From: Solobacterium sp.
GTDB lineage: Bacteria > Bacillota_I > Bacilli_A > Erysipelotrichales > Erysipelotrichaceae
DNA: 64,000 nt
Assembly (NCBI GenBank): GCA_017941735.1
Contig: JAGAVW010000057.1
Location: 1 to 64,000, forward strand
Direction: 5' to 3'
Part shown: positions 1-64,000 of the stretch, in pieces
How the letters are laid out: each line of letters starts with the position of its first letter
Numbering within the stretch: position 1 is the first letter of the stretch
Made by a program: the position numbers and the translations under genes
The notes under the pieces: model-generated
Told to the model about the DNA's origin: nothing
Database searches by the model: none
The model's input: the letters and a program-made list of their open reading frames with translations, nothing else

Positions 1-146
1 AACCCATAGCCTCAACCTCACTTAAGTAGACTGGCCACATACAATATTAGAGTAAACAATGGTTTCTACTTAATCCTATCAAAGGTTAGAAAGGAAGAGA
101 TAATTATGTGCTGACAAGGTATGTAATTATCATACAAGGTAACGAT

Positions 147-470
147 ATGGCACAAGATTATATTTTATTAAATGATCGTGCAGAAAATGGACTCATTGCG
201 ATTAATAAGTCTGTGTTTTATGCGATTTCTGAAATAGCAATTCAAGAAATTGAAAATGCGGAATTAGCTCCATCTACATTTTCTAAACCTATTTCGATTA
301 AAATTGCGAAGAATGAATTACAAGTAGCGGTTGATTTAAAAGTTCGCTATGGAGCAAATGTAAACTCAACTTGTGAACTCGTTCAAAATAAAATTTATGA
401 AAATATTTTATTTATGACCGGGTATAAACCAAATGATGTCACCGTAAATGTCGTAGGATTTGACATTTAA
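147..470 (+). CDS. Asp23/Gls24 family envelope-stress protein
   Basis: Small protein (107 residues) of the Asp23/Gls24 (YloU/YqhY) family, linked in other Firmicutes to envelope and lipid homeostasis; the biochemical role is not established. The start MAQDYILLNDRAENG and the following GLIAINKSVFYAISEIA fit the family's N-terminal strand-helix. Later strands (IKIAKNELQVAVDLKV) and a C-terminal helix-strand (TVNVVGFDI) complete the fold. A GTG at 108 is in frame and would add 13 residues; it sits 7 bases after GGAAGAGA (93-100), whereas ATG 147 has only a weak AAGGT upstream. I prefer 147 because the protein then begins like its relatives, but 108 is a real alternative. The gene precedes the infC leader and is probably transcribed separately from it. 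Confidence 0.75.
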   Translation: MAQDYILLNDRAENGLIAINKSVFYAISEIAIQEIENAELAPSTFSKPISIKIAKNELQVAVDLKVRYGANVNSTCELVQNKIYENILFMTGYKPNDVTVNVVGFDI

Positions 471-504
471 GGAATAGATTGTTAAACTATACAAGTCAAT
501 AAAA

Positions 505-608
505 GGAAAGCAGAAGCGCCGCTTCTCACCTGATGTCCATCGGACTTGGGTTCATGCCAGTAAATGATTCATTTTAGGCAGGTGCGGCTTCTGTACCTGC
601 TTTCTTTA
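505..608 (+). promoter_or_regulatory. L20-type ribosomal protein leader of infC-rpmI-rplT
   Basis: The leader can form mutually exclusive structures. A terminator stem GCAGGT (578-583) / ACCTGC (595-600) is followed by a T-rich tract (601-610). The loop contains GCTTCTG (587-593), which is the exact complement of CAGAAGC (511-517). Pairing of 511-517 with 587-593 would open the terminator. A local hairpin AGAAGC/GCTTCT (512-526) competes for the same bases. In B. subtilis and relatives, L20 binds such a leader and represses infC-rpmI-rplT; the position and architecture match, so autoregulation by L20 is inferred. Confidence 0.75.
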
Positions 609-623
609 TTAAAGGAGGTCTGC

Positions 624-1160
624 TTGCATTACATTAAACCGAAACGCAATGTTCCTGAGGAACTAGTCAACGAAAACATTCATTTTAACGAAGTCTTGGT
701 CATTGGGCCAGATGGAGAACAACTGGGCAAAATGATGCGCCGTGAAGCAATTGAAAAGGCTTATGATATGGGTCTAGATTTATATTGCGTCGCGCCAAAT
801 TCCGAGCCACCGGTTTGTAAAATTCTTGATTATGGTAAATACCATTTCAATGAACAGAAAAAAGCGCGTGAAGCGAAGAAAAAACAGCATGTAACAGAGG
901 TCAAACCATTGCGTCTGTCTCCTGTTATTGACCAGCATGATTTTGAAACGAAACTCAAACAAGCTCGTAAGTGGGCTGAAGATGGACAGAAAGTGAAAGT
1001 CGATATGCGTTTCCGTGGCCGTATGATTACTCGGAAAGAAGTCGGGGAAGAGGTCATGAATAAGTTTATTGAACAGATTTCTGATATTGCAACGGTTGAA
1101 AAGAAACCGAGTATGGAGGGAAATACAATGTCCGTTGTATTGTCCCCTAAGAAGAAATAA
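624..1160 (+). CDS. infC: Translation initiation factor IF-3
   Basis: IF-3 binds the 30S subunit, checks the initiator tRNA-AUG match and prevents premature 50S joining. The product (178 residues) has the N-terminal domain (VNENIHFNEVLVIGPDGEQLG), the lysine-rich linker helix around residues 75-95 and the C-terminal domain (VKVDMRFRGRMITRKEVG). The PPVCKILDYGKY signature is intact. I place the start at TTG 624, 5 bases after AAAGGAGG (611-618). An ATT codon at 633 is possible, since infC uses ATT in several bacteria, but its spacing is poorer. It is the first gene of an operon with rpmI and rplT, behind the L20-type leader. Rare start codons in infC are a known self-regulation device. Confidence 0.95.
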   Translation: MHYIKPKRNVPEELVNENIHFNEVLVIGPDGEQLGKMMRREAIEKAYDMGLDLYCVAPNSEPPVCKILDYGKYHFNEQKKAREAKKKQHVTEVKPLRLSPVIDQHDFETKLKQARKWAEDGQKVKVDMRFRGRMITRKEVGEEVMNKFIEQISDIATVEKKPSMEGNTMSVVLSPKKK

Positions 1161-1175
1161 ACAGGAGGAGAGTCT

Positions 1176-1397
1176 ATGAAGGCAAAAGCAAAGAAACCAA
1201 AGAAGATTCGTATGAAGACAAAGAAAACTTTTGCGAAACGTGTGAAAGAAACGGGCACAGGAGAATTAAAGAGAAAGCACAACTATATTTCTCACTTCGC
1301 TGCAAACAAAACACACAAACAAAAGAAACATTTGTCTAAGCCGACAACTGTCAGCAAGAGTGATATGAAGCGCGTTAAGCAGCTTCTACAAGGTTAG
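1176..1397 (+). CDS. rpmI: 50S ribosomal protein L35
   Basis: Small basic protein of the large subunit, 73 residues. The core [20 protein letters not shown] and the [17 protein letters not shown] stretch match the L35 family. The start at 1176 is chosen because AGGAGGAG lies directly upstream with good spacing; this adds a short Lys/Ala-rich extension ([12 protein letters not shown]) before the usual L35 start, which would correspond to ATG 1212. Located 15 bases after infC and 17 bases before rplT, in the standard infC-rpmI-rplT order, so co-transcribed and presumably under L20 control. Confidence 0.95.
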
Positions 1398-1414
1398 ACT
1401 AGGAGGCGTAAACA

Positions 1415-1771
1415 ATGAGAGTTAAAGGATCGACGCCAACACGCAATCGTCGTAAAAAAGTGTTGAAATTAGCAAAAGGCTATTTTGGAAGCAAACATTT
1501 GCTATATCGTACAGCCAATGAGCAAGTAATGCGTTCTTTACGCTATTCCTATATTGGCCGTAAACAAACAAAGAGAGAAATGCGTAAGTTATGGATTGCA
1601 CGTATCAACGCTGCAGTTCGTCAACATGACTTAAGCTATTCTAAATTCATGCATGGATTAAAATTAGCAGAAGTAAATATTAACCGTAAAATGCTAAGTG
1701 AAATCGCAATTCATGATGAAAAAGGTTTCGAAAAACTTGTTGAAACAGCAAAGAAAGCATTAGAAGCATAA
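1415..1771 (+). CDS. rplT: 50S ribosomal protein L20
   Basis: L20 binds 23S rRNA early in 50S assembly and, in Firmicutes, also binds its own operon leader. The product is 118 residues, the usual length. It begins [20 protein letters not shown] and includes the [18 protein letters not shown] stretch and the C-terminal RNA-binding domain ([17 protein letters not shown]). The start has a clean AGGAGG upstream. It is the last protein gene of its operon. A perfect 9 bp hairpin follows the stop codon and tRNA-Glu begins 25 bases downstream, so part of the transcript may run into the tRNA. Confidence 0.97.
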
Positions 1772-1772
1772 A

Positions 1773-1793
1773 AATAGGACATTATGTCCTATT
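1773..1793 (+). terminator. Hairpin after rplT
   Basis: Perfect 9 bp stem AATAGGACA (1773-1781) / TGTCCTATT (1785-1793) with a 3-base loop, starting at the last base of the rplT stop codon. No T-run follows (CTGGCGCG, the tRNA, begins at once), so it may be a weak terminator, a processing signal or a 3'-end stabiliser rather than a full terminator. Confidence 0.5.
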
Positions 1794-1795
1794 CT

Positions 1796-1872
1796 GGCGC
1801 GTTGGTGAAGTGGCTCAACACACTGCCCTCTCAAGGCAGCATTCACGGGTTCGAACCCCGTACGCGTCACCA
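1796..1872 (+). tRNA. tRNA-Glu (anticodon CTC)
   Basis: Cloverleaf: acceptor GGCGCGT (1796-1802) pairs with ACGCGTC (1862-1868), with one G-T pair. The anticodon stem CTGCC/GGCAG encloses the loop CTCTCAA, giving anticodon CTC, which reads GAG. The T-loop GGGTTCGAACCCC is canonical and the CCA end is encoded (1870-1872). The body resembles B. subtilis tRNA-Glu apart from the anticodon and acceptor details. It lies just downstream of rplT and has its own terminator. Confidence 0.93.
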
Positions 1873-1883
1873 TAGTAAAAAAT

Positions 1884-1905
1884 AGGCATCGGTGGATGCC
1901 TTTTC
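1884..1905 (+). terminator. Terminator of tRNA-Glu
   Basis: Stem GGCATC (1885-1890) / GATGCC (1895-1900), loop GGTG, followed by TTTTC. It lies 12 bases after the CCA end and ends the rplT/tRNA-Glu transcript. Confidence 0.8.
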
Positions 1906-1935
1906 TTTGAAAAAGAAGTAAAATGATAAAGGATT

Positions 1936-3165
1936 ATGACATATCAATTTCATGAACAATATAACCCTGAATTATGCGATCAATTTGTGATGCAATCGAC
2001 ACAAAATACGCTTTTTCAGTGCTCCAATTGGGCCAAAGTAAAGAATAATTGGAATGCTTATTTTACCTGTGTAACAGAAGGGGAAACAATCTTAGCAACG
2101 GGTCTAGTTTTAGAAAGAGAACTTATCTTAGGACAAAAACTCTTTTATTTACCACGGGGACCAGTTCTAGATTATGAAAATAAAGAATTATTAGAGTTTT
2201 ATTTTGCCGAATTAAAGAAATTCGCAAAAGCACATCATGCTGCTGCGATACGTTTTGATCCTGCTATTTTATCGAAATGTTACCCCTATAAAGAACATGA
2301 TTCCGAACATTTACACAAAAATGACGATATCATAGCTACTTTAGAGGCACTTGGTGCAAAACACAAAGGCTTTACTGTACGGATTGAAGAGAGTACACAA
2401 CCGCGTTTTAATGCGGAAATGGATCTGATTCCTGACTATGAAGAAAAGCTCGAACACAGAACGCGTAAATGTATCCGTGGGGCAATTCATAAAGGAATCT
2501 TTACACGAGAAGGAAAAGAATATTTGGATGATTTTGCAAAAGCGATGCATTATACGGAAGTACGTAAAAAAGTGGCTTTGCGTAATGAATCTTATTTTGA
2601 ACATATGCTAGAAGTATATGGAGATCAAGCAATCTGTATGGTTGCATATCTCAATTTTCCAAAACAATTAGAACAATTAAAACAATCTTTAGAAAGTAAC
2701 CAAAAAGAATTAAGCGAAGGTAATCCGACAAAGAAACGCAAAGCAGAACTCGAGCGTTTAATTGCGCAAGATGAAAAAGAAATCGCACAATTACAAAAAG
2801 ATTATGAAAAAGAAGGCCAAGATGAGATCGTGACAAGCGGCATATTAGCTTGTTATAATGCGCACTTAATGGAACTTTTCTATATGGGAAATCATCCCGA
2901 TTATATGCGGATGTATAGCAGTTATTTGTTATATAAAAAGTGTTTAGATCGTTGTTTAGAACTATCCATTCCAAAATGCTCTTTTGGTGGCATTGAAGGG
3001 ACGTTGGATGATGGATTAACCTTATTCAAATCCAATTGGTTAATGAATGTGGAAGAGTATATTGGGGAATTTAATATTATCTTAAACCCAATTATCTATC
3101 GCTTGTTTGATCAACTCTATCCTAAAGTACTGAAAATGGTTGCGAAAATGAGAGGCAATGCATGA
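1936..3165 (+). CDS. FemAB/MurM-type peptidoglycan aminoacyltransferase (first of pair)
   Basis: FemABX-family enzyme (409 residues). These cytosolic, membrane-associated enzymes use aminoacyl-tRNA to add bridge amino acids to the stem-peptide lysine of lipid II. Visible family features are the N-terminal GNAT-like lobe (FQCSNWAKVKNNW, FYLPRGPVLDYEN), a Lys/Glu-rich antiparallel coiled coil at about residues 243-295, and the second GNAT-like lobe with YSSYLLYKKCLDRCLE, SFGGIEG and GLTLFKSNW. The next gene is a paralogue that overlaps it by 4 bases (ATGA), so the two are co-translated. Two successive transferases suggest a branch of at least two residues; the amino acid used cannot be read from sequence. 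The start has AAAGGA close upstream with unusually short spacing. Confidence 0.9.
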   Translation: MTYQFHEQYNPELCDQFVMQSTQNTLFQCSNWAKVKNNWNAYFTCVTEGETILATGLVLERELILGQKLFYLPRGPVLDYENKELLEFYFAELKKFAKAHHAAAIRFDPAILSKCYPYKEHDSEHLHKNDDIIATLEALGAKHKGFTVRIEESTQPRFNAEMDLIPDYEEKLEHRTRKCIRGAIHKGIFTREGKEYLDDFAKAMHYTEVRKKVALRNESYFEHMLEVYGDQAICMVAYLNFPKQLEQLKQSLESNQKELSEGNPTKKRKAELERLIAQDEKEIAQLQKDYEKEGQDEIVTSGILACYNAHLMELFYMGNHPDYMRMYSSYLLYKKCLDRCLELSIPKCSFGGIEGTLDDGLTLFKSNWLMNVEEYIGEFNIILNPIIYRLFDQLYPKVLKMVAKMRGNA

Positions 3166-4424
3166 AATTTGTTGTTGATGTAGAACCGAAGCGATTTGAT
3201 GCATTTGCGATTGCTTGTCCACTGAATCATTATTCTAAGACAAGTCCTTTTATTGCGTTTAAGAAAGAAGAATACCAAAGTGGGAATTTACTTGGCGTGG
3301 AAGATGAAGAGGGCAATTTGATTGCGACAGCCCTCATGCTACATCGTCGTATACCTCTATTAGGAATGCAATTTAGTTATGTTCAATATGGCTTTAATCT
3401 TGCTATTGAAAATCGCGATTTAATAGCCTATTTTGCGAAACAATTAAAAGAATACGCCAAGGCAAAAGGTTCTATCTTTTTACGCATGGACTTTAATATT
3501 CCACGCTTAGAACATGATAAGAATGGGAAAGTTGTTGAAAATGGTTTTAACCATGAATATATTACCGAGATTCTAAAAGAAAATGGGTATACACATCTAG
3601 GCTATAATTATGGCTATAGTGGTAACTGGATGAGTCGTTTTACCTATCGTTTAGATTTAAATCGTCCTTTTAGTGAGATTAAAAAAGGTATCAAACGCTA
3701 TCAAACCTATCATAATAAAAATGAAATGCGTGGCGTAGCGGTGCATCCCGCCACCCAAGAAGATTTAGCAGTATTAATCCAAAGCCAAAAAGAATTATCC
3801 GCAAAACTTGGTTTTAAACCAAATGATGTCTCCTATTTCAAAAAGTTATGGGATTGCTATGAAGGGAATGTGTATTACTACATTGTTGATACGAATTATC
3901 ATCAAGCTAAATTAAACCTACAAAAAGAAATCGACAATTTAGAAATGCATCTTCAAACCCTAAAAGATGAGAATAAGAAAGAAATCACGCAAAAGAATAT
4001 CCAAGCCTTAGAAAAAGAAATCCATGAAATAGAAAATCATGGACTTGATATAGATGAAAGGAAAGTATTAGGGGCTAAATTCATCATTAAGTTAGGCGAA
4101 AATGTCTGGAATGTGAATATGTATACATTAAAGACACTTCTCAATTTTAGAGGCGCATTTGCATTACATGATTATGCCATCCAAGATATGATTGAAAAAG
4201 GGGCCAAAACCTATGATTTTGAAGGGATTTCTGGCTCAATGGATCCAAGTGATGAATATTGGGGCCAAACGGATTTTAAAAAGAGCTTTGGTGGCGATTA
4301 TTTAGAATTTTTAGGAGAATTTGATGCCATCTTTGATGAAAAGAAATATGCCCAATGGAAAAAGGCGCGAAGTCTCTATAGTCGAGTGCGCCGTAAACTT
4401 CGATTCTTAAAATACAAAAAGTAG
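3162..4424 (+). CDS. FemAB/MurM-type peptidoglycan aminoacyltransferase (second of pair)
   Basis: Second FemABX-family transferase (420 residues), likely adding a residue to the interpeptide bridge of lipid II after the first enzyme. It shares the layout: first lobe (SPFIAFKKEEYQSGNLLG, LLGMQFSYVQYGFNL), coiled coil at about residues 247-295 (LNLQKEIDNLEMHLQTLK), and second lobe (YTLKTLLNFRGAFALHDYAI, YDFEGISGSMDPSDEYWG, FKKSFGGDYLEFLGEFD). The FKKSFGG and EFLGEF elements are typical of the C-terminal lobe. The start ATG overlaps the stop of the preceding gene. The stop codon lies inside a hairpin shared with the convergent gltX. The amino acid specificity is unknown. Confidence 0.9.
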   Translation: MKFVVDVEPKRFDAFAIACPLNHYSKTSPFIAFKKEEYQSGNLLGVEDEEGNLIATALMLHRRIPLLGMQFSYVQYGFNLAIENRDLIAYFAKQLKEYAKAKGSIFLRMDFNIPRLEHDKNGKVVENGFNHEYITEILKENGYTHLGYNYGYSGNWMSRFTYRLDLNRPFSEIKKGIKRYQTYHNKNEMRGVAVHPATQEDLAVLIQSQKELSAKLGFKPNDVSYFKKLWDCYEGNVYYYIVDTNYHQAKLNLQKEIDNLEMHLQTLKDENKKEITQKNIQALEKEIHEIENHGLDIDERKVLGAKFIIKLGENVWNVNMYTLKTLLNFRGAFALHDYAIQDMIEKGAKTYDFEGISGSMDPSDEYWGQTDFKKSFGGDYLEFLGEFDAIFDEKKYAQWKKARSLYSRVRRKLRFLKYKK

Positions 4425-4443
4425 CGAAGTAATCGCTACTTTT
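4416..4443. terminator. Bidirectional terminator between the FemAB pair and gltX
   Basis: Stem AGTAGCGA (4420-4427) / TCGCTACT (4433-4440), loop AGTAA, flanked by A-runs on one side and TTTT on the other, so it works on both strands. Both convergent genes' TAG stop codons lie in the stem: 4422-4424 for the transferase and 4436-4438 for gltX. Confidence 0.85.
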
Positions 4444-5896
4444 GTAATTGTTCAATCGATTTTTGTAAACGAGATAAGGTTTCTTCCTTACCCAAGATGG
4501 TTGCAATTTCAATTGCACCACCTGGTGTAAACTCTTTACCAGTAATAGCGAGTCGTAATGGGAAGAGAATCTGTCCGTTTTTCTTTTCTAATTTTGCAGG
4601 CAATTCCATGAGTTTTTCATGGAGCGTTTCTTGCGTCCAATCGGTAATTCTTTCTAAGACTTCTTTTGAAGCAACTAAGGATTCAAGAGCAATACTTGGA
4701 TCCGTCTTCATTTTCTTATTGTTGTATAAGTTTGTATCAAAAGCAGGGAAGTTATCGAAGAAATCTAACATATCTGGAATCTCTTTGAGTGTTTGCGCAC
4801 GTGGTTGTAAGATTTGCGCAATTGCTTTTTTATCAAAGTTTCCTTTCACAGCTTCATCAATATATGGTTTTACAAGTTCATAGTACTTGTCTAAGTCCAT
4901 ATTTCTTAACCAAAGCGAGTTAATCGAAGTAAGCTTAACAATATCGAAGATAGCACCATCTTTCCCAATGTGTTTTACATTGAATGCTTGAACAAGCTCA
5001 TCTAAGGTATAAATCTCTTGATTGGTTTCAGGAGACCATCCAAGAAGAGCGATATAGTTCAAGATTGCTTCAGGTAAATAACCTTTTTCCACTAAATCTT
5101 GGAAGGAAGCATCGCCATTCCGTTTCGAAAGCTTTTGATGTTCATCTTTCATAACAGGTGGACAGTGAATATAACGTGGGATATCCCAACCAAAGGACTC
5201 ATAAATTAAGTTATACTTTGGTGCAGAACTTAAGTATTCCATACCACGAACGACATCCGTAATTCCCATTAAATGATCATCAATGACATTCGCAAAGTTA
5301 TAGGTAGGGAAGCCATCGCTTTTCATTAAGATGGATTCATCCAAGGTACTATTTTCAACAGTAATGGTCCCAAATACTTCATCATCAAAGGAAGTTGTGC
5401 CTTCTTCTGGAATCGTTTGTCTTACTACAAAGGATTCCCCATTTTCTATACGCGCTTCTGCTTCTTCGATGGATAAAGCTTTACATGGATCATCAAATTT
5501 GAAGGATTCGCCACGTGCTTCTTGTATTTCACGTTGCGCTTGAATCATTTCTTCATCACAGAAACAATAATGTGCACCACCAAGTTTCACGAGCTCTTTT
5601 GCATGGTCCATATAGATGCCACTTTGAACACGCTCACTTTGAACATATGGGCCAACTGGACCACCTAAATCAGGTCCTTCATCCCATAATAAATTACATT
5701 GTTTTAGCGTATCGTAAATAATATCGGTTGCGCCTTCCACAAGTCTTCCTTGGTCGGTATCCTCAATACGTAATAAAAACTTTCCAGCTGCATCACGTTT
5801 TGCGACTAAATAGGCATATAATGCCGTTCTAAGGTTACCGATATGCATATACCCGGTAGGACTTGGGGCAAATCTCGTGCGAATTTCACTCATCAT
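4436..5896 (-). CDS. gltX: Glutamate--tRNA ligase
   Basis: Class I aminoacyl-tRNA synthetase (486 residues) that charges tRNA-Glu. In bacteria lacking GlnRS it also glutamylates tRNA-Gln for later amidation by GatCAB. The HIGH-type motif (FAPSPTGYMHIGNLRTALYA) is at the N-terminus and the KMSKS-type motif (HQKLSKRNGDASF) is near residue 250. The helical anticodon-binding domain ends in TILGKEETLSRLQKSIEQLQ. Two adjacent ATGs (5896 and 5893) are possible, with GAGAGGAAG upstream. tRNA-Gln(CTG) lies 24 bases upstream on the same strand with no room for another promoter, so the two are likely one transcript. I did not see a glnS in this window. Confidence 0.97.
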   Translation of the reverse strand: MMSEIRTRFAPSPTGYMHIGNLRTALYAYLVAKRDAAGKFLLRIEDTDQGRLVEGATDIIYDTLKQCNLLWDEGPDLGGPVGPYVQSERVQSGIYMDHAKELVKLGGAHYCFCDEEMIQAQREIQEARGESFKFDDPCKALSIEEAEARIENGESFVVRQTIPEEGTTSFDDEVFGTITVENSTLDESILMKSDGFPTYNFANVIDDHLMGITDVVRGMEYLSSAPKYNLIYESFGWDIPRYIHCPPVMKDEHQKLSKRNGDASFQDLVEKGYLPEAILNYIALLGWSPETNQEIYTLDELVQAFNVKHIGKDGAIFDIVKLTSINSLWLRNMDLDKYYELVKPYIDEAVKGNFDKKAIAQILQPRAQTLKEIPDMLDFFDNFPAFDTNLYNNKKMKTDPSIALESLVASKEVLERITDWTQETLHEKLMELPAKLEKKNGQILFPLRLAITGKEFTPGGAIEIATILGKEETLSRLQKSIEQLQK

Positions 5897-5920
5897 TTGC
5901 TTCCTCTCTTATCTGAAAAA

Positions 5921-5996
5921 TGGCTGGGGTAGAGAGATTCGAACTCCCGAAATGACTGGTTCAGAGCCAGTTGCCTTACCGCTTGGCTATACCCCA
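5921..5996 (-). tRNA. tRNA-Gln (anticodon CTG)
   Basis: On the minus strand the acceptor TGGGGTA pairs with TACCCCA. The anticodon stem ACTGG/CCAGT holds the loop CTCTGAA, giving anticodon CTG for CAG. The T-arm GGGAGTTCGAATCTCTC is regular and the CCA is encoded (5921-5923 on the plus strand). It sits directly upstream of gltX behind a common promoter. Confidence 0.93.
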
Positions 5997-6008
5997 ATAG
6001 CATTATTT

Positions 6009-6036
6009 ATTATACACGCGTTTTATGTCTTTACAA
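6009..6036 (-). promoter_or_regulatory. Promoter of tRNA-Gln-gltX
   Basis: Minus-strand -35 TTGTAA (6031-6036) and -10 TATAAT (6009-6014) with a 16-base spacer. Transcription would begin near 6002, about 6 bases before the tRNA. Confidence 0.6.
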
Positions 6037-6098
6037 CCAAAAAGGCAGTGTTTATGGTACTATGTATCTACCGTTTCTTTAAGTAAGGAGGTAAAGTT

Positions 6099-6776
6099 AT
6101 GTATTGTGCAAATTGTGGATTCAAATTAGATGAAAATGCAAAGTTTTGTAAAAACTGCGGAATAAAGATTCTTGACACAAATCCTGAAGAGATGGCTACT
6201 CCAGTAGAGTCACAAACAACAGCAACACAACCAAAGAAAACAAAGAAAGGTGGCATTTTAAAACCACTCTTGTTGATTGGAGGTGTGCTTCTTGCGTTGC
6301 TACTAGGCTATAGCTTAATTCGTATGTTAATGGGAAGTGGAAGTGCAGGAGCAAGCGCTTCGGATGATCAATTATCATGCAAATATGCATACCAAGATGA
6401 AGAAGTCATCTTATCTGAAAACATTGATTACTATTATCAAAATGCGAAAGTAATACGAATTGAAGATCATATTCTGCAATCCTATCTCGATATTGAATTA
6501 ACGGATGATGAATTAGATGAGGAAGAAGAATATCTTTTACAATTGTTAGCGGGTCTTGATGATTATGATGGTGTAAAGTATTCGGTATCAATTGAAAACA
6601 ATGATTTCAATGTCGATATCAAAATTGATTATGACATTGACGCATCGAAAATGAGTGATACGGATTTAGATGCAGTAATGAATTATTTAGATTTTCAATT
6701 TAGCAATTATTTAAATTCCTTATCAAAAGAAGAATTGAAATCAGAAATGATGGATTATGATTTTAAGTGCGAATAA
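6099..6776 (+). CDS. Zinc-ribbon membrane protein
   Basis: Hypothetical protein of 225 residues. The N-terminus is a zinc ribbon with two CxxC pairs (MYCANCG and FCKNCG, residues 3-22). A Thr/Lys-rich linker, one membrane helix at about residues 52-72 (LLLIGGVLLALLLGYSLI) and an acidic extracytoplasmic domain rich in Asp/Glu/Tyr follow. The extracytoplasmic part (about 140 residues) matches no family I can name. AAGGAGG stands directly before ATG 6099. The gene's end overlaps the start of the DUF554 gene by 20 bases. It could act as a membrane sensor or assembly factor, but nothing visible decides this. Confidence 0.75.
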   Translation: MYCANCGFKLDENAKFCKNCGIKILDTNPEEMATPVESQTTATQPKKTKKGGILKPLLLIGGVLLALLLGYSLIRMLMGSGSAGASASDDQLSCKYAYQDEEVILSENIDYYYQNAKVIRIEDHILQSYLDIELTDDELDEEEEYLLQLLAGLDDYDGVKYSVSIENNDFNVDIKIDYDIDASKMSDTDLDAVMNYLDFQFSNYLNSLSKEELKSEMMDYDFKCE

Positions 6777-7509
6777 TCTTTTTCCAGGAATTGGAACCAT
6801 AGTCAATGTGATTGCGATTCTTTGTGGTGGAGCCATTGGCCTTCTATTTAAAAAATGGATTACCGACTCCCTACAAAAGCTTTTGTTATGCGCAAATGGA
6901 ATTGGGGTCATCTTAATTGGGATTTCAGGGGCATTGAGTCGCATGTTTGTGATAAATGGCAATAGAATGGAAGTTCAAAATAGTTTTATGATGATTGTTT
7001 CTTTATCCTTAGGGGCGCTACTTGGTCATCTATTACAAATTGATCAACGTTTTGAGAAATTTGGTTTATATCTGAAAGAGAAAAGTGGAAATCAAGCCGA
7101 ATCCCAATTCTTGAATGCCTTTTTAACAGCTTCATTTACTGTATGCATTGGGGCAATGGCAATCGTTGGTGCAATTGAAGATAGTTTGAATCTCAATCCT
7201 TCTATTTTATTTGCAAAAGCATTATTGGACTTCACAATTATCATGGTTCTAACCAGTTCCCTTGGAAAAGGTTGTATGTATAGTGCGATTCCAGTTGGCT
7301 TACTGCAAGGAAGCATTAGTATTTTCGCTTCACTTTTAAAACCAATTTTCACAACAAATGCCTTATTGAATATTGGACTTGTAGGTTCCGTATTAATTAT
7401 TCTTGTCGGAATTAATTTATTATTTTCTAAGTCGATTAAAGTAGCGAATTTAATACCTGCTTTACTCATCGCATTACTATGGAGTTATTGGCCAAATGTC
7501 TTACTATAA
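6757..7509 (+). CDS. DUF554 family membrane protein (YqgA/YdfK-like)
   Basis: Polytopic membrane protein of 250 residues in the DUF554 family; its function is unknown, though it is often proposed to be a transporter. The N-terminal FPGIGTIVNVIAILCGGAIG and the motifs CANGIGVILIGISGAL and GAMAIVGAIEDSLN are characteristic. About six hydrophobic segments are visible, ending LIALLWSYW. The start overlaps the preceding zinc-ribbon gene by 20 bases, and its own end overlaps the HD-domain gene by 14 bases, so the three are translationally linked. A start closer to MFPGIG would fit the family but there is no ATG there. Confidence 0.85.
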   Translation: MILSANNLFPGIGTIVNVIAILCGGAIGLLFKKWITDSLQKLLLCANGIGVILIGISGALSRMFVINGNRMEVQNSFMMIVSLSLGALLGHLLQIDQRFEKFGLYLKEKSGNQAESQFLNAFLTASFTVCIGAMAIVGAIEDSLNLNPSILFAKALLDFTIIMVLTSSLGKGCMYSAIPVGLLQGSISIFASLLKPIFTTNALLNIGLVGSVLIILVGINLLFSKSIKVANLIPALLIALLWSYWPNVLL

Positions 7510-8491
7510 TGCACGTCTTCAAATCTATGAACAAGAAATCCCACCGTTTTTGTTAGAAGCATCCAGAATCGATCTTTTAGAGCGTTTAAAAGGGGTGGAT
7601 ATGAATTGTGGTATGCAATATACCTCCTTTCCATTCTTTAAAGATTTAAAGCCTTATTCGCGCTTTGAGCATAGTTTGGGTGTCGCTCTAATTGTTTACA
7701 ACTTTACAAAAGATATAAAACAAACAATTGCGGGATTATTTCACGATATCGCAACGCCAGCTTTTTCACATGTCATCGATTTTTTAAATCATGATTATAC
7801 CAAACAAGAAAGTACGGAAGAAAAGACAAGAGAGCTTATTGAAAAGTCAAAAGAGGCAATTGCGTTTTTAAACAAATATAATCTCAAAGTAGAAGAAGTC
7901 GCAGATTATCATCTATATCCAATCGCCGACAATGATACACCACGTTTATCAGCAGACCGTTTGGAGTATACCTTAGGGGTCATGGAATACTATGGATATT
8001 GTAGTCTTGATAGAATTCAAGAGATGTATGCGGATTTATGTGTATCTAAAAATGAAGATGGGCAAGAGGAAATCATGTTTCAATCTTTAGATAAAGCAGT
8101 GGAATTCTGTATGCATTCGATGAAGGCGAGTTATGTTTTCTCATGTCCTACGGATCGCTATGGCATGGAGCAATTAGCGCGTGTGGTTCGACAAGCAATT
8201 GAAAATGGTGCTTTAAGTGAAAAGGATTTATATACAAATGAAGAAATTGTAGTTCATAAATTACTAAACTCAAGCTCAAAAAAGGAGTGGCTTGCGTTTT
8301 GTAATCTATCTAAGATTTATGTTTCAAAGGATAAGGTAGATGATAAATGGATTCAAATTCCAACAAAAAAGAGGTATATTAATCCATATGTTCAAAACGT
8401 TGGACGTGTGAGTGCACATAGTAAAGAAATAAAGGAGATGCATGAAGAATTCTTGGCTTTAGAATTCAAAGAATATCTTTATGCGAAATGA
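7496..8491 (+). CDS. HD-domain phosphohydrolase
   Basis: HD-superfamily metal-dependent phosphohydrolase (331 residues), resembling the dGTPase/YfbR-like group. The metal ligands are seen as H in RFEHSLGVALI and HD in IAGLFHDIATPAFSH, followed by DRLEYTLGVMEYYG with the distal Asp. The second half is mostly helical. The natural substrate, probably a (deoxy)nucleotide, cannot be told from sequence. The next gene, rdgB, also cleans up nucleotide pools, which fits a nucleotide-related role. It overlaps DUF554 by 14 bases. Confidence 0.8.
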   Translation: MSYYNARLQIYEQEIPPFLLEASRIDLLERLKGVDMNCGMQYTSFPFFKDLKPYSRFEHSLGVALIVYNFTKDIKQTIAGLFHDIATPAFSHVIDFLNHDYTKQESTEEKTRELIEKSKEAIAFLNKYNLKVEEVADYHLYPIADNDTPRLSADRLEYTLGVMEYYGYCSLDRIQEMYADLCVSKNEDGQEEIMFQSLDKAVEFCMHSMKASYVFSCPTDRYGMEQLARVVRQAIENGALSEKDLYTNEEIVVHKLLNSSSKKEWLAFCNLSKIYVSKDKVDDKWIQIPTKKRYINPYVQNVGRVSAHSKEIKEMHEEFLALEFKEYLYAK

Positions 8492-8494
8492 GTT

Positions 8495-9085
8495 ATGAAA
8501 CAAATCGTGATTGCTAGTACAAACAAAGGAAAAATTAAAGAATTTAAAGAAATGTTAGAACCAGAAGGCTATGAAGTATTATGCCTTAGTGATTTACCTG
8601 ATTATAAAGAGGTTGAAGAAACGGGGACAATCTTTCAAGAAAATGCGATTTTAAAGGCAGCTGCAGTTACCAATCAATATGGAATTGAAGCGATTGCGGA
8701 TGATTCTGGACTAGAGATTGATGCTTTTAATAAGGAACCAGGGGTGCATAGTGCTCGTTATCTTGGGCATGATACGCCTTATTCTTATAAAAACAAGGTT
8801 ATCTTAGAACGGATGGAAGGAATCGAGAATCGTAATTGTCGATATGTATGTGCGATTGCTTGGACAAAACCAAATCACGAACCACATTTATTTTATGATA
8901 CGGTTGAATGTCAAATCGCTTTAGAAGCAAAAGGAGATAATGGCTTTGGATATGATCCAATTGTTTATTATGAACCATTACAGAAAACAATGGCGGAAAT
9001 GAGTGCAGAAGAAAAAAATGCGATTTCGCATCGTGGCAAAGCTATTCGTAAATTAGAGGCATTTTTAGATGAAGCGCACAAGTAA
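8495..9085 (+). CDS. rdgB: Non-canonical purine NTP pyrophosphatase (RdgB/HAM1)
   Basis: Hydrolyses dITP, ITP and XTP to monophosphates, keeping deaminated purines out of DNA and RNA. The product is 196 residues, the usual size. It begins IVIASTNKGKIKEFKEML, has the ETGTIFQENAILKA and ADDSGLEIDAFNKEPGVHSAR motifs, and ends with GDNGFGYDPI, MSAEEKNAISHRGKA. All hallmark residues seem present. It starts 3 bases after the HD gene and overlaps the Lit-like gene by 17 bases. It works in the same pathway as the hypoxanthine-DNA glycosylase at 35985, which removes the base once it is in DNA. Confidence 0.95.
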   Translation: MKQIVIASTNKGKIKEFKEMLEPEGYEVLCLSDLPDYKEVEETGTIFQENAILKAAAVTNQYGIEAIADDSGLEIDAFNKEPGVHSARYLGHDTPYSYKNKVILERMEGIENRNCRYVCAIAWTKPNHEPHLFYDTVECQIALEAKGDNGFGYDPIVYYEPLQKTMAEMSAEEKNAISHRGKAIRKLEAFLDEAHK

Positions 9086-9752
9086 ATGGATTCAATCACT
9101 CGGGTTTTTCTTTCTCGCAATTAGTTTATTATTAACGATTGTGGATTTTTGGTGTTTTTATAAACCTTTTTATAATTGGCAATATCAAAAAAATAATACA
9201 ACGGTAGCGACCGGTTTAAATGAAGAAGATTTAAATAAGACAACTGATCTCTTATTCGCATATTTAAAAGATGAACGAGAAGATTTAAATATGCAGGCAC
9301 TTGTGCATGGGGAAGAAAGAGAAGTCTTTGATGCACGCGAAAAGGCTCATATGGTTGATGTAAAAAACTTATACCTTGGGGCGATGCAGGTGCGTAATTA
9401 TTTAGGTATATTAGGTATCCTACTTGTGATTGCGACAGGTTTATTTGCGACAAAAGATCGTTTCTTACATTTATTTAAGTCCTATCAAAAAGGAGTTGGT
9501 GCCTTTTTAGGCTTTATTCTCATCTTAGGCTTATTTGCGGTCGTTGATTTTACTTCCTTTTGGACCAATTTTCATCATGTCTTTTTTACCAATGATTTGT
9601 GGTTACTTGATCCAAATATCTCTATCATGATCAACATGGTACCAGAACCATTCTTCTTTGCACTAGTTATGGTGATTGTAGTTTCTTACTTACTCGCTCT
9701 ATTAATTACATATATTGTCCTATATTTATTTCAAAAGAAGGTGAACGCATGA
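9069..9752 (+). CDS. Lit-like integral membrane protein (TIGR01906/DUF1461)
   Basis: Membrane protein of 227 residues in the TIGR01906/DUF1461 family. In Enterococcus and Bacillus, family member Lit (lipoprotein intramolecular transacylase) moves an acyl chain from the diacylglycerol to the N-terminal cysteine of lipoproteins, giving the lyso form. Four hydrophobic segments are visible, with an external loop carrying EKAHMVDVKNLY and later FHHVFFTNDLWLLDP. The conserved histidines in these two motifs match those important in Lit. Whether this copy is a transacylase or another family member is undecided. It overlaps rdgB upstream and trmL downstream (4 bases). Confidence 0.75.
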   Translation: MKRTSKWIQSLGFFFLAISLLLTIVDFWCFYKPFYNWQYQKNNTTVATGLNEEDLNKTTDLLFAYLKDEREDLNMQALVHGEEREVFDAREKAHMVDVKNLYLGAMQVRNYLGILGILLVIATGLFATKDRFLHLFKSYQKGVGAFLGFILILGLFAVVDFTSFWTNFHHVFFTNDLWLLDPNISIMINMVPEPFFFALVMVIVVSYLLALLITYIVLYLFQKKVNA

Positions 9753-10255
9753 TTCATGTCGTATTATATGAGCCAGAAATCCCGCAAAATACAGGGAATA
9801 TTATGCGTACCTGTATGGCTTTTGGAATGCATTTACATTTAATTGAACCCCTTGGTTTTTATTTAGACGAAAAGCATTTAAAGCGTGCAGGTATGGATTA
9901 TCGAAAAGAAGTGAACTTAAAAACGTATGTCAATTGGGATGCGTTTGTTAAAGAGAATCATGGGGAATATTATTATGTCACGCGTTATGGCAAGCATTTA
10001 CCAGGTTCTTTTGATTATACAAAAGTAGAAAAAGACATCTATTTTATCTTTGGGAAAGAAAGTACAGGAATTCCAAAAGAAATACTAAAAGAACATTTAG
10101 ATCGGTGTATTCGTATTCCAATGGTAAAAGAAGCACGAAGTCTTAATTTATCGAATTGTGTTGCGCTTTGTATGCATGAAGTATTAAGACAATTAGATTA
10201 TCCAAATTTATCGAAAACCGAAGTGATTAAGGGAGAGGACTTTTTAAGTCGCTAG
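9749..10255 (+). CDS. trmL: tRNA (cytidine/uridine-34-2'-O)-methyltransferase TrmL
   Basis: SPOUT-class methyltransferase (168 residues) that 2'-O-methylates the wobble base of certain leucine tRNAs using SAM. The N-terminal VVLYEPEIPQNTGNIMRTCM is diagnostic. The C-terminal knot carries FIFGKESTGIPKEIL, CIRIPM and SLNLSNCVALCMHEVLRQL. The length is typical. The start ATG overlaps the stop of the previous gene (ATGA). It is the fourth gene of a compact run without clear promoters inside. Confidence 0.95.
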   Translation: MIHVVLYEPEIPQNTGNIMRTCMAFGMHLHLIEPLGFYLDEKHLKRAGMDYRKEVNLKTYVNWDAFVKENHGEYYYVTRYGKHLPGSFDYTKVEKDIYFIFGKESTGIPKEILKEHLDRCIRIPMVKEARSLNLSNCVALCMHEVLRQLDYPNLSKTEVIKGEDFLSR

Positions 10256-10257
10256 TG

Positions 10258-10263
10258 TATAAT
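10258..10263 (+). promoter_or_regulatory. Possible -10 box giving a near-leaderless transcript
   Basis: TATAAT at 10258-10263 lies only 6 bases before ATG 10270, and no ribosome-binding sequence is present. If used, transcription would begin at or next to the start codon. No good -35 was seen. Confidence 0.3.
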
Positions 10264-10269
10264 TAATTT

Positions 10270-10476
10270 ATGATTGAAACGATTAGTGATTTTTTATCCA
10301 TTGCGGTCATGGTTGGAATATTATTTTTTGCGATTTATGCCCTTTATGCAGCAATTGTTGTAAATCGTGAAGCAACCTTTAAATCCATCGAGCGAAGATA
10401 TTATCGCTATTATGAAGGGGTAGATGATGAAGATGATTCCAGTGATCGGGATGATTTGTATTTTGAGGATGAATAA
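10270..10476 (+). CDS. Small membrane protein with acidic tail
   Basis: Hypothetical 68-residue protein. One N-terminal membrane helix (about residues 8-31, IAVMVGILFFAIYALYAAIV) is followed by a basic, Tyr-rich stretch (RRYYRYY) and a strongly acidic tail (DDEDDSSDRDD). I do not recognise a family. It sits between trmL and a RidA-family gene, 14 and 2 bases away. Its start has no Shine-Dalgarno sequence, so translation is by coupling or from a leaderless message. Confidence 0.65.
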   Translation: MIETISDFLSIAVMVGILFFAIYALYAAIVVNREATFKSIERRYYRYYEGVDDEDDSSDRDDLYFEDE

Positions 10477-10478
10477 TT

Positions 10479-10889
10479 ATGACAAAGGTTATTGCGAGTC
10501 CTTTTTGTCCTAGAAGTGAAGAACCTGCTTCTCCAGCGCTACAAAATGGAGATTTTGTTTTTATATCGGGTATTTATTCATCAAAATCAACATTAGAAGA
10601 ACAGCTTCAAGAATGCATCAAACAAATTAAATCCTTATTACGTGAAGCGAATCATTCGTTAAAAGATATTGTGCGACTAACATATTATGTTAAAAACGAA
10701 GAGGATTTAATTGAAATAGATGATTTGTTATATGACTATTTTGAAGCTCCTTATCCAACACGTTCGATTGTCTTTGTGGATGGGCTAAAAGAAGACGCAA
10801 AGATTTGTTTGGATGTGGATTCCTATCATTTGAATCAAAGATGTTCAAATTGTAGTGGGTGTAGTAAAAGGGAGATTGACAATGAATAG
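10479..10889 (+). CDS. RidA/YjgF family protein with cysteine-rich tail
   Basis: RidA-family protein (136 residues). RidA enzymes deaminate reactive enamines/imines made by PLP enzymes; subfamilies differ. Visible motifs are SPALQNGDFVFISGIYSS, LKDIVRLTYYVKN and PYPTRSIVFVDGLKEDAKICLDV. The Arg that binds substrate carboxylate in active RidA corresponds to R in YPTRS. Unusually, the chain continues past the normal end into QRCSNCSGCSKRE, a CxxCxxC cluster. The last 8 bases overlap the start of the ComK-family gene. The tail may bind metal or be redox active. Confidence 0.8.
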   Translation: MTKVIASPFCPRSEEPASPALQNGDFVFISGIYSSKSTLEEQLQECIKQIKSLLREANHSLKDIVRLTYYVKNEEDLIEIDDLLYDYFEAPYPTRSIVFVDGLKEDAKICLDVDSYHLNQRCSNCSGCSKREIDNE

Positions 10890-11316
10890 AGTTTTATATC
10901 TTGAACAACATGGTCCAAATATCACCCAAGTCTTTTATTATAAAAATGCAACGGAAGTATTAGATAAACGTTGTGTTGATTTGTTGGATGAATGGTGTTT
11001 GAAAAGTGGATCTTCTTTTGAGGGACGCAAAAAAAGTTTTCAATATCTCACAAAAGGACGCCAAAAACCTGCCATCTTAATTAGTGAGCGCACGCAAGAA
11101 ATCTTTTTTCCTTTATATGGACTAAAATCAGAGTTCAATATTTGGCTTTCCTATTTAGAGATTTTTGCGTGTCATCAAGTGGAATATAATCAAACCGAAA
11201 TCCAGTTCAACGATGGTACAAAAATCATTGTCGATATCAATCGTCGAACGATTCAAAACCAGTTAAAGCGTTGTCGAACATTCTTAGATGCCTTAAATCA
11301 AGTAAGGCACAATTAA
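10882..11316 (+). CDS. ComK-family competence transcription factor
   Basis: A 144-residue protein that aligns by eye with B. subtilis ComK, the master activator of DNA-uptake genes. The shared core runs from a DxxC element (VLDKRCVDLL) through SGSSFEGRKKSFQYLT, KPAILISERTQEIFFPLYG, IWLSYLEIF and TEIQFNDGTKIIVDI to the NQL...RT...L helix. The start is ATG 10882 with AGGGAG at good spacing. It lacks ComK's C-terminal tail, so it is shorter than the about 190-residue B. subtilis protein. comEA-comEC lie 20 kb downstream, giving it plausible targets. Regulatory function is inferred from family. Confidence 0.8.
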   Translation: MNRVLYLEQHGPNITQVFYYKNATEVLDKRCVDLLDEWCLKSGSSFEGRKKSFQYLTKGRQKPAILISERTQEIFFPLYGLKSEFNIWLSYLEIFACHQVEYNQTEIQFNDGTKIIVDINRRTIQNQLKRCRTFLDALNQVRHN

Positions 11317-11319
11317 TGT

Positions 11320-11348
11320 TTGACTGGAATTCTATTGATTACTAAAAT
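11320..11348 (+). promoter_or_regulatory. Promoter of the mgtE transcript
   Basis: TTGACT (11320-11325) and TAAAAT (11343-11348) with a 17-base spacer, close to the sigma-A consensus. The predicted start near 11355 places the leader ORF at 11380 first on the message. Confidence 0.7.
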
Positions 11349-11379
11349 GAATGTACATAGTCTGTTAGGAGGTGGTCGT

Positions 11380-11472
11380 ATGGCGGAAGGAATACCGGAT
11401 AAAGAAAATCGATTTTTATTAATTACGACTAGAAGGAGAGCAGATTATGGACAACGAAAAAGAAATCAATGA
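11380..11472 (+). CDS. Candidate mgtE leader peptide (30 aa)
   Basis: Short ORF of 30 codons with a near-perfect ribosome-binding site AGGAGGTGG (11367-11375). The peptide starts MAEGIPDKENR, passes through LLITTRRRAD and ends in YGQRKRNQ. It runs in another frame through the mgtE Shine-Dalgarno (AAGGAGAG, 11432-11439) and stops at 11470-11472, 24 bases inside mgtE. Its position as first ORF after the promoter suggests translation affects mgtE expression. Early acidic residues near a proline recall peptides that destabilise ribosomes at low magnesium, such as enterobacterial MgtL, but there is no sequence homology. It could be fortuitous. Confidence 0.5.
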   Translation: MAEGIPDKENRFLLITTRRRADYGQRKRNQ

Positions 11473-12805
11473 AGTGGAAGTATTTCGTGAGCTTTTAAAG
11501 AATAAACAATATACAGCTTTACGTGAAAAAGCACTTGATATGAACGAAGTTGATTTAGCACAAATCCTTGACCAGATGGAAGATGAGGATATGTTAAAGA
11601 TGTTTCGTTTGTTGCCAAAAGATTCGGCAGCTGATGTCTTTGTGCAATTAGAACAAGAAAGCCAACAATATATCATTACACAATTATCTGAAAAAGAAGC
11701 AGGTAGTATTATTGATAACCTGTGGGCTGATGATGCGACTGACTTATTAGAAGAGATGCCTGCCAATGTCGTAAAGAAGATTCTTTCTAACGCAAAACCA
11801 GAAACGCGTGCAGATATTAATCACTTATTACAATATCCAGATGATTCCGCTGGTTCGATCATGACCACGGAATTCATGGATTTAAAACAGAATATGACGG
11901 TACGCCAGGCCCTTGATCGCATTCGTGAAAAGGGGATTGATTCTGAGACGGTTAACGTTTTATATGTGTTAGATCCTAAGCGTTTATTACTAGGTATCGT
12001 AAGTTTGCGTTCTTTGATTATGCATGATGAAAATGATGTGATTGAGACCTTTATGGAAGATGACATCATTTCTGTTAAAACAAATACCGACCAAGAAGAG
12101 GTTGCACAAATTTTCCAAAAGTATGACTTCATGGCGGTTCCTGTTGTGGATAAGGAAAACCGTATGGTTGGAATTATTACGGTTGACGACGTCATGGATA
12201 TCATGGAACAAGAAACAACCGAAGATATGGATAAGATGGCTGCCATCATTCCAAATGATAAACCATATCTTAAAACCTCTGTTTTTGAAACATGGAAAAA
12301 ACGTATTCCATGGCTTATGTTGATGATGATTTCCGCAACGTTTACTGGCAAAATCATTACCAGTTTTGAAGGTGCTTTAAGCCGTTTTATTATCTTAACT
12401 GCTTATATTCCAATGTTGATGGATACTGGTGGTAACTGTGGGAGCCAAGCTTCTACGGAAGTCGTGCGTTCTTTGTCGATTGGACAAGTGCACTTAAGCG
12501 ATTTCTTTAAAGTTGTATGGAAAGAGATGCGTGTTGGCTTACTATGTGGGGTGACACTTGCGGGTGTCAATTTCTTGAAGTGTATCTTTATTGATGGTGT
12601 CAGTGTGACCATTGCGGCCATCATTTGTATTACGATTGTTTGTTGCGTTTTCTTCGCAAAACTCATTGCGTCGATTCTAGTTATGTTTGTGACACGCTTG
12701 CATCTTGATGCGGCGGTGGTTGCTTCACCTATGTTAACAACCGTTATCGATGCCATTTCCTTAACCATTTATTTCTCAATTTCAATTCTACTATTAGGAC
12801 TTTAA
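11447..12805 (+). CDS. mgtE: Magnesium transporter MgtE
   Basis: Mg2+-gated magnesium channel of the plasma membrane (452 residues, usual length). An N-terminal superhelical domain (about residues 1-130, DAADVFVQLE-type repeats) is followed by the SAGSIMTTEF motif and two CBS domains (about 130-250). A plug helix and five C-terminal membrane helices come next. The pore signature appears as DTGGNCGSQASTEVVRSLSI. AAGGAGAG precedes ATG 11447. B. subtilis mgtE is governed by an M-box riboswitch; I see none here, only a short leader carrying an overlapping peptide ORF. The next gene starts 1 base after its stop. Confidence 0.96.
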   Translation: MDNEKEINEVEVFRELLKNKQYTALREKALDMNEVDLAQILDQMEDEDMLKMFRLLPKDSAADVFVQLEQESQQYIITQLSEKEAGSIIDNLWADDATDLLEEMPANVVKKILSNAKPETRADINHLLQYPDDSAGSIMTTEFMDLKQNMTVRQALDRIREKGIDSETVNVLYVLDPKRLLLGIVSLRSLIMHDENDVIETFMEDDIISVKTNTDQEEVAQIFQKYDFMAVPVVDKENRMVGIITVDDVMDIMEQETTEDMDKMAAIIPNDKPYLKTSVFETWKKRIPWLMLMMISATFTGKIITSFEGALSRFIILTAYIPMLMDTGGNCGSQASTEVVRSLSIGQVHLSDFFKVVWKEMRVGLLCGVTLAGVNFLKCIFIDGVSVTIAAIICITIVCCVFFAKLIASILVMFVTRLHLDAAVVASPMLTTVIDAISLTIYFSISILLLGL

Positions 12806-12806
12806 C

Positions 12807-13175
12807 ATGCTTAGAATATTTACGACCATTGGATGCACTAGTGCAAAACATCTAAAAGAACATTTAAAAACACATCAAATTGCTTATGAAGAAAACAATT
12901 TACATAAGTTATTACTCGATACAGAGAAACTAGAATCTTTTTTGTGCATGCATGAAGAAGAATGGTCATATTTATTTCCAACCTTAGAAAAAAGAAAAGT
13001 GGATGCTTCCTTTGTTGCTTGGCTTCAAAATCATCCAAGTTGTTTACAGCGTCCACTTATTTTTGATGATACAAAAGACGTTGACCTAGAAGGCTTACGC
13101 GCATATGCAAGACAATATTGCAATGCGAAATCAAGCAATTGGTTGTTGTGTGGAAAAAGTAGATTAAGCGATTAA
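12807..13175 (+). CDS. Spx/ArsC-family protein with a single active-site cysteine
   Basis: Thioredoxin-fold protein of the ArsC/Spx family (122 residues). The N-terminal segment FTTIGCTSAKHLKEHL aligns with the Spx/ArsC redox site, but the second cysteine of CxxC is absent (CTSAK). The LQRPLIFDD segment corresponds to the RRPIIID motif, including the Arg. Spx proteins bind the RNA polymerase alpha subunit and reprogram transcription under thiol stress; one-Cys members also occur. It follows mgtE by 1 base and is probably co-transcribed. Its last 12 bases overlap the 3' end of the convergent DeoR-type gene. Confidence 0.7.
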   Translation: MLRIFTTIGCTSAKHLKEHLKTHQIAYEENNLHKLLLDTEKLESFLCMHEEEWSYLFPTLEKRKVDASFVAWLQNHPSCLQRPLIFDDTKDVDLEGLRAYARQYCNAKSSNWLLCGKSRLSD

Positions 13176-13958
13176 GACTTTAACACCCGCATTTTTAATT
13201 TCTTCAATGATTTGTGGGTCGGATTGGGCATCCGTAATTAAAATATCAATATCTTTTAATTCTGCGTAGGTAAAGCTTTGTTCTTTACCTATTTTTGTAT
13301 GATCGGCTAATACGATGACATCACCAATGCAATGCTCAATCATCTTTTTATTTACGGAATAATCAAAGATAGTAGAGGTACTTATACCGTGTCTAGAAAT
13401 ACCACTTACGCCAAGAATACATTTGGTAGCCTTTATTTTGTTTAATAAATCTTCCGCATAGCCCCCAAACATCGCAATTTTTCCAGAATTCTTATCATTT
13501 ACAGAGACTTCTCCTCCGGTTAAGATGAGTTGGTTTGTTGGTTGAATTTTACGGGTTACACTTAAATAGTTATTAGTGACGATGACAAGATTTGCATCCG
13601 GTAAAGAAGAATACATTAATAGAGCTGTCGAACTTGTATTCATAAAGATAATGTCTTTTTCTTTAATCAAACTTAAACAACGCTTAGCAATGGCTTTTCG
13701 TATTTCATAATTAGACATGGAAAGACTTTCAATCTCATGTAAAGAGATCTGCTCAATTGCAGGGGAGTTATCAATCACGGAACTCCAACGATCTTTTAAA
13801 ATACCTTCATTACGAAAATAGATTAAATCTCTGCGTATGGTTGATATGGAGGCATTTAAATCTTTGGCAATCGTTTTCATGTCTGCATCGGTATGGGTTT
13901 GTAAGTAATCTAAGAGTTTTTGTTGACGAATGCGGATTTCTGCTTTGCTTTTCTTCAT
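13164..13958 (-). CDS. DeoR/GlpR-family transcriptional regulator
   Basis: Sugar-phosphate-responsive repressor (264 residues). The N-terminal winged helix-turn-helix spans about residues 10-57, with DMKTIAKDLNASISTIRRDL as recognition helix. The C-terminal DeoRC sensor domain carries ILTGGEVSVND, GGYAEDLL and VIVLADHTKIGKEQSF. It is divergent from a class II aldolase gene. A perfect 11 bp inverted repeat in between covers the -35 boxes of both promoters. It likely represses itself and the aldolase until a sugar phosphate appears. The inducer is unknown. Confidence 0.9.
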   Translation of the reverse strand: MKKSKAEIRIRQQKLLDYLQTHTDADMKTIAKDLNASISTIRRDLIYFRNEGILKDRWSSVIDNSPAIEQISLHEIESLSMSNYEIRKAIAKRCLSLIKEKDIIFMNTSSTALLMYSSLPDANLVIVTNNYLSVTRKIQPTNQLILTGGEVSVNDKNSGKIAMFGGYAEDLLNKIKATKCILGVSGISRHGISTSTIFDYSVNKKMIEHCIGDVIVLADHTKIGKEQSFTYAELKDIDILITDAQSDPQIIEEIKNAGVKVLIA

Positions 13959-13964
13959 ACCTTT

Positions 13965-14047
13965 ATCATATTTTATATGAACAAATTAGTCAAATAAATC
14001 GGTTACAAATGAATTTATTTGACATAATAACTTCATTTTGTTATGAA
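13965..14047. promoter_or_regulatory. Divergent promoters with shared operator-like inverted repeat
   Basis: An 11 bp perfect inverted repeat, GTCAAATAAAT (13989-13999) and ATTTATTTGAC (14013-14023), is separated by 13 bases. The left arm contains most of the minus-strand -35 TTGACT (13988-13993), with -10 TATGAT at 13965-13970 and a 17-base spacer. The right arm contains most of the plus-strand -35 TTGACA (14019-14024), with -10-like TATGAA at 14042-14047, also 17 bases away. Binding of the DeoR-type protein here would block both promoters. Confidence 0.65.
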
Positions 14048-14083
14048 AGTAGGTAGTAGGAGAAAAGAATCGTATCGACTACG

Positions 14084-14125
14084 CTTCACTAGTATTCAAT
14101 GCAAAGGATTCATTGTATAGTGAAG
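14084..14125 (+). repeat. Interrupted inverted repeat in the aldolase leader
   Basis: CTTCACTA (14084-14091) pairs with TAGTGAAG (14118-14125), and inside it CAATG (14097-14101) pairs with CATTG (14111-14115). It lies about 30 bases downstream of the predicted transcription start, so it could be a second operator or an mRNA stem-loop. Confidence 0.45.
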
Positions 14126-14162
14126 TTAATAAGAATTCGATAAAAAGAATGGAGAAATCATT

Positions 14163-14822
14163 ATGAAACAATTACTGACAATTAAAAGAGAACTTGCCTT
14201 AGCAGCACATCGTGCTTATCAAAGAGGACTCCAAGTCGGAAATGGAGGAAATCTAAGCGCACGCGTATTAGGAAAAGAAGAAATGATCATCAAACCAAGT
14301 GGTGGCTCCTTTATGGATTGTGATGAGAACTCATGGATGCGTACGGATTTAGAAGGAAATGTATTAGAAGGAGATGGAAAGCCTTCTGGAGAAGCTTTAT
14401 TACATCGTACGATTTATAAATGTAACCCAAGTGCAAATGCGATTGTGCATTGCCACTCCACATATGCAAATACAGTTGCGTTATTCCACGATGAAATACC
14501 AACCTACAATTATCACAGTATCTTTAAATTAGGTGGCTTTATTGAAGTTCTCAATATCAATAAACCAGGTGTTACCCCAAGTGAAACCCATCTTGTTGAA
14601 GAAATCTTTGAACGCCAACCAAATGTGAAAGCATTCATCCTTGGACGTCATGGCTTAGTAGCAGTTGGAAAAGACCCATTAGAAGCAGAACATAATGCGG
14701 AATTAGTAGAAGAAACAGCAATGGTTGCGTATTTAACTGAAATGTATGGCAAACAAATGGGCGAAACTAAAGAGCCGATTGGTCACGATTGGTACGCAGA
14801 ATACCTTGCGTCAAAAAAGTAG
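14163..14822 (+). CDS. Class II aldolase/adducin family protein (FucA-like)
   Basis: Zinc-dependent class II aldolase of the L-fuculose/L-rhamnulose-1-phosphate aldolase and L-ribulose-5-phosphate 4-epimerase superfamily (219 residues). Visible motifs: GNGGNLSARV, IIKPSG, the catalytic Glu in SGEALLH, metal-binding HCHST (two His), and the third His in ILGRHGLVAVG. It would cleave a phosphorylated sugar to dihydroxyacetone phosphate and an aldehyde, but no kinase or isomerase gene is nearby to reveal the substrate. Its divergent DeoR-type regulator fits a sugar-inducible gene. Its last 56 bases overlap the 3' end of the opposing acyltransferase gene. Confidence 0.85.
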   Translation: MKQLLTIKRELALAAHRAYQRGLQVGNGGNLSARVLGKEEMIIKPSGGSFMDCDENSWMRTDLEGNVLEGDGKPSGEALLHRTIYKCNPSANAIVHCHSTYANTVALFHDEIPTYNYHSIFKLGGFIEVLNINKPGVTPSETHLVEEIFERQPNVKAFILGRHGLVAVGKDPLEAEHNAELVEETAMVAYLTEMYGKQMGETKEPIGHDWYAEYLASKK

Positions 14823-15783
14823 GAACATTGAAGTGATGAAATAGAATTCCAACTAAGATTGATAGAATTAAGGAAGGGATGATGGAATACATCTCTGAAA
14901 TCGCGAATTTATTACAAATTTTCTCACAATAAAATATAACAAGACATTGTAGATACATGATTTCCATTGAAGCTTGTCCAATAGAAGCGACAAGCTTTTT
15001 TAATGGTGTAGTGGAAAGATAATTTGAAATTCCTATTAGTGGAATGCCATATAAAAGGGGGAAAAGACCCAAATAAGAAAGATAAAAATATTTCGAGAAT
15101 TTCATATCAATCGTTACTGCATTTGGTTTAATGAAGCTTGCAATGATAGCAAGTAAAGAAAAGAAAACAAAGAGGCTCTTCTTTTGAGATAAATGATTAA
15201 AAAATTGTTTTGTTTGTTGCAATTCATAACCAATTCCTAAATAAGGAATTACAACGAATAAATTATCCAGATTCCATGGTACACTTAACAATACTTCGCG
15301 AAGAGCAGCATTACTTTTCCATGCGATATTGGAATAAAGAACTCCTAAAACAAAGAGTAAGAAGTAAATCAAATAGCGCTGTTTTGGGTTTTGGAATGCC
15401 TTAAGTAAGTATAAAAATAAGATTTGTGCAACCAATAAAACATTGATATACCACCAGTTACCAAAAATATGATCAAACTTTTTGCCTCCAACCAATAACA
15501 TTTCTAAAGTTGGTAAAAGTTCAAAATGTATCAATGGCATAGATAAAAGATAGACCACTATAAAATAAAAGAAGTAAGGAACCATCAAATAAACAATGCG
15601 CCTAAAAATCCAGGATCTTGTTTCTGTTTCTTTTGGCATATGAAATAAATAACCAGAAAGAATAAAAAACAAGGGCATATGAAAACGATAAAAAATGCGA
15701 AGATAAGGAAGTTTTGTATGTCCTAAGATGACACAAATCATCAACAATCCTTTGAAAATATCAATGGTTATATTTCTTTTCAT
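14767..15783 (-). CDS. Acyltransferase family 3 membrane protein
   Basis: Integral membrane O-acyltransferase (338 residues), of the OafA/WecH/NodX type that acetylates cell-surface sugars. Around ten hydrophobic segments are seen. The N-terminal TIDIFKGLLMICVILGHTKL holds the conserved His of the family, and FHMPLFFILSGYLF the hallmark motif after it. The acceptor is unknown. The gene overlaps the convergent aldolase by 56 bases. Its start lies 88 bases from mnmA, which is divergent. Confidence 0.85.
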   Translation of the reverse strand: MKRNITIDIFKGLLMICVILGHTKLPYLRIFYRFHMPLFFILSGYLFHMPKETETRSWIFRRIVYLMVPYFFYFIVVYLLSMPLIHFELLPTLEMLLVGGKKFDHIFGNWWYINVLLVAQILFLYLLKAFQNPKQRYLIYFLLFVLGVLYSNIAWKSNAALREVLLSVPWNLDNLFVVIPYLGIGYELQQTKQFFNHLSQKKSLFVFFSLLAIIASFIKPNAVTIDMKFSKYFYLSYLGLFPLLYGIPLIGISNYLSTTPLKKLVASIGQASMEIMYLQCLVIFYCEKICNKFAISEMYSIIPSLILSILVGILFHHFNVPTFLTQGILRTNRDQSAL

Positions 15784-15853
15784 ACTTTCGAATTATAACA
15801 TTTATACCGCTGTAATAAATATAAATACCTTTGTATCTATTCCTTGCGAAGAT

Positions 15854-15862
15854 TGGTATAAT
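15854..15862 (+). promoter_or_regulatory. Extended -10 promoter of mnmA
   Basis: TGGTATAAT (TG at 15854-15855, hexamer 15857-15862) is the only strong -10 in the 88 bases between the divergent genes. Transcription would begin near 15869, three bases before the mnmA start codon. Confidence 0.6.
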
Positions 15863-15871
15863 GTCTCTGTT

Positions 15872-17005
15872 ATGAAAATTCTTGTTGGTTTATCTGGTGG
15901 AGTGGATAGTGCTATCGCTGCCTATTTATTAAAAGAACAAGGACATGAAGTCACTTGTGCTTTTATGCGTAATTGGGACTCGCTTACCAATTCAGATATT
16001 GAAGGCAATCCAACCCTCAATGAAGATATGTGTACGCAAGAAAAGGATTACCAAGATGCACTAAGTGTAGCGAATAAACTCGATTTACCATTATTACGTA
16101 TTGATTTTATTGAAGAATATTGGGAAGAAGTATTTGAGACATTCTTAAGGGAATATCGTAAAGGAAGAACACCGAACCCAGATATTCTATGTAACAAATA
16201 TATTAAGTTTGATCATTTTTATGATTTTGCTAAAGACAATGGGTTTTCTTATCTTGCAACAGGCCATTACGCAAAACGTAAAACATATAAAGAGTATCCT
16301 GTCATCGCAAAAGCTTCGGATTTAAATAAAGACCAATCTTATTTCTTAGCACAGGTAAATCCAAATATTCTTTCCCATGTCTTATTTCCACTTGAAGACA
16401 TTGATAAGACACAGGTTCGCCAAATTGCAGAAGAGCTTGATTTATCGATCGCAAAGAAAAAGGATTCGACCGGTATTTGTTTTATTGGAGAACGCAAGTT
16501 CCGTGAATTCTTAAGTAATTATCTTCCTATGAAAGAAGGAAATATTTTAAATATTGCGAATCATAAAGTGATTGGGCGTCATCAAGGTGTTATGTATTAT
16601 ACCGTTGGCCAAAGAAAAGGGCTCAATATTGGTGGCACAGGACCTTACTATGTAATTGGAAAAAATGTGGAAAAGAATGAATTGTATGTCACGGAAGAAG
16701 CACATAAAGAGTGGCTTATTTCTGATTCCGCAATTATCACAAATGTGAATCAATTTGTGCCTTTAGAAACCCCATTAAAAGCACATGCGAAATTCCGTTA
16801 TCGTCAAAGTGACCAAGATGTCATCATTGAAAAAATAGAAGATGATACATTTACCATTTCTTATACGCAAGGAATCGCAGGGGTTACACCTGGACAACAA
16901 GCAGTATTCTATTTGGATGATGTCATGGTAGCGGGTGGAACGATTGATACGGTTTATCAAGATGGCGTTGATTTAATGAAAAAGATTAATCAAGAGATGG
17001 AATAA
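15872..17005 (+). CDS. mnmA: tRNA-specific 2-thiouridylase MnmA
   Basis: Adds sulfur to U34 of tRNA-Lys, -Glu and -Gln, giving s2U. The product (377 residues) begins MKILVGLSGGVDSAIAAYLL with the PP-loop ATPase motif. The catalytic cysteines are in TPNPDILCNKYIKF and DSTGICFIGERKF. The C-terminal domain contains YYTVGQRKGLNIGG. The ATG at 15872 has no ribosome-binding site; it lies just 9 bases after a TATAAT box, so the mRNA may be leaderless. Longer in-frame starts upstream lack support and would overlap the promoter. recD2 follows directly. Confidence 0.95.
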   Translation: MKILVGLSGGVDSAIAAYLLKEQGHEVTCAFMRNWDSLTNSDIEGNPTLNEDMCTQEKDYQDALSVANKLDLPLLRIDFIEEYWEEVFETFLREYRKGRTPNPDILCNKYIKFDHFYDFAKDNGFSYLATGHYAKRKTYKEYPVIAKASDLNKDQSYFLAQVNPNILSHVLFPLEDIDKTQVRQIAEELDLSIAKKKDSTGICFIGERKFREFLSNYLPMKEGNILNIANHKVIGRHQGVMYYTVGQRKGLNIGGTGPYYVIGKNVEKNELYVTEEAHKEWLISDSAIITNVNQFVPLETPLKAHAKFRYRQSDQDVIIEKIEDDTFTISYTQGIAGVTPGQQAVFYLDDVMVAGGTIDTVYQDGVDLMKKINQEME

Positions 17006-19219
17006 ATGGAAGTAGAAGAAAGATTGAAAATCGTTGGAAAAGTATTCTTTATTTTGTATCGAAATGAAGATACTTTTTATAGTGTCTTAAAAGTACGGTT
17101 AGTTGATGAAACCGAAAAGAATCTAACCGTGGTAGGCCTATTTCCTACAATTGAACTCGATCGTACTTATAACTTTTATGGACATTATGTAGAACATCCT
17201 CGCTATGGCCTTCAATTTCAAATTGAAAACTATGAATTTCCACTTCCTGATGAAAGAGAAGGGGTGATTCGTTATTTATCTGGTGCACAATTTAAGGGCA
17301 TCGGTAAAAAAACAGCAATTAAGATTCTTGAAGTATTAGGGGATTCTGCTTTATCGAAGATTAAAGAAAACCCAGTTTGTTTATATGCCGTAGAAGGATT
17401 ATCGCAAGAAAAAATCGAAACGATAACCAAAGGTCTTCAAGAACAAGAAGATGGCTTAGAAGAATTAGTGCAATTCTTAAATGTTCATGGCATTGGCATG
17501 CGTAATTTAATTCGTTTAAATCAAACCTATGGCAAAGAAGCTCTACAAAAATTAAAAGAGAACCCGTATCGTGTCATTGAAGAATGTGAAGGCTTTGGCT
17601 TTGCGACAGCAGATAAAATTGCGATGTCTTTAGGATTTGAAAAGAATGATGAAAGACGTTTGTATGCATATCTTATTTCGTTATGTAGTGAATTGTGTAT
17701 GCGTATTGGCGATACTTATATTTCTTATTCACTCCTTCAAGAACAATTTGAAAAGACGTGTGAAGGGCTTATTTATGATTATGATGTAATCTATGAAAAG
17801 ACATTACATAGTCGAAAACTCATTCAAGAAGAAGAGCGTGTTTATCCTGTTGCGCAATATGATAGCGAACAATTAATATCGACCTTCTTAGCACAATTTC
17901 CATTTGTGGATTTACCACATCCTTCTGATGCGGAATTAAATAAGCATCTCGATGCTATCCAAATAGAATTTGGCTTACAATATGACGCAAAACAAGTACA
18001 AGCCATTCAATCCTTTTTTGATTATCCTTTACAAATCATTACCGGTGGGCCAGGGACTGGTAAAACTACGGTTGTGCGTGCGCTTGTGGAATTGTTTAAG
18101 CGTTTATATCCAGCAATGAGTATTGTATGTGTTGCCCCAACTGGACGCGCAGCTAAGCGCTTATCAGAATTAACTGGAACTTCAGCTACGACGATTCATT
18201 CATTACTCAAATGGAACTTAGAGACCAATACGTTTGGGGTAAACCAAGAAGAACCTATCCACGCGGATTTATTAATCATAGATGAGTTCTCCATGGTAGA
18301 TAATTGGTTATTCTCACATTTACTTGAAGCAAGTGAAGAAATACGTAAGATTTGTATCATTGGGGATGAAGATCAATTGCCAAGTGTTTCACCTGGTTCA
18401 CTTTTGCGAGATTTAATTGAATCAGAATTATTTCCTCTTGTTCGCTTAGAACATATTTATCGCCAAAAAGAGGGAAGTGATGTGATTCGCTTAGCACATG
18501 ACATTGCGCATCAAACCGTCGATTTTTCGCAATACCAACAAGATGTTGTTTTCTTTGAAATCGATATCGCACATATCAAAGAACAAGTCATTGGCATCGT
18601 TAAAAATGCGATTGAGAAAGGATATGATGTAAACGAAATTCAAGTTCTTTCTCCTATGTATCAAGGAGCAGCTGGCATTGATATTTTAAATCATGCTCTG
18701 CAAGAGGTATTAAATCCAGTTTCAAAATGGAAAGAAGAAGTACACTATGGTTATTTTATCTTCCGTGAAGGAGATAAAATCTTACAGTTAAAAAACCAAC
18801 CGGATGATGATGTATATAACGGAGATATCGGCACTCTAGTTGAAATTGTCGATGCGAAAAATAGTGAGAACCACCAATTAACTATCTATGTCGACTTTGA
18901 TGGCATCATTGTTCCTTATACGCAAGAAACATTTTCTAATATCTCATTAGCTTATTGTATTTCTGTGCATAAATCGCAGGGTGGGGAATATCCAATTGTG
19001 ATTCTACCCATTGTTCCGCAACATCGCATTATGTTACAAAGAAAACTCATCTATACAGGTGTCACTCGAGCAAGACAATCCCTTGTTCTATTAGGAAGTA
19101 TGGAAGCCTTTCTTTCTGGAATTGAAAAACAAGAGCGCCATGTGCGTAAGACAACTTTAAAAGAACGATTATTAAAAAAGATGGTTAGAAAAATCTCCCA
19201 AAAAATTTTTTATCGATAA
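17006..19219 (+). CDS. recD2: ATP-dependent 5'-3' DNA helicase RecD2
   Basis: SF1B helicase (737 residues) active in repair and replication-fork maintenance, without RecB/RecC. The N-terminal region has helix-hairpin-helix repeats (YLSGAQFKGIGKKTAIKIL, LNVHGIGMRNLIRL, ECEGFGFATADKIA). The helicase core has Walker A GGPGTGKTTVVRAL near residue 345, DEFSMVDNWLF (motif II), GDEDQLPSVSPG (motif III), and VHKSQGGEYP and YTGVTRARQSLVLLG (motifs V-VI). It begins at the base after the mnmA stop. A repeat-rich region follows the 3' end. Confidence 0.95.
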   Translation: MEVEERLKIVGKVFFILYRNEDTFYSVLKVRLVDETEKNLTVVGLFPTIELDRTYNFYGHYVEHPRYGLQFQIENYEFPLPDEREGVIRYLSGAQFKGIGKKTAIKILEVLGDSALSKIKENPVCLYAVEGLSQEKIETITKGLQEQEDGLEELVQFLNVHGIGMRNLIRLNQTYGKEALQKLKENPYRVIEECEGFGFATADKIAMSLGFEKNDERRLYAYLISLCSELCMRIGDTYISYSLLQEQFEKTCEGLIYDYDVIYEKTLHSRKLIQEEERVYPVAQYDSEQLISTFLAQFPFVDLPHPSDAELNKHLDAIQIEFGLQYDAKQVQAIQSFFDYPLQIITGGPGTGKTTVVRALVELFKRLYPAMSIVCVAPTGRAAKRLSELTGTSATTIHSLLKWNLETNTFGVNQEEPIHADLLIIDEFSMVDNWLFSHLLEASEEIRKICIIGDEDQLPSVSPGSLLRDLIESELFPLVRLEHIYRQKEGSDVIRLAHDIAHQTVDFSQYQQDVVFFEIDIAHIKEQVIGIVKNAIEKGYDVNEIQVLSPMYQGAAGIDILNHALQEVLNPVSKWKEEVHYGYFIFREGDKILQLKNQPDDDVYNGDIGTLVEIVDAKNSENHQLTIYVDFDGIIVPYTQETFSNISLAYCISVHKSQGGEYPIVILPIVPQHRIMLQRKLIYTGVTRARQSLVLLGSMEAFLSGIEKQERHVRKTTLKERLLKKMVRKISQKIFYR

Positions 19220-19345
19220 ACGATAATTCGTGAACATAAGTCGGGGTTATCTCCCAAAAACAGAAAATGCGTTTTCAAGATTTTGCTACCAAGGAAAAGT
19301 TACAAAAAATGTTTTGCTAAATCGATTGGAATTGGTAGCGCAGCC

Positions 19346-19369
19346 ATTTGCGGGTCAAAATGACCCGCA
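19346..19369. repeat. GC-rich palindrome, left copy
   Basis: Stem TGCGGGTCA (19349-19357) / TGACCCGCA (19361-19369), loop AAA, followed by TTTTAG. The same 24 bases recur at 21672-21695. It could be a terminator for recD2 (127 bases upstream) or a mobile repeat end. Confidence 0.8.
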
Positions 19370-19482
19370 TTTTAGAATTAATCAGCGGAATCGTTAGCAC
19401 TTTTCAAACGGATTGGTAACATAAAAGTATGGCGATAAAACCGTGGTTTCATATTTTATATGGCAAACGTTAAAGTAGCGAA

Positions 19483-19584
19483 ATGTTTATGTTAATGTAC
19501 ACAACAAAATGAACATAACTACGATTAAGTCTTAATAATAATGTTTTATATAAGTATTAGTTTTTGTTTATAAAAGGAAGAGAT
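19483..19584 (+). repeat. 102 bp direct repeat, left copy
   Basis: Runs from ATGTTTATGTTAATG to GGAAGAGAT and matches 21851-21952 with about three to four substitutions and no gaps. Within it TTATGTT and AACATAA form an internal 7 bp inverted repeat. Confidence 0.9.
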
Positions 19585-19651
19585 AGATCTATGTTACAAT
19601 TTAGTTAATATTATGCAGCCAAAAATCCCGGCTGTCAGAAAGGTTATAGAA

Positions 19652-20497
19652 ATGAAAGAAAAACAACGAAATCATTTAATTTCAGAGAAAGTTCCTCTTA
19701 TCGCTATTGTGTTCTGGATCATTCTCGCGTTTGTGCTGGAAATTATCCTGGACGGTCTGTTCAAAGCATTCTTTCCGTCCGACGGAACCGGAATGATCGG
19801 TAATATTTCCTCGATCTGTATGGCAATCCTGCTTATGATTATAATGAAAGTCTGGTATTCGCCACAGTATAAGGGGACGCTGAAATCCGGTTTGCCGTTT
19901 AAACTGACCCTGCTGGTTATGGGACCGATGATCATCAAGAGCGTTGTTATCCTGATCATTCAGCTGTTTCAGTTCAACTTCTGGTTCGATCCGTCCCTGT
20001 ACAATATCGTAAAGGCGCTGGCTGCCGGTTTCTGGGAAGAATGCGTATTTCGTGTGACTGTAATTCCGATCGCGATGGGATTCCTCAAAACGGAAAAGAA
20101 GATCTGGCTTCTGCCCGCCATCTCCGGAGTGATATTCGGAATTATGCATATAGTGAATATTAACGGCGGCGCCACCTTAACTAACACCCTTACCCAGGCA
20201 CTTGTGACCACCCTGGACGGCTTCTTCTACGGCGCACTGTTTGTCGTTACGGGCTCGGCCTTTCCCGGCATCATCCTGCATTCGGTCTATGATTTCATCT
20301 GCTTTGCCGGAGACAGGAGTCTTACGAATGGAATCATGACAACTTCCCTTCAGACATGGGAAATCATCTTCAACATTGTGCTTTCCCTGCTCATATTTGC
20401 CGGCGGTGTCATGATTATCAGGAAAGTCGGCAAAAACAAAATTCTCTCGGTGTGGAGAAAAAAATGGAGTCAGAAAGAAGCCGCAATTCAGGGTTGA
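19652..20497 (+). CDS. CPBP-family intramembrane metalloprotease
   Basis: CPBP (CAAX protease and bacteriocin-processing, Abi) family membrane protein, 281 residues, with about seven to eight hydrophobic segments. All three catalytic motifs are seen: EECVFR (EExxxR, near residue 130), FGIMH (FxxxH) and HSVYD (HxxxD). In Gram-positives such proteins act in bacteriocin immunity, processing or surface-protein regulation. I use ATG 19652, which has AAAGG at fair spacing; an upstream in-frame ATG at 19613 has none. Codon use (many CTG, CCG, GGC, ATC) is unlike the neighbours and indicates transfer. It is followed 55 bases later by a PrsW-type gene. Confidence 0.85.
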   Translation: MKEKQRNHLISEKVPLIAIVFWIILAFVLEIILDGLFKAFFPSDGTGMIGNISSICMAILLMIIMKVWYSPQYKGTLKSGLPFKLTLLVMGPMIIKSVVILIIQLFQFNFWFDPSLYNIVKALAAGFWEECVFRVTVIPIAMGFLKTEKKIWLLPAISGVIFGIMHIVNINGGATLTNTLTQALVTTLDGFFYGALFVVTGSAFPGIILHSVYDFICFAGDRSLTNGIMTTSLQTWEIIFNIVLSLLIFAGGVMIIRKVGKNKILSVWRKKWSQKEAAIQG

Positions 20498-20552
20498 TTG
20501 TGACTTCCTACCGGCTCTGACATTAATCGTTCAAATAAGGAGATTAAATTTT

Positions 20553-21302
20553 ATGGATTATCTTGTAGCTGTATTAACACTTCTGATCCTTGCTTTTCTT
20601 TACTGGCGTATGATCAAACGGGAGATTCCCGATCCAATCAAACCGTTCCAGGCCATCCTGCCGTTTGCACTCGGCATTCTTTCGATGATCATTTACAGCC
20701 CGTATATACTCTGGTTCATAACAAACATCGCGCCGAAAATATCTATTGCAGAAGGCATTCACCCGTTTTTCCGCGGCATGTTCAGCGCCTTCCTTATGGC
20801 TGGTTTCCCCGAAGAGGTGCTGAAACTGATCTTTATCCTCATTACCCTCGCTGTGCTCCGCTCAAAGGTCCGGAATGTATATGAATATATCCTGATCGGT
20901 GCTGCGGTCGGCGCCGGCTTTACGGTTGCGGAAGAGTGGCTGTATGCTGACAAATTCGGGATAACCACCTTGATCATGCGTACTATGAGCGTGGCAGGAC
21001 ATATGGCATTCAATATGGTCATGGCCGAATATCTGGGTCTTTCCCGTGTGGCCAAACTTACCGGGAAAGGCTCTCCTGTAAAAAATGCTATTCTGGCTTT
21101 TGTGGTTCCATGCCTCATCCATACGCTTTATGATACCTGCACAACCGGAAATACCTTCCTTCTGAATGAGTCAACTCAGATCATCGGCGCAATTCTCGGG
21201 GGCGGTGCATATATATTTCTCGTAGTCTTCCAGATCTTTGTTCTCATCCGCTTCAAAAAGAAAACAAAAGAATTCTGTGAAATGAGTGTGCAGCCGAAGT
21301 GA
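20553..21302 (+). CDS. PrsW-family intramembrane metalloprotease
   Basis: PrsW-like membrane protein (249 residues). B. subtilis PrsW cleaves the anti-sigma factor RsiW in response to antimicrobial peptides. Motifs are PEEVLKL, AEEWLY (second Glu pair), GHMAFN and LIHTLYD, which supply the Glu and His ligands of the family. About seven to eight hydrophobic segments are present and the C-terminus is basic. AAGGAG precedes ATG 20553. GC-rich codon choice groups it with the CPBP gene. No sigma/anti-sigma pair lies in the island, so the substrate is unknown. Confidence 0.85.
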   Translation: MDYLVAVLTLLILAFLYWRMIKREIPDPIKPFQAILPFALGILSMIIYSPYILWFITNIAPKISIAEGIHPFFRGMFSAFLMAGFPEEVLKLIFILITLAVLRSKVRNVYEYILIGAAVGAGFTVAEEWLYADKFGITTLIMRTMSVAGHMAFNMVMAEYLGLSRVAKLTGKGSPVKNAILAFVVPCLIHTLYDTCTTGNTFLLNESTQIIGAILGGGAYIFLVVFQIFVLIRFKKKTKEFCEMSVQPK

Positions 21303-21426
21303 GACAGAAAAAATACCTCCGCAAATGCAGAGGCTATCCTATCGGATATTAGAAGGCAATCACCGTATATCAGAGATGCGGGTTCTTTCTTTTGCGCATG
21401 CTGCAGGGGTGTCATACAATTGAGCC

Positions 21427-21660
21427 ATGAAAATCAAGCCGATCGCGAAATATCATATTCAGACTTCTGAGGAAATACGGCGGATAGTTGTTGCGCTTAC
21501 GGCTGAATACGACACATTTCCGTCAGAAACTGTTTCCGCGATACGTGATGAGCTGAAGGGGCTTTTTATTGCCGGGCATCAGAGCGATTCCAAGTACCAG
21601 GAAAATCCTGATGCGACTATAAGAAGGATGCTGCGTTTGAGTGATGCTGCAGGAAAATGA
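21427..21660 (+). CDS. Hypothetical protein, 77 aa, in island
   Basis: Unrecognised soluble protein rich in Ala, Arg and Glu, beginning MKIKPIAKYHIQTSEEIRRI and ending RRMLRLSDAAGK; predicted mainly helical. Base composition agrees with the island rather than the host. No strong ribosome-binding site is present. The palindrome starts 12 bases after its stop, so it is probably the last gene of the island. A hairpin at about 21315-21332 separates it from the PrsW gene. Real but low confidence. Confidence 0.5.
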   Translation: MKIKPIAKYHIQTSEEIRRIVVALTAEYDTFPSETVSAIRDELKGLFIAGHQSDSKYQENPDATIRRMLRLSDAAGK

Positions 21661-21671
21661 AAATTTCATGT

Positions 21672-21698
21672 ATTTGCGGGTCAAAATGACCCGCAAAT
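21672..21698. repeat. GC-rich palindrome, right copy
   Basis: Stem ATTTGCGGGTCA (21672-21683) / TGACCCGCAAAT (21687-21698), loop AAA, then TTTTGC. It is the right-hand twin of 19346-19369 and placed like a terminator for the 77-residue ORF. Confidence 0.8.
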
Positions 21699-21850
21699 TT
21701 TGCTTTTCAAGTATTGTGTTGGTAACATAATTGATTGAGTGAAGAGGCAATGAATCTCACGGAATATCAGAATGTAGAATTAAACAAAACGCTTAGCTAA
21801 AAGAATAGCCAAACACACAGAGAGGTTAAACAAAACAGTGCTTTGCTTGT

Positions 21851-21952
21851 ATGTTTATGTTAATGTACACAACAAAATGAACATAACTACGATTAAGGCT
21901 TAATAATAATGTTTTATATAAGTATTAGTTATGTTTAGAAAAAGGAAGAGAT
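21851..21952 (+). repeat. 102 bp direct repeat, right copy
   Basis: Near-identical to 19483-19584. It ends 10 bases before the stop codon of the ABC ATPase gene, which is on the other strand. Confidence 0.9.
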
Positions 21953-21962
21953 TCTTAAGAAA

Positions 21963-22760
21963 TCATCTTTTTGTTAGAACATTATCATTTGTGAATTCAT
22001 CCCCTGAAGCTTCTTCAAATTTATGTAATAAATCATCAACGGTTAGGGATTTCTTTTCTTCTCCTTGGATATCAAAGAGAATCTTACCTTCATACATCAT
22101 GATGAGCCGATTTCCAATTTGAATCGCATCTTTCATATTATGGGTAACCATTAAGGCAGTTAGATGATCTTTTTCAATAATCTCTTTTGTGATATCCAAT
22201 ACTTTCTTTGCGGTTTTAGGATCTAGCGCTGCAGTATGCTCATCAAGAAGTAATAGTTTTGGTTTTTGAAGGGAGGCCATAAGAAGGGTTAAAGCTTGGC
22301 GTTGGCCACCAGATAATAAGCCAACTTTATCAGCCATCCGCTTTTCTAAGCCTAAGCCAAGCATGGAAAGCTCTTCTTTAAAGACTGCTTTTTCATTCGC
22401 AGTGATACCCCAAGCTAAACTTCTTTTTTTACCACGGCGATTGGCCATAGCTAAGTTTTCTTGGATTTCCATATCCGCTGCGGTGCCTTTCATTGGATCT
22501 TGAAAGACACGACCGATGTATTTGGCGCGTTCATGTTCTTTTTTGTTTGTTAAATCTTCGCCATCAAGTAAGATTTCACCGGAATCGATTGGGTATACTC
22601 CAGCAATCATATTTAATATCGTTGATTTACCAGCGCCATTACCACCAATGACCGTCACAAAATCTCCATCGTTTAAGGTAAATGATACATCTTTTAAAAC
22701 AGGTGTTTCGTTGACGGTACCAATATCAAAGGTTTTCGAAACGTGACGTACCTCAAGCAT
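21963..22760 (-). CDS. ABC transporter ATP-binding protein
   Basis: ATPase subunit (265 residues) of the importer encoded by this operon. Walker A GGNGAGKSTILNMIAG, signature LLSGGQRQALTL, Walker B LLLLDEHTAALDPKTA and the switch His (VTHNM) are intact. The start ATG 22760 follows GGTGGTG and overlaps the permease stop by 8 bases; a GTG at 22772 is less likely. Its 3' end abuts the right-hand 102 bp repeat of the island. It is the last gene of the three-gene operon. Confidence 0.93.
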   Translation of the reverse strand: MLEVRHVSKTFDIGTVNETPVLKDVSFTLNDGDFVTVIGGNGAGKSTILNMIAGVYPIDSGEILLDGEDLTNKKEHERAKYIGRVFQDPMKGTAADMEIQENLAMANRRGKKRSLAWGITANEKAVFKEELSMLGLGLEKRMADKVGLLSGGQRQALTLLMASLQKPKLLLLDEHTAALDPKTAKKVLDITKEIIEKDHLTALMVTHNMKDAIQIGNRLIMMYEGKILFDIQGEEKKSLTVDDLLHKFEEASGDEFTNDNVLTKR

Positions 22761-23649
22761 GATGGACACCACCTTTCTTTGTCTTAATTAACTGTGGAGC
22801 CGTTAAGAAAAGAGCCACAAGAATCGCAGAGAATAATTTTAAATCATCTGTATTTAAGCCAAGTTGTAAGACAATAGCAATAATCAAACGATAGATAATG
22901 GAACCAAGTACAATCATGCATAAGCGAATCGCAAAGTTTGTTTGTTTACGAATCATTGTTTCCCCAATGATAATACTCGCTAAACCAATTACGATTGCAC
23001 CAATTCCTTGTTTAACATCCGCATAGCCTTGGGATTGGGCTACTAGAGCACCCGATAAAGCAACTAAGGCATTCGCAATCATGAAGCCAATGATTTTGGT
23101 GGAATCGGTATTGACGCCAAGTGAGCGTACCATGTTTTCATTGGAGCCAGTTGCTCGAATTGCAGATCCAATTTCAGTTCCAAAAAACCAATACATTATG
23201 GCAATCACAATGGCGACTACAATGATTCCTACAATGAGCGAACTATTTGTTTGGGATAAACCAACCATTGCTTCTATTTGTTTGAAAATAGTATTGAGTT
23301 TAAGAAGGGGGAGATTACTTCTTCCCATTAAACGCAAGTTGATGGAATAAACTCCTAATTGCGTTAGAATACCAGCTAAGATAGCTGGAATATGACATTT
23401 GGTATGTAATAAACCAGTCACTAGACCACCAATGGCACCACCAATGATTGCAATCGTAGTCGCTAATAGTGGGGTAATTCCTAAGGTGATTAAGGTTGCC
23501 ATAACGCAACCTCCAACCGCGAAAGTTCCATCGACAGATAAATCTGAAATCGCTAATAAGCGAAATGTGATATAGATGCCTAGAGACATAATCGACCACA
23601 AGATTCCTTGTGAGATTGCCCCTTGCATCGCAAATAGGATACCGGTCAT
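22753..23649 (-). CDS. ABC transporter permease (branched-chain type)
   Basis: Membrane subunit of 298 residues in the BPD_transp_2 (LivH-like) group. The N-terminal GAISQGILWSIMSLGIYITF and ISDLSVDGTFAVGG match permeases that pair with PF04392 binding proteins (TrpY-like). About eight to ten hydrophobic segments alternate with short loops, ending in LTAPQLIKTKKGG. It lies between binding-protein and ATPase genes, 3 bases after the former. Confidence 0.9.
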   Translation of the reverse strand: MTGILFAMQGAISQGILWSIMSLGIYITFRLLAISDLSVDGTFAVGGCVMATLITLGITPLLATTIAIIGGAIGGLVTGLLHTKCHIPAILAGILTQLGVYSINLRLMGRSNLPLLKLNTIFKQIEAMVGLSQTNSSLIVGIIVVAIVIAIMYWFFGTEIGSAIRATGSNENMVRSLGVNTDSTKIIGFMIANALVALSGALVAQSQGYADVKQGIGAIVIGLASIIIGETMIRKQTNFAIRLCMIVLGSIIYRLIIAIVLQLGLNTDDLKLFSAILVALFLTAPQLIKTKKGGVHHA

Positions 23650-23652
23650 AGA

Positions 23653-24624
23653 TTACTCCGTTGTTTTAGCAGAAGCTAAGATATCTTCTGGAATTTCTAA
23701 ACCGAGTTCTTTTGCGGTAGTTAAGTTAATAGTTAATTCACAGCTTTCATCTGGTAGATATTCAATAGGCATAGAGCTTGGACTTTCACCATTTAATACT
23801 TTCACTGCCATTTCTCCAGATAGATAACCAAGATTGTAATAATCAATTCCATAGGTTGCTAAACCACCATTTTCAACCATTCCTACTTCTCCAACAATAA
23901 CCGGAATTTGGTTAGCATTTGTGACTTGTGCAACTGTAGCCATCGTTTCTGCTAAAAGATTATCTGTTGGAATATATAATGCATCGATTTTACCAATGGT
24001 AGATTCTGTAGTGGATTGCACTGTACTCGAATCCGAAACTGTAAATTCAAGTGTTTCTAAGCCAGCTTTGGTGGCAGCTTCTTTCGCTAATTCCGCTTGG
24101 AAAATGGAGTTATCTTCACTACCAGTGTACATAATGCCAATTGTTTTAGCGGAAGGGACAAGTTGTTTTAACAAATTGATTTGTGCTTCAACAGGTGTTA
24201 AATCACTTGTGCCAGTTACGTTATTACCTGTATTCTTATTGCTTGCGACAAGTCCTGAAGAAGCAGGATCCGTTACACTAGTAATGACAATTGGAATTTC
24301 TGTTGTTTTACCAGCTACGGCTTGCGCAGCAGGGGTAGCATTCGCAAAGATTAAATCAGACCCATCATTCACGAGGATGTTCGCAATCGTTTCACAGTTA
24401 GAAGATTCTCCATTTGCGTTTTGATCATTGTAGACAACCTGTAAACCAGATTTCGCAATGGCATCTTTAAAACCTTCCGTTGCACGGTCTAAAGCGGCGT
24501 GTTTGACGAATTGTATCACACCAATTTTATATCCATCTGCACTACCAGTAGCAGGTTGACTTGTACCACAGCCCATTAAAAGAGATAAGGCTAGGATGGC
24601 AGATGCTTTCCTCACATTCTTCAT
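23653..24624 (-). CDS. ABC transporter substrate-binding lipoprotein (PF04392 type)
   Basis: Periplasmic-type binding lipoprotein (323 residues). The signal peptide ends in a lipobox (LSLLMGCGTS), so Cys about 20 is lipidated; this protein could be a client of the Lit-like enzyme at 9069. The two-lobed domain has YKIGVIQFVKHAALDRATEG, IANILVNDGSDLIFANATPA, VTSVTDPASSGLV and TIGIMYTGSEDNS. It belongs to the ABC_sub_bind family, including streptococcal tryptophan-type importers; the ligand here is not certain. Start at 24624 follows GGAGGAAAG; the in-frame ATG at 24660 has no support. Confidence 0.9.
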   Translation of the reverse strand: MKNVRKASAILALSLLMGCGTSQPATGSADGYKIGVIQFVKHAALDRATEGFKDAIAKSGLQVVYNDQNANGESSNCETIANILVNDGSDLIFANATPAAQAVAGKTTEIPIVITSVTDPASSGLVASNKNTGNNVTGTSDLTPVEAQINLLKQLVPSAKTIGIMYTGSEDNSIFQAELAKEAATKAGLETLEFTVSDSSTVQSTTESTIGKIDALYIPTDNLLAETMATVAQVTNANQIPVIVGEVGMVENGGLATYGIDYYNLGYLSGEMAVKVLNGESPSSMPIEYLPDESCELTINLTTAKELGLEIPEDILASAKTTE

Positions 24625-24650
24625 ATTTCTTTCCTCCAATAAACATTTCA

Positions 24651-24659
24651 ATGATAGCA
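24651..24659 (-). promoter_or_regulatory. Extended -10 of the ABC importer operon
   Basis: Minus-strand TGCTATCAT (24651-24659), an extended -10, lies 27 bases upstream of the lipoprotein start. No clear -35 is seen. Confidence 0.45.
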
Positions 24660-24762
24660 TTTACAAATATAAAATGAAAGAGTTTCTTAAAAATGAAAAT
24701 ATTTACATTTTATAACCATACTTTTATTTAAGAAATGTGCTTATTGTAGTTATTCGTTTTTA

Positions 24763-24985
24763 TGCTAAAATGAATTAAATCGCTGAAGATAGATTAGTAA
24801 ATAAGTAGAGGTCTTTAGAGAGTAGACGGTTGGTGCAAGTCTATGAATCTGTTTATGGAAGCTCCTATCTGAGAGTACTTAATCGTTACCGTTTCCTGCG
24901 TTAAAGGACAATTGAGGTGCGCATGTTTGCGAAACAGGATGGTACCGCGTAGAAATTACGTTCCTGCATTTTGCAGGATTTTTTT
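24763..24985 (+). promoter_or_regulatory. Alanine T-box leader of alaS
   Basis: T-box riboswitch that senses uncharged tRNA-Ala. An extended -10 TGCTAAAAT (24763-24771) opens the transcript near 24778. Stem I includes AGAGAGTAGACGGTTGGTG and the specifier segment GGAAGCTCC, giving codon GCT (24861-24863) for alanine. The T-box sequence TGGTACCGCG (24940-24949) marks the antiterminator. The competing terminator CCTGCATTTTGCAGG (24963-24977) is followed by seven Ts. When tRNA-Ala is uncharged, alaS is read through. Confidence 0.93.
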
Positions 24986-25002
24986 ATGGAGGAAATGAAT
25001 TT

Positions 25003-27639
25003 ATGGAAAACAAAAAGTTAACAGGAGACCAGGTAAGACAATTATTTCTTGATTTCTTTGCATCGAAAGGGTCAATGATTGAACCTGGCGCAAGCCTTAT
25101 CCCACATAATGATCCAACGTTGTTATGGATTAATGCGGGTGTTTCCGCTTTAAAGAAGTATTTTGATGGAACCGAAAAACCAAAGTGTAATCGTATTGCA
25201 AATGCGCAAAAATCGATTCGTACCAACGATATCGAAAATGTTGGTCGTACGGCACGCCATCATACATTCTTTGAAATGCTTGGGAATTTCTCCATTGGTG
25301 ATTATTTTAAACAGGAGGCAATTCCATGGGCTTGGGAATTCTTAACAAGTAAAGAATGGATTGGCTTTGATCCAAATCGCTTATATGTAACCGTTTATCC
25401 AGATGATGAAGAAGCATATGATTTGTGGGTAAAAGTGGGAATGAACCCCAATCATATCCGTAAAACAAGTGATAATTTCTGGGAGATTGGGGAAGGACCT
25501 GGTGGACCAGATACGGAAATTTACTATGACCGTGGGGAAAAGTATGATCCTGAAGGCTTAGGCGAAAAGCTCTTCTTTGAAGATATTGAAAACGATCGTT
25601 ATATCGAAACTTGGAATATCGTCTTTTCCCAATACGATTGTAAGCCTGGCCAAATGCCTCGTAGTGAATACAAAGAACTTCCGCAAAAGAATATTGATAC
25701 GGGAATGGGCTTAGAACGTCTTGTTTGTTTGATTCAAGATGGCGAAACCAATTTCGATACCGATTTATTCTTGCCTATTATTCATGAAACGGAAAAATAT
25801 GCGAAACACTCTTATGCTGAAGAAGAATACAAGATGGCATATCGCGTCATTGCGGACCACATTCGTACAGTTACATTTGCTTTAGCTGATGGTGCAACTT
25901 TCTCGAATGAAGGACGTGGCTATGTCTTGCGTCGTGTCTTACGTCGGGCGGTACGTTATGGCATTAAGCTAGGAATTGAAGGTAGCTTTATGTATAAACT
26001 CGTTGCGGTTTGTGCAGAAAATATGAAAGCTTATTATCCTTATGTTTTAGAGAAAGTAGACTTAGTTTCTAAATTAGTCAAAACAGAAGAAGAAACGTTC
26101 CATCATACCTTAAGTAATGGCGAAAACCTTTTAAATGATGCATTAAAACAACACGCAGATACGAAAGTGTTACCTGGTGAAGTCGTATTTAAACTTTATG
26201 ATACTTATGGATTCCCAAAAGAATTGACGATGGAAATCGCTAGTGATGCGGGTTATAAGGTAGATGAAGCTGGATATGAAAGCGAAATGGAAAAACAAAA
26301 ACAACGGGCAAGAGAAGCGCGTAGTAATGAACAATCCATGGGCTCGCAATCCAAAGATCTAATGGACTTTGAAGAAGCTTCAACTTTTACTGGTTATACG
26401 AATGAAACGTGTCACGGGAAAGTCATTGGTTTATTTAAAGATGGCGTAAAAGTGGATTCCTTAAGTGAAGAAGGCGATATCATTCTTGATGAAACTTGTT
26501 TCTATGCGGAATCTGGTGGACAAAGCGCAGATACGGGTGTTTTGAAAAATGAGAATTTTAAAGCGGATGTCACGAATGTGGTAAAGGCACCTCATGGCCA
26601 ACATTTGCATCATATTGAACATGTAGAAGGGACGATTTCCTTAAATGATGTAGTAGATGGTATTTATAACTATGAAAACCGTCAAAAGACACGTGCAAAT
26701 CACTCTTCCCTCCATTTATTACAATCCGCACTACGTGAAATCATCGGTGACCATATTGCCCAAGCTGGTTCTTATAATGGGCCAGATTATGGACGATTTG
26801 ACTTTACGCATTATGAAAAGTTAACGGAAGAACAGTTACGTGCTGTAGAACATCGTGTCAATGAAATGATTGAGATGGATTTACCTGTTGAAACAGAAGT
26901 CATGGGCATTGAAGATGCGAAGAATTCAGGTGCGATTGCCTTATTTGATGAAAAATATGGCGATACTGTACGCGTTGTCTCGATGGGAAATGTGTCCAAA
27001 GAATTATGTGGTGGTACACATGCCTCAAATACAGGAGATTTAGGAGTCTTTAAGATTTTATCCGAAGAATCGATTGGCTCTGGTATTCGTCGTATTACGT
27101 CAATCACAAAGATGGCAGCTTATGATTCCTTTAAAGCAGAACAAGATTACTTAAATGAAACTGCATCTTTACTCAAACTGAAAAACTATAAATCCTTGAA
27201 AGAACGCATCCAACAGTTAATCGATGAAAATGCGGAACTCAAGGCAAAAAATGCGCAAGTCGCACAACAAGCATTACTATCCAGTGTTGATGAGCAACTC
27301 AAAAATGCACAGCCTTGTAATGGGTTAAATACTTTATTCTTAACTGTTTCGAATATGGATTCTTCCAAAATGAAAGATTATGCAGAACTCTTACGCAATA
27401 AACTTGAAAATGGCTTTGTCTTCTTATCGAATGTTGAAGAGGAAAAGGTGACCTTTGTTTGCGCATGTAGTAAAGCGGCAATTGAAAAAGGTATTAAAGC
27501 TGGCGATATTGTTAAACAAGCTGCGGAATTAACCGGTGGAAAAGGTGGCGGTCGACCAGACATGGCGCAATCCGGTGGGAAAGATACCTCAAAAGTAGAA
27601 GAAGCCATTGCGACAATCAAACAAAAATTGGCTAATTAA
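25003..27639 (+). CDS. alaS: Alanine--tRNA ligase
   Basis: Class II synthetase of 878 residues, full length. The catalytic domain (1-450) includes DPTLLWINAGVSALKKYF, RTARHHTFFEMLGNFSIGDY and NIVFSQYD. The editing domain has zinc ligands in RANHSSLHLLQSALR and CGGTHASNTG. The C-terminal domain ends in GGKGGGRPDMAQSGG. The start has GGAGGAAATG upstream. Expression is controlled by the alanine T-box. A strong terminator follows, so ireB onward have their own promoter. Confidence 0.98.
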   Translation: MENKKLTGDQVRQLFLDFFASKGSMIEPGASLIPHNDPTLLWINAGVSALKKYFDGTEKPKCNRIANAQKSIRTNDIENVGRTARHHTFFEMLGNFSIGDYFKQEAIPWAWEFLTSKEWIGFDPNRLYVTVYPDDEEAYDLWVKVGMNPNHIRKTSDNFWEIGEGPGGPDTEIYYDRGEKYDPEGLGEKLFFEDIENDRYIETWNIVFSQYDCKPGQMPRSEYKELPQKNIDTGMGLERLVCLIQDGETNFDTDLFLPIIHETEKYAKHSYAEEEYKMAYRVIADHIRTVTFALADGATFSNEGRGYVLRRVLRRAVRYGIKLGIEGSFMYKLVAVCAENMKAYYPYVLEKVDLVSKLVKTEEETFHHTLSNGENLLNDALKQHADTKVLPGEVVFKLYDTYGFPKELTMEIASDAGYKVDEAGYESEMEKQKQRAREARSNEQSMGSQSKDLMDFEEASTFTGYTNETCHGKVIGLFKDGVKVDSLSEEGDIILDETCFYAESGGQSADTGVLKNENFKADVTNVVKAPHGQHLHHIEHVEGTISLNDVVDGIYNYENRQKTRANHSSLHLLQSALREIIGDHIAQAGSYNGPDYGRFDFTHYEKLTEEQLRAVEHRVNEMIEMDLPVETEVMGIEDAKNSGAIALFDEKYGDTVRVVSMGNVSKELCGGTHASNTGDLGVFKILSEESIGSGIRRITSITKMAAYDSFKAEQDYLNETASLLKLKNYKSLKERIQQLIDENAELKAKNAQVAQQALLSSVDEQLKNAQPCNGLNTLFLTVSNMDSSKMKDYAELLRNKLENGFVFLSNVEEEKVTFVCACSKAAIEKGIKAGDIVKQAAELTGGKGGGRPDMAQSGGKDTSKVEEAIATIKQKLAN

Positions 27640-27664
27640 TAGGGATTTGTCATAAAATTCGAAG

Positions 27665-27713
27665 AAAATGTATAGAAGGAAAGGGATTGATTTCACTTCT
27701 ATACATTTTTATT
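27665..27713 (+). terminator. Terminator of alaS
   Basis: A 14 bp perfect stem AAAATGTATAGAAG (27665-27678) / CTTCTATACATTTT (27696-27709) with a 17-base loop and trailing Ts, 26 bases after the stop. Confidence 0.8.
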
Positions 27714-27751
27714 TATTTGCGATAAAATACAAGAAAGAAGGTGATGAAGAG

Positions 27752-28015
27752 ATGACAAAAGCAGATATTTCTCCAACGGTTAGTTTTGATGCAGACGAAG
27801 TAAGAAGAAACAATATTCGTCAAGTCTTAGAATTAGTAAAAGATGCATTAGAAGAGCGTGGTTACAATGCGATTAATCAATTAGCTGGTTATTTAATTTC
27901 CAATGATCCAGCCTATATTTCGAGTCATAAGAACGCACGCAGTGTAATTCAATCTGTTGAGCGTCATGAAATCATCGAAGAATTAGTTCGTTTCTATTTA
28001 GAGGAACATTCCTAA
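27752..28015 (+). CDS. ireB: IreB-family regulatory phosphoprotein (UPF0297)
   Basis: Small protein (87 residues) of the UPF0297/DUF965 family. In Enterococcus faecalis, IreB is phosphorylated by the PASTA kinase IreK and affects cephalosporin tolerance. Motifs are [39 protein letters not shown] and [18 protein letters not shown] 27752 has AAGGTG at good spacing; upstream in-frame codons fall in the alaS terminator. It overlaps ruvX by one base (TAATG). The order alaS-ireB-ruvX-DUF1292-mltG is conserved in Firmicutes. Confidence 0.95.
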
Positions 28016-28437
28016 TGAAACGTACCATGGGTCTTGATTTAGGCAGTGTCACCTGTGGAATCGCCATCAGTGACCCGTTGGGTATTGTGGCTCGTGCTGT
28101 TGAAACCGTACGTTTTGAGGCGGATCAATATGACGAATGTTTAGAGAAGGTTTTGGAAGTGATTCATCGTGAAATGCCAGATGAAATTGTCTTGGGATTA
28201 CCAAAACATATGAATGGCGATATTGGTGTACGTGGTGAAATCTCACAAAACTTTAAAGCAATGCTCGAAGAAGAGATTCAAATCCCAGTCACACTATGGG
28301 ATGAGCGTTTAACGACTGTCGCAGCAGAAAAGATCTTAATCCAAGCGGATTTATCTCGTAAGAAGCGGAAAAAGATTATTGATCAGATGGCTGCGGTTCA
28401 AATTCTACAAAGTTATCTCGATTATCATAAGGCGTAA
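28015..28437 (+). CDS. ruvX: Holliday junction resolvase-like protein RuvX (YqgF)
   Basis: RNase H-fold nuclease (140 residues), proposed to act on Holliday junctions and in pre-16S rRNA 5'-end processing. Catalytic motifs: MGLDLGSVTCGIAISDP (first Asp), IVLGLPKHMNG, and VTLWDERLTTVAAE with DQMAAVQILQSYL at the end. Length is typical. It overlaps ireB by one base. The stop codon is part of a short hairpin that may partly terminate transcription. Confidence 0.95.
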   Translation: MKRTMGLDLGSVTCGIAISDPLGIVARAVETVRFEADQYDECLEKVLEVIHREMPDEIVLGLPKHMNGDIGVRGEISQNFKAMLEEEIQIPVTLWDERLTTVAAEKILIQADLSRKKRKKIIDQMAAVQILQSYLDYHKA

Positions 28438-28448
28438 AACGCCTTTTA
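28429..28448 (+). terminator. Small hairpin after ruvX
   Basis: AAGGCGT (28429-28435) / ACGCCTT (28439-28445), loop AAA, then TT. It is short with a weak T tract, so probably only attenuating within the operon. Confidence 0.4.
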
Positions 28449-28463
28449 CTATGAGGAAAGCAT

Positions 28464-28706
28464 ATGGAAGAAAATAACGTATTAGTATTAATTGATGAAA
28501 ATGGCAATGAAAAAGAAATGCAGATTCTTTTAACTTTTGAAATGGATAATGGAAAGAAATTTGTCTTAATCACGGATCCAGAAGATGTAAGTGATGATGT
28601 TTATCCTTATTCCTATGATGACGATGGAAATCTTTATGAAGTAGAAGATCCTGCGGAATTTGCGATGTGTGAGGAAGTATTGAATACCTTTTTAGATGAG
28701 GAATAA
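28464..28706 (+). CDS. DUF1292 family protein (YrzB-like)
   Basis: Acidic 80-residue protein of the DUF1292 family; function unknown. The family pattern is clear: VLIDENGNEKEMQILLTFEM, FVLITDPE and the acidic YSYDDDGNLYEVED followed by EEVLNTFLDEE. GAGGAAAG precedes ATG 28464. It always travels with ruvX and mltG in Firmicutes, suggesting a role linked to them. mltG starts 1 base after its stop. Confidence 0.93.
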   Translation: MEENNVLVLIDENGNEKEMQILLTFEMDNGKKFVLITDPEDVSDDVYPYSYDDDGNLYEVEDPAEFAMCEEVLNTFLDEE

Positions 28707-28707
28707 A

Positions 28708-29805
28708 ATGGCTACGCGTAAGAGAAGAAGAAAAAAGAGAACAATCAAACTTTCGCGTATCCTATTTTTATTATGCTTAGTTGCGATTGTTGTTTTGGGT
28801 TTTCAATACCTAAAATATTCCAATGCTCAAAAGCCAATCCAAAAAGAAAGTGAAGAGATTGCGTTTACGGTGAATACAGGTGAGTCTATGCGCACCGTAA
28901 CCAATCACCTTGAAGAGCAAGGCATCATTCGTGATGCGCAAATGGCTTACTATTTCGCGAAATTTTCGAATTTAGATGAAGTCAAAGCAGGCGAATTTGT
29001 TTTAAATAAGAATATGTCTACCAAAGAGATCTTTGAAACGCTTAACGATGCAAGTAAAGCGATTGTTTATGATGCAACGGTAACGATTATTGAAGGGGAT
29101 TGGGCAAAGGATATCGCTAAAAAGATTGCGGCGGTCACAAATGTAACCCAAGAAGATTTATTGAACCTTTGGAATGATGAAACTTATATTCGCTCCTTGA
29201 TGAATACATATCCATTTATCACAGAGGATGTCTTCAATGAGAATATACGCATTAAGCTGGAAGGATATTTAGCCCCAAATACTTATAAGTTCTATCAAGA
29301 AACAACCGCAGAAGAAGTAACAGAAAAAATCTTAAACCAAAGTAAGATTGTCTTTGATAAGTTTGAAGAGGACTTTAAGAAGTCATCTTATTCCATCCAT
29401 GAGTTATATACATTAGCGAGTATCATTCAATATGAAGCTGGAAAAATTGAAGATATGAAGATGATTGCGGGTGTATTCTATAATCGTTTAAATATTTCAA
29501 TGCCATTACAGTCTAGCGCAACGGTTTGTTATGCGATTGATTTAGATAAAGAAAATGAAGACTGGATTGGTTGCGAAGTGAATGGGGATTTTGATTCACC
29601 TTATAATACCTACAAATATCAAGGCTTACCACCAGGCCCAATCTTTAATGCTGGAGAAGATGCCTTTGATGCCGTATTGCATCCAACCGATAATGATTAT
29701 TATTACTTCTTAGCTGATGTCTTTAATGATGGAAGTATTCATTACGCTAAGACTTTAGAAGAACATTTAGTAAATCAAGAGAAATACCTTGGAGGAAAGT
29801 ATTGA
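28708..29805 (+). CDS. mltG: Endolytic murein transglycosylase MltG
   Basis: Membrane-anchored lytic transglycosylase (365 residues) that cuts nascent glycan strands and so sets their length. A basic N-terminus (RKRRRKKRTIK) precedes one membrane helix (ILFLLCLVAIVVLGF), a LysM-like region (FTVNTGESMRTVTNHLEEQG) and the YceG domain with LEGYLAPNTYKF, LASIIQYEAG and YNRLNISMPLQSSATVCYAI. The catalytic Glu, equivalent to E218 of E. coli MltG, is the E in QYEAG. I use ATG 28708, with GAGGAA upstream, rather than 28696. It overlaps the next gene by 4 bases. Confidence 0.95.
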   Translation: MATRKRRRKKRTIKLSRILFLLCLVAIVVLGFQYLKYSNAQKPIQKESEEIAFTVNTGESMRTVTNHLEEQGIIRDAQMAYYFAKFSNLDEVKAGEFVLNKNMSTKEIFETLNDASKAIVYDATVTIIEGDWAKDIAKKIAAVTNVTQEDLLNLWNDETYIRSLMNTYPFITEDVFNENIRIKLEGYLAPNTYKFYQETTAEEVTEKILNQSKIVFDKFEEDFKKSSYSIHELYTLASIIQYEAGKIEDMKMIAGVFYNRLNISMPLQSSATVCYAIDLDKENEDWIGCEVNGDFDSPYNTYKYQGLPPGPIFNAGEDAFDAVLHPTDNDYYYFLADVFNDGSIHYAKTLEEHLVNQEKYLGGKY

Positions 29806-30272
29806 AAATCACAACGCAAGCCTACTTAATCCGTAATCAGCAATGGCTTTTCTTATTGCGCAATAAAAAAGCAAATGATGTCAATGCGAATAAATATATT
29901 GGGGTAGGTGGAAAGTTAGAAAATGAAAGCGTGGAAGCGTGCGTTAAAAGGGAAGTACTAGAAGAAACAGGTTATCTTTGTGATGCATTAGATTTAAAAG
30001 GCATTGCCTACTTCCATTATGAAGGGGAAGAAAGCGAGAAAATCTATATCTATACATGTGAAGCATTTCATGGAGAAGAAATTGAATGTGATGAAGGAAC
30101 GCTTGTATGGGTCAATGAAAATAAAATCTTAGACCTAGAATTATGGGAGGGAGACCGCATCTTTTTAAAGAAATTGATGAATCATACGCAACAAATGTTC
30201 TATTTGGAACTTCATTATGATAAATTAGGACGCTTATTAGAAGCGAAGGAATTGGAGGAGGAATATGAATAA
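29802..30272 (+). CDS. NUDIX hydrolase (MutT-like)
   Basis: NUDIX-family pyrophosphohydrolase (156 residues). The box [17 protein letters not shown] followed by LEETGY fits Gx5Ex7REUxEExGU. The substrate, a nucleoside diphosphate derivative such as an oxidised NTP, is not identifiable. It starts with TTG (29802) behind GGAGGAAAG, overlapping the mltG stop by 4 bases (TTGA). In B. subtilis this interval holds yrrM and two U32 genes, so the NUDIX gene is a local replacement. It overlaps udk by 8 bases. Confidence 0.88.
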
Positions 30273-30897
30273 ACCGGTTATTATTGGCATTGCGGGTGGA
30301 AGTGCATCTGGAAAAACATCCATCGCACGAAGAATTAAAGATGAATTTAGTGATGAAAAATCGGTATTAATCATCCGGCAAGACGATTATTACAAAGATC
30401 AATCAAACTTAACGATGGAAGAGCGTGTAAAGACGAATTATGACCATCCATTTGCGTTTGATAATGATCTCATGGTGGAACAGATTAAATTATTAGCGGC
30501 TGGGCAAAACATTGATAAACCTACTTATGATTATGTTGAACATACACGTTCCTCCGTTACTGAGCGATTAGAACCTGCCGATGTCATTATTTTAGAAGGC
30601 TTATTTGTATTAGAAGATGAAAAGATTCGAGATTTATTAAACATTAAAATCTATGTCGAAACGGCTGCGGATATTCGCTTTATTCGCCGTTTAATCCGCG
30701 ATGTGAATGAGCGTGGACGTACCTTAGATTCCGTGGTTAATCAATATGTCAATACTGTACGTGTTATGCATGATGCATTTATTGAACCAAGCAAGCGTTA
30801 TGCCGATGTGATTATCCCAGAAGGAGGCCATAATGCGGTTGCAATTGACTTAATTACAACAAAAATAAGTAGCGTCATTCACAACACAGTGGTATAA
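30265..30897 (+). CDS. udk: Uridine kinase
   Basis: Phosphorylates uridine and cytidine to UMP and CMP in pyrimidine salvage; 210 residues, standard length. Walker [56 protein letters not shown] and the lid [17 protein letters not shown] are all present. GGAGGAG lies before ATG 30265. It is followed by greA, as in B. subtilis. Confidence 0.97.
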
Positions 30898-30898
30898 T
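30890..30898 (+). promoter_or_regulatory. Extended -10 promoter of greA
   Basis: TGGTATAAT overlapping the udk stop region; transcription would start near 30905, and greA has AAGGAG ahead of ATG 30927. No matching -35 is seen. Confidence 0.55.
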
Positions 30899-30926
30899 AC
30901 GTATCGCACAAACAAGGAGTAAAAAT

Positions 30927-31397
30927 ATGTCTGAAGATAAAATTTATGTCACCGAAGAAGGTCTGAAAAAATTACAAGATGAATATTATAACCTCGTACA
31001 TGTTGTACGTGAGGAAGTGAAAGCCGAATTAAAAGAAGCTCGTTCTTTAGGCGATTTATCCGAAAATGCGGATTATGATGCGGCACGTGATAAACAATCC
31101 CAAGTGGAATCACGTATTGCGGAACTTGAATCCATGTTGCAACATTATGAGATTATTAAGACCACAAAAAGTGGTTCTAAAACCGTTCACATTGGTTCTA
31201 CGGTAACCCTTAAGTTCTTAGATACAAATATCGAAGAAACCTATACGATTGTAGGTAGTACGGAAGCAGATCCACTCAATGGGAAACTTTCTAATGAAAC
31301 CCCATTAGCACAAGCGATTCTTGATAAGAAGCTTGATTCAACTGTGACAATTCCAGTGAAAGAACCATACGATGTATTAATCACAAAAATTAAATAG
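30927..31397 (+). CDS. greA: Transcription elongation factor GreA
   Basis: Binds the RNA polymerase secondary channel and stimulates transcript cleavage to rescue backtracked complexes. 156 residues. The N-terminal coiled coil carries ITVEEGLKKL-like sequence (YVTEEGLKKLQDEYYNL) and the acidic tip ARSLGDLSENADYDAARD. The C-terminal domain includes GSTVTLKFLD, YTIVGSTEADPLNGKLSNET and P-A-A-like SPLAQAIL. Its terminator overlaps the start of comEA. Confidence 0.97.
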   Translation: MSEDKIYVTEEGLKKLQDEYYNLVHVVREEVKAELKEARSLGDLSENADYDAARDKQSQVESRIAELESMLQHYEIIKTTKSGSKTVHIGSTVTLKFLDTNIEETYTIVGSTEADPLNGKLSNETPLAQAILDKKLDSTVTIPVKEPYDVLITKIK

Positions 31398-31420
31398 GAA
31401 TCTGGATTCAAAAACGAATG

Positions 31421-31462
31421 AAATAAGTAGGAGGATTTATGAAACGCCTACTTATTTTTTTT
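31421..31462 (+). terminator. greA terminator containing the comEA start
   Basis: An 11 bp perfect stem AAATAAGTAGG (31421-31431) / CCTACTTATTT (31447-31457), 15-base loop, with eight consecutive Ts at 31455-31462. The comEA Shine-Dalgarno AGGAGG (31429-31434) straddles stem and loop. Its ATG (31439) is in the loop, and codons 3 to 7 form the right arm. Confidence 0.75.
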
Positions 31463-31903
31463 ATGGTTTTCGCTTTTCTATTAATGACTAATACGTCTAT
31501 AAAAAAAGAAGAAGACTTTACTAATGATGAGATTACGGTTCTTTTTGAAGGGGAAATCGAAGAAAAAGGGGAATTAACGTTAACTAAAAATACACAATTA
31601 AAAGAAGCGATTGAAATCGTTGGCTTAACAGAAGAAGCAGATACAAGTGTATTAAATCTTAACCAAACATTAAAAGACCAAGATGAAATCATCATTCCCA
31701 AAAAGAAAGAAAATCGTATTTCCATCAATCATAGTACTAAAGAACAACTCCAATCTCTTATTGGGATAGGTGAAAAGACAGCAGAAGCGATTATTGCATA
31801 TCGCGAAAAGAATGGTTATTTCCAATCACTTGAAGAGTTATTAAATGTAAAAGGAATAGGCGAAAAGAAATATGCGAAGATTAAAGATTGGATCTGTCTT
31901 TAA
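31439..31903 (+). CDS. comEA: Competence protein ComEA
   Basis: Membrane-anchored DNA receptor of natural transformation (154 residues). The N-terminus MKRLLIFFMVFAFLLM is a membrane anchor. An SLBB-like middle domain (GELTLTKNTQLKEAIEIVGL) precedes the C-terminal double helix-hairpin-helix that binds DNA (ISINHSTKEQLQSLIGIGEK and FQSLEELLNVKGIGEKKYAK). Its start codon lies within the terminator hairpin after greA, so expression needs read-through or an alternative start. It overlaps comEC by 32 bases. Confidence 0.93.
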   Translation: MKRLLIFFMVFAFLLMTNTSIKKEEDFTNDEITVLFEGEIEEKGELTLTKNTQLKEAIEIVGLTEEADTSVLNLNQTLKDQDEIIIPKKKENRISINHSTKEQLQSLIGIGEKTAEAIIAYREKNGYFQSLEELLNVKGIGEKKYAKIKDWICL

Positions 31904-33791
31904 AACCTTTGAGCATCATATTTTCCTCCTTGCGTGTTTATTCTATTTGTTTCTTTGGATGATGCGCTTTAATTATTGGTATGCCTTAATTCTTTGTGCT
32001 ATTTATTGGTTTATTCGTTTTCATGATTCTTCTATTATTTTAGTAATTCTATTATTCCTGATACCTGCTATAAAGATACCGATTGAAGGTACCTCTTATC
32101 GCGTGCAAGACGTGCATCAAAACTATATTGTCTTTAAGAAAGGAAGTGCGCGTTTCTTATACTATACAAATGAAATGTTTTATTATGATGATATCTATCT
32201 TATTGAAGGCGATTTTCAACCGATCACTTCTTCAAAAGGCTTTTTTAGCTTTGATTTTGGGGCTTATTGTAGAGAGGAAAAGATAGATTATGAAATCCTA
32301 CCACGCAGAATAACGTTCATAAAAGAAGGGAAAAGTTTACGTCATTATGTACAACGTTATCTGTATCATCATTTAACAGAGAAAGACCGCGAAATCTATT
32401 TACGTTTATTATTTGGGATTAAAAGCGATGCCTTTGCGGATGATTCTTTTTTTAATGTTTCAGGCTTTCGTATAACTGGCTTTTTAGTAATTCTTGAGCG
32501 AATATTTTCACGAATTAAAAGACAAAAACGGGATTGCATTCTTTTAATCATTCATTGTTTCATTGCGCTTTTTTATCATTTTCCACTTTTAATCACACAA
32601 TCTTTAATCTATCGAATCGTAAAGATGTCGCAATTATCTTCGATTAATCGTTTAGGATGGAGTATTCTCTTATCTTTGTTATTGTTTCCTGAAAGTATTA
32701 ATCGTATTAGTTTTATTTATCCATTTGGATTACGTATATGCACACTTTTTTATCATGATAAGCCAATTGTTCGTTATTTATTTTTGATGATTACACAAAG
32801 TATCTTTTTTCATTATATTAATCCAATTGAACTGCTTTTATTTCAACCATTTTACCAATTAAGTGGGCTTTTGATCTTTCTAGCTTGGAGTACACTTTTA
32901 ACTCCTTTTTCCTTTCATATTTTCTTTGATATGATGGATAAGATCTATAACTTCATTCATTTTTTTCGTATACCAGGCTCAATCATTGGCTTTGGTCTAA
33001 TTATTTATCTATTCCTCGTATTACTGTTTCCGAAAGAGAAAAGATTAAAAGGTGCTTTATGTTTATTACTTGGCTTTCAATTCTTTGGGTTATTTCATCC
33101 GTTAGGAGAAGTCAGCTTTATTAATGTTGGACAAGGCGATAGCATTCTATTACGTGCTCCTTTTAATACCTGTAATATCCTAATTGATACAGGAAAACCC
33201 AATAAAGAAAAAGTATTAGATACCTATTTATCTAGTTTAGGGATTAAAAAGATTCATACTTTAATCGTTACGCATCAAGATGATGATCATAGTGGAAATA
33301 AAGATTTTGTGGTTAAGAAATATCAAGTTGAAAACGTCATCGAAGAACATAGAGAAAGCCAAATACTTCATGGATTTCAACTCTATGATTTAAATCCCAT
33401 TCAAAATGAAGATGAAAATGAAAGCTCCATTGTGAATTATTTCCAATTTCATGGAATGCGTTATCTTTTAATGGCAGATGCAAATGAGAATACGGAGCGC
33501 GAAATCATAAAACAATATCCAAACTTAGAAGTCGATGTATTAAAAATAGGCCACCATGGGTCTAAAACTTCATCCAGTGATTATTTCTTACAACATGTTC
33601 ATCCACGCCTAGGCATTTTTAGTTGCGGTAATTATGGGATTTATCATCATCCTAATCCAGAAGTTGTTAAGCGTTATAAGCAGTATCGTATTGACACTTT
33701 ATCAACCTATGAAGAAGGGGATATTCGGGTTTTATCTCTTTTCTATTACAACCTGTTAATCACTTCGACTTTTCGAATAGCTGTAATATAA
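31872..33791 (+). CDS. comEC: DNA uptake channel protein ComEC/Rec2
   Basis: Polytopic membrane protein thought to carry single-stranded DNA across the membrane (639 residues). A hydrophobic N-terminus is followed by an OB-like domain (VQDVHQNYIVFKKG), the Competence domain with about eight membrane helices, and a C-terminal metallo-beta-lactamase domain (FINVGQGDSILLRAPF, VTHQDDDHSGNK, KIGHHGSKTSSSDYF). It is shorter than the about 770-residue B. subtilis protein, mainly in the membrane part. It begins inside comEA. The stop codon TAA shares bases with a TATAAT just before holA. Confidence 0.93.
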   Translation: MRRLKIGSVFKTFEHHIFLLACLFYLFLWMMRFNYWYALILCAIYWFIRFHDSSIILVILLFLIPAIKIPIEGTSYRVQDVHQNYIVFKKGSARFLYYTNEMFYYDDIYLIEGDFQPITSSKGFFSFDFGAYCREEKIDYEILPRRITFIKEGKSLRHYVQRYLYHHLTEKDREIYLRLLFGIKSDAFADDSFFNVSGFRITGFLVILERIFSRIKRQKRDCILLIIHCFIALFYHFPLLITQSLIYRIVKMSQLSSINRLGWSILLSLLLFPESINRISFIYPFGLRICTLFYHDKPIVRYLFLMITQSIFFHYINPIELLLFQPFYQLSGLLIFLAWSTLLTPFSFHIFFDMMDKIYNFIHFFRIPGSIIGFGLIIYLFLVLLFPKEKRLKGALCLLLGFQFFGLFHPLGEVSFINVGQGDSILLRAPFNTCNILIDTGKPNKEKVLDTYLSSLGIKKIHTLIVTHQDDDHSGNKDFVVKKYQVENVIEEHRESQILHGFQLYDLNPIQNEDENESSIVNYFQFHGMRYLLMADANENTEREIIKQYPNLEVDVLKIGHHGSKTSSSDYFLQHVHPRLGIFSCGNYGIYHHPNPEVVKRYKQYRIDTLSTYEEGDIRVLSLFYYNLLITSTFRIAVI

Positions 33792-33798
33792 TGGAGAT

Positions 33799-34782
33799 AT
33801 GATTTATCTGCTCGATGGAAAAGAGACCTATTTCTTAGCAAAAAAGAAAGAACAACTCATTCAAGAATCGAAAGCTTCACCTGAGAATATTTTGAATTTA
33901 GACGCATCCAATCGAACGCAATTTAATCTTGCGAATGCGTTGCAATTTTGTAATACTATTTCGTTATTTGATGAAAACCGTGTTGTTTTACTTGACCAAC
34001 CATACTTTTTAAAAGCACAAAGCGGGACGACGAAAAAGGCGAAAAAGGATAAAGGGGAAGATGCTTTTAGTTTATTAGAAGCATATTGCGAAAATCCAAA
34101 TGAAACGACCGAATTAATTCTGTATTGTTTTGGATATGATGCAGATAAAAGAACAAAAGAATATCAACTCTTATCCAAACATTTTGGACTTACTGTGACA
34201 CATCTTCATTTTGGGGAACTATCTCCCTATGAATTAGAAGAGCGAATCAAACAAGAACTAACAAACCATGGCTTTCAATTAACAAAAGAAGCCTACCAAG
34301 AGCTTGTTTTACGGGTTGGGAATCGCATCTCGAATCTGTATCTTGCTTTAGAGAAACTCGATTTATATGGCAAAAAAGAACTCAATTATGAAGATATTAC
34401 GCATCTTGTTTCATCGAATACGGAAGTTGATATTTGGCGTTTAGGAAATGCGTTTTTAAGTGGCCGGAAAGAAGCTTGTTTAAGTGCGTATCGCGATTTA
34501 ATTGAAATTGAGCGCATGTCTCCTCAAGCCATTATTCCGATCTTAGCTTCGCAATTGCGAGGTGTCTATATGAGCTTGAAGTGTTATGAAGAAGGCATGA
34601 GTGAAATGCAGATTAAGGAGAAAACAGGGCGTTTTTATCCCATGCGAGATATCCAAAGTGCTGGCAATCATACAAGTACAGATATTTTAAAATTACTACA
34701 TGAACTTGCGGCGATTGATCAAGGAATCAAAGCAGGCCAATTGCAGGAAAGAGAAAGTTTTGAATATTTTTTGTTGAGGTAA
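33799..34782 (+). CDS. holA: DNA polymerase III subunit delta
   Basis: Opens the sliding clamp within the clamp loader (327 residues). The N-terminal MIYLLDGKETYFLAKKKEQL, central DENRVVLLDQPYFL and ELILYCFG, and LVLRVGNRISNLYLALEKLD with SSNTEVDIWRLGNAFL match the HolA/YqeN family. comEA-comEC-holA is the conserved Firmicute order. ATG 33799 follows TATAAT by six bases and GGAG by two; it is probably coupled to comEC (7-base gap). The usual downstream rpsT is absent. Confidence 0.92.
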   Translation: MIYLLDGKETYFLAKKKEQLIQESKASPENILNLDASNRTQFNLANALQFCNTISLFDENRVVLLDQPYFLKAQSGTTKKAKKDKGEDAFSLLEAYCENPNETTELILYCFGYDADKRTKEYQLLSKHFGLTVTHLHFGELSPYELEERIKQELTNHGFQLTKEAYQELVLRVGNRISNLYLALEKLDLYGKKELNYEDITHLVSSNTEVDIWRLGNAFLSGRKEACLSAYRDLIEIERMSPQAIIPILASQLRGVYMSLKCYEEGMSEMQIKEKTGRFYPMRDIQSAGNHTSTDILKLLHELAAIDQGIKAGQLQERESFEYFLLR

Positions 34783-34786
34783 AATC

Positions 34787-35992
34787 ATGCAATCAATAAG
34801 AGAACTTTATAAAATTGGACATGGTCCTAGCAGTTCCCACACGCTTGCTCCCGAGCGTGCTTGTCATTTATTCACAAAGCTTTATGGTACGTTTCCTTAT
34901 TATGAAGTGGAATTATATGGTTCCTTATCTTTAACAGGACAAGGACATCGTACCGATAAAGTCATCATGGAATCTTTACCTGGTGATTGTATTATTGCGT
35001 TTTGTGATGATTGGAATGAATCCTTTCCAAATGGTTTCTATTTAAAAGCATTTGATGCGAATCATCAATTGGTCCATAAGTGGACGGTATTCTCTCTTGG
35101 TGGAGGAAGTATTCAAGTAAAAGAATATGATTTAGATTGGGATGAAGAAGTTTATCACGAGTCTTCATTTAAAGAGATTGAATCCTATCTGACTAAGAAT
35201 TCCAAATCTTTTTATGATTATGTTAATGAACATGAAGTTAAGTTAGATAAATTCTTAAAAAGAATATTAGATGCGGAACTGGCATGTGTTGAAAATGGTT
35301 TAAAAGCTGATGGCTATTTACCTGGCAAATTAAAGATGAAACGTTCCGCTAAAGAACTTTATGAACAATCCAATAAATTAGAGGGTTCTGAAAAAGAAAG
35401 AATGCGCTTAATGGCTTATGCGTATGCTGCTTCAGAAGAGAATGGAGCTGGTAATACTTGTGTGACAGCACCTACTTTAGGAGCTTGTGGTGTTATGGCT
35501 TCTTTACTCTATTATTATGCAAAAGATAAAAAGGCTAGTGAAAAAGATCTTATCCATGCTTTAGCCGTAGGGGGAGTCATTGGAAATCTCATAAAGACAA
35601 ATGCCACGATTTCTGGTGCCGTTGGTGGATGCCAAGCTGAAATCGGAGCTGCGGTTTCAATGGCTAGTGCGGCTTGTGCTTACTTAGAAGGCTTACCCAT
35701 CTCACAAATAGAATATGCAGCAGAAATTGGGATGGAACATAATTTGGGCTTAACGTGTGATCCCGTTATGGGTTATGTTATGATTCCTTGCATTGAACGG
35801 AATGCCATGGGGATTTTACGTGCTGTTGATGCAGCATTACTATCCAAACATATGAGTCAAGTAAAAGAACATCTTGTTTCCTTTGATATGGTGGTCAATA
35901 CGATGAATGAAACAGGAAAGCAAATTCCTATTAGTTTAAAAGAAACTGCACAAGGTGGTCTTGCGAAGGAATTCTTACAAAAAGATGAATAA
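34787..35992 (+). CDS. L-serine dehydratase (single chain, iron-sulfur type)
   Basis: Deaminates L-serine to pyruvate and ammonia using a [4Fe-4S] cluster. The 401-residue chain joins the beta domain (IGHGPSSSHTLAPERA, GSLSLTGQGHRTDKVI) and the alpha domain (ENGAGNTCVTAPTLGACGVM, AVGGCQAEIGAA, NLGLTCDPVMGYVMIPCIERN), which are separate SdaAB and SdaAA proteins in B. subtilis. Cluster cysteines are those in GGCQAE, TCDPVMG and PCIERN. Pyruvate formed here can feed acetate kinase (43341). It overlaps the next gene by 8 bases. Confidence 0.93.
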   Translation: MQSIRELYKIGHGPSSSHTLAPERACHLFTKLYGTFPYYEVELYGSLSLTGQGHRTDKVIMESLPGDCIIAFCDDWNESFPNGFYLKAFDANHQLVHKWTVFSLGGGSIQVKEYDLDWDEEVYHESSFKEIESYLTKNSKSFYDYVNEHEVKLDKFLKRILDAELACVENGLKADGYLPGKLKMKRSAKELYEQSNKLEGSEKERMRLMAYAYAASEENGAGNTCVTAPTLGACGVMASLLYYYAKDKKASEKDLIHALAVGGVIGNLIKTNATISGAVGGCQAEIGAAVSMASAACAYLEGLPISQIEYAAEIGMEHNLGLTCDPVMGYVMIPCIERNAMGILRAVDAALLSKHMSQVKEHLVSFDMVVNTMNETGKQIPISLKETAQGGLAKEFLQKDE

Positions 35993-36461
35993 GGTTATTC
36001 ACCCAATTAAACCAATTTTTGATGCATATTCCCATGTTTTAATACTTGGTTCTTTTCCAAGTGTAATTTCACGCGAGAAAGGCATGTATTATGCCAATCC
36101 TCAAAATCGATTTTGGAAAGTATTAGCTTCTTTATTCAATGAAGAAATCATTGATAAAAAAGAATTTTGTTTGAAACATCATATTGCCTTATGGGATGTG
36201 ATTAAAAGTTGTGAAATTGAAAAGAGTAATGATGCGAGTATCACAAATGTGGAAGTGAATGATATCGCCTCTATCACTTCGAAAGCGCCTATACACCTTA
36301 TTATTACCAATGGCAAGAAAGCATCTTCGCTTTATGAAACATATATCCAAAGTGAGATTCCTATGCTTTCCTTACCAAGTACAAGCAGTGCAAATGCGAA
36401 ATTTTCTCTTCATGATTTATGCAATGCGTATCAAATTATTTTAAAATACATATATGACTAA
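35985..36461 (+). CDS. Hypoxanthine-DNA (deoxyinosine) glycosylase
   Basis: UDG-superfamily protein (158 residues) of the DNA-deoxyinosine glycosylase group (TIGR04274, UDG family 6), which excises hypoxanthine left by adenine deamination. Motif A appears as ILGSFPSVISREKGMYYANP with QNRFWKVLASLF. The later motif LPSTSSANAKFS matches the SxSxANA pattern of the family. ATG 35985 is chosen; an in-frame GTG at 35955 has no ribosome-binding site. It overlaps sdaA by 8 and the U32 gene by 8 bases. Confidence 0.85.
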   Translation: MNKVIHPIKPIFDAYSHVLILGSFPSVISREKGMYYANPQNRFWKVLASLFNEEIIDKKEFCLKHHIALWDVIKSCEIEKSNDASITNVEVNDIASITSKAPIHLIITNGKKASSLYETYIQSEIPMLSLPSTSSANAKFSLHDLCNAYQIILKYIYD

Positions 36462-38619
36462 AGTGGAACTATTAGCACCAGCTGGAGATATGGAACGTAT
36501 GAAAGCTGCTATCGCAGGAGGTTGTGATGCAGTTTATTTAGGTTTGAAAAACCATAGTGCGCGTGCTTTTGCGGGTAATTTTACAAAAGAAGAATACCTT
36601 GAAGCGGTGCATTATTGTCATGCGTTAGGAATCAAAGTATATGTCACGCTCAATACTTTATACAATGAATATGAAATTGAAAATGTGATTGAGGATGTAC
36701 GCTTTTTATATGCGAATGAGGCTGATGCGATTCTTGTACAAGATCTTGGCTTATTTCATATCCTTCATACACGTTTTAAAGACATGCCGATTCATTGCTC
36801 AACACAAATGAATATTCATAATGTGGAAGGTGCAAAATATATGGCAAAGCAGGGCGCTAAACGCATCGTGTTAGCACGCGAAACACCATTAGAAGTCGTT
36901 GAAGCCATCGCCAAAGAAGGAATCGAAACAGAAGTATTTGTTTATGGGGCGGTTTGTATTTCCATGAGTGGACAATGTTTGATGAGCTCTGCCCTTAAAA
37001 ATCGTTCAGGTAATAAAGGTATGTGTGCGCAACTTTGCAGGATTAAGTATTATTTTGATGATACAAAACAAGATGGTGAATATTTACTTAGCCCAAAAGA
37101 TTTAAATCTTATTGAAGATTTACCACAATTAATTGATGCTGGTATTACAAGTTTTAAAATAGAAGGACGCATGAAGCGACCTGAATATGTCTATCTAGTT
37201 GTAAAAACATTCCGTGAAGCAATGGATGCTTATGAACATGGAAAGACTTACCATATTTCAAAACAAAGAGAAGAAGATTTACGATTGTTATTTAACCGTC
37301 AATTCTCAAAAGGTCATTTATTACATGCTAGTACAGAAGAACGTATGAACCATTATCGACCAAATCATATGGGTGTTCAAATCGGAGAAGTACTTTCCTA
37401 TCGCAATGGAAAGGTAACCGTTAAATTATCAAAAGATTTATACCAACATGATGGCTTACGCATATTAAATGAACCTGTTGATACCGGATTAACCGCTGTA
37501 CGAATTGAGAAACAAGGCAAACTAGTCGGTTCAGCTAAAAAAGGGGATATCGTGCAATTGGATTGTAAAGCAAAACCACATCCTAAACCTGGTCAACCAC
37601 TCATGAAAACGACCGATACTCCTTTACAAGAAACATTACGCAAAGAAATTGAAAGACAACCAAAAGTACCAATCAAAGTATCTTATTCATGTTTTGAAAA
37701 TAAGCCTTTAACAATAACACTTCAAAAAGATGAAAAAAGTTATTCGTATACTTCTTCTTCCATTCTAGAATCCGCAAAGAATGCGCCACTATCAAAAGAT
37801 CGACTAGAAGAAGCAATAAATAAAACTGGAGATACCATTTTTGAAATTGTATCTATGGATGGAGAAATTGGAAATGTATTTATCCCAATTTCGATGTTAA
37901 ACCAATGTCGTCGGGAAGCCTTTGATGCGTTCTATCAAATTCTTTCTTGTCACTATCCTAGTCGCAAAGAAGAAAACGGGACATGCAATCTTGAAGCGCG
38001 AGAAAACCCATTTGGTCCTATACTCATGGAGTATCATCATGAAAAACCCTATGTGTTAGATATCCATACAGATAAAGAAGAACGTTTAGAGATACTTTCC
38101 TACTATAACGAAAATGGGTATAATAATTATCGGATTCAAAAATCAGTTATCAGTGAGATTGGTGGATTATGGGATGTGAAAGGACCTGTGATAACCGCAA
38201 TGAATTTCAATGTGACAAATCACTATGCGTTAGCCTTTCTTTACCAAAATCCAGCTGTTTCTGGCATTGTATTATCCAGCGAACTAAATGAATTGATGCT
38301 TGAAGCAATGGTAAACAAATTCCAAACGGAATATGGTTTTCTTCCAAATGTTTACCAACTTGTTTATGGACGAAGAGTCTTAATGAGTATCAAGAATGGG
38401 TTTGGAGAAGCACCGAATGAAACCCATATCACTGATTTACATGGTCATCGCTTTCCAATTCTACATCGTGACAATGTGACGGAATTATTGGAAGCTGAAC
38501 CGATACATCGCAAGGGGATACCACAGATCGGGGATTATTTGATCATAACCGATGAAGATGAATTTCAAATACAAAATATAAGGGAGGAAGCTAATGAAGA
38601 AATTTGTGGAAGAATTTAA
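36454..38619 (+). CDS. U32-family protein, RlhA-like (23S rRNA hydroxylation)
   Basis: Peptidase U32 family protein with a C-terminal DUF3656-like region (721 residues). Relatives hydroxylate RNA: E. coli RlhA modifies C2501 of 23S rRNA and TrhP acts on tRNA U34. The N-terminal barrel has ELLAPAGDMERMKAAIAGG and ILVQDLGLFHI. The cysteine signature SMSGQCLMSSALKNRSGNKG, followed by MCAQLCR, supplies the presumed iron-sulfur ligands. IEGRMKRPEYVY is also typical. Size suggests RlhA rather than TrhP. It overlaps mscL by 26 bases. Confidence 0.88.
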   Translation: MTKVELLAPAGDMERMKAAIAGGCDAVYLGLKNHSARAFAGNFTKEEYLEAVHYCHALGIKVYVTLNTLYNEYEIENVIEDVRFLYANEADAILVQDLGLFHILHTRFKDMPIHCSTQMNIHNVEGAKYMAKQGAKRIVLARETPLEVVEAIAKEGIETEVFVYGAVCISMSGQCLMSSALKNRSGNKGMCAQLCRIKYYFDDTKQDGEYLLSPKDLNLIEDLPQLIDAGITSFKIEGRMKRPEYVYLVVKTFREAMDAYEHGKTYHISKQREEDLRLLFNRQFSKGHLLHASTEERMNHYRPNHMGVQIGEVLSYRNGKVTVKLSKDLYQHDGLRILNEPVDTGLTAVRIEKQGKLVGSAKKGDIVQLDCKAKPHPKPGQPLMKTTDTPLQETLRKEIERQPKVPIKVSYSCFENKPLTITLQKDEKSYSYTSSSILESAKNAPLSKDRLEEAINKTGDTIFEIVSMDGEIGNVFIPISMLNQCRREAFDAFYQILSCHYPSRKEENGTCNLEARENPFGPILMEYHHEKPYVLDIHTDKEERLEILSYYNENGYNNYRIQKSVISEIGGLWDVKGPVITAMNFNVTNHYALAFLYQNPAVSGIVLSSELNELMLEAMVNKFQTEYGFLPNVYQLVYGRRVLMSIKNGFGEAPNETHITDLHGHRFPILHRDNVTELLEAEPIHRKGIPQIGDYLIITDEDEFQIQNIREEANEEICGRI

Positions 38620-38989
38620 AGAATTCGCCTTAAAAGGGAACGCTATGGATCTTGCTGTAGGCATGATGATTGGGGCTGCGTTTGGTAAAATTGTCAGCTC
38701 CTTAGTTAACGATATCTTAATGCCTTTAATTGCAGCAATTTTCCGTATCAAAGACTTTACAGCAATGAAGACACTACTTGTTGATAATGGTGCTGAAGAA
38801 CTCAATGTTTACTTGAATTATGGTACATTTATCCAAACTATTATTGATTTCTTTATCATTGCATTGTGTATCTTCTTTATCGTAAAAGCCATCAACAAAT
38901 TACGTAAACCAAAAGAAGAAGCAGCACCTGCGAAGAGTGATGAAGTTGTTGCCCTTGAAACAATTATTGATCTCTTGAAAAAGAAATAA
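38594..38989 (+). CDS. mscL: Large-conductance mechanosensitive channel MscL
   Basis: Pressure-relief channel of the plasma membrane (131 residues). The N-terminal amphipathic helix (MKKFVEEFKEFALKGNAMDL) is followed by TM1 (AVGMMIGAAFGKIVSSLVND), a periplasmic loop, TM2 (IDFFIIALCIFFIVKAIN) and the cytoplasmic helix (LETIIDLLKKK). GGGAGGAAG precedes ATG 38594, inside the end of the U32 gene. A terminator follows 11 bases after the stop. Confidence 0.97.
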   Translation: MKKFVEEFKEFALKGNAMDLAVGMMIGAAFGKIVSSLVNDILMPLIAAIFRIKDFTAMKTLLVDNGAEELNVYLNYGTFIQTIIDFFIIALCIFFIVKAINKLRKPKEEAAPAKSDEVVALETIIDLLKKK

Positions 38990-39000
38990 GGAAAACTTCA

Positions 39001-39036
39001 AAAAAGGCGATAAATAGGCGATTTTTCGCCTTTTTA
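39001..39036 (+). terminator. Terminator of mscL with alternative left arms
   Basis: TCGCCTTTTT (39026-39035) can pair with AAAAAGGCGA (39001-39010) or its six-base core with the nearer AGGCGA (39016-39021). Either way a stem ends in a T-run. Confidence 0.8.
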
Positions 39037-39072
39037 TTTTGTCTGTTTGGGCTTTTATTTCTAGACCTGTTT

Positions 39073-39081
39073 TGGTATAAT
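39073..39081 (+). promoter_or_regulatory. Extended -10 promoter of smc
   Basis: TGGTATAAT (39073-39081), 25 bases before ATG 39107 with AAGGAG between. No matching -35 was found. Confidence 0.55.
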
Positions 39082-39106
39082 GTTACAGTATTTTAAGGAG
39101 AAATAT

Positions 39107-42064
39107 ATGTTTTTAAAACGGATTGAAATGCAAGGTTTTAAATCATTTGCAGATAAAACAGTCATCTCGTTCGATAATCCGATTACAGGTATTGTTGGCC
39201 CAAATGGCTGTGGAAAATCAAATATTAGTGATGCGGTGCGTTGGGTTCTTGGCGAACAAAGTGCTAAGCAAATGCGTGGGGAAAAGATGAATGATGTCAT
39301 TTTTTCAGGTAGTGCAGATCGCCGCATGCTTAATATGGCTGAAGTTACATTGGTTTTTGATAACAGCAATCATATTTTAAATACCGAAAAAGATGAAATC
39401 GAAGTAACCCGTCGCTTATTTCGTGATTCGGGGGATGCGGAATACTTAATTAATCGTAATAATGTACGTTTAAAAGATGTTGTTGAACTATTCTTAGATA
39501 CCGGTTTAGGTAAAGACTCTTTAAGTACCATTTCGCAGGGTAATATCGTATCCTTTGCGGAAGCAAAACCACTAGATCGTCGTGGTATTTTTGAAGAAGC
39601 AGCAGGGGTTGCAAAATATAAAAAGAGAAAAATGGAATCCATTTCAAAGCTTGCGCGTACACGTGATAACTTAGACCGTTCGCAAGATATTTTAGTCGAG
39701 CTTGAAAAACAAGTCTCTCCTTTAAAGCGCCAAGCACGTAAGGCTGAAATCTATCGTGAGAAAAAGAAGCGCTTAGAAGAGATTGAAATCACAGTTCTTG
39801 TGCAAGAAATCGATGAAATTAATGCGTCGATTGAAGATGCAAAGAAGACGCTTTTTGATATTGAAACCAAAACGCAAATGTATTCGACAAATATTCAAGT
39901 AAGTGAAGGAAAGATTCAAGAAGAGAAGAAGAGTGCTTCCACACTTGAAAAAGACGTCAATAACTTACAAGAAGAACTCATGAAGACGGTAGATGAAATC
40001 ACGTCTCTTGAAGCGCGTAAAACCGAAATGGATGAGCGTCGAAAATACATTATTGAAACAGGTAACCGTGAACAAAAAGCAAAAGAAACAAGAGACTTAT
40101 TAGATGCAGCAAAAGCAGAATATGAAGATCGTCAAAGTCGTTTGGATGAATTAAATCGTGAAATAAAATTAGATAGTGAATATTTATCCCAAACAGCACA
40201 ACAATTATTTGATTTATCCAATGAGTACGAACAAGCCCAAGGCATGTTACGTAGTTTGGAAAACCAAAAGACATTCCTTGAAAACTTATTAAAAGATCCA
40301 TTTAGTTCGGCACGCCAATCGGGTACGAAAGCCATTATGGATAACATGAATGCATTGCATGGTATTCTAGGTGTCATTGGACAAGTCATTAAACCAGAAA
40401 GTGGTTATGAAGATGCGATTTCAGAAGCGCTCGGTGGAGCAATGTATAACATTGTGACAACCGATGAACAAAGTGCGCGTGATGCGATTCGCTTCTTATC
40501 TCGTAACGAAAGTGGAAGAGCTACCTTTTTTCCATTAACGGTTGCCCAACCGCACTACGTATCCCGTGAAGCAACTGTCATTTGCGAAAATACAGAAGGG
40601 TATTTAGGGACGGCAGCTAACTTTGTTAGTTATGATGATAAATTTAAGCCAATCATTGATTGTTTATTAAATAATGTCATTGTCGTTGATACATTAGAAA
40701 ATGGGAACCATTTATCTTCCTTAACCAATCGTGCTTATAAGATTGTGACTTTGAATGGGGAAATCATCCATAAAGGTGGTTCTATGACGGGTGGTAAAAC
40801 CAAACGTGGAACGACCATCATTACTGCTCAAAAAGAAGCAGAAGAAATCAATCAATCGATTGATGCGCAAAAAGCACGTGTTACTTTAGCACAAAAGAAT
40901 AGTGATAATGCGCAAAGAGAGCGTGATAATATTTCGCGTTCTTTACAAGAAAAACGTTTGGCTGTTGCCTCTTTAGAACCAGTAGTGGATGCGAAAAAGG
41001 CAAAGTATGAAAAGCTAAAGAATGATTTAGCATTACTTTTACCGGATGAGCAACTCAATCTTGATGTAGATGGAGAAACGGATGAAACCATCGTTCGTTT
41101 AAACCGTGCTTATTCAGCGCGCGACCACATTACAACCCAAATCAAAACCAAACGTGAGCAACGTATGAGTTTGAATCAAGATATTGATCGTAAAGAACAA
41201 CAATTACGTCAAATTCGTAAAGACCATGAACTAGCAATTGCGAGTGCGAATGCGATTAAAATTGATCAAGGTCGTTTGGAAACACGTTTAGAAAACAACT
41301 TACAACGTCTTGCGACGGAATACCAATTAACCTATGAATTCGCTAAGACAAAGCGGGTAGAAGGGGATATCGAAAATGCACGTGAAGAAGTATTACAATT
41401 GCGTGCGGATATCGATCACCTTGGCAATATCAATATGAATGCGCCAGAGGAATTCGATGAAGTCAATACACGTTACGAGTTCTTAAAGGCACAAATTGAT
41501 GAATTGACGCAAAGCCGTGATAAGATTCTTGCGGCCATTGAAGAAATGGATCAAGTCATGACCAAACAATTTAAAGAAATGTTTGATCAGATAAATAAAG
41601 AATTTAACGAGATTTTCCGTAATTTATATGGTGGTGGAAAGGCTAGATTAGTGCTAGAAGATCCTACTGATATTTTAAATACGGGAATTGATATTGATGC
41701 GCAACCTCCAGGAAAAGCAGTACAAAATAATTTACTATTCTCGGGTGGAGAAAAGAGTTTAATCGCTTTATGCGTATTATTCGCAATCTTAAAAGTCAAA
41801 CCAGTACCATTAGTTATCTTGGATGAAGTTGAAGCTGCATTAGACCCAAGTAATGTTGAACGGTTTGCGCAATATTTACATAACTATACAAACCGCACTC
41901 AGTTTATTGTGGTTACGCATCGTCCTGGAACCATGGAAAATGCGGATGTTTTATATGGTGTTACTATGCAACATCAAGGTGTTAGCCAGATGTTAAAAGT
42001 TGAATTACGTGATGCATTAGACTTAGCAGATAATGCACCAAGTGAAGCAGGAGCACAAGCATGA
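39107..42064 (+). CDS. smc: Chromosome segregation ATPase SMC (short-armed)
   Basis: SMC subunit of the condensin-like complex that folds and separates chromosomes. 985 residues. Walker A GPNGCGKSNISDAV at residues 31-44, hinge at about 400-560 (LGVIGQVIKPESGYEDAI to IIHKGGSMTGGK), ABC signature LLFSGGEKSLIALC near 878 and Walker B LVILDEVEAALDPSNV near 903. Both coiled-coil arms are about 100 residues shorter than in the roughly 1186-residue B. subtilis protein. ATG 39107 is preceded by AAGGAG; an earlier in-frame ATG (39080) overlaps the -10. ftsY overlaps by 4 bases. scpA/scpB are not in this window. Confidence 0.97.
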   Translation: MFLKRIEMQGFKSFADKTVISFDNPITGIVGPNGCGKSNISDAVRWVLGEQSAKQMRGEKMNDVIFSGSADRRMLNMAEVTLVFDNSNHILNTEKDEIEVTRRLFRDSGDAEYLINRNNVRLKDVVELFLDTGLGKDSLSTISQGNIVSFAEAKPLDRRGIFEEAAGVAKYKKRKMESISKLARTRDNLDRSQDILVELEKQVSPLKRQARKAEIYREKKKRLEEIEITVLVQEIDEINASIEDAKKTLFDIETKTQMYSTNIQVSEGKIQEEKKSASTLEKDVNNLQEELMKTVDEITSLEARKTEMDERRKYIIETGNREQKAKETRDLLDAAKAEYEDRQSRLDELNREIKLDSEYLSQTAQQLFDLSNEYEQAQGMLRSLENQKTFLENLLKDPFSSARQSGTKAIMDNMNALHGILGVIGQVIKPESGYEDAISEALGGAMYNIVTTDEQSARDAIRFLSRNESGRATFFPLTVAQPHYVSREATVICENTEGYLGTAANFVSYDDKFKPIIDCLLNNVIVVDTLENGNHLSSLTNRAYKIVTLNGEIIHKGGSMTGGKTKRGTTIITAQKEAEEINQSIDAQKARVTLAQKNSDNAQRERDNISRSLQEKRLAVASLEPVVDAKKAKYEKLKNDLALLLPDEQLNLDVDGETDETIVRLNRAYSARDHITTQIKTKREQRMSLNQDIDRKEQQLRQIRKDHELAIASANAIKIDQGRLETRLENNLQRLATEYQLTYEFAKTKRVEGDIENAREEVLQLRADIDHLGNINMNAPEEFDEVNTRYEFLKAQIDELTQSRDKILAAIEEMDQVMTKQFKEMFDQINKEFNEIFRNLYGGGKARLVLEDPTDILNTGIDIDAQPPGKAVQNNLLFSGGEKSLIALCVLFAILKVKPVPLVILDEVEAALDPSNVERFAQYLHNYTNRTQFIVVTHRPGTMENADVLYGVTMQHQGVSQMLKVELRDALDLADNAPSEAGAQA

Positions 42065-43032
42065 GCTTTTTCGATAAGCTAAAAGAAGTCTTTTCAAAAA
42101 AAGAAGACAAAGCTGTTTATTTGAATGGCTTTAAGAAAACGAAATCTTCTTTTGGCGATCAATTAAAAGAAATGGCCTATACCTATGAAGGCATCAATGA
42201 TGAGTTTTTAGAACAATTAACTATTGTCTTACTGGAAAGTGATGTCGGCATAGAAACGGCGGATTTAATCTGTGAAAAGCTGAAACAAAAAGCAGAAGAA
42301 TACCCACAGATGGATTTCCAATGGGCAATGAGTTTCTTATTAGAAATCATGAATGATATTTATGAAGAATATCCAGATAAGCCTATTACCTATAATGAAA
42401 ATGGCACAACCGTGATCTTATTAGAAGGGGTAAACGGAAGTGGTAAAACTACGACCGCTGCTAAATTAGCTAACATGTATCAAAAGAATGGGAAGCGTGT
42501 TGCCTTAGTTGCAGCAGACACATTCCGTGCTGGGGCCATTGATCAATTGGCAAAATGGGGAGAGCGCTTAGGAATTCCAACCATAAAAGGGGTTGAAGAA
42601 GGGGATCCTAGTGCTGTGATTGTGGATGGATGTCGTTATGCGAAAGAAAATCAAATTGATATTTTGATTTGTGATACGGCAGGTCGTCTACAAAACAAGC
42701 AAGGCTTAATGAAAGAATTAGAAAAAATGAATCGTGTAGCCGGTAAAGAGATTGAAGGCGCTCCACACCAAACGTGGCTTGTGTTGGATGCAACAACCGG
42801 ACAAAATGGCTTATCACAAGCGAAAATCTTTCATGAAGCAACGAAGATTGATGGTATCATTCTTACTAAAATGGATGGGACAGCGAAAGGTGGCATTGTC
42901 TTAGCGATTAAACATATTCTACATTTACCTGTATATTTTATCGGTCTAGGCGAGCAACCAGAGGATTTAAGACCATTTGATGTTGACTCCTATCTCTATA
43001 GTATTTCTGAGGGTTTAGAGCATGCAGGATAA
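42061..43032 (+). CDS. ftsY: Signal recognition particle receptor FtsY
   Basis: GTPase that docks SRP-ribosome complexes at the membrane (323 residues). The N domain (FDKLKEVFSKKEDKAVYLNG) lacks a long acidic A domain, as in many Gram-positives. G motifs: GVNGSGKTTTAAKLA (G1), DTFRAGAIDQLAKW (G2), CDTAGRLQNKQGLMKELEK (G3), TKMDGTAKGG (G4) and GLGEQPEDLRPF (G5). Start ATG overlaps the smc stop, the usual smc-ftsY pairing. ylxM overlaps by 11 bases. Confidence 0.97.
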   Translation: MSFFDKLKEVFSKKEDKAVYLNGFKKTKSSFGDQLKEMAYTYEGINDEFLEQLTIVLLESDVGIETADLICEKLKQKAEEYPQMDFQWAMSFLLEIMNDIYEEYPDKPITYNENGTTVILLEGVNGSGKTTTAAKLANMYQKNGKRVALVAADTFRAGAIDQLAKWGERLGIPTIKGVEEGDPSAVIVDGCRYAKENQIDILICDTAGRLQNKQGLMKELEKMNRVAGKEIEGAPHQTWLVLDATTGQNGLSQAKIFHEATKIDGIILTKMDGTAKGGIVLAIKHILHLPVYFIGLGEQPEDLRPFDVDSYLYSISEGLEHAG

Positions 43033-43348
43033 GATATACATGAATAAGTTGTTTGATTTCTATGGAGGCTTATTAACAGAAAAACAACAACAAATCCTAC
43101 AATATTATTTCCGATATGATTTATCCCTACAAGAAATCGCAGAAAACGAAAACATAACCCGTTCTGCAGTTCATGATATGATTAAAAGAGGGAAGGAAGA
43201 TTTAGAATTCTATGAATCGAAACTCCAACTTCTCGCAAGTCAAACTAAACGTCAAAAAATCTATGAGAAACTCTTAGATTTAAACGATACAAGAATTGAA
43301 AAACTCGTAAATCAATGCAAGAAAACTGAAGGAGGCCAATATGAGTAA
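43022..43348 (+). CDS. ylxM: YlxM/UPF0122 family DNA-binding protein
   Basis: Helix-turn-helix protein (108 residues) that in streptococci modulates SRP assembly and GTPase activity. The N-terminal YMNKLFDFYGGLLTEKQQQI and SLQEIAENENITRSAVHDMI (sigma-region-4-like HTH) are diagnostic. GAGGG lies before ATG 43022. It normally precedes ffh; here ffh is missing and ackA follows with an 8-base overlap. Confidence 0.92.
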   Translation: MQDKIYMNKLFDFYGGLLTEKQQQILQYYFRYDLSLQEIAENENITRSAVHDMIKRGKEDLEFYESKLQLLASQTKRQKIYEKLLDLNDTRIEKLVNQCKKTEGGQYE

Positions 43349-44537
43349 AGTAATTTCTGTCAATTCCGGTTCATCATCTCTTAAATTCCAATTATTTGAT
43401 ATGCCTAGTGAAACGGTTCTTACATCAGGACAAGCAGAACGCATTGGACTTGATGTCGGTGCCTTTTCGATCAAAGTAAATGGCGAAAAAATCACGAAAG
43501 AACTTCCTATTCCAGATCATAAAAAGGCAGTTGAACTTTTATTAAGTGCATTACAAGAATATCACATTGTCGAAGATTTAGATGAGATTCAAGGTGCAGG
43601 ACATCGTATTGTCCAAGGTGGACCATACTTTGGCTCTTCCGTTGTTGTCGATAAGGATGTCGAGGATAAAGTTTCTGAATTATCTGAACTCGCACCATTG
43701 CATAATCCAGCGCATTTAATTTGTTATCGTGCATTCCGTGAAGCATTACCAAAGATTGGACATGTATTTGTCTTTGATACCGCATTCCATCAAACTATGG
43801 GTCCAGAATCCTATCTCTTCCCAGTACCTTATGATTGGTATACACAATATAAGATTCGCCGTTATGGAGCACATGGAACGAGTCATCAATATGTCAATCG
43901 TAGAGCTGCCGAATTAATGGAAAAGAATGTTGAAGACTTAAATATGATTACTTGCCATTTAGGAAATGGGGCTTCGATTACAGCAATTGAAAAAGGTAAA
44001 TGTATCAATACTTCCATGGGTTTAACACCACTTGGTGGTATCATGATGGGAACACGTTCTGGTGATATTGATCCTACGGTTGTTTTCTATATGATGAAAA
44101 AATTAGGTTGTACACCAGATGAAATGGATACCTTCTTAAATAAGCGTTCTGGTATGTTAGGTGTTTCTGGAATTAGTTCCGATGCACGTGATATTCAATC
44201 CGCTGTAGATGAAGGAAATGAGCGTGCGAAGTTAACGGTTGATCTCTATACCAATCGTGTGATTAACGTATTAGGTGGCTATTATATGCAACTAGGTACG
44301 GTAGATGCATTAGTCTTTACCGCAGGTTTAGGTGAAAACGATGCGCAAATGCGTGAACGTATTTTGAAGAATCTAGAAAAAGGTATGGGTTTATCCATTG
44401 ATTATGAATTAAATAAAACAATTCATGGCAAAGAATGCCTCATCTCTAAACCAGATTCTAAGATTAGCGTTTATGTCGTTCCAACAAACGAAGAACTCGT
44501 CATTGCGCGTGATACCTATTCATTATTAGGACTATAA
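43341..44537 (+). CDS. ackA: Acetate kinase
   Basis: Makes ATP and acetate from acetyl phosphate in fermentation (398 residues, full length). ISVNSGSSSLKFQLFDM at the N-terminus, GHRIVQGGPYFGSS, VFDTAFHQTM, YGAHGTSHQYVNRRA, HLGNGASITAI and TAGLGENDAQMRE are all conserved family motifs. GGAGG precedes the start. It overlaps ylxM by 8 bases; nrnA follows after 2 bases. No pta is nearby. Confidence 0.97.
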   Translation: MSKVISVNSGSSSLKFQLFDMPSETVLTSGQAERIGLDVGAFSIKVNGEKITKELPIPDHKKAVELLLSALQEYHIVEDLDEIQGAGHRIVQGGPYFGSSVVVDKDVEDKVSELSELAPLHNPAHLICYRAFREALPKIGHVFVFDTAFHQTMGPESYLFPVPYDWYTQYKIRRYGAHGTSHQYVNRRAAELMEKNVEDLNMITCHLGNGASITAIEKGKCINTSMGLTPLGGIMMGTRSGDIDPTVVFYMMKKLGCTPDEMDTFLNKRSGMLGVSGISSDARDIQSAVDEGNERAKLTVDLYTNRVINVLGGYYMQLGTVDALVFTAGLGENDAQMRERILKNLEKGMGLSIDYELNKTIHGKECLISKPDSKISVYVVPTNEELVIARDTYSLLGL

Positions 44538-44539
44538 CG

Positions 44540-45484
44540 ATGTCATTTAATCAAATTGTTGAACAAATTAAGAATTATGATACAATCACAATCTTTCGTC
44601 ATCTTCATCCAGATTGTGATGCTTTAGGTTCGCAATTTGGACTAAAGACATGGATTCAACAACAATTCCCAGAGAAACAAGTTTATGCGTTAGGTTATGA
44701 AACTTCTACGCAAGGCGATTTTCCTGCTTTGGATACGTTAGAAGACGAAAGAATTAAAAAGAGTTTAGCCATTGTTGTGGATACAAGTGGACCAGAACGT
44801 GTCGATGATGATCGCTTTTTACAGGCAGAATATGTCATCAAAATTGATCACCATCCTGATCTAGATTATTATGGACATGTACGTTATGTGCTTACGAAAG
44901 CCGCAGCTACTTGCGAAATATTAACGGATTTCTTTTATGAATATGATCCGCGTTCTATTACAAAGGAAGTTGCGTATTATCTATATCAAGGATTATTAAC
45001 GGATTCTCTTTGTTTCCGTACAGCAAATACCACAAGTAATACACTAAAATGTGCAAGTATCTTAGCACAACAAGATTTAGATATTCCTTATATCAATCGA
45101 ATGTTATTTGATCATTCTTTAAGTCATTTTTATAAAGCGAATTATATTCGCCAACATGTACAGATTATTGATGATCAATTCGCTTATGTATTATTATCAA
45201 AAGAAGAACTCAAGCAATTAGATTTAGTGGATCATATGGCGCGCCACTACATTGATGAAATTGGACAGGTCACTGAATTTAAAATTTGGTGTATCTTTAC
45301 CGAACTTGAGGATGAAGATGGCTTATATGATGGTTCCTTACGCTCTAAAACCATCCAGATCAATCACATTGCCAGTGCGTATAATGGGGGAGGGCATGCG
45401 AATGCCTGTGGCGTAAATCATATTAATCGCACTGAAATCGATGCCTTGATTGCCGATTTAAGGCGTGCCATAGCAAACGAATAA
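44540..45484 (+). CDS. nrnA: DHH-family phosphoesterase NrnA (nano-RNase/pAp phosphatase)
   Basis: Degrades 2-5-nt RNA fragments and in relatives dephosphorylates pAp (314 residues). DHH-domain motifs are HLHPDCDALGSQFGL, VDTSGPERVDD and KIDHHPDLDYYG, with LYQGLLTDSLCFRTANT in between. The DHHA1 domain ends with YNGGGHANACGV. It follows ackA by 2 bases and is likely co-transcribed. Confidence 0.93.
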   Translation: MSFNQIVEQIKNYDTITIFRHLHPDCDALGSQFGLKTWIQQQFPEKQVYALGYETSTQGDFPALDTLEDERIKKSLAIVVDTSGPERVDDDRFLQAEYVIKIDHHPDLDYYGHVRYVLTKAAATCEILTDFFYEYDPRSITKEVAYYLYQGLLTDSLCFRTANTTSNTLKCASILAQQDLDIPYINRMLFDHSLSHFYKANYIRQHVQIIDDQFAYVLLSKEELKQLDLVDHMARHYIDEIGQVTEFKIWCIFTELEDEDGLYDGSLRSKTIQINHIASAYNGGGHANACGVNHINRTEIDALIADLRRAIANE

Positions 45485-45522
45485 AAATCGTGTTAAAATT
45501 TGAACTATAAATGGAGGTTAAC

Positions 45523-45804
45523 ATGGAAATTTATAACAAGAAAAATCTGACAGAAGTAATTGCCGACAAGCACAACTTAACCAAAAAAGAAGCTGCAGAA
45601 ATCGTCGATTTAGTATTTGACTCAATGGCAGATGCACTTAAAAATAATTTGCGTGTTGATATTACTGGATTCGGCAAATTTGAAGTCAAAACAAGAGCTG
45701 CACGTACCGGAATCAATCCACAAACAAAAGAAACGATTGAAATTCCATCTTCTAAAGTTCCTGGATTTAAAGCATCTAAGAGCTTAAAGGATTTTGTGCG
45801 ATAA
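45523..45804 (+). CDS. hup: HU-family DNA-binding protein
   Basis: Histone-like nucleoid protein (93 residues). NKKNLTEVIADKHNLTKKEA forms the helical base, VDITGFGKFEVKTRAARTGI the beta arm with the RxGxNPxT tip (NPQTKETIEIP), and VPGFKASKSLKDFVR the end. ATG 45523 is used, since GGAGGT sits directly before it; the in-frame ATG 45511 contains that site. Its own promoter may be TTAAAATT-like sequence near 45490. A good terminator follows. Confidence 0.97.
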   Translation: MEIYNKKNLTEVIADKHNLTKKEAAEIVDLVFDSMADALKNNLRVDITGFGKFEVKTRAARTGINPQTKETIEIPSSKVPGFKASKSLKDFVR

Positions 45805-45835
45805 GTTGCTTAATAAACAAAAGAATTGCTAATAT

Positions 45836-45864
45836 ATAAGGTGTTGAAAGACACCTTATTTTTT
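45836..45864 (+). terminator. Terminator of the HU gene
   Basis: Stem ATAAGGTGT (45836-45844) / ACACCTTAT (45851-45859), loop TGAAAG, five Ts (45860-45864). The next gene's ATG is the base after the T-run. Confidence 0.85.
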
Positions 45865-46929
45865 ATGCGTAAATTAAAAAACTTATTCATGTTACTTGCG
45901 ATTGTCTGTTTTATTGTTGCGTTTTATTTTCAAGCAACTAATCGTATTTATAGTCTAATTGCGCTTGCTGTAGGCTTGATATTATTCCCAAATCCAATGA
46001 CGAAAGGTGGATATTTATTCCGCAGTATTCTTGCCTTAATCTGTATTGGCTTTGCGGCATATATCTACTTAGGTTATTTTCCAAATGCCATCATTCAGCA
46101 TGAAATTGGTGAGTTAACCGTCCATTATATTGATGTAGGTCAAGGCGAATCAACATTTATTGAATTACCAAACCAAGAAACCATTTTAATTGATGCTGGA
46201 ACCTATGAAGAAGGTGTTAATGTTACAAATTACATTAAAAAGCTTGGTTATACGAAAATTGATTATGTAGTAGTAACACATTCCCATGCCGATCATATTG
46301 GTGGCATGTCACAGATTCTACCAAGCTTTAAAGTAAAGGAAGTCTATATTTCTAATCCTCCTGTGGAATTGAACCCAGATTCTTATAGTTATCATCATTT
46401 CTTAGATTTAATAAAGCAAAAGCAATTAAACTTACAATATGCCTATACTGGAACAACCATTATTGATAAAGATAATGTCTTATTTAAGGTTATTTCTCCA
46501 AAAAAAGACGCCAATTATATCGATTTAAACCAATATTCCTTAATGACCTATTTAAAATTTGGGAATACCGCATTCTTATTTACAGGCGATGCAGGTTATT
46601 CAGCAGAATATGACTTAGAAGCAGGGGATATCCAAGCAAATGTCTTACAAGTCGGCCATCATGGCTCTAGTTTTGGGACATCGACACCATTTTTAAAACG
46701 TGTATTACCAGAAATCGCAATTATAAGTGTCGCAGCAGAAAATGAGAATAATTTACCAAATGTGAATACAATCACAAGTATAGAGAATGAGAATATTAAA
46801 ATATATCGTACTGATCAATCTGGATCGATTATTGTAAGCTCTGATGGCAATACGATTACCAATATTGAAACAACTGGTCCTAGACTACATGTCGTTGCAC
46901 CAGAGCCAGATTTAGTTCCAAATAATTAA
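45865..46929 (+). CDS. Stand-alone ComEC-like metallo-beta-lactamase membrane protein
   Basis: A 354-residue protein with two to three N-terminal membrane helices (LFMLLAIVCFIVAFYF) and a ComEC-type metallo-beta-lactamase domain: HYIDVGQGESTFIEL, VVVTHSHADHIGGM, VGHHGSSFGTSTPF. It resembles the C-terminal part of ComEC without the channel domain; relatives are secreted or membrane-tethered nucleases/hydrolases of uncertain role. ATG 45865 directly follows the HU terminator with no ribosome-binding site. Longer TTG/GTG starts would lie in the terminator. Expression may need read-through, or the start may be further downstream. Confidence 0.82.
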   Translation: MRKLKNLFMLLAIVCFIVAFYFQATNRIYSLIALAVGLILFPNPMTKGGYLFRSILALICIGFAAYIYLGYFPNAIIQHEIGELTVHYIDVGQGESTFIELPNQETILIDAGTYEEGVNVTNYIKKLGYTKIDYVVVTHSHADHIGGMSQILPSFKVKEVYISNPPVELNPDSYSYHHFLDLIKQKQLNLQYAYTGTTIIDKDNVLFKVISPKKDANYIDLNQYSLMTYLKFGNTAFLFTGDAGYSAEYDLEAGDIQANVLQVGHHGSSFGTSTPFLKRVLPEIAIISVAAENENNLPNVNTITSIENENIKIYRTDQSGSIIVSSDGNTITNIETTGPRLHVVAPEPDLVPNN

Positions 46930-47236
46930 ATAATTGACTCTAATCTAAAATAGCAAAGGCTCTCATTTAAATCGAGTAAGACAATCACCCATGAAACAAT
47001 TTCTAAATGCAAATAAGAGGCTCTTAAATCATGTGACCATTGTCATTAATAAAATAAATGAGCAATAAAGGATGACATAATAATATAGTAGTTTATAACA
47101 AAAAATAATAATTATTTATCTTATAATTGTGCATCAAAAACATCAAAAAAGCGCATATTTATCGCATTTTCTCAATATACGCTATATTTGTTATATACTT
47201 CGCATAATGTATGTTATGCGATTTTTATTTGGATAA
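46930..47236. other. AT-rich intergenic region with plus-strand terminator
   Basis: I see no gene. A convincing terminator on the plus strand, CGCATAA (47201-47207) / TTATGCG (47214-47220) followed by ATTTTTATTT, stands about 290 bases after the last plus-strand stop. This leaves room for an unannotated short RNA or a long 3' UTR. No convincing promoter was found inside. Confidence 0.5.
47201..47229 (+). terminator. Terminator in the deoB 3' region
   Basis: Seven-bp stem CGCATAA/TTATGCG (extended by T-A), loop TGTATG, then TTTTTATTT. It is oriented for plus-strand transcription; the minus strand has no T tract. Confidence 0.7.
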
Positions 47237-48433
47237 TTAGTCAAGTAAATTGAGGATGGATTCCCCCCACTCAGGCATCTCAACATTGAAGTTGTCGGCA
47301 ATGGTTGCGCCAATATCTGAGAATGTTTTACCAGTTCTTAAATGTCCAAAACTTTTAAAACTTGGTGAATAAAGAATGAGTGGAACCATTTCACGTGTAT
47401 GATCAGTACCAGTCCATGTAGGGTCGTTTCCGTGATCTGCCGTAATCATAAGAAGGTCCCCCTCTTTCAATAGAGGCATGAGCTTTCCTAATTTTGCATC
47501 GAAGCGCTCTAATTCACTAGCATAACCTTCGACATCACGACGATGGCCCCATTTCGCATCAAAATCGACTAAATTGACAAAGCAGAGGCCTTTCCAGTCA
47601 TCACGTTTCGCAATTTCAATCGTTTGATCCATACCATGGACACTGGATTCGGAATGTAAGGCTTCTGTAACACCTTCACCAACAAAAATATCATTAATCT
47701 TACCAACTGCAATCATGTCGTATCCAGCATCTTTTAAGCTATTTAATACGGTTCGACCGATTGGTTTTAATGCATAATCGTGGCGATTTGGGGTGCGCTC
47801 AAAGTGGTGTGCTGTTTTCCCAACAAATGGTCTAGCAATGACACGACCAACTTTCCATTCTGGCTTCATGGTAATATCACGTGCAATCTCACAACAACGA
47901 TATAATTCCTCTAAACCAAAGGATTCTTCACTTGCAGCGATTTGTAATACTGAATCAGCAGAAGTATAGACAATCATATCTCCGGTTGCGATATGATGTT
48001 CGCCAAGTTCATCTAAGATTTCAGTACCAGAAGCGGATTTATTTCCGACGACTTTATGGCCTGTACGTTCTTCTAATTCGTTGATTAATTCTGGTGGGAA
48101 GCCCGTATCCGTAAAGGTAATGAATGGTTCTTGTATATATAAGCCCATCATCTCCCAGTGACCGGTCATCGTATCTTTGGAGTTACTATGCTCTTGAAGT
48201 GTTAAATAATATCCTTTTGGGGTTTCAACAATCGGAATGAGATCATTCTCTTTCATATTGAATGTCCCTAATTCTTGTAAATGAGGCAAATCTAAATCTT
48301 CTACGTTTTCGGCAATATGCCCCATGGTATCTGCCCCTTCATCTCCAAATTTTGCGGCATCAGGCGCATTCCCAAAGCCCCATGAGTCGACTACGATTGT
48401 AAAGATACGATTATATTTTTTTACTTCGTTCAT
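47237..48433 (-). CDS. deoB: Phosphopentomutase
   Basis: Interconverts (deoxy)ribose 1- and 5-phosphate, linking nucleoside breakdown to pentose metabolism (398 residues). Alkaline-phosphatase-superfamily motifs: [39 protein letters not shown] with the catalytic Thr, [34 protein letters not shown]. Start ATG overlaps the xerD stop by 4 bases. It is last in the nusB operon; it pairs with xerD in B. subtilis as well (ripX-drm). Confidence 0.97.
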
Positions 48434-49335
48434 TTTTTTAAATCTCCTTTCTTCTTTCCTGGATGGAAACGATCATAACTTGTGAATACTTGTTTATTCT
48501 GCACATGTGTATAAATCTCGGTAGTTTGAATATCACTATGTCCTAGCATTTCTTGAATGCTTCTTAAATCCGCCCCACCCTGTAACATGTGTGTTGCATA
48601 ACTATGCCGAAGCTTATGAGGTGTAATATGTTTTTTTATATTCGCTTGGCTAGCCCTTAATTGTAGCATCTTTTCAATATAGCGAGAAGTAATTTTTCTT
48701 CCAAAACGATTAATGAAAAATAAATTCGTTTTTTTCTTTAAATAGAGTGGTCGCACAAAGTCTAAATACCGCTTGATAACTGGAATACTGCCATTTGGAA
48801 TAGGTACAATTCTTTCTTTATTCCCCTTTCCTAAAATACGTGAAATGCCAGTATCTAAGTCAACTCGATTCAAGGTTAAGGTAGTTGCTTCTGAAATACG
48901 TAAACCACAACAATAAATCAATTCTAAAATCGCATGGTCTAATAAATCTTGAGGATTCGTATCATCGAAGACCGACATCAATTGTTGGATTTCTTCTACA
49001 GTACAATAGACCGGCAAACTCTTAACACCACGATGCACATCTAAGTTTAATGATGGGTCTTCTTCATCATACACAAAGCTCATATAGTGATGAAAAGAAC
49101 GAATGGAAGCAGCTAAGCGTGTTAAACTTGTTGCCTTTTTAACATCCTTCATCTGATACATGAAATCTTCAATAATTGGATCGTTTATTTCTTTAGTATC
49201 TTCAATACCAATCTCTTCTAAGTACGCAAAATATTGATTCAAATCACTTTTATAGGATTGAATCGTACGCAAAGAAAGGCCCTGATTAACAGAGATTTCC
49301 ACTTCATATTGCCTTTTTGCTTCACTTAGTTTCAT
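48430..49335 (-). CDS. xerD: Tyrosine recombinase XerD
   Basis: Site-specific recombinase (301 residues) that with a partner resolves chromosome dimers at dif. The N-terminal SAM-like domain ([20 protein letters not shown]) is followed by the catalytic domain with Arg in [12 protein letters not shown], Lys in [34 protein letters not shown] with the nucleophilic Tyr. Adjacent deoB supports the XerD rather than XerC or a phage integrase. ATG 49335 is used (AAAGGG upstream); GTG 49353 would extend into dinB. Confidence 0.9.
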
Positions 49336-50500
49336 GATTCCCTTTTGCCTCACTCGCCCGAATCAGTTTATCGCTACCTAATAAACGATTTAATTCTTTT
49401 AATACACTATTTGTTTCTTCTTTTTGGGAAGCTTCATAATCAAATAAATTGATTTGACTGCTGATTTGATCGCGTTCTCTTAAATCAGATAATGAGATAC
49501 CTAATAAACGAATGGGTTCTTCATCCCATACCTCATCAAATAAACGTAACGCATGCACATAGAGGTCTTCACTTTTCCATATCGGTAAATCGAGTTTAAT
49601 CGAGCGATCTCGATTATGAAAATCAAAATATTTAATCCGAATCGATAAAGTATAACCTACCTTCTTTTCTTTATATAAGCGTTTCGATAAACGCCGCGCA
49701 AGGGTTCGAAATAAACCAGATATTTCATCATAATCCGTCATATCTTCAATCATAGTTTCTGATACACCCATGGATTTTGGATCCCATTCTTCCACTATTT
49801 CACGTGTATCATAGCCATGCGCTTTACGTATCATTTCTTCTGTATTCTTACCAAAAATAGGTATGAGATCGTTCGTTTCTGTATAATTCGCTAAATCACC
49901 TATGGTTTGAATGCCTAAATCTTTCAAATATGGGACTGTTTTAATCCCTACTCCACGCATATCTTCGATTGGTAAAGGCCACAATTTTTCTTCTACATCA
50001 CGTATCCGAAGAACCGTAATACCAAGAGGCTTTCGCATGTCACTTGCCATTTTTGCAAGAAAAAGATTTGGCCCTACCCCTATCGAACATGGTAAATGCA
50101 GTTCATTTAAAACTTGTTTTTGAATGCGCCAAGCAAGATCTAAAGGTTTTTTGTATTTTTGAATTTCAGTTGTTACATCCAAATAACATTCATCAATGGA
50201 TGCTTGCTCATAGGCATCTGCATATTGTTTTAAGATGGCAATAAACTTTTCCGATAGTTCGCTATACCATGTAAAATGATGATTTACGACAACAAGCTCT
50301 GGGCAAAGTTGTAAGGCCTCTTGTAAAGGCATTGCAGAGTGAATTCCATAGGCTCTAGCTTCATAGCTTGCAGTCGAAACAACGCTTCTTCTTGAGTGGC
50401 CAGAAACGACTAAAGGTAATCCCTTTAATTCTGGATTTAGAAGAATCTCTGCATTTGCATAAAACGCATTTAAATCAACATGAAAGTAGATACGAGACAT
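49322..50500 (-). CDS. dinB: DNA polymerase IV (DinB)
   Basis: Y-family translesion polymerase (392 residues). The palm begins YFHVDLNAFYANAEILLNPE, with catalytic Asp here and in EQASIDECYLDVT. PLVVSGHSRRSVVSTASYEA, SIGVGPNLFLAKMASDMRKP and the HhH region MRGVGIKTVPYLKDLGI follow. The little finger domain spans about 240-350. It sits between recN and xerD, overlapping xerD by 14 bases, so repair genes are grouped in this operon. Confidence 0.96.
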   Translation of the reverse strand: MSRIYFHVDLNAFYANAEILLNPELKGLPLVVSGHSRRSVVSTASYEARAYGIHSAMPLQEALQLCPELVVVNHHFTWYSELSEKFIAILKQYADAYEQASIDECYLDVTTEIQKYKKPLDLAWRIQKQVLNELHLPCSIGVGPNLFLAKMASDMRKPLGITVLRIRDVEEKLWPLPIEDMRGVGIKTVPYLKDLGIQTIGDLANYTETNDLIPIFGKNTEEMIRKAHGYDTREIVEEWDPKSMGVSETMIEDMTDYDEISGLFRTLARRLSKRLYKEKKVGYTLSIRIKYFDFHNRDRSIKLDLPIWKSEDLYVHALRLFDEVWDEEPIRLLGISLSDLRERDQISSQINLFDYEASQKEETNSVLKELNRLLGSDKLIRASEAKGNHETK

Positions 50501-50502
50501 TC

Positions 50503-52140
50503 CTATCCCCTACTCTTTTCATATAATTCTTTCGCCGCTTTTAAAGAGGCATCGGTTAAAGAGCCACTTGCTAGGAGTGCTAATTGTTCGATGGTCTCTT
50601 TTTGATTTAATTTTTCAACGGTTGTAATCGTTGTATTTTGATCTTCTTTTTTATGTACGAGATATATATGATCTGCGTGACTTGCAACAGGTGCTAAGTG
50701 CGTAACCGCAAAGACTTGTGCATCATTAGCTAAATGTTTCATTTTTGCACCAATCGCATTTGCGACTTTACCACTAACACCAGTATCAATTTCATCAAAA
50801 ATAATGGTTTGAACCCCTTGTAGCTTACTAAATACTGCCTTTAAACCTAACATCAAACGGGATAACTCGCCTCCACTTGCGGTTTTAATAAGTGGTTTTA
50901 GTTCTTCCCCTTTGTTCATGCTAATATAAAACTCGACACGATCGAAACCAAGTGGTCCCGCTTCACTTTCTTCGATAATCGTTTTAAATTGTGCATTGGG
51001 CAGTGATAAATCCATGAGATGGTTTGCGATGTCTTGATCTAATTCTTTGCTTTTCTTTTTCCGTGTTTTAGAAATGGAACGCGCAATCTTTTCATATTCC
51101 TGGTATGCAATCTCAATTTTTTTGTCAATCTCTTCTAAGTATTCTTGACGATGGGAAATGCGTTCTATTTGCTTTTCTAATTCCAACTCTTTTTCTTTGA
51201 TATCTTCAATGCGATTACCATATTTGCGCTTGATGCGTTGAATTAAGAAAAGACGCTCTTCAATTTGATTCACTTCTTCTTCACTAAAATCAAAGGAGAC
51301 AAATAGCTTCCGTAAACGGTCCATTCCTTCACTAAGATTATAATAACCTTCACTAATTAAGTCTTCGCCTTCTGGTAATAAGGAACTATCAAAAGAACGT
51401 ACTGTCTTTTGGATTTGGTATAAGGTTGAATCAATTTGGTCATAATCTGAAAGCAAGGCATTAACTTTCTCATAAGAAGCTTTAATGGCTTTAAATTGTT
51501 TTTCTTTCGCGATTAATTCCTCTTCTTCCGATTCACTTAAATTTGCTTCTTTAATCTCGTTTAATTGGTATTGCAAGAATTCTAAATCGGACTCGTTGTA
51601 TGTTTCCATTAATGTTTGCTTCTTATCATCCACTAATGATTTATAGACTTGATATTTTTCTTTACAAAGTTCAAGTTCGTTTGGTTGATTGACATATTCA
51701 TCTAATAAATGAATATGCGAAGTACGGTTCAACAAGTATTGCGTATCGCGTTGTCCATGAATATCGATTTCATTTTTTAAAATATCTTTCATAAGACTTA
51801 GCGTAACAATCCGATGGTTCATCCGTGTTGTACTTTTTCCAGAAGATGTGATTTCTCTTGTGAATGTTACATCTCCATTCTTTTCAAAACCAGCTTCTTC
51901 TAATACCTTTAACGCATGCGTATTATTTGATAAATCAAAGGTTCCTTCAACGATTGTTCGATCCCCTTTTTTACCAACAAAATTAGAACTAGCGCGGTCT
52001 GCACACAATAAAGAAATGGCATCAATCAAAATGGATTTCCCTGCCCCTGTTTCACCAAGAAACGCATGAAAACCATCTTCAAAATCCAAAGAAAGTTGAT
52101 CAATTAAGATAAAGTTTTCAATGTATAAGTTTTTAATCAT
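50503..52140 (-). CDS. recN: DNA repair protein RecN
   Basis: SMC-like ATPase (545 residues) recruited early to double-strand breaks. Walker A LGETGAGKSILIDAISLL, long coiled coil (about 155-370), ABC signature TASGGELSRLMLGLKAV and Walker B TIIFDEIDTGVSG, VTHLAPVASHAD. Overlaps dxs by 8 bases at its start. argR and tlyA, which often lie between dxs and recN, are absent. Confidence 0.97.
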   Translation of the reverse strand: MIKNLYIENFILIDQLSLDFEDGFHAFLGETGAGKSILIDAISLLCADRASSNFVGKKGDRTIVEGTFDLSNNTHALKVLEEAGFEKNGDVTFTREITSSGKSTTRMNHRIVTLSLMKDILKNEIDIHGQRDTQYLLNRTSHIHLLDEYVNQPNELELCKEKYQVYKSLVDDKKQTLMETYNESDLEFLQYQLNEIKEANLSESEEEELIAKEKQFKAIKASYEKVNALLSDYDQIDSTLYQIQKTVRSFDSSLLPEGEDLISEGYYNLSEGMDRLRKLFVSFDFSEEEVNQIEERLFLIQRIKRKYGNRIEDIKEKELELEKQIERISHRQEYLEEIDKKIEIAYQEYEKIARSISKTRKKKSKELDQDIANHLMDLSLPNAQFKTIIEESEAGPLGFDRVEFYISMNKGEELKPLIKTASGGELSRLMLGLKAVFSKLQGVQTIIFDEIDTGVSGKVANAIGAKMKHLANDAQVFAVTHLAPVASHADHIYLVHKKEDQNTTITTVEKLNQKETIEQLALLASGSLTDASLKAAKELYEKSRG

Positions 52141-53998
52141 GTGCTAATAACTGCTCAATCCTCTCAAATAAATCATTGATATCGATATGTAATTCTTTCT
52201 TTAATAATGTATTGGAACCTTGTGGTACATAACAATCCCCAATTCCTAAACATTCAAGCTGAATATTTTCGTGAATGAAATTCGCATATTCAAGAATACT
52301 GGAACTGAGTCCTCCTTCTTTCATATCCGTTTCATAAACAATCATATTTTTATATGTATTAAATAAACGTATCAATGTCACTTTATCAATTGGTTTAAAG
52401 AAACGACAATTGACTACGGTAACCGGCAAGTTGTTTGTTTCGATTTTCGCTAGAATCTTTTCTACTTCAGGTCCATACGTAAACACAACAAGCTGATTGC
52501 CTTCTTTCTCATTTAATACTTCCCAAGAACCAATTGGGATTTCTTTAAATTCCGCTTGCGATAATTTAGCTTCTCCACGTGGGTAACGAAGCATAAATGG
52601 ATGCGATTGGTTTAAGGCAGTATAAAGTAAATTTCTTAATTCTTCTGCATTTTTGCCTTGGGCAAGAATGACATTTGGTAAAGGCTTTAAAATACCGATA
52701 TCAAAGACGCCATGATGCGTATCTCCATCGGCCCCAACTAGACCTGCACGATCTACCCCAAAAACAACAGGTAAATCCATGCGACAAATATCATGATTAA
52801 TTTGATCATAAGCACGTTGTAAGAACGAAGAATAAATCACTAAAACTGGTTTTAAATCAGAAATCGCTAAACCACCCGCAAAGGTTGTTGCGTGTTCTTC
52901 CGCAATCCCACAATCAAAGCTTCGGGTTGGATATTTCGCAAAGAATTCTTCTAAGGCAGAGCCATTGACCATCGCAGGTGTTAAGGCACAGATTTTTGGA
53001 TTCTTACTTGCTAATTCTACTAAAGCAGAAGAGAAGATAGAACTCCATGAACCATAGCCCTCTGGTACTTCATGAATGAATTTTCCAGTTTCTATATCAA
53101 ATGGGCCAACCCCATGCCAAGCGCCTAAACTATCTTTTTCACATGGGCCATATCCTCTTCCTTTTTGCGTCATGACATGTACGACAACAGGTCCTTCATG
53201 TTCTTTAGCTACATTTAGGACTTGAATTAAATCATGTAAGTTATGACCATCCACAGGTCCCATATATTCCATGTTGAATTCGCCAAAAATGCCTTGATCA
53301 ATCACTGTATCCTTAACCGCATCTTTAACCGTTTTCATACCAGAATACATGACTTTTCCAAATTCATTTTTACGCAAGCTATCTTTTAAATTCTTTTTAA
53401 AGGAATTATAGGACTTACCAGAACGTAAACGCGCAAAGCCCTTCGACATCGCCCCAACATTACGAGAAATCGACATATTATTATCATTGAACACAATAAT
53501 CATATGCCTCTTTTCTGAACCAATCGAATTCAGGGCTTCTAAAGCCATTCCAGAGACAATTGCGCCATCTCCTATCACAGGAACGATTTCATAGTTTTCG
53601 TTCTTAAAATCGCGCGCAACGGCCATTCCTAGCGCTGCACTTAAAGACGTAGAGCTATGCCCTGCCTCCCAAACATCATGAACGCTTTCCTTCCGTTTTT
53701 GGAAACCACTTAAACCTTGGTATTGGCGTAAGGTTCCAAAGTCTTTGGCACGTCCTGTTAAGATTTTATGGGTATAACATTGATGCCCCACATCAAAAAA
53801 GATTTTATCCGTTGGTGAATTGAAACAATAGTGTAAGGCAATGGTCAACTCAACCACACCTAAATTACTTGCTAAATGCCCGCCTGTTTTACTAATACTC
53901 TGAACGAGAAAAGTACGAATTTCTTGTGCTAATTCGTTTAATTCCGAAATACTTAAGGTTTTTAAAAATGTTGGATCTTGAATGTTTGTTAAGTCCAT
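52133..53998 (-). CDS. dxs: 1-deoxy-D-xylulose-5-phosphate synthase
   Basis: Thiamine-diphosphate enzyme that starts the non-mevalonate isoprenoid route from pyruvate and glyceraldehyde 3-phosphate (621 residues). THIGGHLASNLGVVELTIAL-like sequence (TGGHLASNLGVVELTIALHY), FDVGHQCYTHKILTGR, the ThDP motif VIGDGAIVSGMALEALN and FNDNNMSIS, MEYMGPVDGHN, and the transketolase domain GIAEEHATTFAGGLA, DRAGLVGADGDTHHG. GGAGG precedes the start. ispA lies 8 bases upstream, so one operon supplies and condenses C5 units. Confidence 0.97.
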   Translation of the reverse strand: MDLTNIQDPTFLKTLSISELNELAQEIRTFLVQSISKTGGHLASNLGVVELTIALHYCFNSPTDKIFFDVGHQCYTHKILTGRAKDFGTLRQYQGLSGFQKRKESVHDVWEAGHSSTSLSAALGMAVARDFKNENYEIVPVIGDGAIVSGMALEALNSIGSEKRHMIIVFNDNNMSISRNVGAMSKGFARLRSGKSYNSFKKNLKDSLRKNEFGKVMYSGMKTVKDAVKDTVIDQGIFGEFNMEYMGPVDGHNLHDLIQVLNVAKEHEGPVVVHVMTQKGRGYGPCEKDSLGAWHGVGPFDIETGKFIHEVPEGYGSWSSIFSSALVELASKNPKICALTPAMVNGSALEEFFAKYPTRSFDCGIAEEHATTFAGGLAISDLKPVLVIYSSFLQRAYDQINHDICRMDLPVVFGVDRAGLVGADGDTHHGVFDIGILKPLPNVILAQGKNAEELRNLLYTALNQSHPFMLRYPRGEAKLSQAEFKEIPIGSWEVLNEKEGNQLVVFTYGPEVEKILAKIETNNLPVTVVNCRFFKPIDKVTLIRLFNTYKNMIVYETDMKEGGLSSSILEYANFIHENIQLECLGIGDCYVPQGSNTLLKKELHIDINDLFERIEQLLAHD

Positions 53999-54006
53999 AT
54001 TTCCTC

Positions 54007-54846
54007 CTACAAGTTTCGCTCCTCTACCCCTTTCAAACTATTAATTAGTCCAGTTGCATCAAATCCCTCAAATTCTTGAATCGCTTGGATGCTTTCTTCA
54101 TACAATTGATTCATATAGGATTTTGCGTTCTCTATCCCCAAAAGAGAAACGCTTGTATTCTTTTGATTACGTACATCGGAATTGGTTTTTCCTAATTCAT
54201 ATGCCGTTTTTTCTACATCTAGGATATCATCTTGCACTTGGAATGCTAAGCCAATTTTTTCGCCAATGCTTTCCCATTTTTGAATCACTTCAGCAGGTTG
54301 TTTTGCTAGTAAAGCACCAATCATGAGTGGTAAAGAGAATAAACAGCCTGTTTTATAGTTATGCACACGATTAATAGCTTCTAAATCAGGATCTGAAACA
54401 AGTTCCAAGGTATCTAAATCTTGTCCATAAATCATGCCATTACTTCCTGCTTTATTTGCGAGAAAACGAATTCCTTTTAAAACAGTTTCCGCATCCATAT
54501 CGGTTTTGGAAGCATATTCAAAAGCATACGTAAGAAGCCCATCGCCAGCTAAAATAGCAGTTGCTTCATCAAACTGTTTGTGATTGGTCGGTTTGCCACG
54601 GCGTAAATCATCATTATCCATGGCTGGTAAATCATCATGAATTAACGAATACGTATGAATCATTTCAATCGCACACGCAAAATAATCGCCTATTTCGGGA
54701 TCACATCCATAACCCTTAAGCACTTCATATAAGAACATGGGTCTTAAGCGTTTCCCACCCGCAAGTAAGGAGTAGGCCATGGATTCTTTCACACGGCTAT
54801 TAAGAACTGGTTCTAATGCTTTAGAAAGTTTTTCCTCAAAGTTCAT
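54007..54846 (-). CDS. ispA: Polyprenyl (farnesyl) diphosphate synthase
   Basis: Condenses isopentenyl diphosphate with allylic diphosphates, typically to farnesyl diphosphate (279 residues from 54846). GGKRLRPMFLYEVLKGYG, first Asp-rich motif LIHDDLPAMDNDDLRRGKP, FQVQDDILDVEKT as the second. Start is uncertain: ATG 54846 (GGTG upstream), 54858 or 54891 are in frame and all lie in the end of xseB; 54846 fits the family best. It is in the common xseA-xseB-ispA-dxs order. Confidence 0.94.
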   Translation of the reverse strand: MNFEEKLSKALEPVLNSRVKESMAYSLLAGGKRLRPMFLYEVLKGYGCDPEIGDYFACAIEMIHTYSLIHDDLPAMDNDDLRRGKPTNHKQFDEATAILAGDGLLTYAFEYASKTDMDAETVLKGIRFLANKAGSNGMIYGQDLDTLELVSDPDLEAINRVHNYKTGCLFSLPLMIGALLAKQPAEVIQKWESIGEKIGLAFQVQDDILDVEKTAYELGKTNSDVRNQKNTSVSLLGIENAKSYMNQLYEESIQAIQEFEGFDATGLINSLKGVEERNL

Positions 54847-55048
54847 CTGTTTCACCATTTTCCTTTTTAATTTCTTCGATTCGATCCTCAAAGGTTTTTA
54901 GTTTCCCTTCACATGACTTAATGAGTTTTAATCCTTCTTCAAATAGCGCAATGGTTTCATCTAAGGGTTCTTCATTGTCTTCTAGCTTTACGACAATTTC
55001 ATTTAAACGATTCATTGCTTCTTCAAATGTCAATTCTTTCTTTGCCAT
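54836..55048 (-). CDS. xseB: Exodeoxyribonuclease VII small subunit
   Basis: Small helical subunit (70 residues) that packs onto XseA; it has no catalytic site. LTFEEAMNRLNEIVVKLED and LDETIALFEEGLKLIKSCE are the family hallmarks. GGAGAAAAC lies before ATG 55048. It overlaps xseA by 19 bases and ispA by 11 bases. Confidence 0.95.
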   Translation of the reverse strand: MAKKELTFEEAMNRLNEIVVKLEDNEEPLDETIALFEEGLKLIKSCEGKLKTFEDRIEEIKKENGETDEL

Positions 55049-56385
55049 GGGTTTTCTCCTTCGTTAATCTCTTTTACTTCAGTATGTACAGTGCCATCAA
55101 TCATCTCTATGGTTAATGGTTTGTTTACATCAATTTCTTTAACGGAATGAATTGCTTGGGTATCTTGTTCTAAAATACCAAATCCTCTTTGCATGACTTT
55201 GAGTGGGGAATACGCATCCAACAAGGATGTGATTCGCACAAATTCATTCTTTTTCTTTGTATCATATAGGTTCATTGCTTGTAATAAATGGAATCTAGCT
55301 TCTCGTGTCATGGCACGACTTGTATGCACCGTATCTAGCATTGTCTTTTGAATTTGCGATTGTGCATCTTTTAATTCTTCTTTCATACCATGTATTTTGA
55401 GATTCATTTTATTCTCAAAGGTTTGTAATAAGGAATGCAAATACATTTCCTTTTCACTATAGAGACACTCTGGATTTAAAAAGAAACGTCGATTCTTATA
55501 ATCGTTGAGTTGTGAACTATGCGCCTCTATAATAGTTTCCATCGCACTTAATAAATGGCGCTTTTTCATTTCTACATCGCTTAATACTTCTAAGATATTG
55601 GGACTAACAAGTTCAGCAGCACCGGTTGGTGTTGGCGCACGTAAGTCTGCCACATAATCCGCAATTGTAAAATTAATTTCATGCCCAATGCCAGTTACGA
55701 TTGGTGTTTTTAAATCATAAATCGTATGGGCAAGCGCTTCATCGTTGAAGGACCATAAATCCTCAATTGAGCCTCCTCCGCGAACAAGTAAGATGACATC
55801 ATACCCCTCTTGATCAGCTTCTTTTAAAGCCTTAATAATCTGTGGGGCACTTTCTTTTCCTTGTACTAACACAGGATATTCCGTAATGGATACAATGGGC
55901 CATCTACGTTTTAGAGTTGTTAAGACATCGGAGCGCGCAGCGGTATTTGCGCCTGTCACAAGTGCGATACGCATCGGATAAGGTGGAATTTCCTTTTTAT
56001 GCGCTTCCTCAAATAACCCTTCTTCAAATAGTTTCTTCTTTAACTTTTCATATTCCAGGTAGAGATTTCCTAAAGCATTGGATTTCATCCCAGTAACCAT
56101 GAGTTGGATATCGCCTCTAGCCTCGTACATGGATACACTTCCCTGTATTAAAACCAAATCGCCATCCTTTGGCACAAAATCAACTTTTTGATTATAAGAA
56201 TGAAACATTACACAACGAATGAGAGCATTTTCATCTTTTAAACTAAAATACCAATGCCCAGAACGATAAGAACTAAAATTACTCAACTCCCCTTCGACAA
56301 GAATTCGTTGGGTTAAAGGATCATTTTCCAAAGCACTCTTTAAATAGTGTACGAGCTTGGAAACACTTAAAACATCTTTGCTCAT
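55030..56385 (-). CDS. xseA: Exodeoxyribonuclease VII large subunit
   Basis: Catalytic subunit of ExoVII, which degrades single-stranded DNA from either end (451 residues). The N-terminal OB fold (VLSVSKLVHYLKSALENDPL, VEGELSNFSSYRSGHWYFSL) is followed by the catalytic domain ALVTGANTAARSDVLTTLKR, VILLVRGGGSIEDLWSFNDE, TPIVTGIGHEINFTIADYVA, APTPTGAAELV. A long helical arm and a C-terminal segment close it. Start overlaps nusB by 4 bases. Confidence 0.96.
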   Translation of the reverse strand: MSKDVLSVSKLVHYLKSALENDPLTQRILVEGELSNFSSYRSGHWYFSLKDENALIRCVMFHSYNQKVDFVPKDGDLVLIQGSVSMYEARGDIQLMVTGMKSNALGNLYLEYEKLKKKLFEEGLFEEAHKKEIPPYPMRIALVTGANTAARSDVLTTLKRRWPIVSITEYPVLVQGKESAPQIIKALKEADQEGYDVILLVRGGGSIEDLWSFNDEALAHTIYDLKTPIVTGIGHEINFTIADYVADLRAPTPTGAAELVSPNILEVLSDVEMKKRHLLSAMETIIEAHSSQLNDYKNRRFFLNPECLYSEKEMYLHSLLQTFENKMNLKIHGMKEELKDAQSQIQKTMLDTVHTSRAMTREARFHLLQAMNLYDTKKKNEFVRITSLLDAYSPLKVMQRGFGILEQDTQAIHSVKEIDVNKPLTIEMIDGTVHTEVKEINEGENPWQRKN

Positions 56386-56762
56386 ACACGATCTAATACT
56401 CCATTAATGAGTTTATACGAATCCGTATCACAATATTCTTTTGCTAAACGGACATATTCATCAATGATAACCGGTGCTTCTACCTTCTTTAAATCAAACT
56501 CTGCACAACCACAGAGTAAAATCGCTTGTTCAATGTAGCCTAAACGATCAAACTTCCAATCGTCTAAGACTTGGCTCAAATACGATACATAACGTTCTTT
56601 TTCCTTTGTAGCCGTTTTAATCACTTCCATCATATAGTCGTCTTTTAAAATATCCTCATAATCAGGATTATCTTCTACTAAAAGATCCAAAGAACGAGGG
56701 AAGATTAGGTATTGATAAACCAAAATCATTCCATTTTTACGGTTTTCGTGACGTCTCATCAC
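56382..56762 (-). CDS. nusB: Transcription antitermination protein NusB
   Basis: Binds boxA RNA with S10 in rRNA antitermination (126 residues). All-helical; ENRKNGMILVYQYLIF at the N-terminus and DRLGYIEQAILLCGCAEFDL, VIIDEYVRLAKEYCDTDSYK, INGVLDRV at the C-terminus identify it. GGAGGATTG precedes the start. First gene of a nine-gene operon down to deoB. Confidence 0.94.
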   Translation of the reverse strand: MMRRHENRKNGMILVYQYLIFPRSLDLLVEDNPDYEDILKDDYMMEVIKTATKEKERYVSYLSQVLDDWKFDRLGYIEQAILLCGCAEFDLKKVEAPVIIDEYVRLAKEYCDTDSYKLINGVLDRV

Positions 56763-56779
56763 AATCCTCCATATGTGTT

Positions 56780-56788
56780 ATTTTACCA
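56780..56788 (-). promoter_or_regulatory. Extended -10 promoter of the nusB operon
   Basis: Minus-strand TGGTAAAAT (56780-56788), 17 bases ahead of the nusB ATG, with GGAGG between. No clear -35. Confidence 0.5.
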
Positions 56789-56847
56789 TGATTCTTCCCC
56801 TCCTATCCACAAAAATGAGTGTTACAATAGAAAGGATGGAAAACGTC

Positions 56848-57378
56848 ATGATTCGCTTTTTAAAACATATTCAAACCGTGAATGCGCATCGACGTGAAGT
56901 GCGCAAGAACTGTTTTAAATGTGGTTTATATTATCAAGGCTTAACCCATGATTTATCGAAATATAGCTATACTGAATTAAAGGATAGTGTGGAATACTTC
57001 CATGGTGATCGCTCCCCTTACCATTATGAGAAATTAGAAAAAGGCTTTGCGTTAGGATGGCTTCACCACAAAGGTATCAATAAACATCATTTTGAATATT
57101 GGTATGACATTATCGATGGCATATATCAACCACTTGAAATGCCAGATCGCTATATCGCCGAAAGCATTTGTGATCGGGTTGCGGCATGTAAAACCTATCA
57201 AAAAGACAAATATACCCAAAAAAGTCCAATCGAATACTTTGAAACTGTTCCCGAAAGAAACTTCATGCATCCAAAAACACAAGAAAAGCTACGTTTCTAT
57301 CTTCAAATGATTGCCGATAAAGGTGAAGATGCTACCTTCCGTTATATCAAAGAAGCCTTAAAAAATAATACGTTCTAA
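56848..57378 (+). CDS. DUF5662 family protein
   Basis: Conserved protein of unknown function (176 residues). The family signature is clear: FLKHIQTVNAHRREVRKNC, YYQGLTHDLSKYSYTELKDS, DRSPYHYEK and LGWLHHKGINKHHFEYWYD. The His/Asp pairs (HDLSKYS, WLHHKG, NKHHFEYW) resemble HD-type metal sites, so a hydrolase activity is conceivable but unproven. ATG 56848 is used; AAAGGATGG lies upstream, and TACAAT at 56823-56828 may be its -10. Divergent from nusB. Confidence 0.85.
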   Translation: MIRFLKHIQTVNAHRREVRKNCFKCGLYYQGLTHDLSKYSYTELKDSVEYFHGDRSPYHYEKLEKGFALGWLHHKGINKHHFEYWYDIIDGIYQPLEMPDRYIAESICDRVAACKTYQKDKYTQKSPIEYFETVPERNFMHPKTQEKLRFYLQMIADKGEDATFRYIKEALKNNTF

Positions 57379-57379
57379 A

Positions 57380-57403
57380 AAAGCCTTCCATGTGGAAGGC
57401 TTT
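57380..57403. terminator. Bidirectional terminator between DUF5662 and gpmA
   Basis: AAAGCCTTCCA (57380-57390) / TGGAAGGCTTT (57393-57403), flanked by A-run and T-run; serves both convergent genes. Confidence 0.9.
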
Positions 57404-57406
57404 CAA

Positions 57407-58159
57407 TTACTTTTTAACAGCGCCTTGTTTTGCGACTGCATCCATCTTAGCTGCGAGTTCTTCTTCACTCATACCTAAGTAGTAATGCTTAATCACATTG
57501 AAATCATCATCAAATTCATAAACAAGTGGAGAGCCAGTAGGAATATTGACGCCAATAATCTCTTCATTGCTGAGGTTATCAAAGTATTTCACAAGCGCAC
57601 GTAAGGAATTGCCGTGTGCTGCAATAAGAACACGTTTGCCCTCTTTCATATCTTTCTTAATCACTTCTTCAAAATATGGAACGACACGCTCAACCGTTGT
57701 TTCAAGTGATTCGTTGAGTGGTAATTCTTCTGGGTCAATACCACGGAACATTTCTTGATTACGTGGTGCTCTTTCATCGGTTGGATCTAATTCTGGAGGT
57801 TTAACATCATAAGATCTTCTCCAAAGTTTTACTTGATCTTCCCCATATTTTTCAGCTGTTTCTGCTTTATTTAAGCCTTGTAAAGCACCATAGTGACGCT
57901 CATTTAACTTATATGATTTGACTACTGGTAACCAAACGCGGTCCATTTCATCTAATACATGATTTAATGTATGGATAGCACGTTTTAGAATGGATGTATA
58001 ACAAATATCAAAGTCATACCCTTCACTCTTCAATAATTTACCAGCATTTTTTGCTTCTTCATGTCCTTTTTCACTTAAATCTACATCTGTCCAACCAGTG
58101 AAAAGATTGAGTTTATTCCATTCACTTTCCCCATGGCGAACCAAAACTAATTTCATCAT
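57407..58159 (-). CDS. gpmA: 2,3-bisphosphoglycerate-dependent phosphoglycerate mutase
   Basis: Glycolytic enzyme interconverting 3- and 2-phosphoglycerate (250 residues). [20 protein letters not shown] holds the phosphorylated His; [31 protein letters not shown] and [17 protein letters not shown] the rest of the active site. AAGGAGAC precedes ATG 58159. It stands alone, with a terminator shared with DUF5662. Confidence 0.97.
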
Positions 58160-58220
58160 AAATTTGTCTCCTTTACCTTCCTTATTTTAGCACTATCATA
58201 TAGTCCATTCAATCAAGAAA

Positions 58221-59732
58221 CTAGTGATTTGACTGCTTATGATCCGCATTTTTGACAATGACATCATGCGCACCACCTTCCACAATAGAAGTGGAAGAGA
58301 CGAGTGTGATTCTTGCTTTCTTTTGTAGTTCTGGGATGGTAAGCGCACCACAATTACACATGGTGGATTTAATCTTCGTAATGGTTAAGGCAACATTATC
58401 TTTTAAAAATCCGGCATAAGGCACATACGAGTCTACGCCTTCTTCAAATGAGAGTTTATTGCCTCCACCTAAATCATAACGATGCCAGTTACGTGCACGG
58501 TTACTGCCCTCGCCCCAATATTCTTTATAATAAGAACCATTGATCATGACTTTTTCACCAGGAGCTTCTTCAAAGCGTGAGAAATAGCGCCCTAACATGA
58601 CAAAGTCCGCTCCCATCGCAAGCGCTAAGACAATATGATGATCATAAACAATACCACCATCACTACAAATCGGGATATAAACACCCTTTTTCTTATAATA
58701 TGCATCACGTGCTTTTGCGACTTCAATCACGGCAGTTGCTTGCCCACGGCCAATTCCCTTTGTTTCACGCGTAATACAAATGGAACCGCCACCAATACCA
58801 ATCTTGATAAAATCGGCACCACAATCTGCTAAATAGTTAAAGCCATCTTCATCTACAATGTTTCCAGCCCCAATTTTTACCTTATTGCCATAGGTTTTAC
58901 GAATCCACTTAATGGTATTGCCTTGCCATTCTGAAAAGCCATCCGAAGAATCAATACAAAGACAATCCACCCCTGCTTCTAATAAAGCAGGAACACGTTC
59001 TTTATAGTCACGTGTATTAATACCAGCTCCTACCATGAAACGTTTTTCATGGTCTAATAATTCATTTGGGTTTTCTTTATGGGAGTCATAATCTTTACGG
59101 AAAACTAAGAAGCATAAATGATCTTTCTTATCAACAATTGGTAAGGCATTAAGCTTATGTTCCCAAATAATATCATTACAATCACTTAGATTTAAATCTA
59201 AGCCTCCAACCACAAGTTTTTCACGAGGCGTCATAAACTCCTTTACTTTCGCACTAGGATCGACTTTAGAAAGACGATAGTCGCGTGATGTAATGATTCC
59301 TAATAATTTTCCATTTGCGGTTCCATCATCCGTAACAGGCATTGTAGAATGTCCTGTTTTATCAAGCAATTGCAGCATATCCACAATACTTGTATCTGGA
59401 GTTACATTCGAGTCACTTACGACAAAACCAGCTTTATAGTTTTTAACATTCGCTACCATTTTGGCTTGCGATTCGATGGATTGTGCCCCAAAAATAAAAG
59501 CCATCCCACCTTCTTTCGCAAGCGCAATACCTAAGCGGTCACCAGAGACCGATTGCATAATTGCACTCACCATGGGGATGCTTAATTTAATGTCTGGTTT
59601 TTTACCTTTTTTATACTTTACGAGTGGTGTTTCTAGTGAAACTGCAGAAGGTAAATTCTTTTCTGACGTAAAGCCAGGAACGAGTAAGTATTCATTGAAT
59701 GTATGCGAAGCATCTGCGTAGTACTTGGCCAT
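58221..59732 (-). CDS. guaB: IMP dehydrogenase
   Basis: NAD-dependent oxidation of IMP to XMP, the committed step to GMP (503 residues). The N-terminal [18 protein letters not shown] is typical of one IMPDH branch. Two CBS domains occupy about residues 100-215. The catalytic loop is [20 protein letters not shown] with the nucleophilic Cys, and the flap has [15 protein letters not shown]-terminal region: [21 protein letters not shown] 59732 follows GGGAGGGG; an ATG/GTG extension to 59744 is not supported. No guaA nearby. Confidence 0.93.
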
Positions 59733-59787
59733 AACCCCTCCCATTTTTGAATATTATATTTATTATAAGGTATAAAGTAAAGGATAT

Positions 59788-60258
59788 TTAAAGCATATCC
59801 ATCTCATCAAATAATTCTTCCTCTACCCCTAACATTTTTAGTATCTCAAATAATACATCTTCTGCAAAAATAATATCTTCTTGGTTTAATACATTATACA
59901 AATCTTCTATAGTATATGGTTCAACAAGATAATCTTTTAAGAATTCAATATTGGTATTCCTTTCATTTATTGAATACTCTTCTAATAACTCTTCATCTAC
60001 CGGCGTAACAACAACGACTTCAGTATCATGATCAAACAGTCTAAGCATACTTACATCACTGTCATGGCACATGATACCTATCGTAGGCATGTGATATCTG
60101 TTAGATAATTCTTTTGCAATCTCAAATGGATCATCATTAACATTGAAACCTGCCCAGTGACTGTCTAAACCAAATATATCTTCTGAATAATGGTTTAATG
60201 CTTTAATAATCTCTTCATCTGCTTGTTTGACTAAAACAGAATTTATAAATGTTCCCAT
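59788..60258 (-). CDS. Candidate immunity protein (paralogue of upstream gene)
   Basis: An acidic 156-residue protein with no family I can name. Its last about 125 residues align with the C-terminal part of the 378-residue protein encoded just upstream: both have a DYLVEPYTIEDL / KYLVAPYTFADL segment, then EDVLFEILKMLGVEEELF / EDVAFEVLKMIGIDESMY. It is the second gene downstream of an RHS toxin. Such placement and acidity (many Asp/Glu) fit an immunity protein. A GAGGGGAT site lies upstream. AT-rich like the whole locus. Confidence 0.65.
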   Translation of the reverse strand: MGTFINSVLVKQADEEIIKALNHYSEDIFGLDSHWAGFNVNDDPFEIAKELSNRYHMPTIGIMCHDSDVSMLRLFDHDTEVVVVTPVDEELLEEYSINERNTNIEFLKDYLVEPYTIEDLYNVLNQEDIIFAEDVLFEILKMLGVEEELFDEMDML

Positions 60259-60318
60259 TGTTTTTATCCCCTCTCATTTGTGGTATAGATATATGCATTC
60301 TTTTAAAATATCTAATAA

Positions 60319-61455
60319 TTAATTAAAGACAATACCAAACTTTTCATACATACTTTCATCTATTCCTATCATTTTTAATACTTCGAACGCTACATCTTCA
60401 ATATATTCTTTTTTCACACTAATAACTTGTAATAAATCTGCAAAAGTATATGGGGCAACTAGATACTTTGATATTTCTTCAATATTTTCATTTTCTGTTG
60501 GTAAATAACTGTTTTTCAATAAACCTTCATTTGATTCTAAGTATATTGATATTACTTTTACATCAAAAATCTTAATTACACATGTAAAACTTGCATAGCA
60601 ATACAAAGCAATAACAGGTTTATCACTTTTTTTACATATTTTTTCAATTGTAGTAATGTATGAATTCTTTATTGGCATATTTACTGCTATCCATCTATCA
60701 TTCTCTGAAACTATTTCAAATTTGTACTTGGTTTTTAACTCCTCTAGATGCATCTCGTTTCTATTGAATAATATTGTGCTAAAATCTCTCTGTTCCCTCC
60801 AAGGCGTTTTATTAAAACCATTTATTTTAAGTGCATCTATATCTTTTTCTTTTCTAAATATCTTATCCATTTCTATTGATGGATAAATCAATTCACAACA
60901 AGGCAACCCAACTATTAATTCTTTTCTGTTATTTATTTCTTGTATTTTTAAACCCTCTGATAACAAATGTACTATATAACAAGCGCTAGCATATTTGATA
61001 AAATCAATATAATTATCATTGTAATCTTCATAAATTCTACTGATTTCGTTTAATACATTTTGCGGCTCATTGAAACTATACTGATTTTTCATTTCTTGAT
61101 ATAACCTTTTATGCTCATTATAAATAATGCTATTCACATATCCAGTAATATGATGTAAATGAAAGTTTTCATCCACTAAAGAGAGTTTTTCGTCAATGAA
61201 GGTGTTTGCTTCGGCTGCGGCATCGTTAATTGATAAACTCTTTTTAGGAATTTTTTTTTCAAATTCATATTTGAGTCTATAAGAACAATTAATATCTACC
61301 TCAACTATGAACTCATCTGGCAAAGTTATAATAAAGATATTTTGACTCACATATAGATAATCTCTTGAATAAATAATATTTAGAGGATCATCATCTATAA
61401 TGGTTTCAAATCCTTTCTCTTCATAAGGAAAACATTTTAAATACTTATTTATCAT
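60319..61455 (-). CDS. Candidate immunity protein immediately downstream of RHS toxin
   Basis: A 378-residue soluble protein of unknown family. The first about 250 residues are unique; the C-terminal about 125 residues match the smaller downstream protein (shared YLVxPYTxxDL and EDVxFExLKMxGxxE). I place the start at ATG 61455: GGAGGGG in the last codons of the toxin gene lies 8 bases before it, and the gap to the toxin stop is 2 bases, so toxin and partner are translationally coupled. A TTG at 61461 is the alternative. Immediate coupling to a toxin gene strongly suggests immunity, as with WapI. Confidence 0.7.
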   Translation of the reverse strand: MINKYLKCFPYEEKGFETIIDDDPLNIIYSRDYLYVSQNIFIITLPDEFIVEVDINCSYRLKYEFEKKIPKKSLSINDAAAEANTFIDEKLSLVDENFHLHHITGYVNSIIYNEHKRLYQEMKNQYSFNEPQNVLNEISRIYEDYNDNYIDFIKYASACYIVHLLSEGLKIQEINNRKELIVGLPCCELIYPSIEMDKIFRKEKDIDALKINGFNKTPWREQRDFSTILFNRNEMHLEELKTKYKFEIVSENDRWIAVNMPIKNSYITTIEKICKKSDKPVIALYCYASFTCVIKIFDVKVISIYLESNEGLLKNSYLPTENENIEEISKYLVAPYTFADLLQVISVKKEYIEDVAFEVLKMIGIDESMYEKFGIVFN

Positions 61456-61457
61456 TA

Positions 61458-64000
61458 TCAAAACCCCTCCATTGTAGACGAAAGATGTTTCTTAAATACT
61501 GTATATAATGCTATGGCCATCACGAAACCATAAGCTGTATTCAATGAGAATTTTTGTAAAGTTTCATCTTGTTTCTTTTCTGCTTGTTTTGAACCAATAG
61601 GAACAGTTACTGGAATTTTGCCTTTACCCCACGGAGCCTCGTATTCAATGATACCTCCACCTTTATTGGTATAAGTTATGTTATATCCATCTACATTTAC
61701 TTGATATGGTTTCCCAATTTCGATAACAGAATCAAATCTATTGTCTTTCCCCTTACTTGATTTGAGGTTTAATTCATACTCTTTGTTCGCATTCTGAATT
61801 GCAGTAACATATAATTGTAACTGCACTTGTCCTAAAGCTTTTGCCGCTACGTTATTTGGCTTAATCTCATAAACAACTATTGTATTATCGTGATAATACG
61901 CAATATCAGGTCTTTTTTTGCCCATTTTTACATCAGTTTTGATATTTGTTACTTTAGAAACAATTGAATTTATTGATACATAGTTCTTAAAAATTTTCTC
62001 TTTTTCTCCATATTCAGTTTTAATCCTTATCTCTATATCATCTGCTATCGCTTTATGTGCTTCTCTGCCAAAATTCATCTTAGAAGTGGTTGACCAAATC
62101 ACAAGAGAAATCCCATTCGCTTTAAAGAAATCATTTAAATTATCTATCGCTCTATCAAATATGTTTTTATCTTCAGATTCTTGACACGCTTGTTTTGCTC
62201 GATCTTCTAATGAACCATGAGCCTTATCAAATAATCCTAAAAACTTAGATGCTCCATTTTTGAGATTGTTTAAAATGTTATTGGTTTTGGAGTTTGCTGT
62301 AGTATATTTCTTTGTTTGTGGTTCAATGACGTCTTTTGTTGTTTGTCTAATATCGTTATAAACTTGTACAGCTTCTTTCTTTGCTTCTTCTGCTGTAACG
62401 ACACTAGTATTCCCACCTTTTATATAAGAGTATTTAGTGACTTGCTGTTCGATACGTTCTTGTTTTGCGTCGTGTTGATCCCATGCGGCTTGTGCTTCTA
62501 TCTTTTGATTATAGGTGGTTTGTACACTTTGACTTACATATTGTTTCGTTTGTGTATATGCTTCAGCTCTTTCATAGGCACGACTATAATCCCTTGTTGG
62601 AGTGGTATAAGTAGGTGTAGGAGGTGTTACTATACATCCACCATGATTCTTATAAGATCTAGCTCCGCCTCCATTATCTGCCATCATTACAGATTGATTT
62701 AGATAATGTCCACTAGGATCTAGATATTTCTTCGGATTTCTTCTTCCATACGCATAGCGATTTCTACTAGATGGATCATATAATATACCTCGATAACTAT
62801 CTTCAATCGTAAAGATATAGATGACTGGATCATAATATCTATTTCTTAAATATACTAATTCACTACTTTCATGATATTCCCCATTATATCCAATCGGGTC
62901 ATCATAAGCGTTATATATGTCATAGACATTCTCTCTTTTCCCATAATCTGTATATTCATATTCGGTTTTAATCGTTCCATTATGATTTAAAGTCACTATG
63001 ACCGTATTTTGATAATCATCAATATATTCACTTCGATCAGAAGATATTCTGCCATTGCCAAAAAGATAATTGATATCTTCTTGATTATATTGTTCCGTTA
63101 AAACTTGAACATTGTCATAGGTATAATCATTCACATAGATGATATCTGCGACATCGATATCATGCACGAGACAGATCCCAGGTTCTGCGTGGTAACTAAT
63201 CTCTTCTCCACCCTTTTCTTGGTATGTAGAATAACCTTTGATATGATTCTCTATTGGTAATTCTGGTACTTCTTCATCATAATATTCAACGAGACATAAA
63301 CTGCCATATTCACTTGATGAAGCCACCTTTAATCGATTGATGAGCTTATCCATCTTATCTTCTATGATGTATTCGCCATCAATATAATGTTGTCCTCTAC
63401 GTATAGAATATTGTTTAATGCGGTTATTTAATCCTTCATATGTATATTCATAATAGGCATTATCATAATCTTTTAATCTGATTAAACGATTGAATTCATC
63501 ATATTCATAAGAACGTGTTGCCCCATCATCCCTTTTCTCTAAGGTGCGATTACCATTATCATCATATGTATAGGTATAACTATGTCCATCATGATAAGAT
63601 TTGAAGATTTGATTGGATTCATTATATTCATTTCTGGATGTGGTACTACCATTTGTTACTTCAGATAGATTCCCATCTATTGTCACAATATATTTTGTAA
63701 TACTTGTTTCATTGTCTTTAGTTAGTGTAGAAGAAGTTAATTCATCATTTTCATTATATTCATATGTTTTTGTGCTTGTTTGATCTAATTGTTTCTTGGT
63801 TTCTTTGATTAAACTATTATTCTTATTATATTCATATGAAAGCTCTAAATAAGTCTTTCCATTCGATATGGTTTTCTTATTGGTGATATTTCCATTCGCA
63901 TCATAACGAGTCGATGTAATGATATTGTTGTTTCTTGTTTCTTGGATTTCTCTATTCAATGCGTCATATTCATATTCAACACTTTCTTGATATTTACCTG
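61458..64000 (-). CDS. RHS/YD-repeat toxin with PD-(D/E)XK nuclease C-terminus (partial)
   Basis: Polymorphic toxin of the RHS/WapA type, cut by the right window edge: the frame stays open through 64000 with YD-repeat sequence (VEYEYDALNREIQE). Repeats such as YEYDEFNRLIRLKD and YTYDDNGNRTLEKR build the RHS shell. The core ends at RNRYAYGRRNPKKYLDPSGH (near 62716). The variable C-terminal region has a helical linker, then FGREAHKAIADD, RPDIAYY (D at 61905-61907), VVYEIKP (E at 61866-61868, K two codons on) and QVQLQLY: a PD-(D/E)XK nuclease pattern. A hydrophobic helix (AYGFVMAIALYTVF) closes the chain. Two candidate immunity genes follow. It likely targets DNA of neighbouring cells; the export route lies outside the window. 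Confidence 0.88.
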   Translation of the reverse strand, partial: GKYQESVEYEYDALNREIQETRNNNIITSTRYDANGNITNKKTISNGKTYLELSYEYNKNNSLIKETKKQLDQTSTKTYEYNENDELTSSTLTKDNETSITKYIVTIDGNLSEVTNGSTTSRNEYNESNQIFKSYHDGHSYTYTYDDNGNRTLEKRDDGATRSYEYDEFNRLIRLKDYDNAYYEYTYEGLNNRIKQYSIRRGQHYIDGEYIIEDKMDKLINRLKVASSSEYGSLCLVEYYDEEVPELPIENHIKGYSTYQEKGGEEISYHAEPGICLVHDIDVADIIYVNDYTYDNVQVLTEQYNQEDINYLFGNGRISSDRSEYIDDYQNTVIVTLNHNGTIKTEYEYTDYGKRENVYDIYNAYDDPIGYNGEYHESSELVYLRNRYYDPVIYIFTIEDSYRGILYDPSSRNRYAYGRRNPKKYLDPSGHYLNQSVMMADNGGGARSYKNHGGCIVTPPTPTYTTPTRDYSRAYERAEAYTQTKQYVSQSVQTTYNQKIEAQAAWDQHDAKQERIEQQVTKYSYIKGGNTSVVTAEEAKKEAVQVYNDIRQTTKDVIEPQTKKYTTANSKTNNILNNLKNGASKFLGLFDKAHGSLEDRAKQACQESEDKNIFDRAIDNLNDFFKANGISLVIWSTTSKMNFGREAHKAIADDIEIRIKTEYGEKEKIFKNYVSINSIVSKVTNIKTDVKMGKKRPDIAYYHDNTIVVYEIKPNNVAAKALGQVQLQLYVTAIQNANKEYELNLKSSKGKDNRFDSVIEIGKPYQVNVDGYNITYTNKGGGIIEYEAPWGKGKIPVTVPIGSKQAEKKQDETLQKFSLNTAYGFVMAIALYTVFKKHLSSTMEGF

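Follow-up and report, generated by a model that had tools for sequence, protein, structure and literature searches.

The window analysed here, a 64-kb stretch of DNA from Solobacterium sp. (Erysipelotrichaceae), carries a gene for the Mg2+ channel/transporter MgtE (452 aa, 11447–12805; PF01769, PF03448, and CBS domains), and a gene for a ComK-like protein (PF06338, 10855–11316) lies directly upstream of the mgtE leader. All the leader features described below, like mgtE itself, are on the plus strand. The leader is preceded by a promoter-like site, TTGACT-17-TAAAAT (11320–11348), which matches the −10/−35 pattern with a score of 10/12, the highest of the region, tied only by one site on the minus strand. 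A −10-like hexamer was present at −34 to −46 relative to the start of the upstream open reading frame (uORF) in most relatives, and the transcript start was inferred to be near 11355. The uORF has the Shine-Dalgarno (SD) sequence AGGAGGT (11367–11373), begins with the ATG at 11380, and comprises 30 codons (11380–11472; peptide MAEGIPDKENRFLLITTRRRADYGQRKRNQ) with a TGA stop codon ending at 11472. Its early acidic and proline codons, E3 to E9 (EGIPDKE, 11386–11406), are proposed to destabilise the ribosome, a function that is inferred. The SD sequence of mgtE is GAAGGAG (11432–11438), and the ribosome-binding site (RBS) of the uORF is better than that of mgtE. A consensus promoter followed by a 30-codon ORF overlapping mgtE had been proposed in a sequence-only reading of this DNA, and both were found. 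That reading was also right that the ORF passes through the mgtE RBS in another frame, but it placed the end of the ORF 24 bases inside mgtE, whereas the stop codon ends 26 nt inside. Downstream, a 122-aa ORF (12807–13175) starts two nucleotides after the mgtE stop codon; it had no Pfam match at 1e-3, and its N-terminus, TTIGCTSAKH, looks by eye like an Spx/ArsC-like start. A T-box leader (RF00230, 24774–24968, plus strand) lies elsewhere in the window.

The M-box (RF00380) is a riboswitch located before mgtE or mgtA genes. No Rfam family was found in the Solobacterium leader, and a scan at a permissive threshold returned only irrelevant chance matches. The absence of an M-box, as the sequence-only reading had it, held for the whole window and for the genome (G000, about 94% complete), in which CorA was not found and no MgtA-type ATPase scored above the curated cut-off. 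Because of the incompleteness of the genome, its lack of an M-box, CorA, and MgtA is not proof of absence. In the relatives G025, G032, G033, and G051, the position of the leader before mgtE is taken by an M-box, for which the Solobacterium leader of ~90 nt is too short. A strict rule of either M-box or uORF was considered and rejected, because an M-box and, behind it, a uORF stand in tandem before mgtE at L047 (Amphibacillus marinus), L129/G168, L175, and L181. The acidic uORF of these tandem leaders is exemplified by MANSSDPDSYCRKHF, and the arrangement may place two Mg2+ sensors in series. The riboswitch candidate SRC-65-1, an mgtE motif known only from Thioalkalivibrio (Narunsky et al. 2024, PMC11109978), is likewise a structured mgtE leader, but comes from a different phylum, has a multi-stem consensus of its own, and has no described uORF (PMC11109978).

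For comparison, mgtE loci were gathered by protein search from GTDB contigs and from genome sets of the genus, family, and phylum, and a uORF was counted in the upstream region if it had a strong RBS and started 55–135 nt upstream of mgtE. Such uORFs were present at 67 of 144 non-redundant mgtE loci, compared with 6 of 198 control genes from the same DNA, and five of these six sit within a longer ORF. The loci share descent, so that locus counts are not independent trials, and the peptide statistics were for this reason calculated on 47 clusters. The Solobacterium locus belongs to clade 1, a group of Erysipelotrichaceae of the same genus with some Lachnospiraceae/Clostridia, in which every uORF enters mgtE in a different frame and has its stop at +14 to +52. 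The alternative arrangement, a uORF terminating 12–65 nt upstream of mgtE, occurs in several further genera of Erysipelotrichaceae. The closest relative (L003/L057, 83% MgtE identity) has a uORF peptide beginning with MKECPRSSKYIF; SDQVPLC, SDNPRSRLC, and SDNPLPR occur in other clade-1 peptides, and MDERPRS, MDVPLC, EEPLPRG, DDPLPPRSRR, and SSDPDSYCR in mgtE leaders of other lineages. Within the genus, the uORF was missing at several mgtE genes (L009, L078, and a group of 51–54% identity), some of which had an M-box instead. Conservation in relatives, which the sequence-only reading had named as a check on its leader peptide, largely holds: a uORF with a strong RBS recurs at the same position and overlaps mgtE in another frame, but the exact peptide and the stop position vary. 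In some Lachnospiraceae (L030, L032, and L035), mgtE immediately follows a tRNA-like sequence, with no uORF found. A second DNA match within the Solobacterium genome (C42, L002) was discarded as an unrelated 24-base chance match near an ABC-transporter gene.

The leader peptides are diverse, and the trait that sequence comparison reveals as common to them is the early presence of acidic and proline residues. An acidic residue in codons 2–10 combined with a proline in codons 2–12 was found in 30 of the 47 clusters (64%), compared with 40 of 275 random RBS-bearing ORFs (14.5%; Fisher p = 8e-12) and 160 of 618 N-termini of real genes (Fisher p = 2e-7). Differences at the three codon positions numbered 19, 16, and 34, respectively, an excess at the third position (p = 0.004). 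In the PLC (VPLC) block, the uORF frame contained 204 synonymous and 332 other codon differences, whereas the corresponding numbers in the two other frames were only 27/444 and 16/443. Together, the third-position excess and the in-frame synonymous differences indicate that the uORF peptide is selected as a peptide. A genus-wide scan for the PLC pattern gave 18 matches, 11 of which were at mgtE, and the reversed pattern gave three. The PLC core, common in relatives, is absent from the Solobacterium peptide, which has E3, P6, D7, and E9 in agreement with the composition of the class; its acidic residues (E3, D7, and E9) are spaced apart, and it contains one proline and no cysteine.

Early acidic and proline codons, which the sequence-only reading had pointed out at this one locus, proved to be a common feature of the class and recur before corA and mgtA. 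In the family, acidic/proline uORFs were located upstream of 22 of 53 CorA genes and 4 of 26 MgtA genes, and upstream of none of nine Ca-type ATPase genes. The CorA leader peptides of Erysipelotrichaceae start with MSP[DE]P or MAPEP, and differ mostly at third codon positions; downstream of them lies an SD-like/anti-SD hairpin (0/5000 for TIR pairing). Scanning 266 genomes in an unbiased way for an RBS followed by M[SA]P[DE]P returned 20 matches, of which 19 were before corA (18 before an intact CorA gene and one before a CorA fragment) and one was elsewhere; the reversed pattern returned none in the same genomes. The uORFs follow Mg2+ transport across unrelated genes, which would not be expected if the peptide served another signal. 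The Solobacterium uORF is part of a widespread set of acidic/proline leaders before Mg2+ transporter genes of gut Firmicutes.

Some leaders of this set deserve separate description. Those of corA at L193, L197, L201, L209, L212, L246, L255, and others carry the MSP[DE]P or MAPEP peptide, then the SD mimic CAGGAGG, the anti-SD CCTCCTG, and finally the corA SD. These corA leaders constitute a compact translational attenuator, possibly the clearest member of the class. Upstream of mgtA (TIGR01524) at L219, L222, L225, and L231, there are uORFs such as MDEGPKPE, MEDSPHCK, MEDSPRRL, and MDTDGSRR, with an M-box also upstream of mgtA at L219 and L222.

The leader RNA (11355–11470) was predicted to fold with −27.1 kcal/mol (z = −4.5), and none of 200 shuffled sequences was as stable. 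Two helices make up this fold. P1 pairs the inferred 5′ end of the transcript (CATAGTCTGTT, 11356–11366) with a segment containing the mgtE start codon (AGCAGATTATG, 11439–11449). P2 pairs the spacer of the uORF RBS and the uORF start codon (TGGTCGTA, 11373–11380) with an anti-RBS immediately upstream of the mgtE SD (TACGACTA, 11424–11431). Because the arms contained too many gaps in a MAFFT alignment of 12 leaders to build a covariance model, covariation was assessed by comparing duplex energies of cognate arm pairs with those of non-cognate pairs taken from other loci, using 5000 permutations. For P2, each uORF RBS was paired with its own downstream region or with those of other loci, and the cognate pairs of the 26 clade-1 clusters gave −15.7 kcal/mol against −11.2 kcal/mol (0/5000), and pairing of the uORF RBS was similarly supported in 18 other clusters (−16.7 against −11.9, 0/5000). 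For P1, the values in clade 1 (n = 26) were −8.7 and −6.0 (0/5000). Pair types vary by position in both helices. Among the 26, the Solobacterium P2 is the weakest and its P1 the strongest. An initial assumption of an unpaired mgtE SD in clade 1 was rejected, as the start region pairs with the transcript 5′ end. Folding and covariation, although not evidence from cells, support the conclusion that P1 and P2 unite the RBS of the uORF with the mgtE start in a single hairpin.

Leaders of the lineages with an early-ending uORF are built differently: their mgtE start region pairs with the stretch between uORF and mgtE (1/5000, z = −3.9), forming an anti-SD attenuator. No such anti-SD pairing was detected between uORF and mgtE in clade 1 (z = +2.2), so that the alternative 2:3 and 3:4 stems of the MgtQ type, with an anti-RBS separating uORF and gene, are not seen there. 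At L121, L122, L123, and L127, also upstream of mgtE, the pairing partner of the uORF RBS lies inside a second hairpin, the 3′ arm of which also matches the mgtE SD (ATATACCTTC); the helices of these leaders exclude one another, giving a three-way switch.

When a ribosome initiating on the uORF was included in the calculation, the cost of opening the Solobacterium mgtE start region fell from 16.5 to 2.0 kcal/mol, and a drop of more than 2 kcal/mol was computed in 23 of 26 relatives. With a narrower ribosome footprint, the opening cost in Solobacterium was 8.6 kcal/mol instead, and a lone ribosome at codon 8 produced no general drop. The calculation combines the thermodynamics of free RNA with an assumed footprint and an assumed start site, and that a uORF ribosome opens the mgtE RBS is thus a computed result only. 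The proposal of the sequence-only reading that ribosomes on the uORF alter access to the mgtE start gains support from two covarying helices that had not been noticed in it, and its interpretation is supported overall, although how mgtE responds to Mg2+ and in which direction it is regulated remain inferred.

The most similar described systems come from enterobacteria, with a different gene, peptide length, RNA, and phylum. MgtQ is an 8-aa ORF in the mgtC-mgtB intergenic region of Salmonella, in which Asp2 and Glu5 were shown experimentally to be destabilising (PMC8092293). Like the Solobacterium leader, it has a strong AGGAGG-type RBS, early acidic codons, and a transporter RBS hidden in a hairpin for translational control, and abortion is proposed to favour the transporter, as in our model. 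Unlike the Solobacterium uORF, which precedes mgtE, is longer, and overlaps its start out of frame, MgtQ governs a P-type ATPase within an operon and ends well before its gene; it uses stems 1:2, 3:4, and 2:3, whereas the Solobacterium mgtE start pairs with the transcript 5′ end. The features of this type present at the Solobacterium locus are a short ORF with a strong SD directly upstream of an Mg2+ transporter gene, early acidic codons, and, judging from folding, covariation, and computed opening and not from cells, an mgtE start within an alterable RNA structure. MgtL, the mgtA leader peptide of E. coli and Salmonella, acts via Rho-dependent transcription termination (PMC11282234, PMC11552253), and its destabilising motif EPDP was determined experimentally (PMC11282234). 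It shares with the Solobacterium leader a uORF before an Mg2+ transporter gene and early acidic and proline residues, but the gene downstream encodes the P-type ATPase MgtA instead of MgtE, and the phylum and RNA are different. EPDP itself is absent from the Solobacterium peptide, which has EGIPDKE; SDNP, DDPLPP, and SDPD occur in other mgtE leaders, and the MSP[DE]P of the Erysipelotrichaceae CorA leaders is strikingly near to it. CorL, the leader ORF of corA in Salmonella and E. coli, is expressed inversely to the transporter, is described as poorer in proline and acidic residues, and acts with Rho (PMC11552253). It is likewise a leader ORF before an Mg2+ transporter gene, whereas the Firmicute CorA leaders have SPDP/SPEP and an anti-SD hairpin. 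Ribosomes of B. subtilis are known to struggle at Asp-Pro and acidic runs (PMC11381351). We found neither a Firmicute leader peptide of mgtE nor these CorA leaders described in the open-access literature, and the Firmicute set is apparently undescribed.

On balance, and with little more than even confidence, we favour a leader-peptide translation switch for mgtE resembling MgtQ, in which initiation on the uORF opens mgtE, abortion spares it, and completion blocks it. The mRNA from about 11355 would fold as one nested hairpin, with P1 hiding the mgtE start region against the transcript 5′ end and P2 pairing the uORF RBS and start with the site immediately upstream of the mgtE RBS. A ribosome initiating on the uORF would cover the 5′ arms of both helices and thereby free the mgtE RBS. 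At low Mg2+, the acidic and proline residues within the first ten codons would destabilise this ribosome, which would dissociate before it has covered the remaining ~30 nt to the mgtE RBS, leaving mgtE free for translation. When Mg2+ is sufficient, the ribosome would finish the uORF, passing over both the SD and the start codon of mgtE, and block initiation. Comparative sequence evidence bears out the conservation of the uORF, the codon-level selection, the acidic/proline enrichment, both helices, and the recurrence before three Mg2+ transporter families. Translation of the uORF, Mg2+-dependent abortion, blocking of mgtE by full translation, and the direction of control are inferred without expression, translation, or Mg2+ data. 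Other points that count against the model are the missing PLC core, the spaced acidic residues, and the weak P2 of Solobacterium, the mgtE genes of its genus that have no uORF, and the failure of a lone ribosome at codon 8 to open the mgtE RBS in the calculation. In the absence of data on the Mg2+ response, the leader set as a whole probably turns on Mg2+ transporter genes when magnesium is scarce.

The MgtQ-like mechanism fits somewhat better than one resembling MgtL, in which translation of the uORF would only repress by running over the mgtE start; at low Mg2+ ribosomes would drop off, P2 would shut the uORF RBS, and mgtE would be read with no need of the uORF for opening. All clade-1 uORFs do cross the mgtE start out of frame, P2 does sequester the uORF RBS, and translation of the enterobacterial mgtL and corL is inverse to the transporter (PMC11552253). 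However, in RNA free of ribosomes the mgtE start region is additionally hidden by P1, and closing the uORF alone would therefore leave mgtE unexposed. We regard pure repression as unlikely, though it cannot be put aside.

Two further explanations are improbable. Mg2+ stabilises RNA generally, and the strong covarying fold across the mgtE start could suggest that Mg2+ stabilises P1 and P2 themselves (or temperature melts them) and that they control mgtE directly, the uORF being a by-product. Codon-level selection on the peptide frame and the common acidic/proline content speak against such direct sensing, as do the absence from P1 and P2 of a conserved-sequence core as in aptamers and the lack of an Rfam match. 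Similarly doubtful is a coupling by termination and reinitiation, with the uORF merely delivering ribosomes to mgtE without acting as a sensor. The superior RBS of the uORF and its stop codon 26 nt within mgtE would suit this arrangement, but the stop position varies from +14 to +52, the uORFs of other lineages end before mgtE and are combined with an anti-SD instead, and the acidic/proline enrichment and the recurrence before CorA would be left unexplained.

There is very little room for amino-acid attenuation, in which the peptide would gauge charged tRNA for Pro, Cys, or Arg: a PLC or PR-S/C core is repeated in many mgtE uORFs and Salmonella mgtP responds to charged tRNA-Pro (PMC8092293), but the CorA and MgtA leaders share acidic residues and proline, not Cys and Leu, and the Solobacterium peptide offers a single proline and no cysteine. 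That the ORF arose by chance and is nonfunctional in this genome, while the version of its relatives works, is scarcely credible, since the departure of the peptide from the core motif and the weak P2 are outweighed by retention of the strong RBS, promoter, frame, overlap, acidic/proline residues, and the strongest P1.

A broader reading goes beyond the MgtQ-like switch at mgtE, and we consider the case for and against it evenly balanced: destabilising acidic/proline leaders would be a general Mg2+ sensor in Bacillota that arose before at least three unrelated families (MgtE, CorA, and MgtA), converging with the peptide chemistry of enterobacterial MgtL and MgtQ and driving several RNA designs. 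The designs under this reading would be the overlapping-uORF hairpin of Solobacterium, the anti-SD attenuator, and the tandem of M-box and uORF.

A few enterobacterial leaders are known to sense Mg2+ through ribosome stability during translation. Should the Firmicute class work alike, it would represent a widespread strategy in Firmicutes without an M-box at the transporter gene, and MgtE, CorA, and MgtA would each have come to it independently. Dozens of natural peptide variants would then be available for asking which nascent chains destabilise a ribosome at low Mg2+, and the opening and blocking of a downstream gene by the same ribosome would be a new RNA design.

Follow-up and report, generated by a model that had tools for sequence, protein, structure and literature searches.

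How did three genes, with no recombinase among them, come to lie between two direct repeats in a stretch of DNA whose composition differs so sharply from that of its neighbours? The locus belongs to a genome that we call G000 (a 1.95 Mb assembly, a 67-contig draft) and sits in the window, that is, the whole 64 kb stretch of DNA that was analysed. GC content is 0.43-0.49 between the repeats versus 0.31-0.41 for the neighbours, and GC3 reaches 0.58 in the CPBP gene and 0.54 in the PrsW gene versus 0.21-0.41 for all other window ORFs that reach 100 aa. Thus, both measures bear out the claim of an earlier note on this DNA that the base and codon use of the three genes is unlike that of their surroundings. 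The two 102 bp repeats lie at exactly 19483-19584 and 21851-21952, where that note had placed them, and the ORF list and family scans agree with it that no recombinase is encoded between them. In fact, these same ORFs and scans revealed no recombinase, relaxase or transfer genes anywhere inside the unit.

The boundaries of this unit became apparent in comparison with a second genome, G023. In a BLAST search against the corresponding locus (L005), the window aligned at 98% from position 19583 to position 21952, that is, from just past the left repeat to the very end of the right one. Because the match starts after the left repeat and ends with the right repeat, the movable unit consists of the genes plus a single repeat, carried at its right end (Table 1). 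The earlier picture of a bracket was right in that two repeats surround the genes, but the bracket is not symmetric, each repeat being the right end of a unit. Likewise, an island of 19346-21952 does not describe what moves: the movable unit is 19585-21952, and an older unit reaches back to ~19188. Position 19346 is the first base of a perfect 24 nt repeat of 21672-21695, a palindrome or terminator (ATTTGCGGGTCAAAATGACCCGCA). The left edge of the cassette, AGCTC (AGATC in G000), is found at the same place in G000, G023 and a third genome, G014.

Table 1. Features of the recD2-ABC locus (positions in the window).
Feature	Position	Strand	Details
recD2 helicase gene, left flank	17006..19219	+	last codons inside LE-like sequence; overlaps the LE match 19192-19284
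Left-end-like sequence (LE) of older resident unit	19188..19326	+	core 19192-19284; nhmmer 91 bits; model search E 2.5e-16
Palindrome of older unit	19346..19369	.	same sequence as 21672-21695; probable terminator in both directions
Left 102 bp repeat, right end RE1 of older unit	19483..19584	+	terminal TTATGTTTA arm decayed
Mobile cassette	19585..21952	+	2,368 bp; 98% identical in G023 (whole) and G014 (assembled parts), at another locus; BLAST to L005 and L014 and junction reading
CPBP / Rce1-like intramembrane protease	19652..20497	+	PF02517, E 5.5e-13, above curated cut-off
PrsW-family intramembrane protease	20553..21302	+	PF13367, E 1.7e-21; 77.1 bits vs cut-off 23.5
77-aa ORF (ORF3), no confident family	21427..21660	+	conserved: G023 99%, G014 96%
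Right-end region RE2 of cassette	21672..21952	+	281 bp: terminator, ~150 nt, 102 bp repeat
Palindromic terminator after cassette genes	21672..21698	+	12-pair stem; fold z -5.2
Right 102 bp repeat	21851..21952	+	inverted motifs at 21855 (-), 21878 (+), 21929 (-); unit end GGAAGAGA(T)
ABC-transporter ATPase gene, right flank	21963..22772	-	stop codon 10 nt from cassette end

The two repeats are 93% identical without gaps and 95% identical in the BLAST alignment. They differ at several positions, so that their longest exact common stretch is only ~45 nt. A whole-genome search recovered only these two copies in the assembled genome, so that the repeat is not a common dispersed promoter element, an alternative that the earlier note had raised. 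The complete right-end region RE2 is 98% identical in G014 and 96% in G023, and no further full-length copy was found among 273 family genomes. A structured RNA element was also considered and rejected, as there was no credible Rfam match.

Where else does the cassette occur? A protein search identified congeners with the same genes; most or all of the genomes compared are draft or metagenome assemblies. In G023 and G014 the cassette is preceded by nrdD, and a STAS gene, a mechanosensitive-channel-like gene and nrdG come after it; the middle of the unit is out of sight in G014, where contigs break within it. In G000 itself, nrdD is directly followed by nrdG, with no insert. Between G000 and G023 the unit is 98% identical and the dS of PrsW is 0.023, versus DNA identities of 62% for the ABC gene and 59% for recD2, host genes for which dS is saturated. 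This discrepancy points to recent horizontal transfer, and a recent horizontal insertion of the cassette in G000 is well supported by these comparisons. The donor was probably a relative of higher GC (0.475 for L005). The earlier note had also considered relatives that carry the genes without the repeats: all close copies (~98-99%) keep the right-end repeat, and it is the distant G027 and G031 that have the genes without it. There, CPBP and PrsW (93% and 84% amino acid identity for PrsW, respectively) lie as two genes in repeat-free loci that look native. Searches of plasmid and phage collections gave no match to the island; viral contigs held neither the right-end pattern nor a CPBP or ORF3 relative. 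A separate scan with a 15-base pattern was uninformative, the pattern being too short.

The earlier note had proposed to look for an empty site with a single 102 bp copy between recD2 and the ABC gene, and sites without the island exist. In eight congeners (G036, G064, G035, G007, G053, G002, G021 and G024) the two genes are convergent neighbours, 17-171 bp apart as measured from alignment ends, and there is no island. None of the eight is closely related to G000, which means that these gaps are not empty sites at the strain level. Together with the other locus in distant congeners, the empty sites nonetheless uphold the foreign origin and mobility that the note had claimed for the island. By eye, differing single-gene inserts (e.g. 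Rpn-like and HD/RelA-like ORFs) lie between recD2 and ABC at L168, L179, L181, L184 and L185. The presence of such unrelated inserts in several congeners indicates that the gap tolerates insertions. A 37 kb insertion considered at this site in G031 was dropped because the two contigs cannot be joined.

In G000, however, the cassette seems not to have entered an empty gap. Upstream of the left repeat lies a diverged copy of the cassette right-end region, with the same 24 nt palindrome followed by TTGGTAACATAA and the order kept. Further upstream, the AT-rich LE is common to G000 and G031, where it follows recD2, and to G023 and G014, where it follows nrdD. Among the 273 family genomes the LE model strongly matches only these four, which are those that built the model, the window sequence included; weaker matches elsewhere (E above 4e-4) were taken as AT-rich noise. 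A right-end-like region and an LE, both to the left of the cassette, suggest that an older member of the same family entered the 3' end of recD2 and decayed, and that the cassette became attached to the right end of this older unit. This older unit seems to have shrunk to ~0.4 kb (~19188-19584). Its counterparts vary: the right end that precedes the cassette amounts to 102 bp in G000, to 27 bp in G014, where the left neighbour holds a DUF4379 zinc-finger gene fragment and the palindrome and ends in those 27 bp of repeat, and is degenerate in G023, where the left neighbour differs again.

Other palindromes came to light in these searches. Downstream of nrdD, L296 (G051) and L297 (G033) both carry an A/T palindrome, CCAAAAAAAATTTTTTGG, followed in G051 by the LE-like GAACATAA; both might represent diverged members in the same position. 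In G027 (contig C36; L222, ~3200-5200), the 24 nt palindrome recurs with one mismatch, flanked on one side by a serine-recombinase/IstA-like gene pair and on the other by a methyltransferase-like gene. A further match in G059 falls inside a coding gene and was taken as chance.

The ends themselves are rich in a short motif. TGAACATAA and its inverse occur at 6 sites in the 695 nt of both ends, versus a mean of 0.46 expected, a density reached in 0 of 300 simulations. Right ends have the form GTTATGTTnA-14 nt-TGAACATAAC, from which the window copies depart at the first base. The left neighbour in G023 retains this inverted pair with a different spacer. At nrdD, the composite has a direct duplication on either side, which begins precisely at the right end and measures 12 bp in G023 (AAGAGAACGGGA; 0 of 2000 shuffles) and 10 bp in G014 (AGGGAACGGG; 0.0005 in shuffles). 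A single base distinguishes the two genomes here, yet within each genome the two sides agree, a pattern that suggests independent insertions into one site. Alternatively, a single ancestral insertion, followed by correction, may be common to both genomes, in which case the duplications need not be independent. No direct duplication was found around the G000 composite at recD2.

Such duplications recall a non-autonomous DDE-type transposon (MITE-like), whose transposase would act in trans and make 10-12 bp target duplications, the tandem in G000 then being two separate insertions. That the duplications sit precisely at the right end, and that subterminal motifs are repeated in both ends and mutually inverted, would fit this reading. 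The lengths to be reconciled with a fixed-length target duplication are 12 and 10 bp at nrdD and none at recD2. Against a DDE element, LE and RE share motifs but no clear terminal inverted repeats, only a weak TCTC...GAGA besides the subterminal motifs; moreover, insertion at gene 3' ends and recurrence at recD2 and nrdD are more site-specific than is the case for most DDE elements, and the searches turned up neither a multicopy family nor a matching transposase. We consider such a transposon unlikely, though by no means negligible. Could the cell instead have done without any dedicated recombinase? DNA from a G023-like donor might have recombined by homology in the resident 102 bp, through a Campbell-type single crossover of a circle or through duplication. 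In favour of this, the 102 bp that the relic has in common with the incoming unit (95% identity) stop abruptly against unrelated sequence, and both G000 copies have a T (GTTTATG) that is missing from the donors. Yet homology explains neither why the left boundary, AGCTC, is the same in G000, G014 and G023 although the left neighbour differs in each, nor the 10-12 bp duplications at nrdD, and this origin strikes us as fairly improbable.

Given a draft in 67 contigs and an island 98% identical to that of another species, one may also ask whether the assembly is a chimera, in which the island of a G023-like genome in the same sample became joined via the 102 bp repeat. The repeat copies share ~45 exact bases at most, and the left junction (GGAAGAGATAGATCTATGTTACAATTTAG) is unique to G000 and unlike every donor junction, which makes such an artefact highly improbable. 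Recombination at a Xer/dif module was rejected as well, since no site of the element scored above the window background when compared with two reference dif sites. The best dif-like match of the window, at 18/22 arm positions, is an inverted repeat at 47197-47224 (ACTTCGCATAA-TGTATG-TTATGCGATTT), with a gene for a XerD-like tyrosine recombinase ~1.2 kb away (48430-49353, minus strand); the repeat could equally be a terminator.

To explain the locus, we propose, with moderate confidence, that the cassette is a recently acquired, non-autonomous integrative element that is CIME-like, stands in tandem with an older relic and is mobilised in trans. Its anatomy and mobility are plain from the exact boundaries, the second locus, the empty sites, the single repeat per unit, the shared left ends and the 10-12 bp duplications. 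The older unit would have entered the 3' end of recD2 and decayed while keeping its own left and right ends. A recombinase supplied in trans would then act on the ends that bear TGAACATAA, and the incoming element would probably settle beside the resident relic by accretion, as has been described for CIMEs. That the 102 bp repeats might serve a circular cargo as its recombination sites, as the earlier note suggested, would fit this anatomy. Simple accretion, however, predicts an LE at the internal junction, GGAAGAGAT/AGCTC, and there is none. Searches with the end sequences found no cognate ICE or IME, integrase, transposase or complete relative.

What, then, does the cassette carry? The CPBP ORF spans 19613-20497, and the ATG at 19652 is preferred from comparison with relatives; its translation has the EExxxR, FxxxH and HxxxD motifs, read as EECVFR, FGIMH and HSVYD. 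The PrsW protein does not reach the equivalog cut-off that NCBIfam sets for PrsW proper. Between G023 and G027 its dN/dS is ~0.09, a value indicative of purifying selection; the corresponding CPBP values were left out, since the G000 and G023 genes had been translated in the wrong frame. The best NCBIfam match of the 77-aa ORF, to a three-helix-bundle dimerization domain, is sub-threshold (E 0.019), and PADLOC and PHROGs scans of the cassette gave no significant match. In distant Oscillospiraceae and Atopobiaceae (L008, L013), too, a CPBP gene sits next to a PrsW gene, and in the repeat-free loci of G027 and G031 the pair lies near genes for double-glycine-leader peptides. No recognisable leader-peptide gene was found beside the pair on the mobile cassette. 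SilX, a CAAX protease, is required for bacteriocin production (PMC9298176), and a link between PrsW and the processing of toxins has been described (PMC3482391). Most likely, therefore, the cargo serves peptide processing or self-protection and immunity, a role that we infer from such associations: the two membrane proteases might process a double-glycine-leader peptide of bacteriocin type, or shield the cell from it. One contig of G031 (C284:1-40000; L280/L281) looks like a peptide or bacteriocin cluster: near the ABC gene it holds two CPBP genes and PrsW together with double-glycine-leader peptides and condensation-domain-like proteins, all named by eye.

The exact boundaries, empty sites and duplications provide a clean case in which genes have recently passed between distant members of one genus in ruminant guts. 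With these in hand, the responsible recombinase becomes searchable! If the cargo does confer immunity to, or processing of, a peptide bacteriocin, such functions travel alone, apart from the peptide genes.

Parts of this design are familiar from other systems. The cassette shares its protease families (PF02517, PF13367) with Abi/CPBP and PrsW genes near bacteriocin and polymorphic-toxin loci, and its relatives lie near double-glycine-leader peptides; unlike those loci, its own pair has no recognisable leader-peptide gene next to it and its 77-aa ORF has no confident family. Small gene units with a conserved ~100 bp site on the 3' side, arranged as tandem modules with varied neighbours, are reminiscent of integron gene cassettes. 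However, the 102 bp sequences lack an attC-like fold (DNA fold z +1.0 and -1.6), the boundary (GGAAGAGAT/AGCTC) has no GTTRRRY, and no integron integrase was found nearby; the weak folds and the missing boundary motif rule out integron attC. A gene-cassette system of a non-integron type, made of cargo and a 3' recombination site of ~100-280 bp at which a trans recombinase adds units serially, the first of which, at a housekeeping-gene 3' end, would be marked by the shared left end, would preserve the likeness, but we find it improbable.

CIMEs are cis-mobilizable elements, decayed ICE or IME relics that retain attL and attR, and accretion of the ICESt1 type is known from Streptococcus. A review of these elements (PMC5704250) covers direct repeats of 8-60 bp, insertion at housekeeping-gene 3' ends, accretion in tandem and CIMEs that have decayed. 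The units described here differ from CIMEs in being very small (0.4 and 2.4 kb) and in having an internal junction without a left end. One likeness may be the short direct duplications, which accompany the cassette at nrdD, if not the G000 composite. Like CIMEs, the cassette is devoid of recombinase and transfer genes, its family inserts at the 3' ends of housekeeping genes (recD2 in G000 and G031, nrdD in G023 and G014), and its units stand in tandem, sharing an end.
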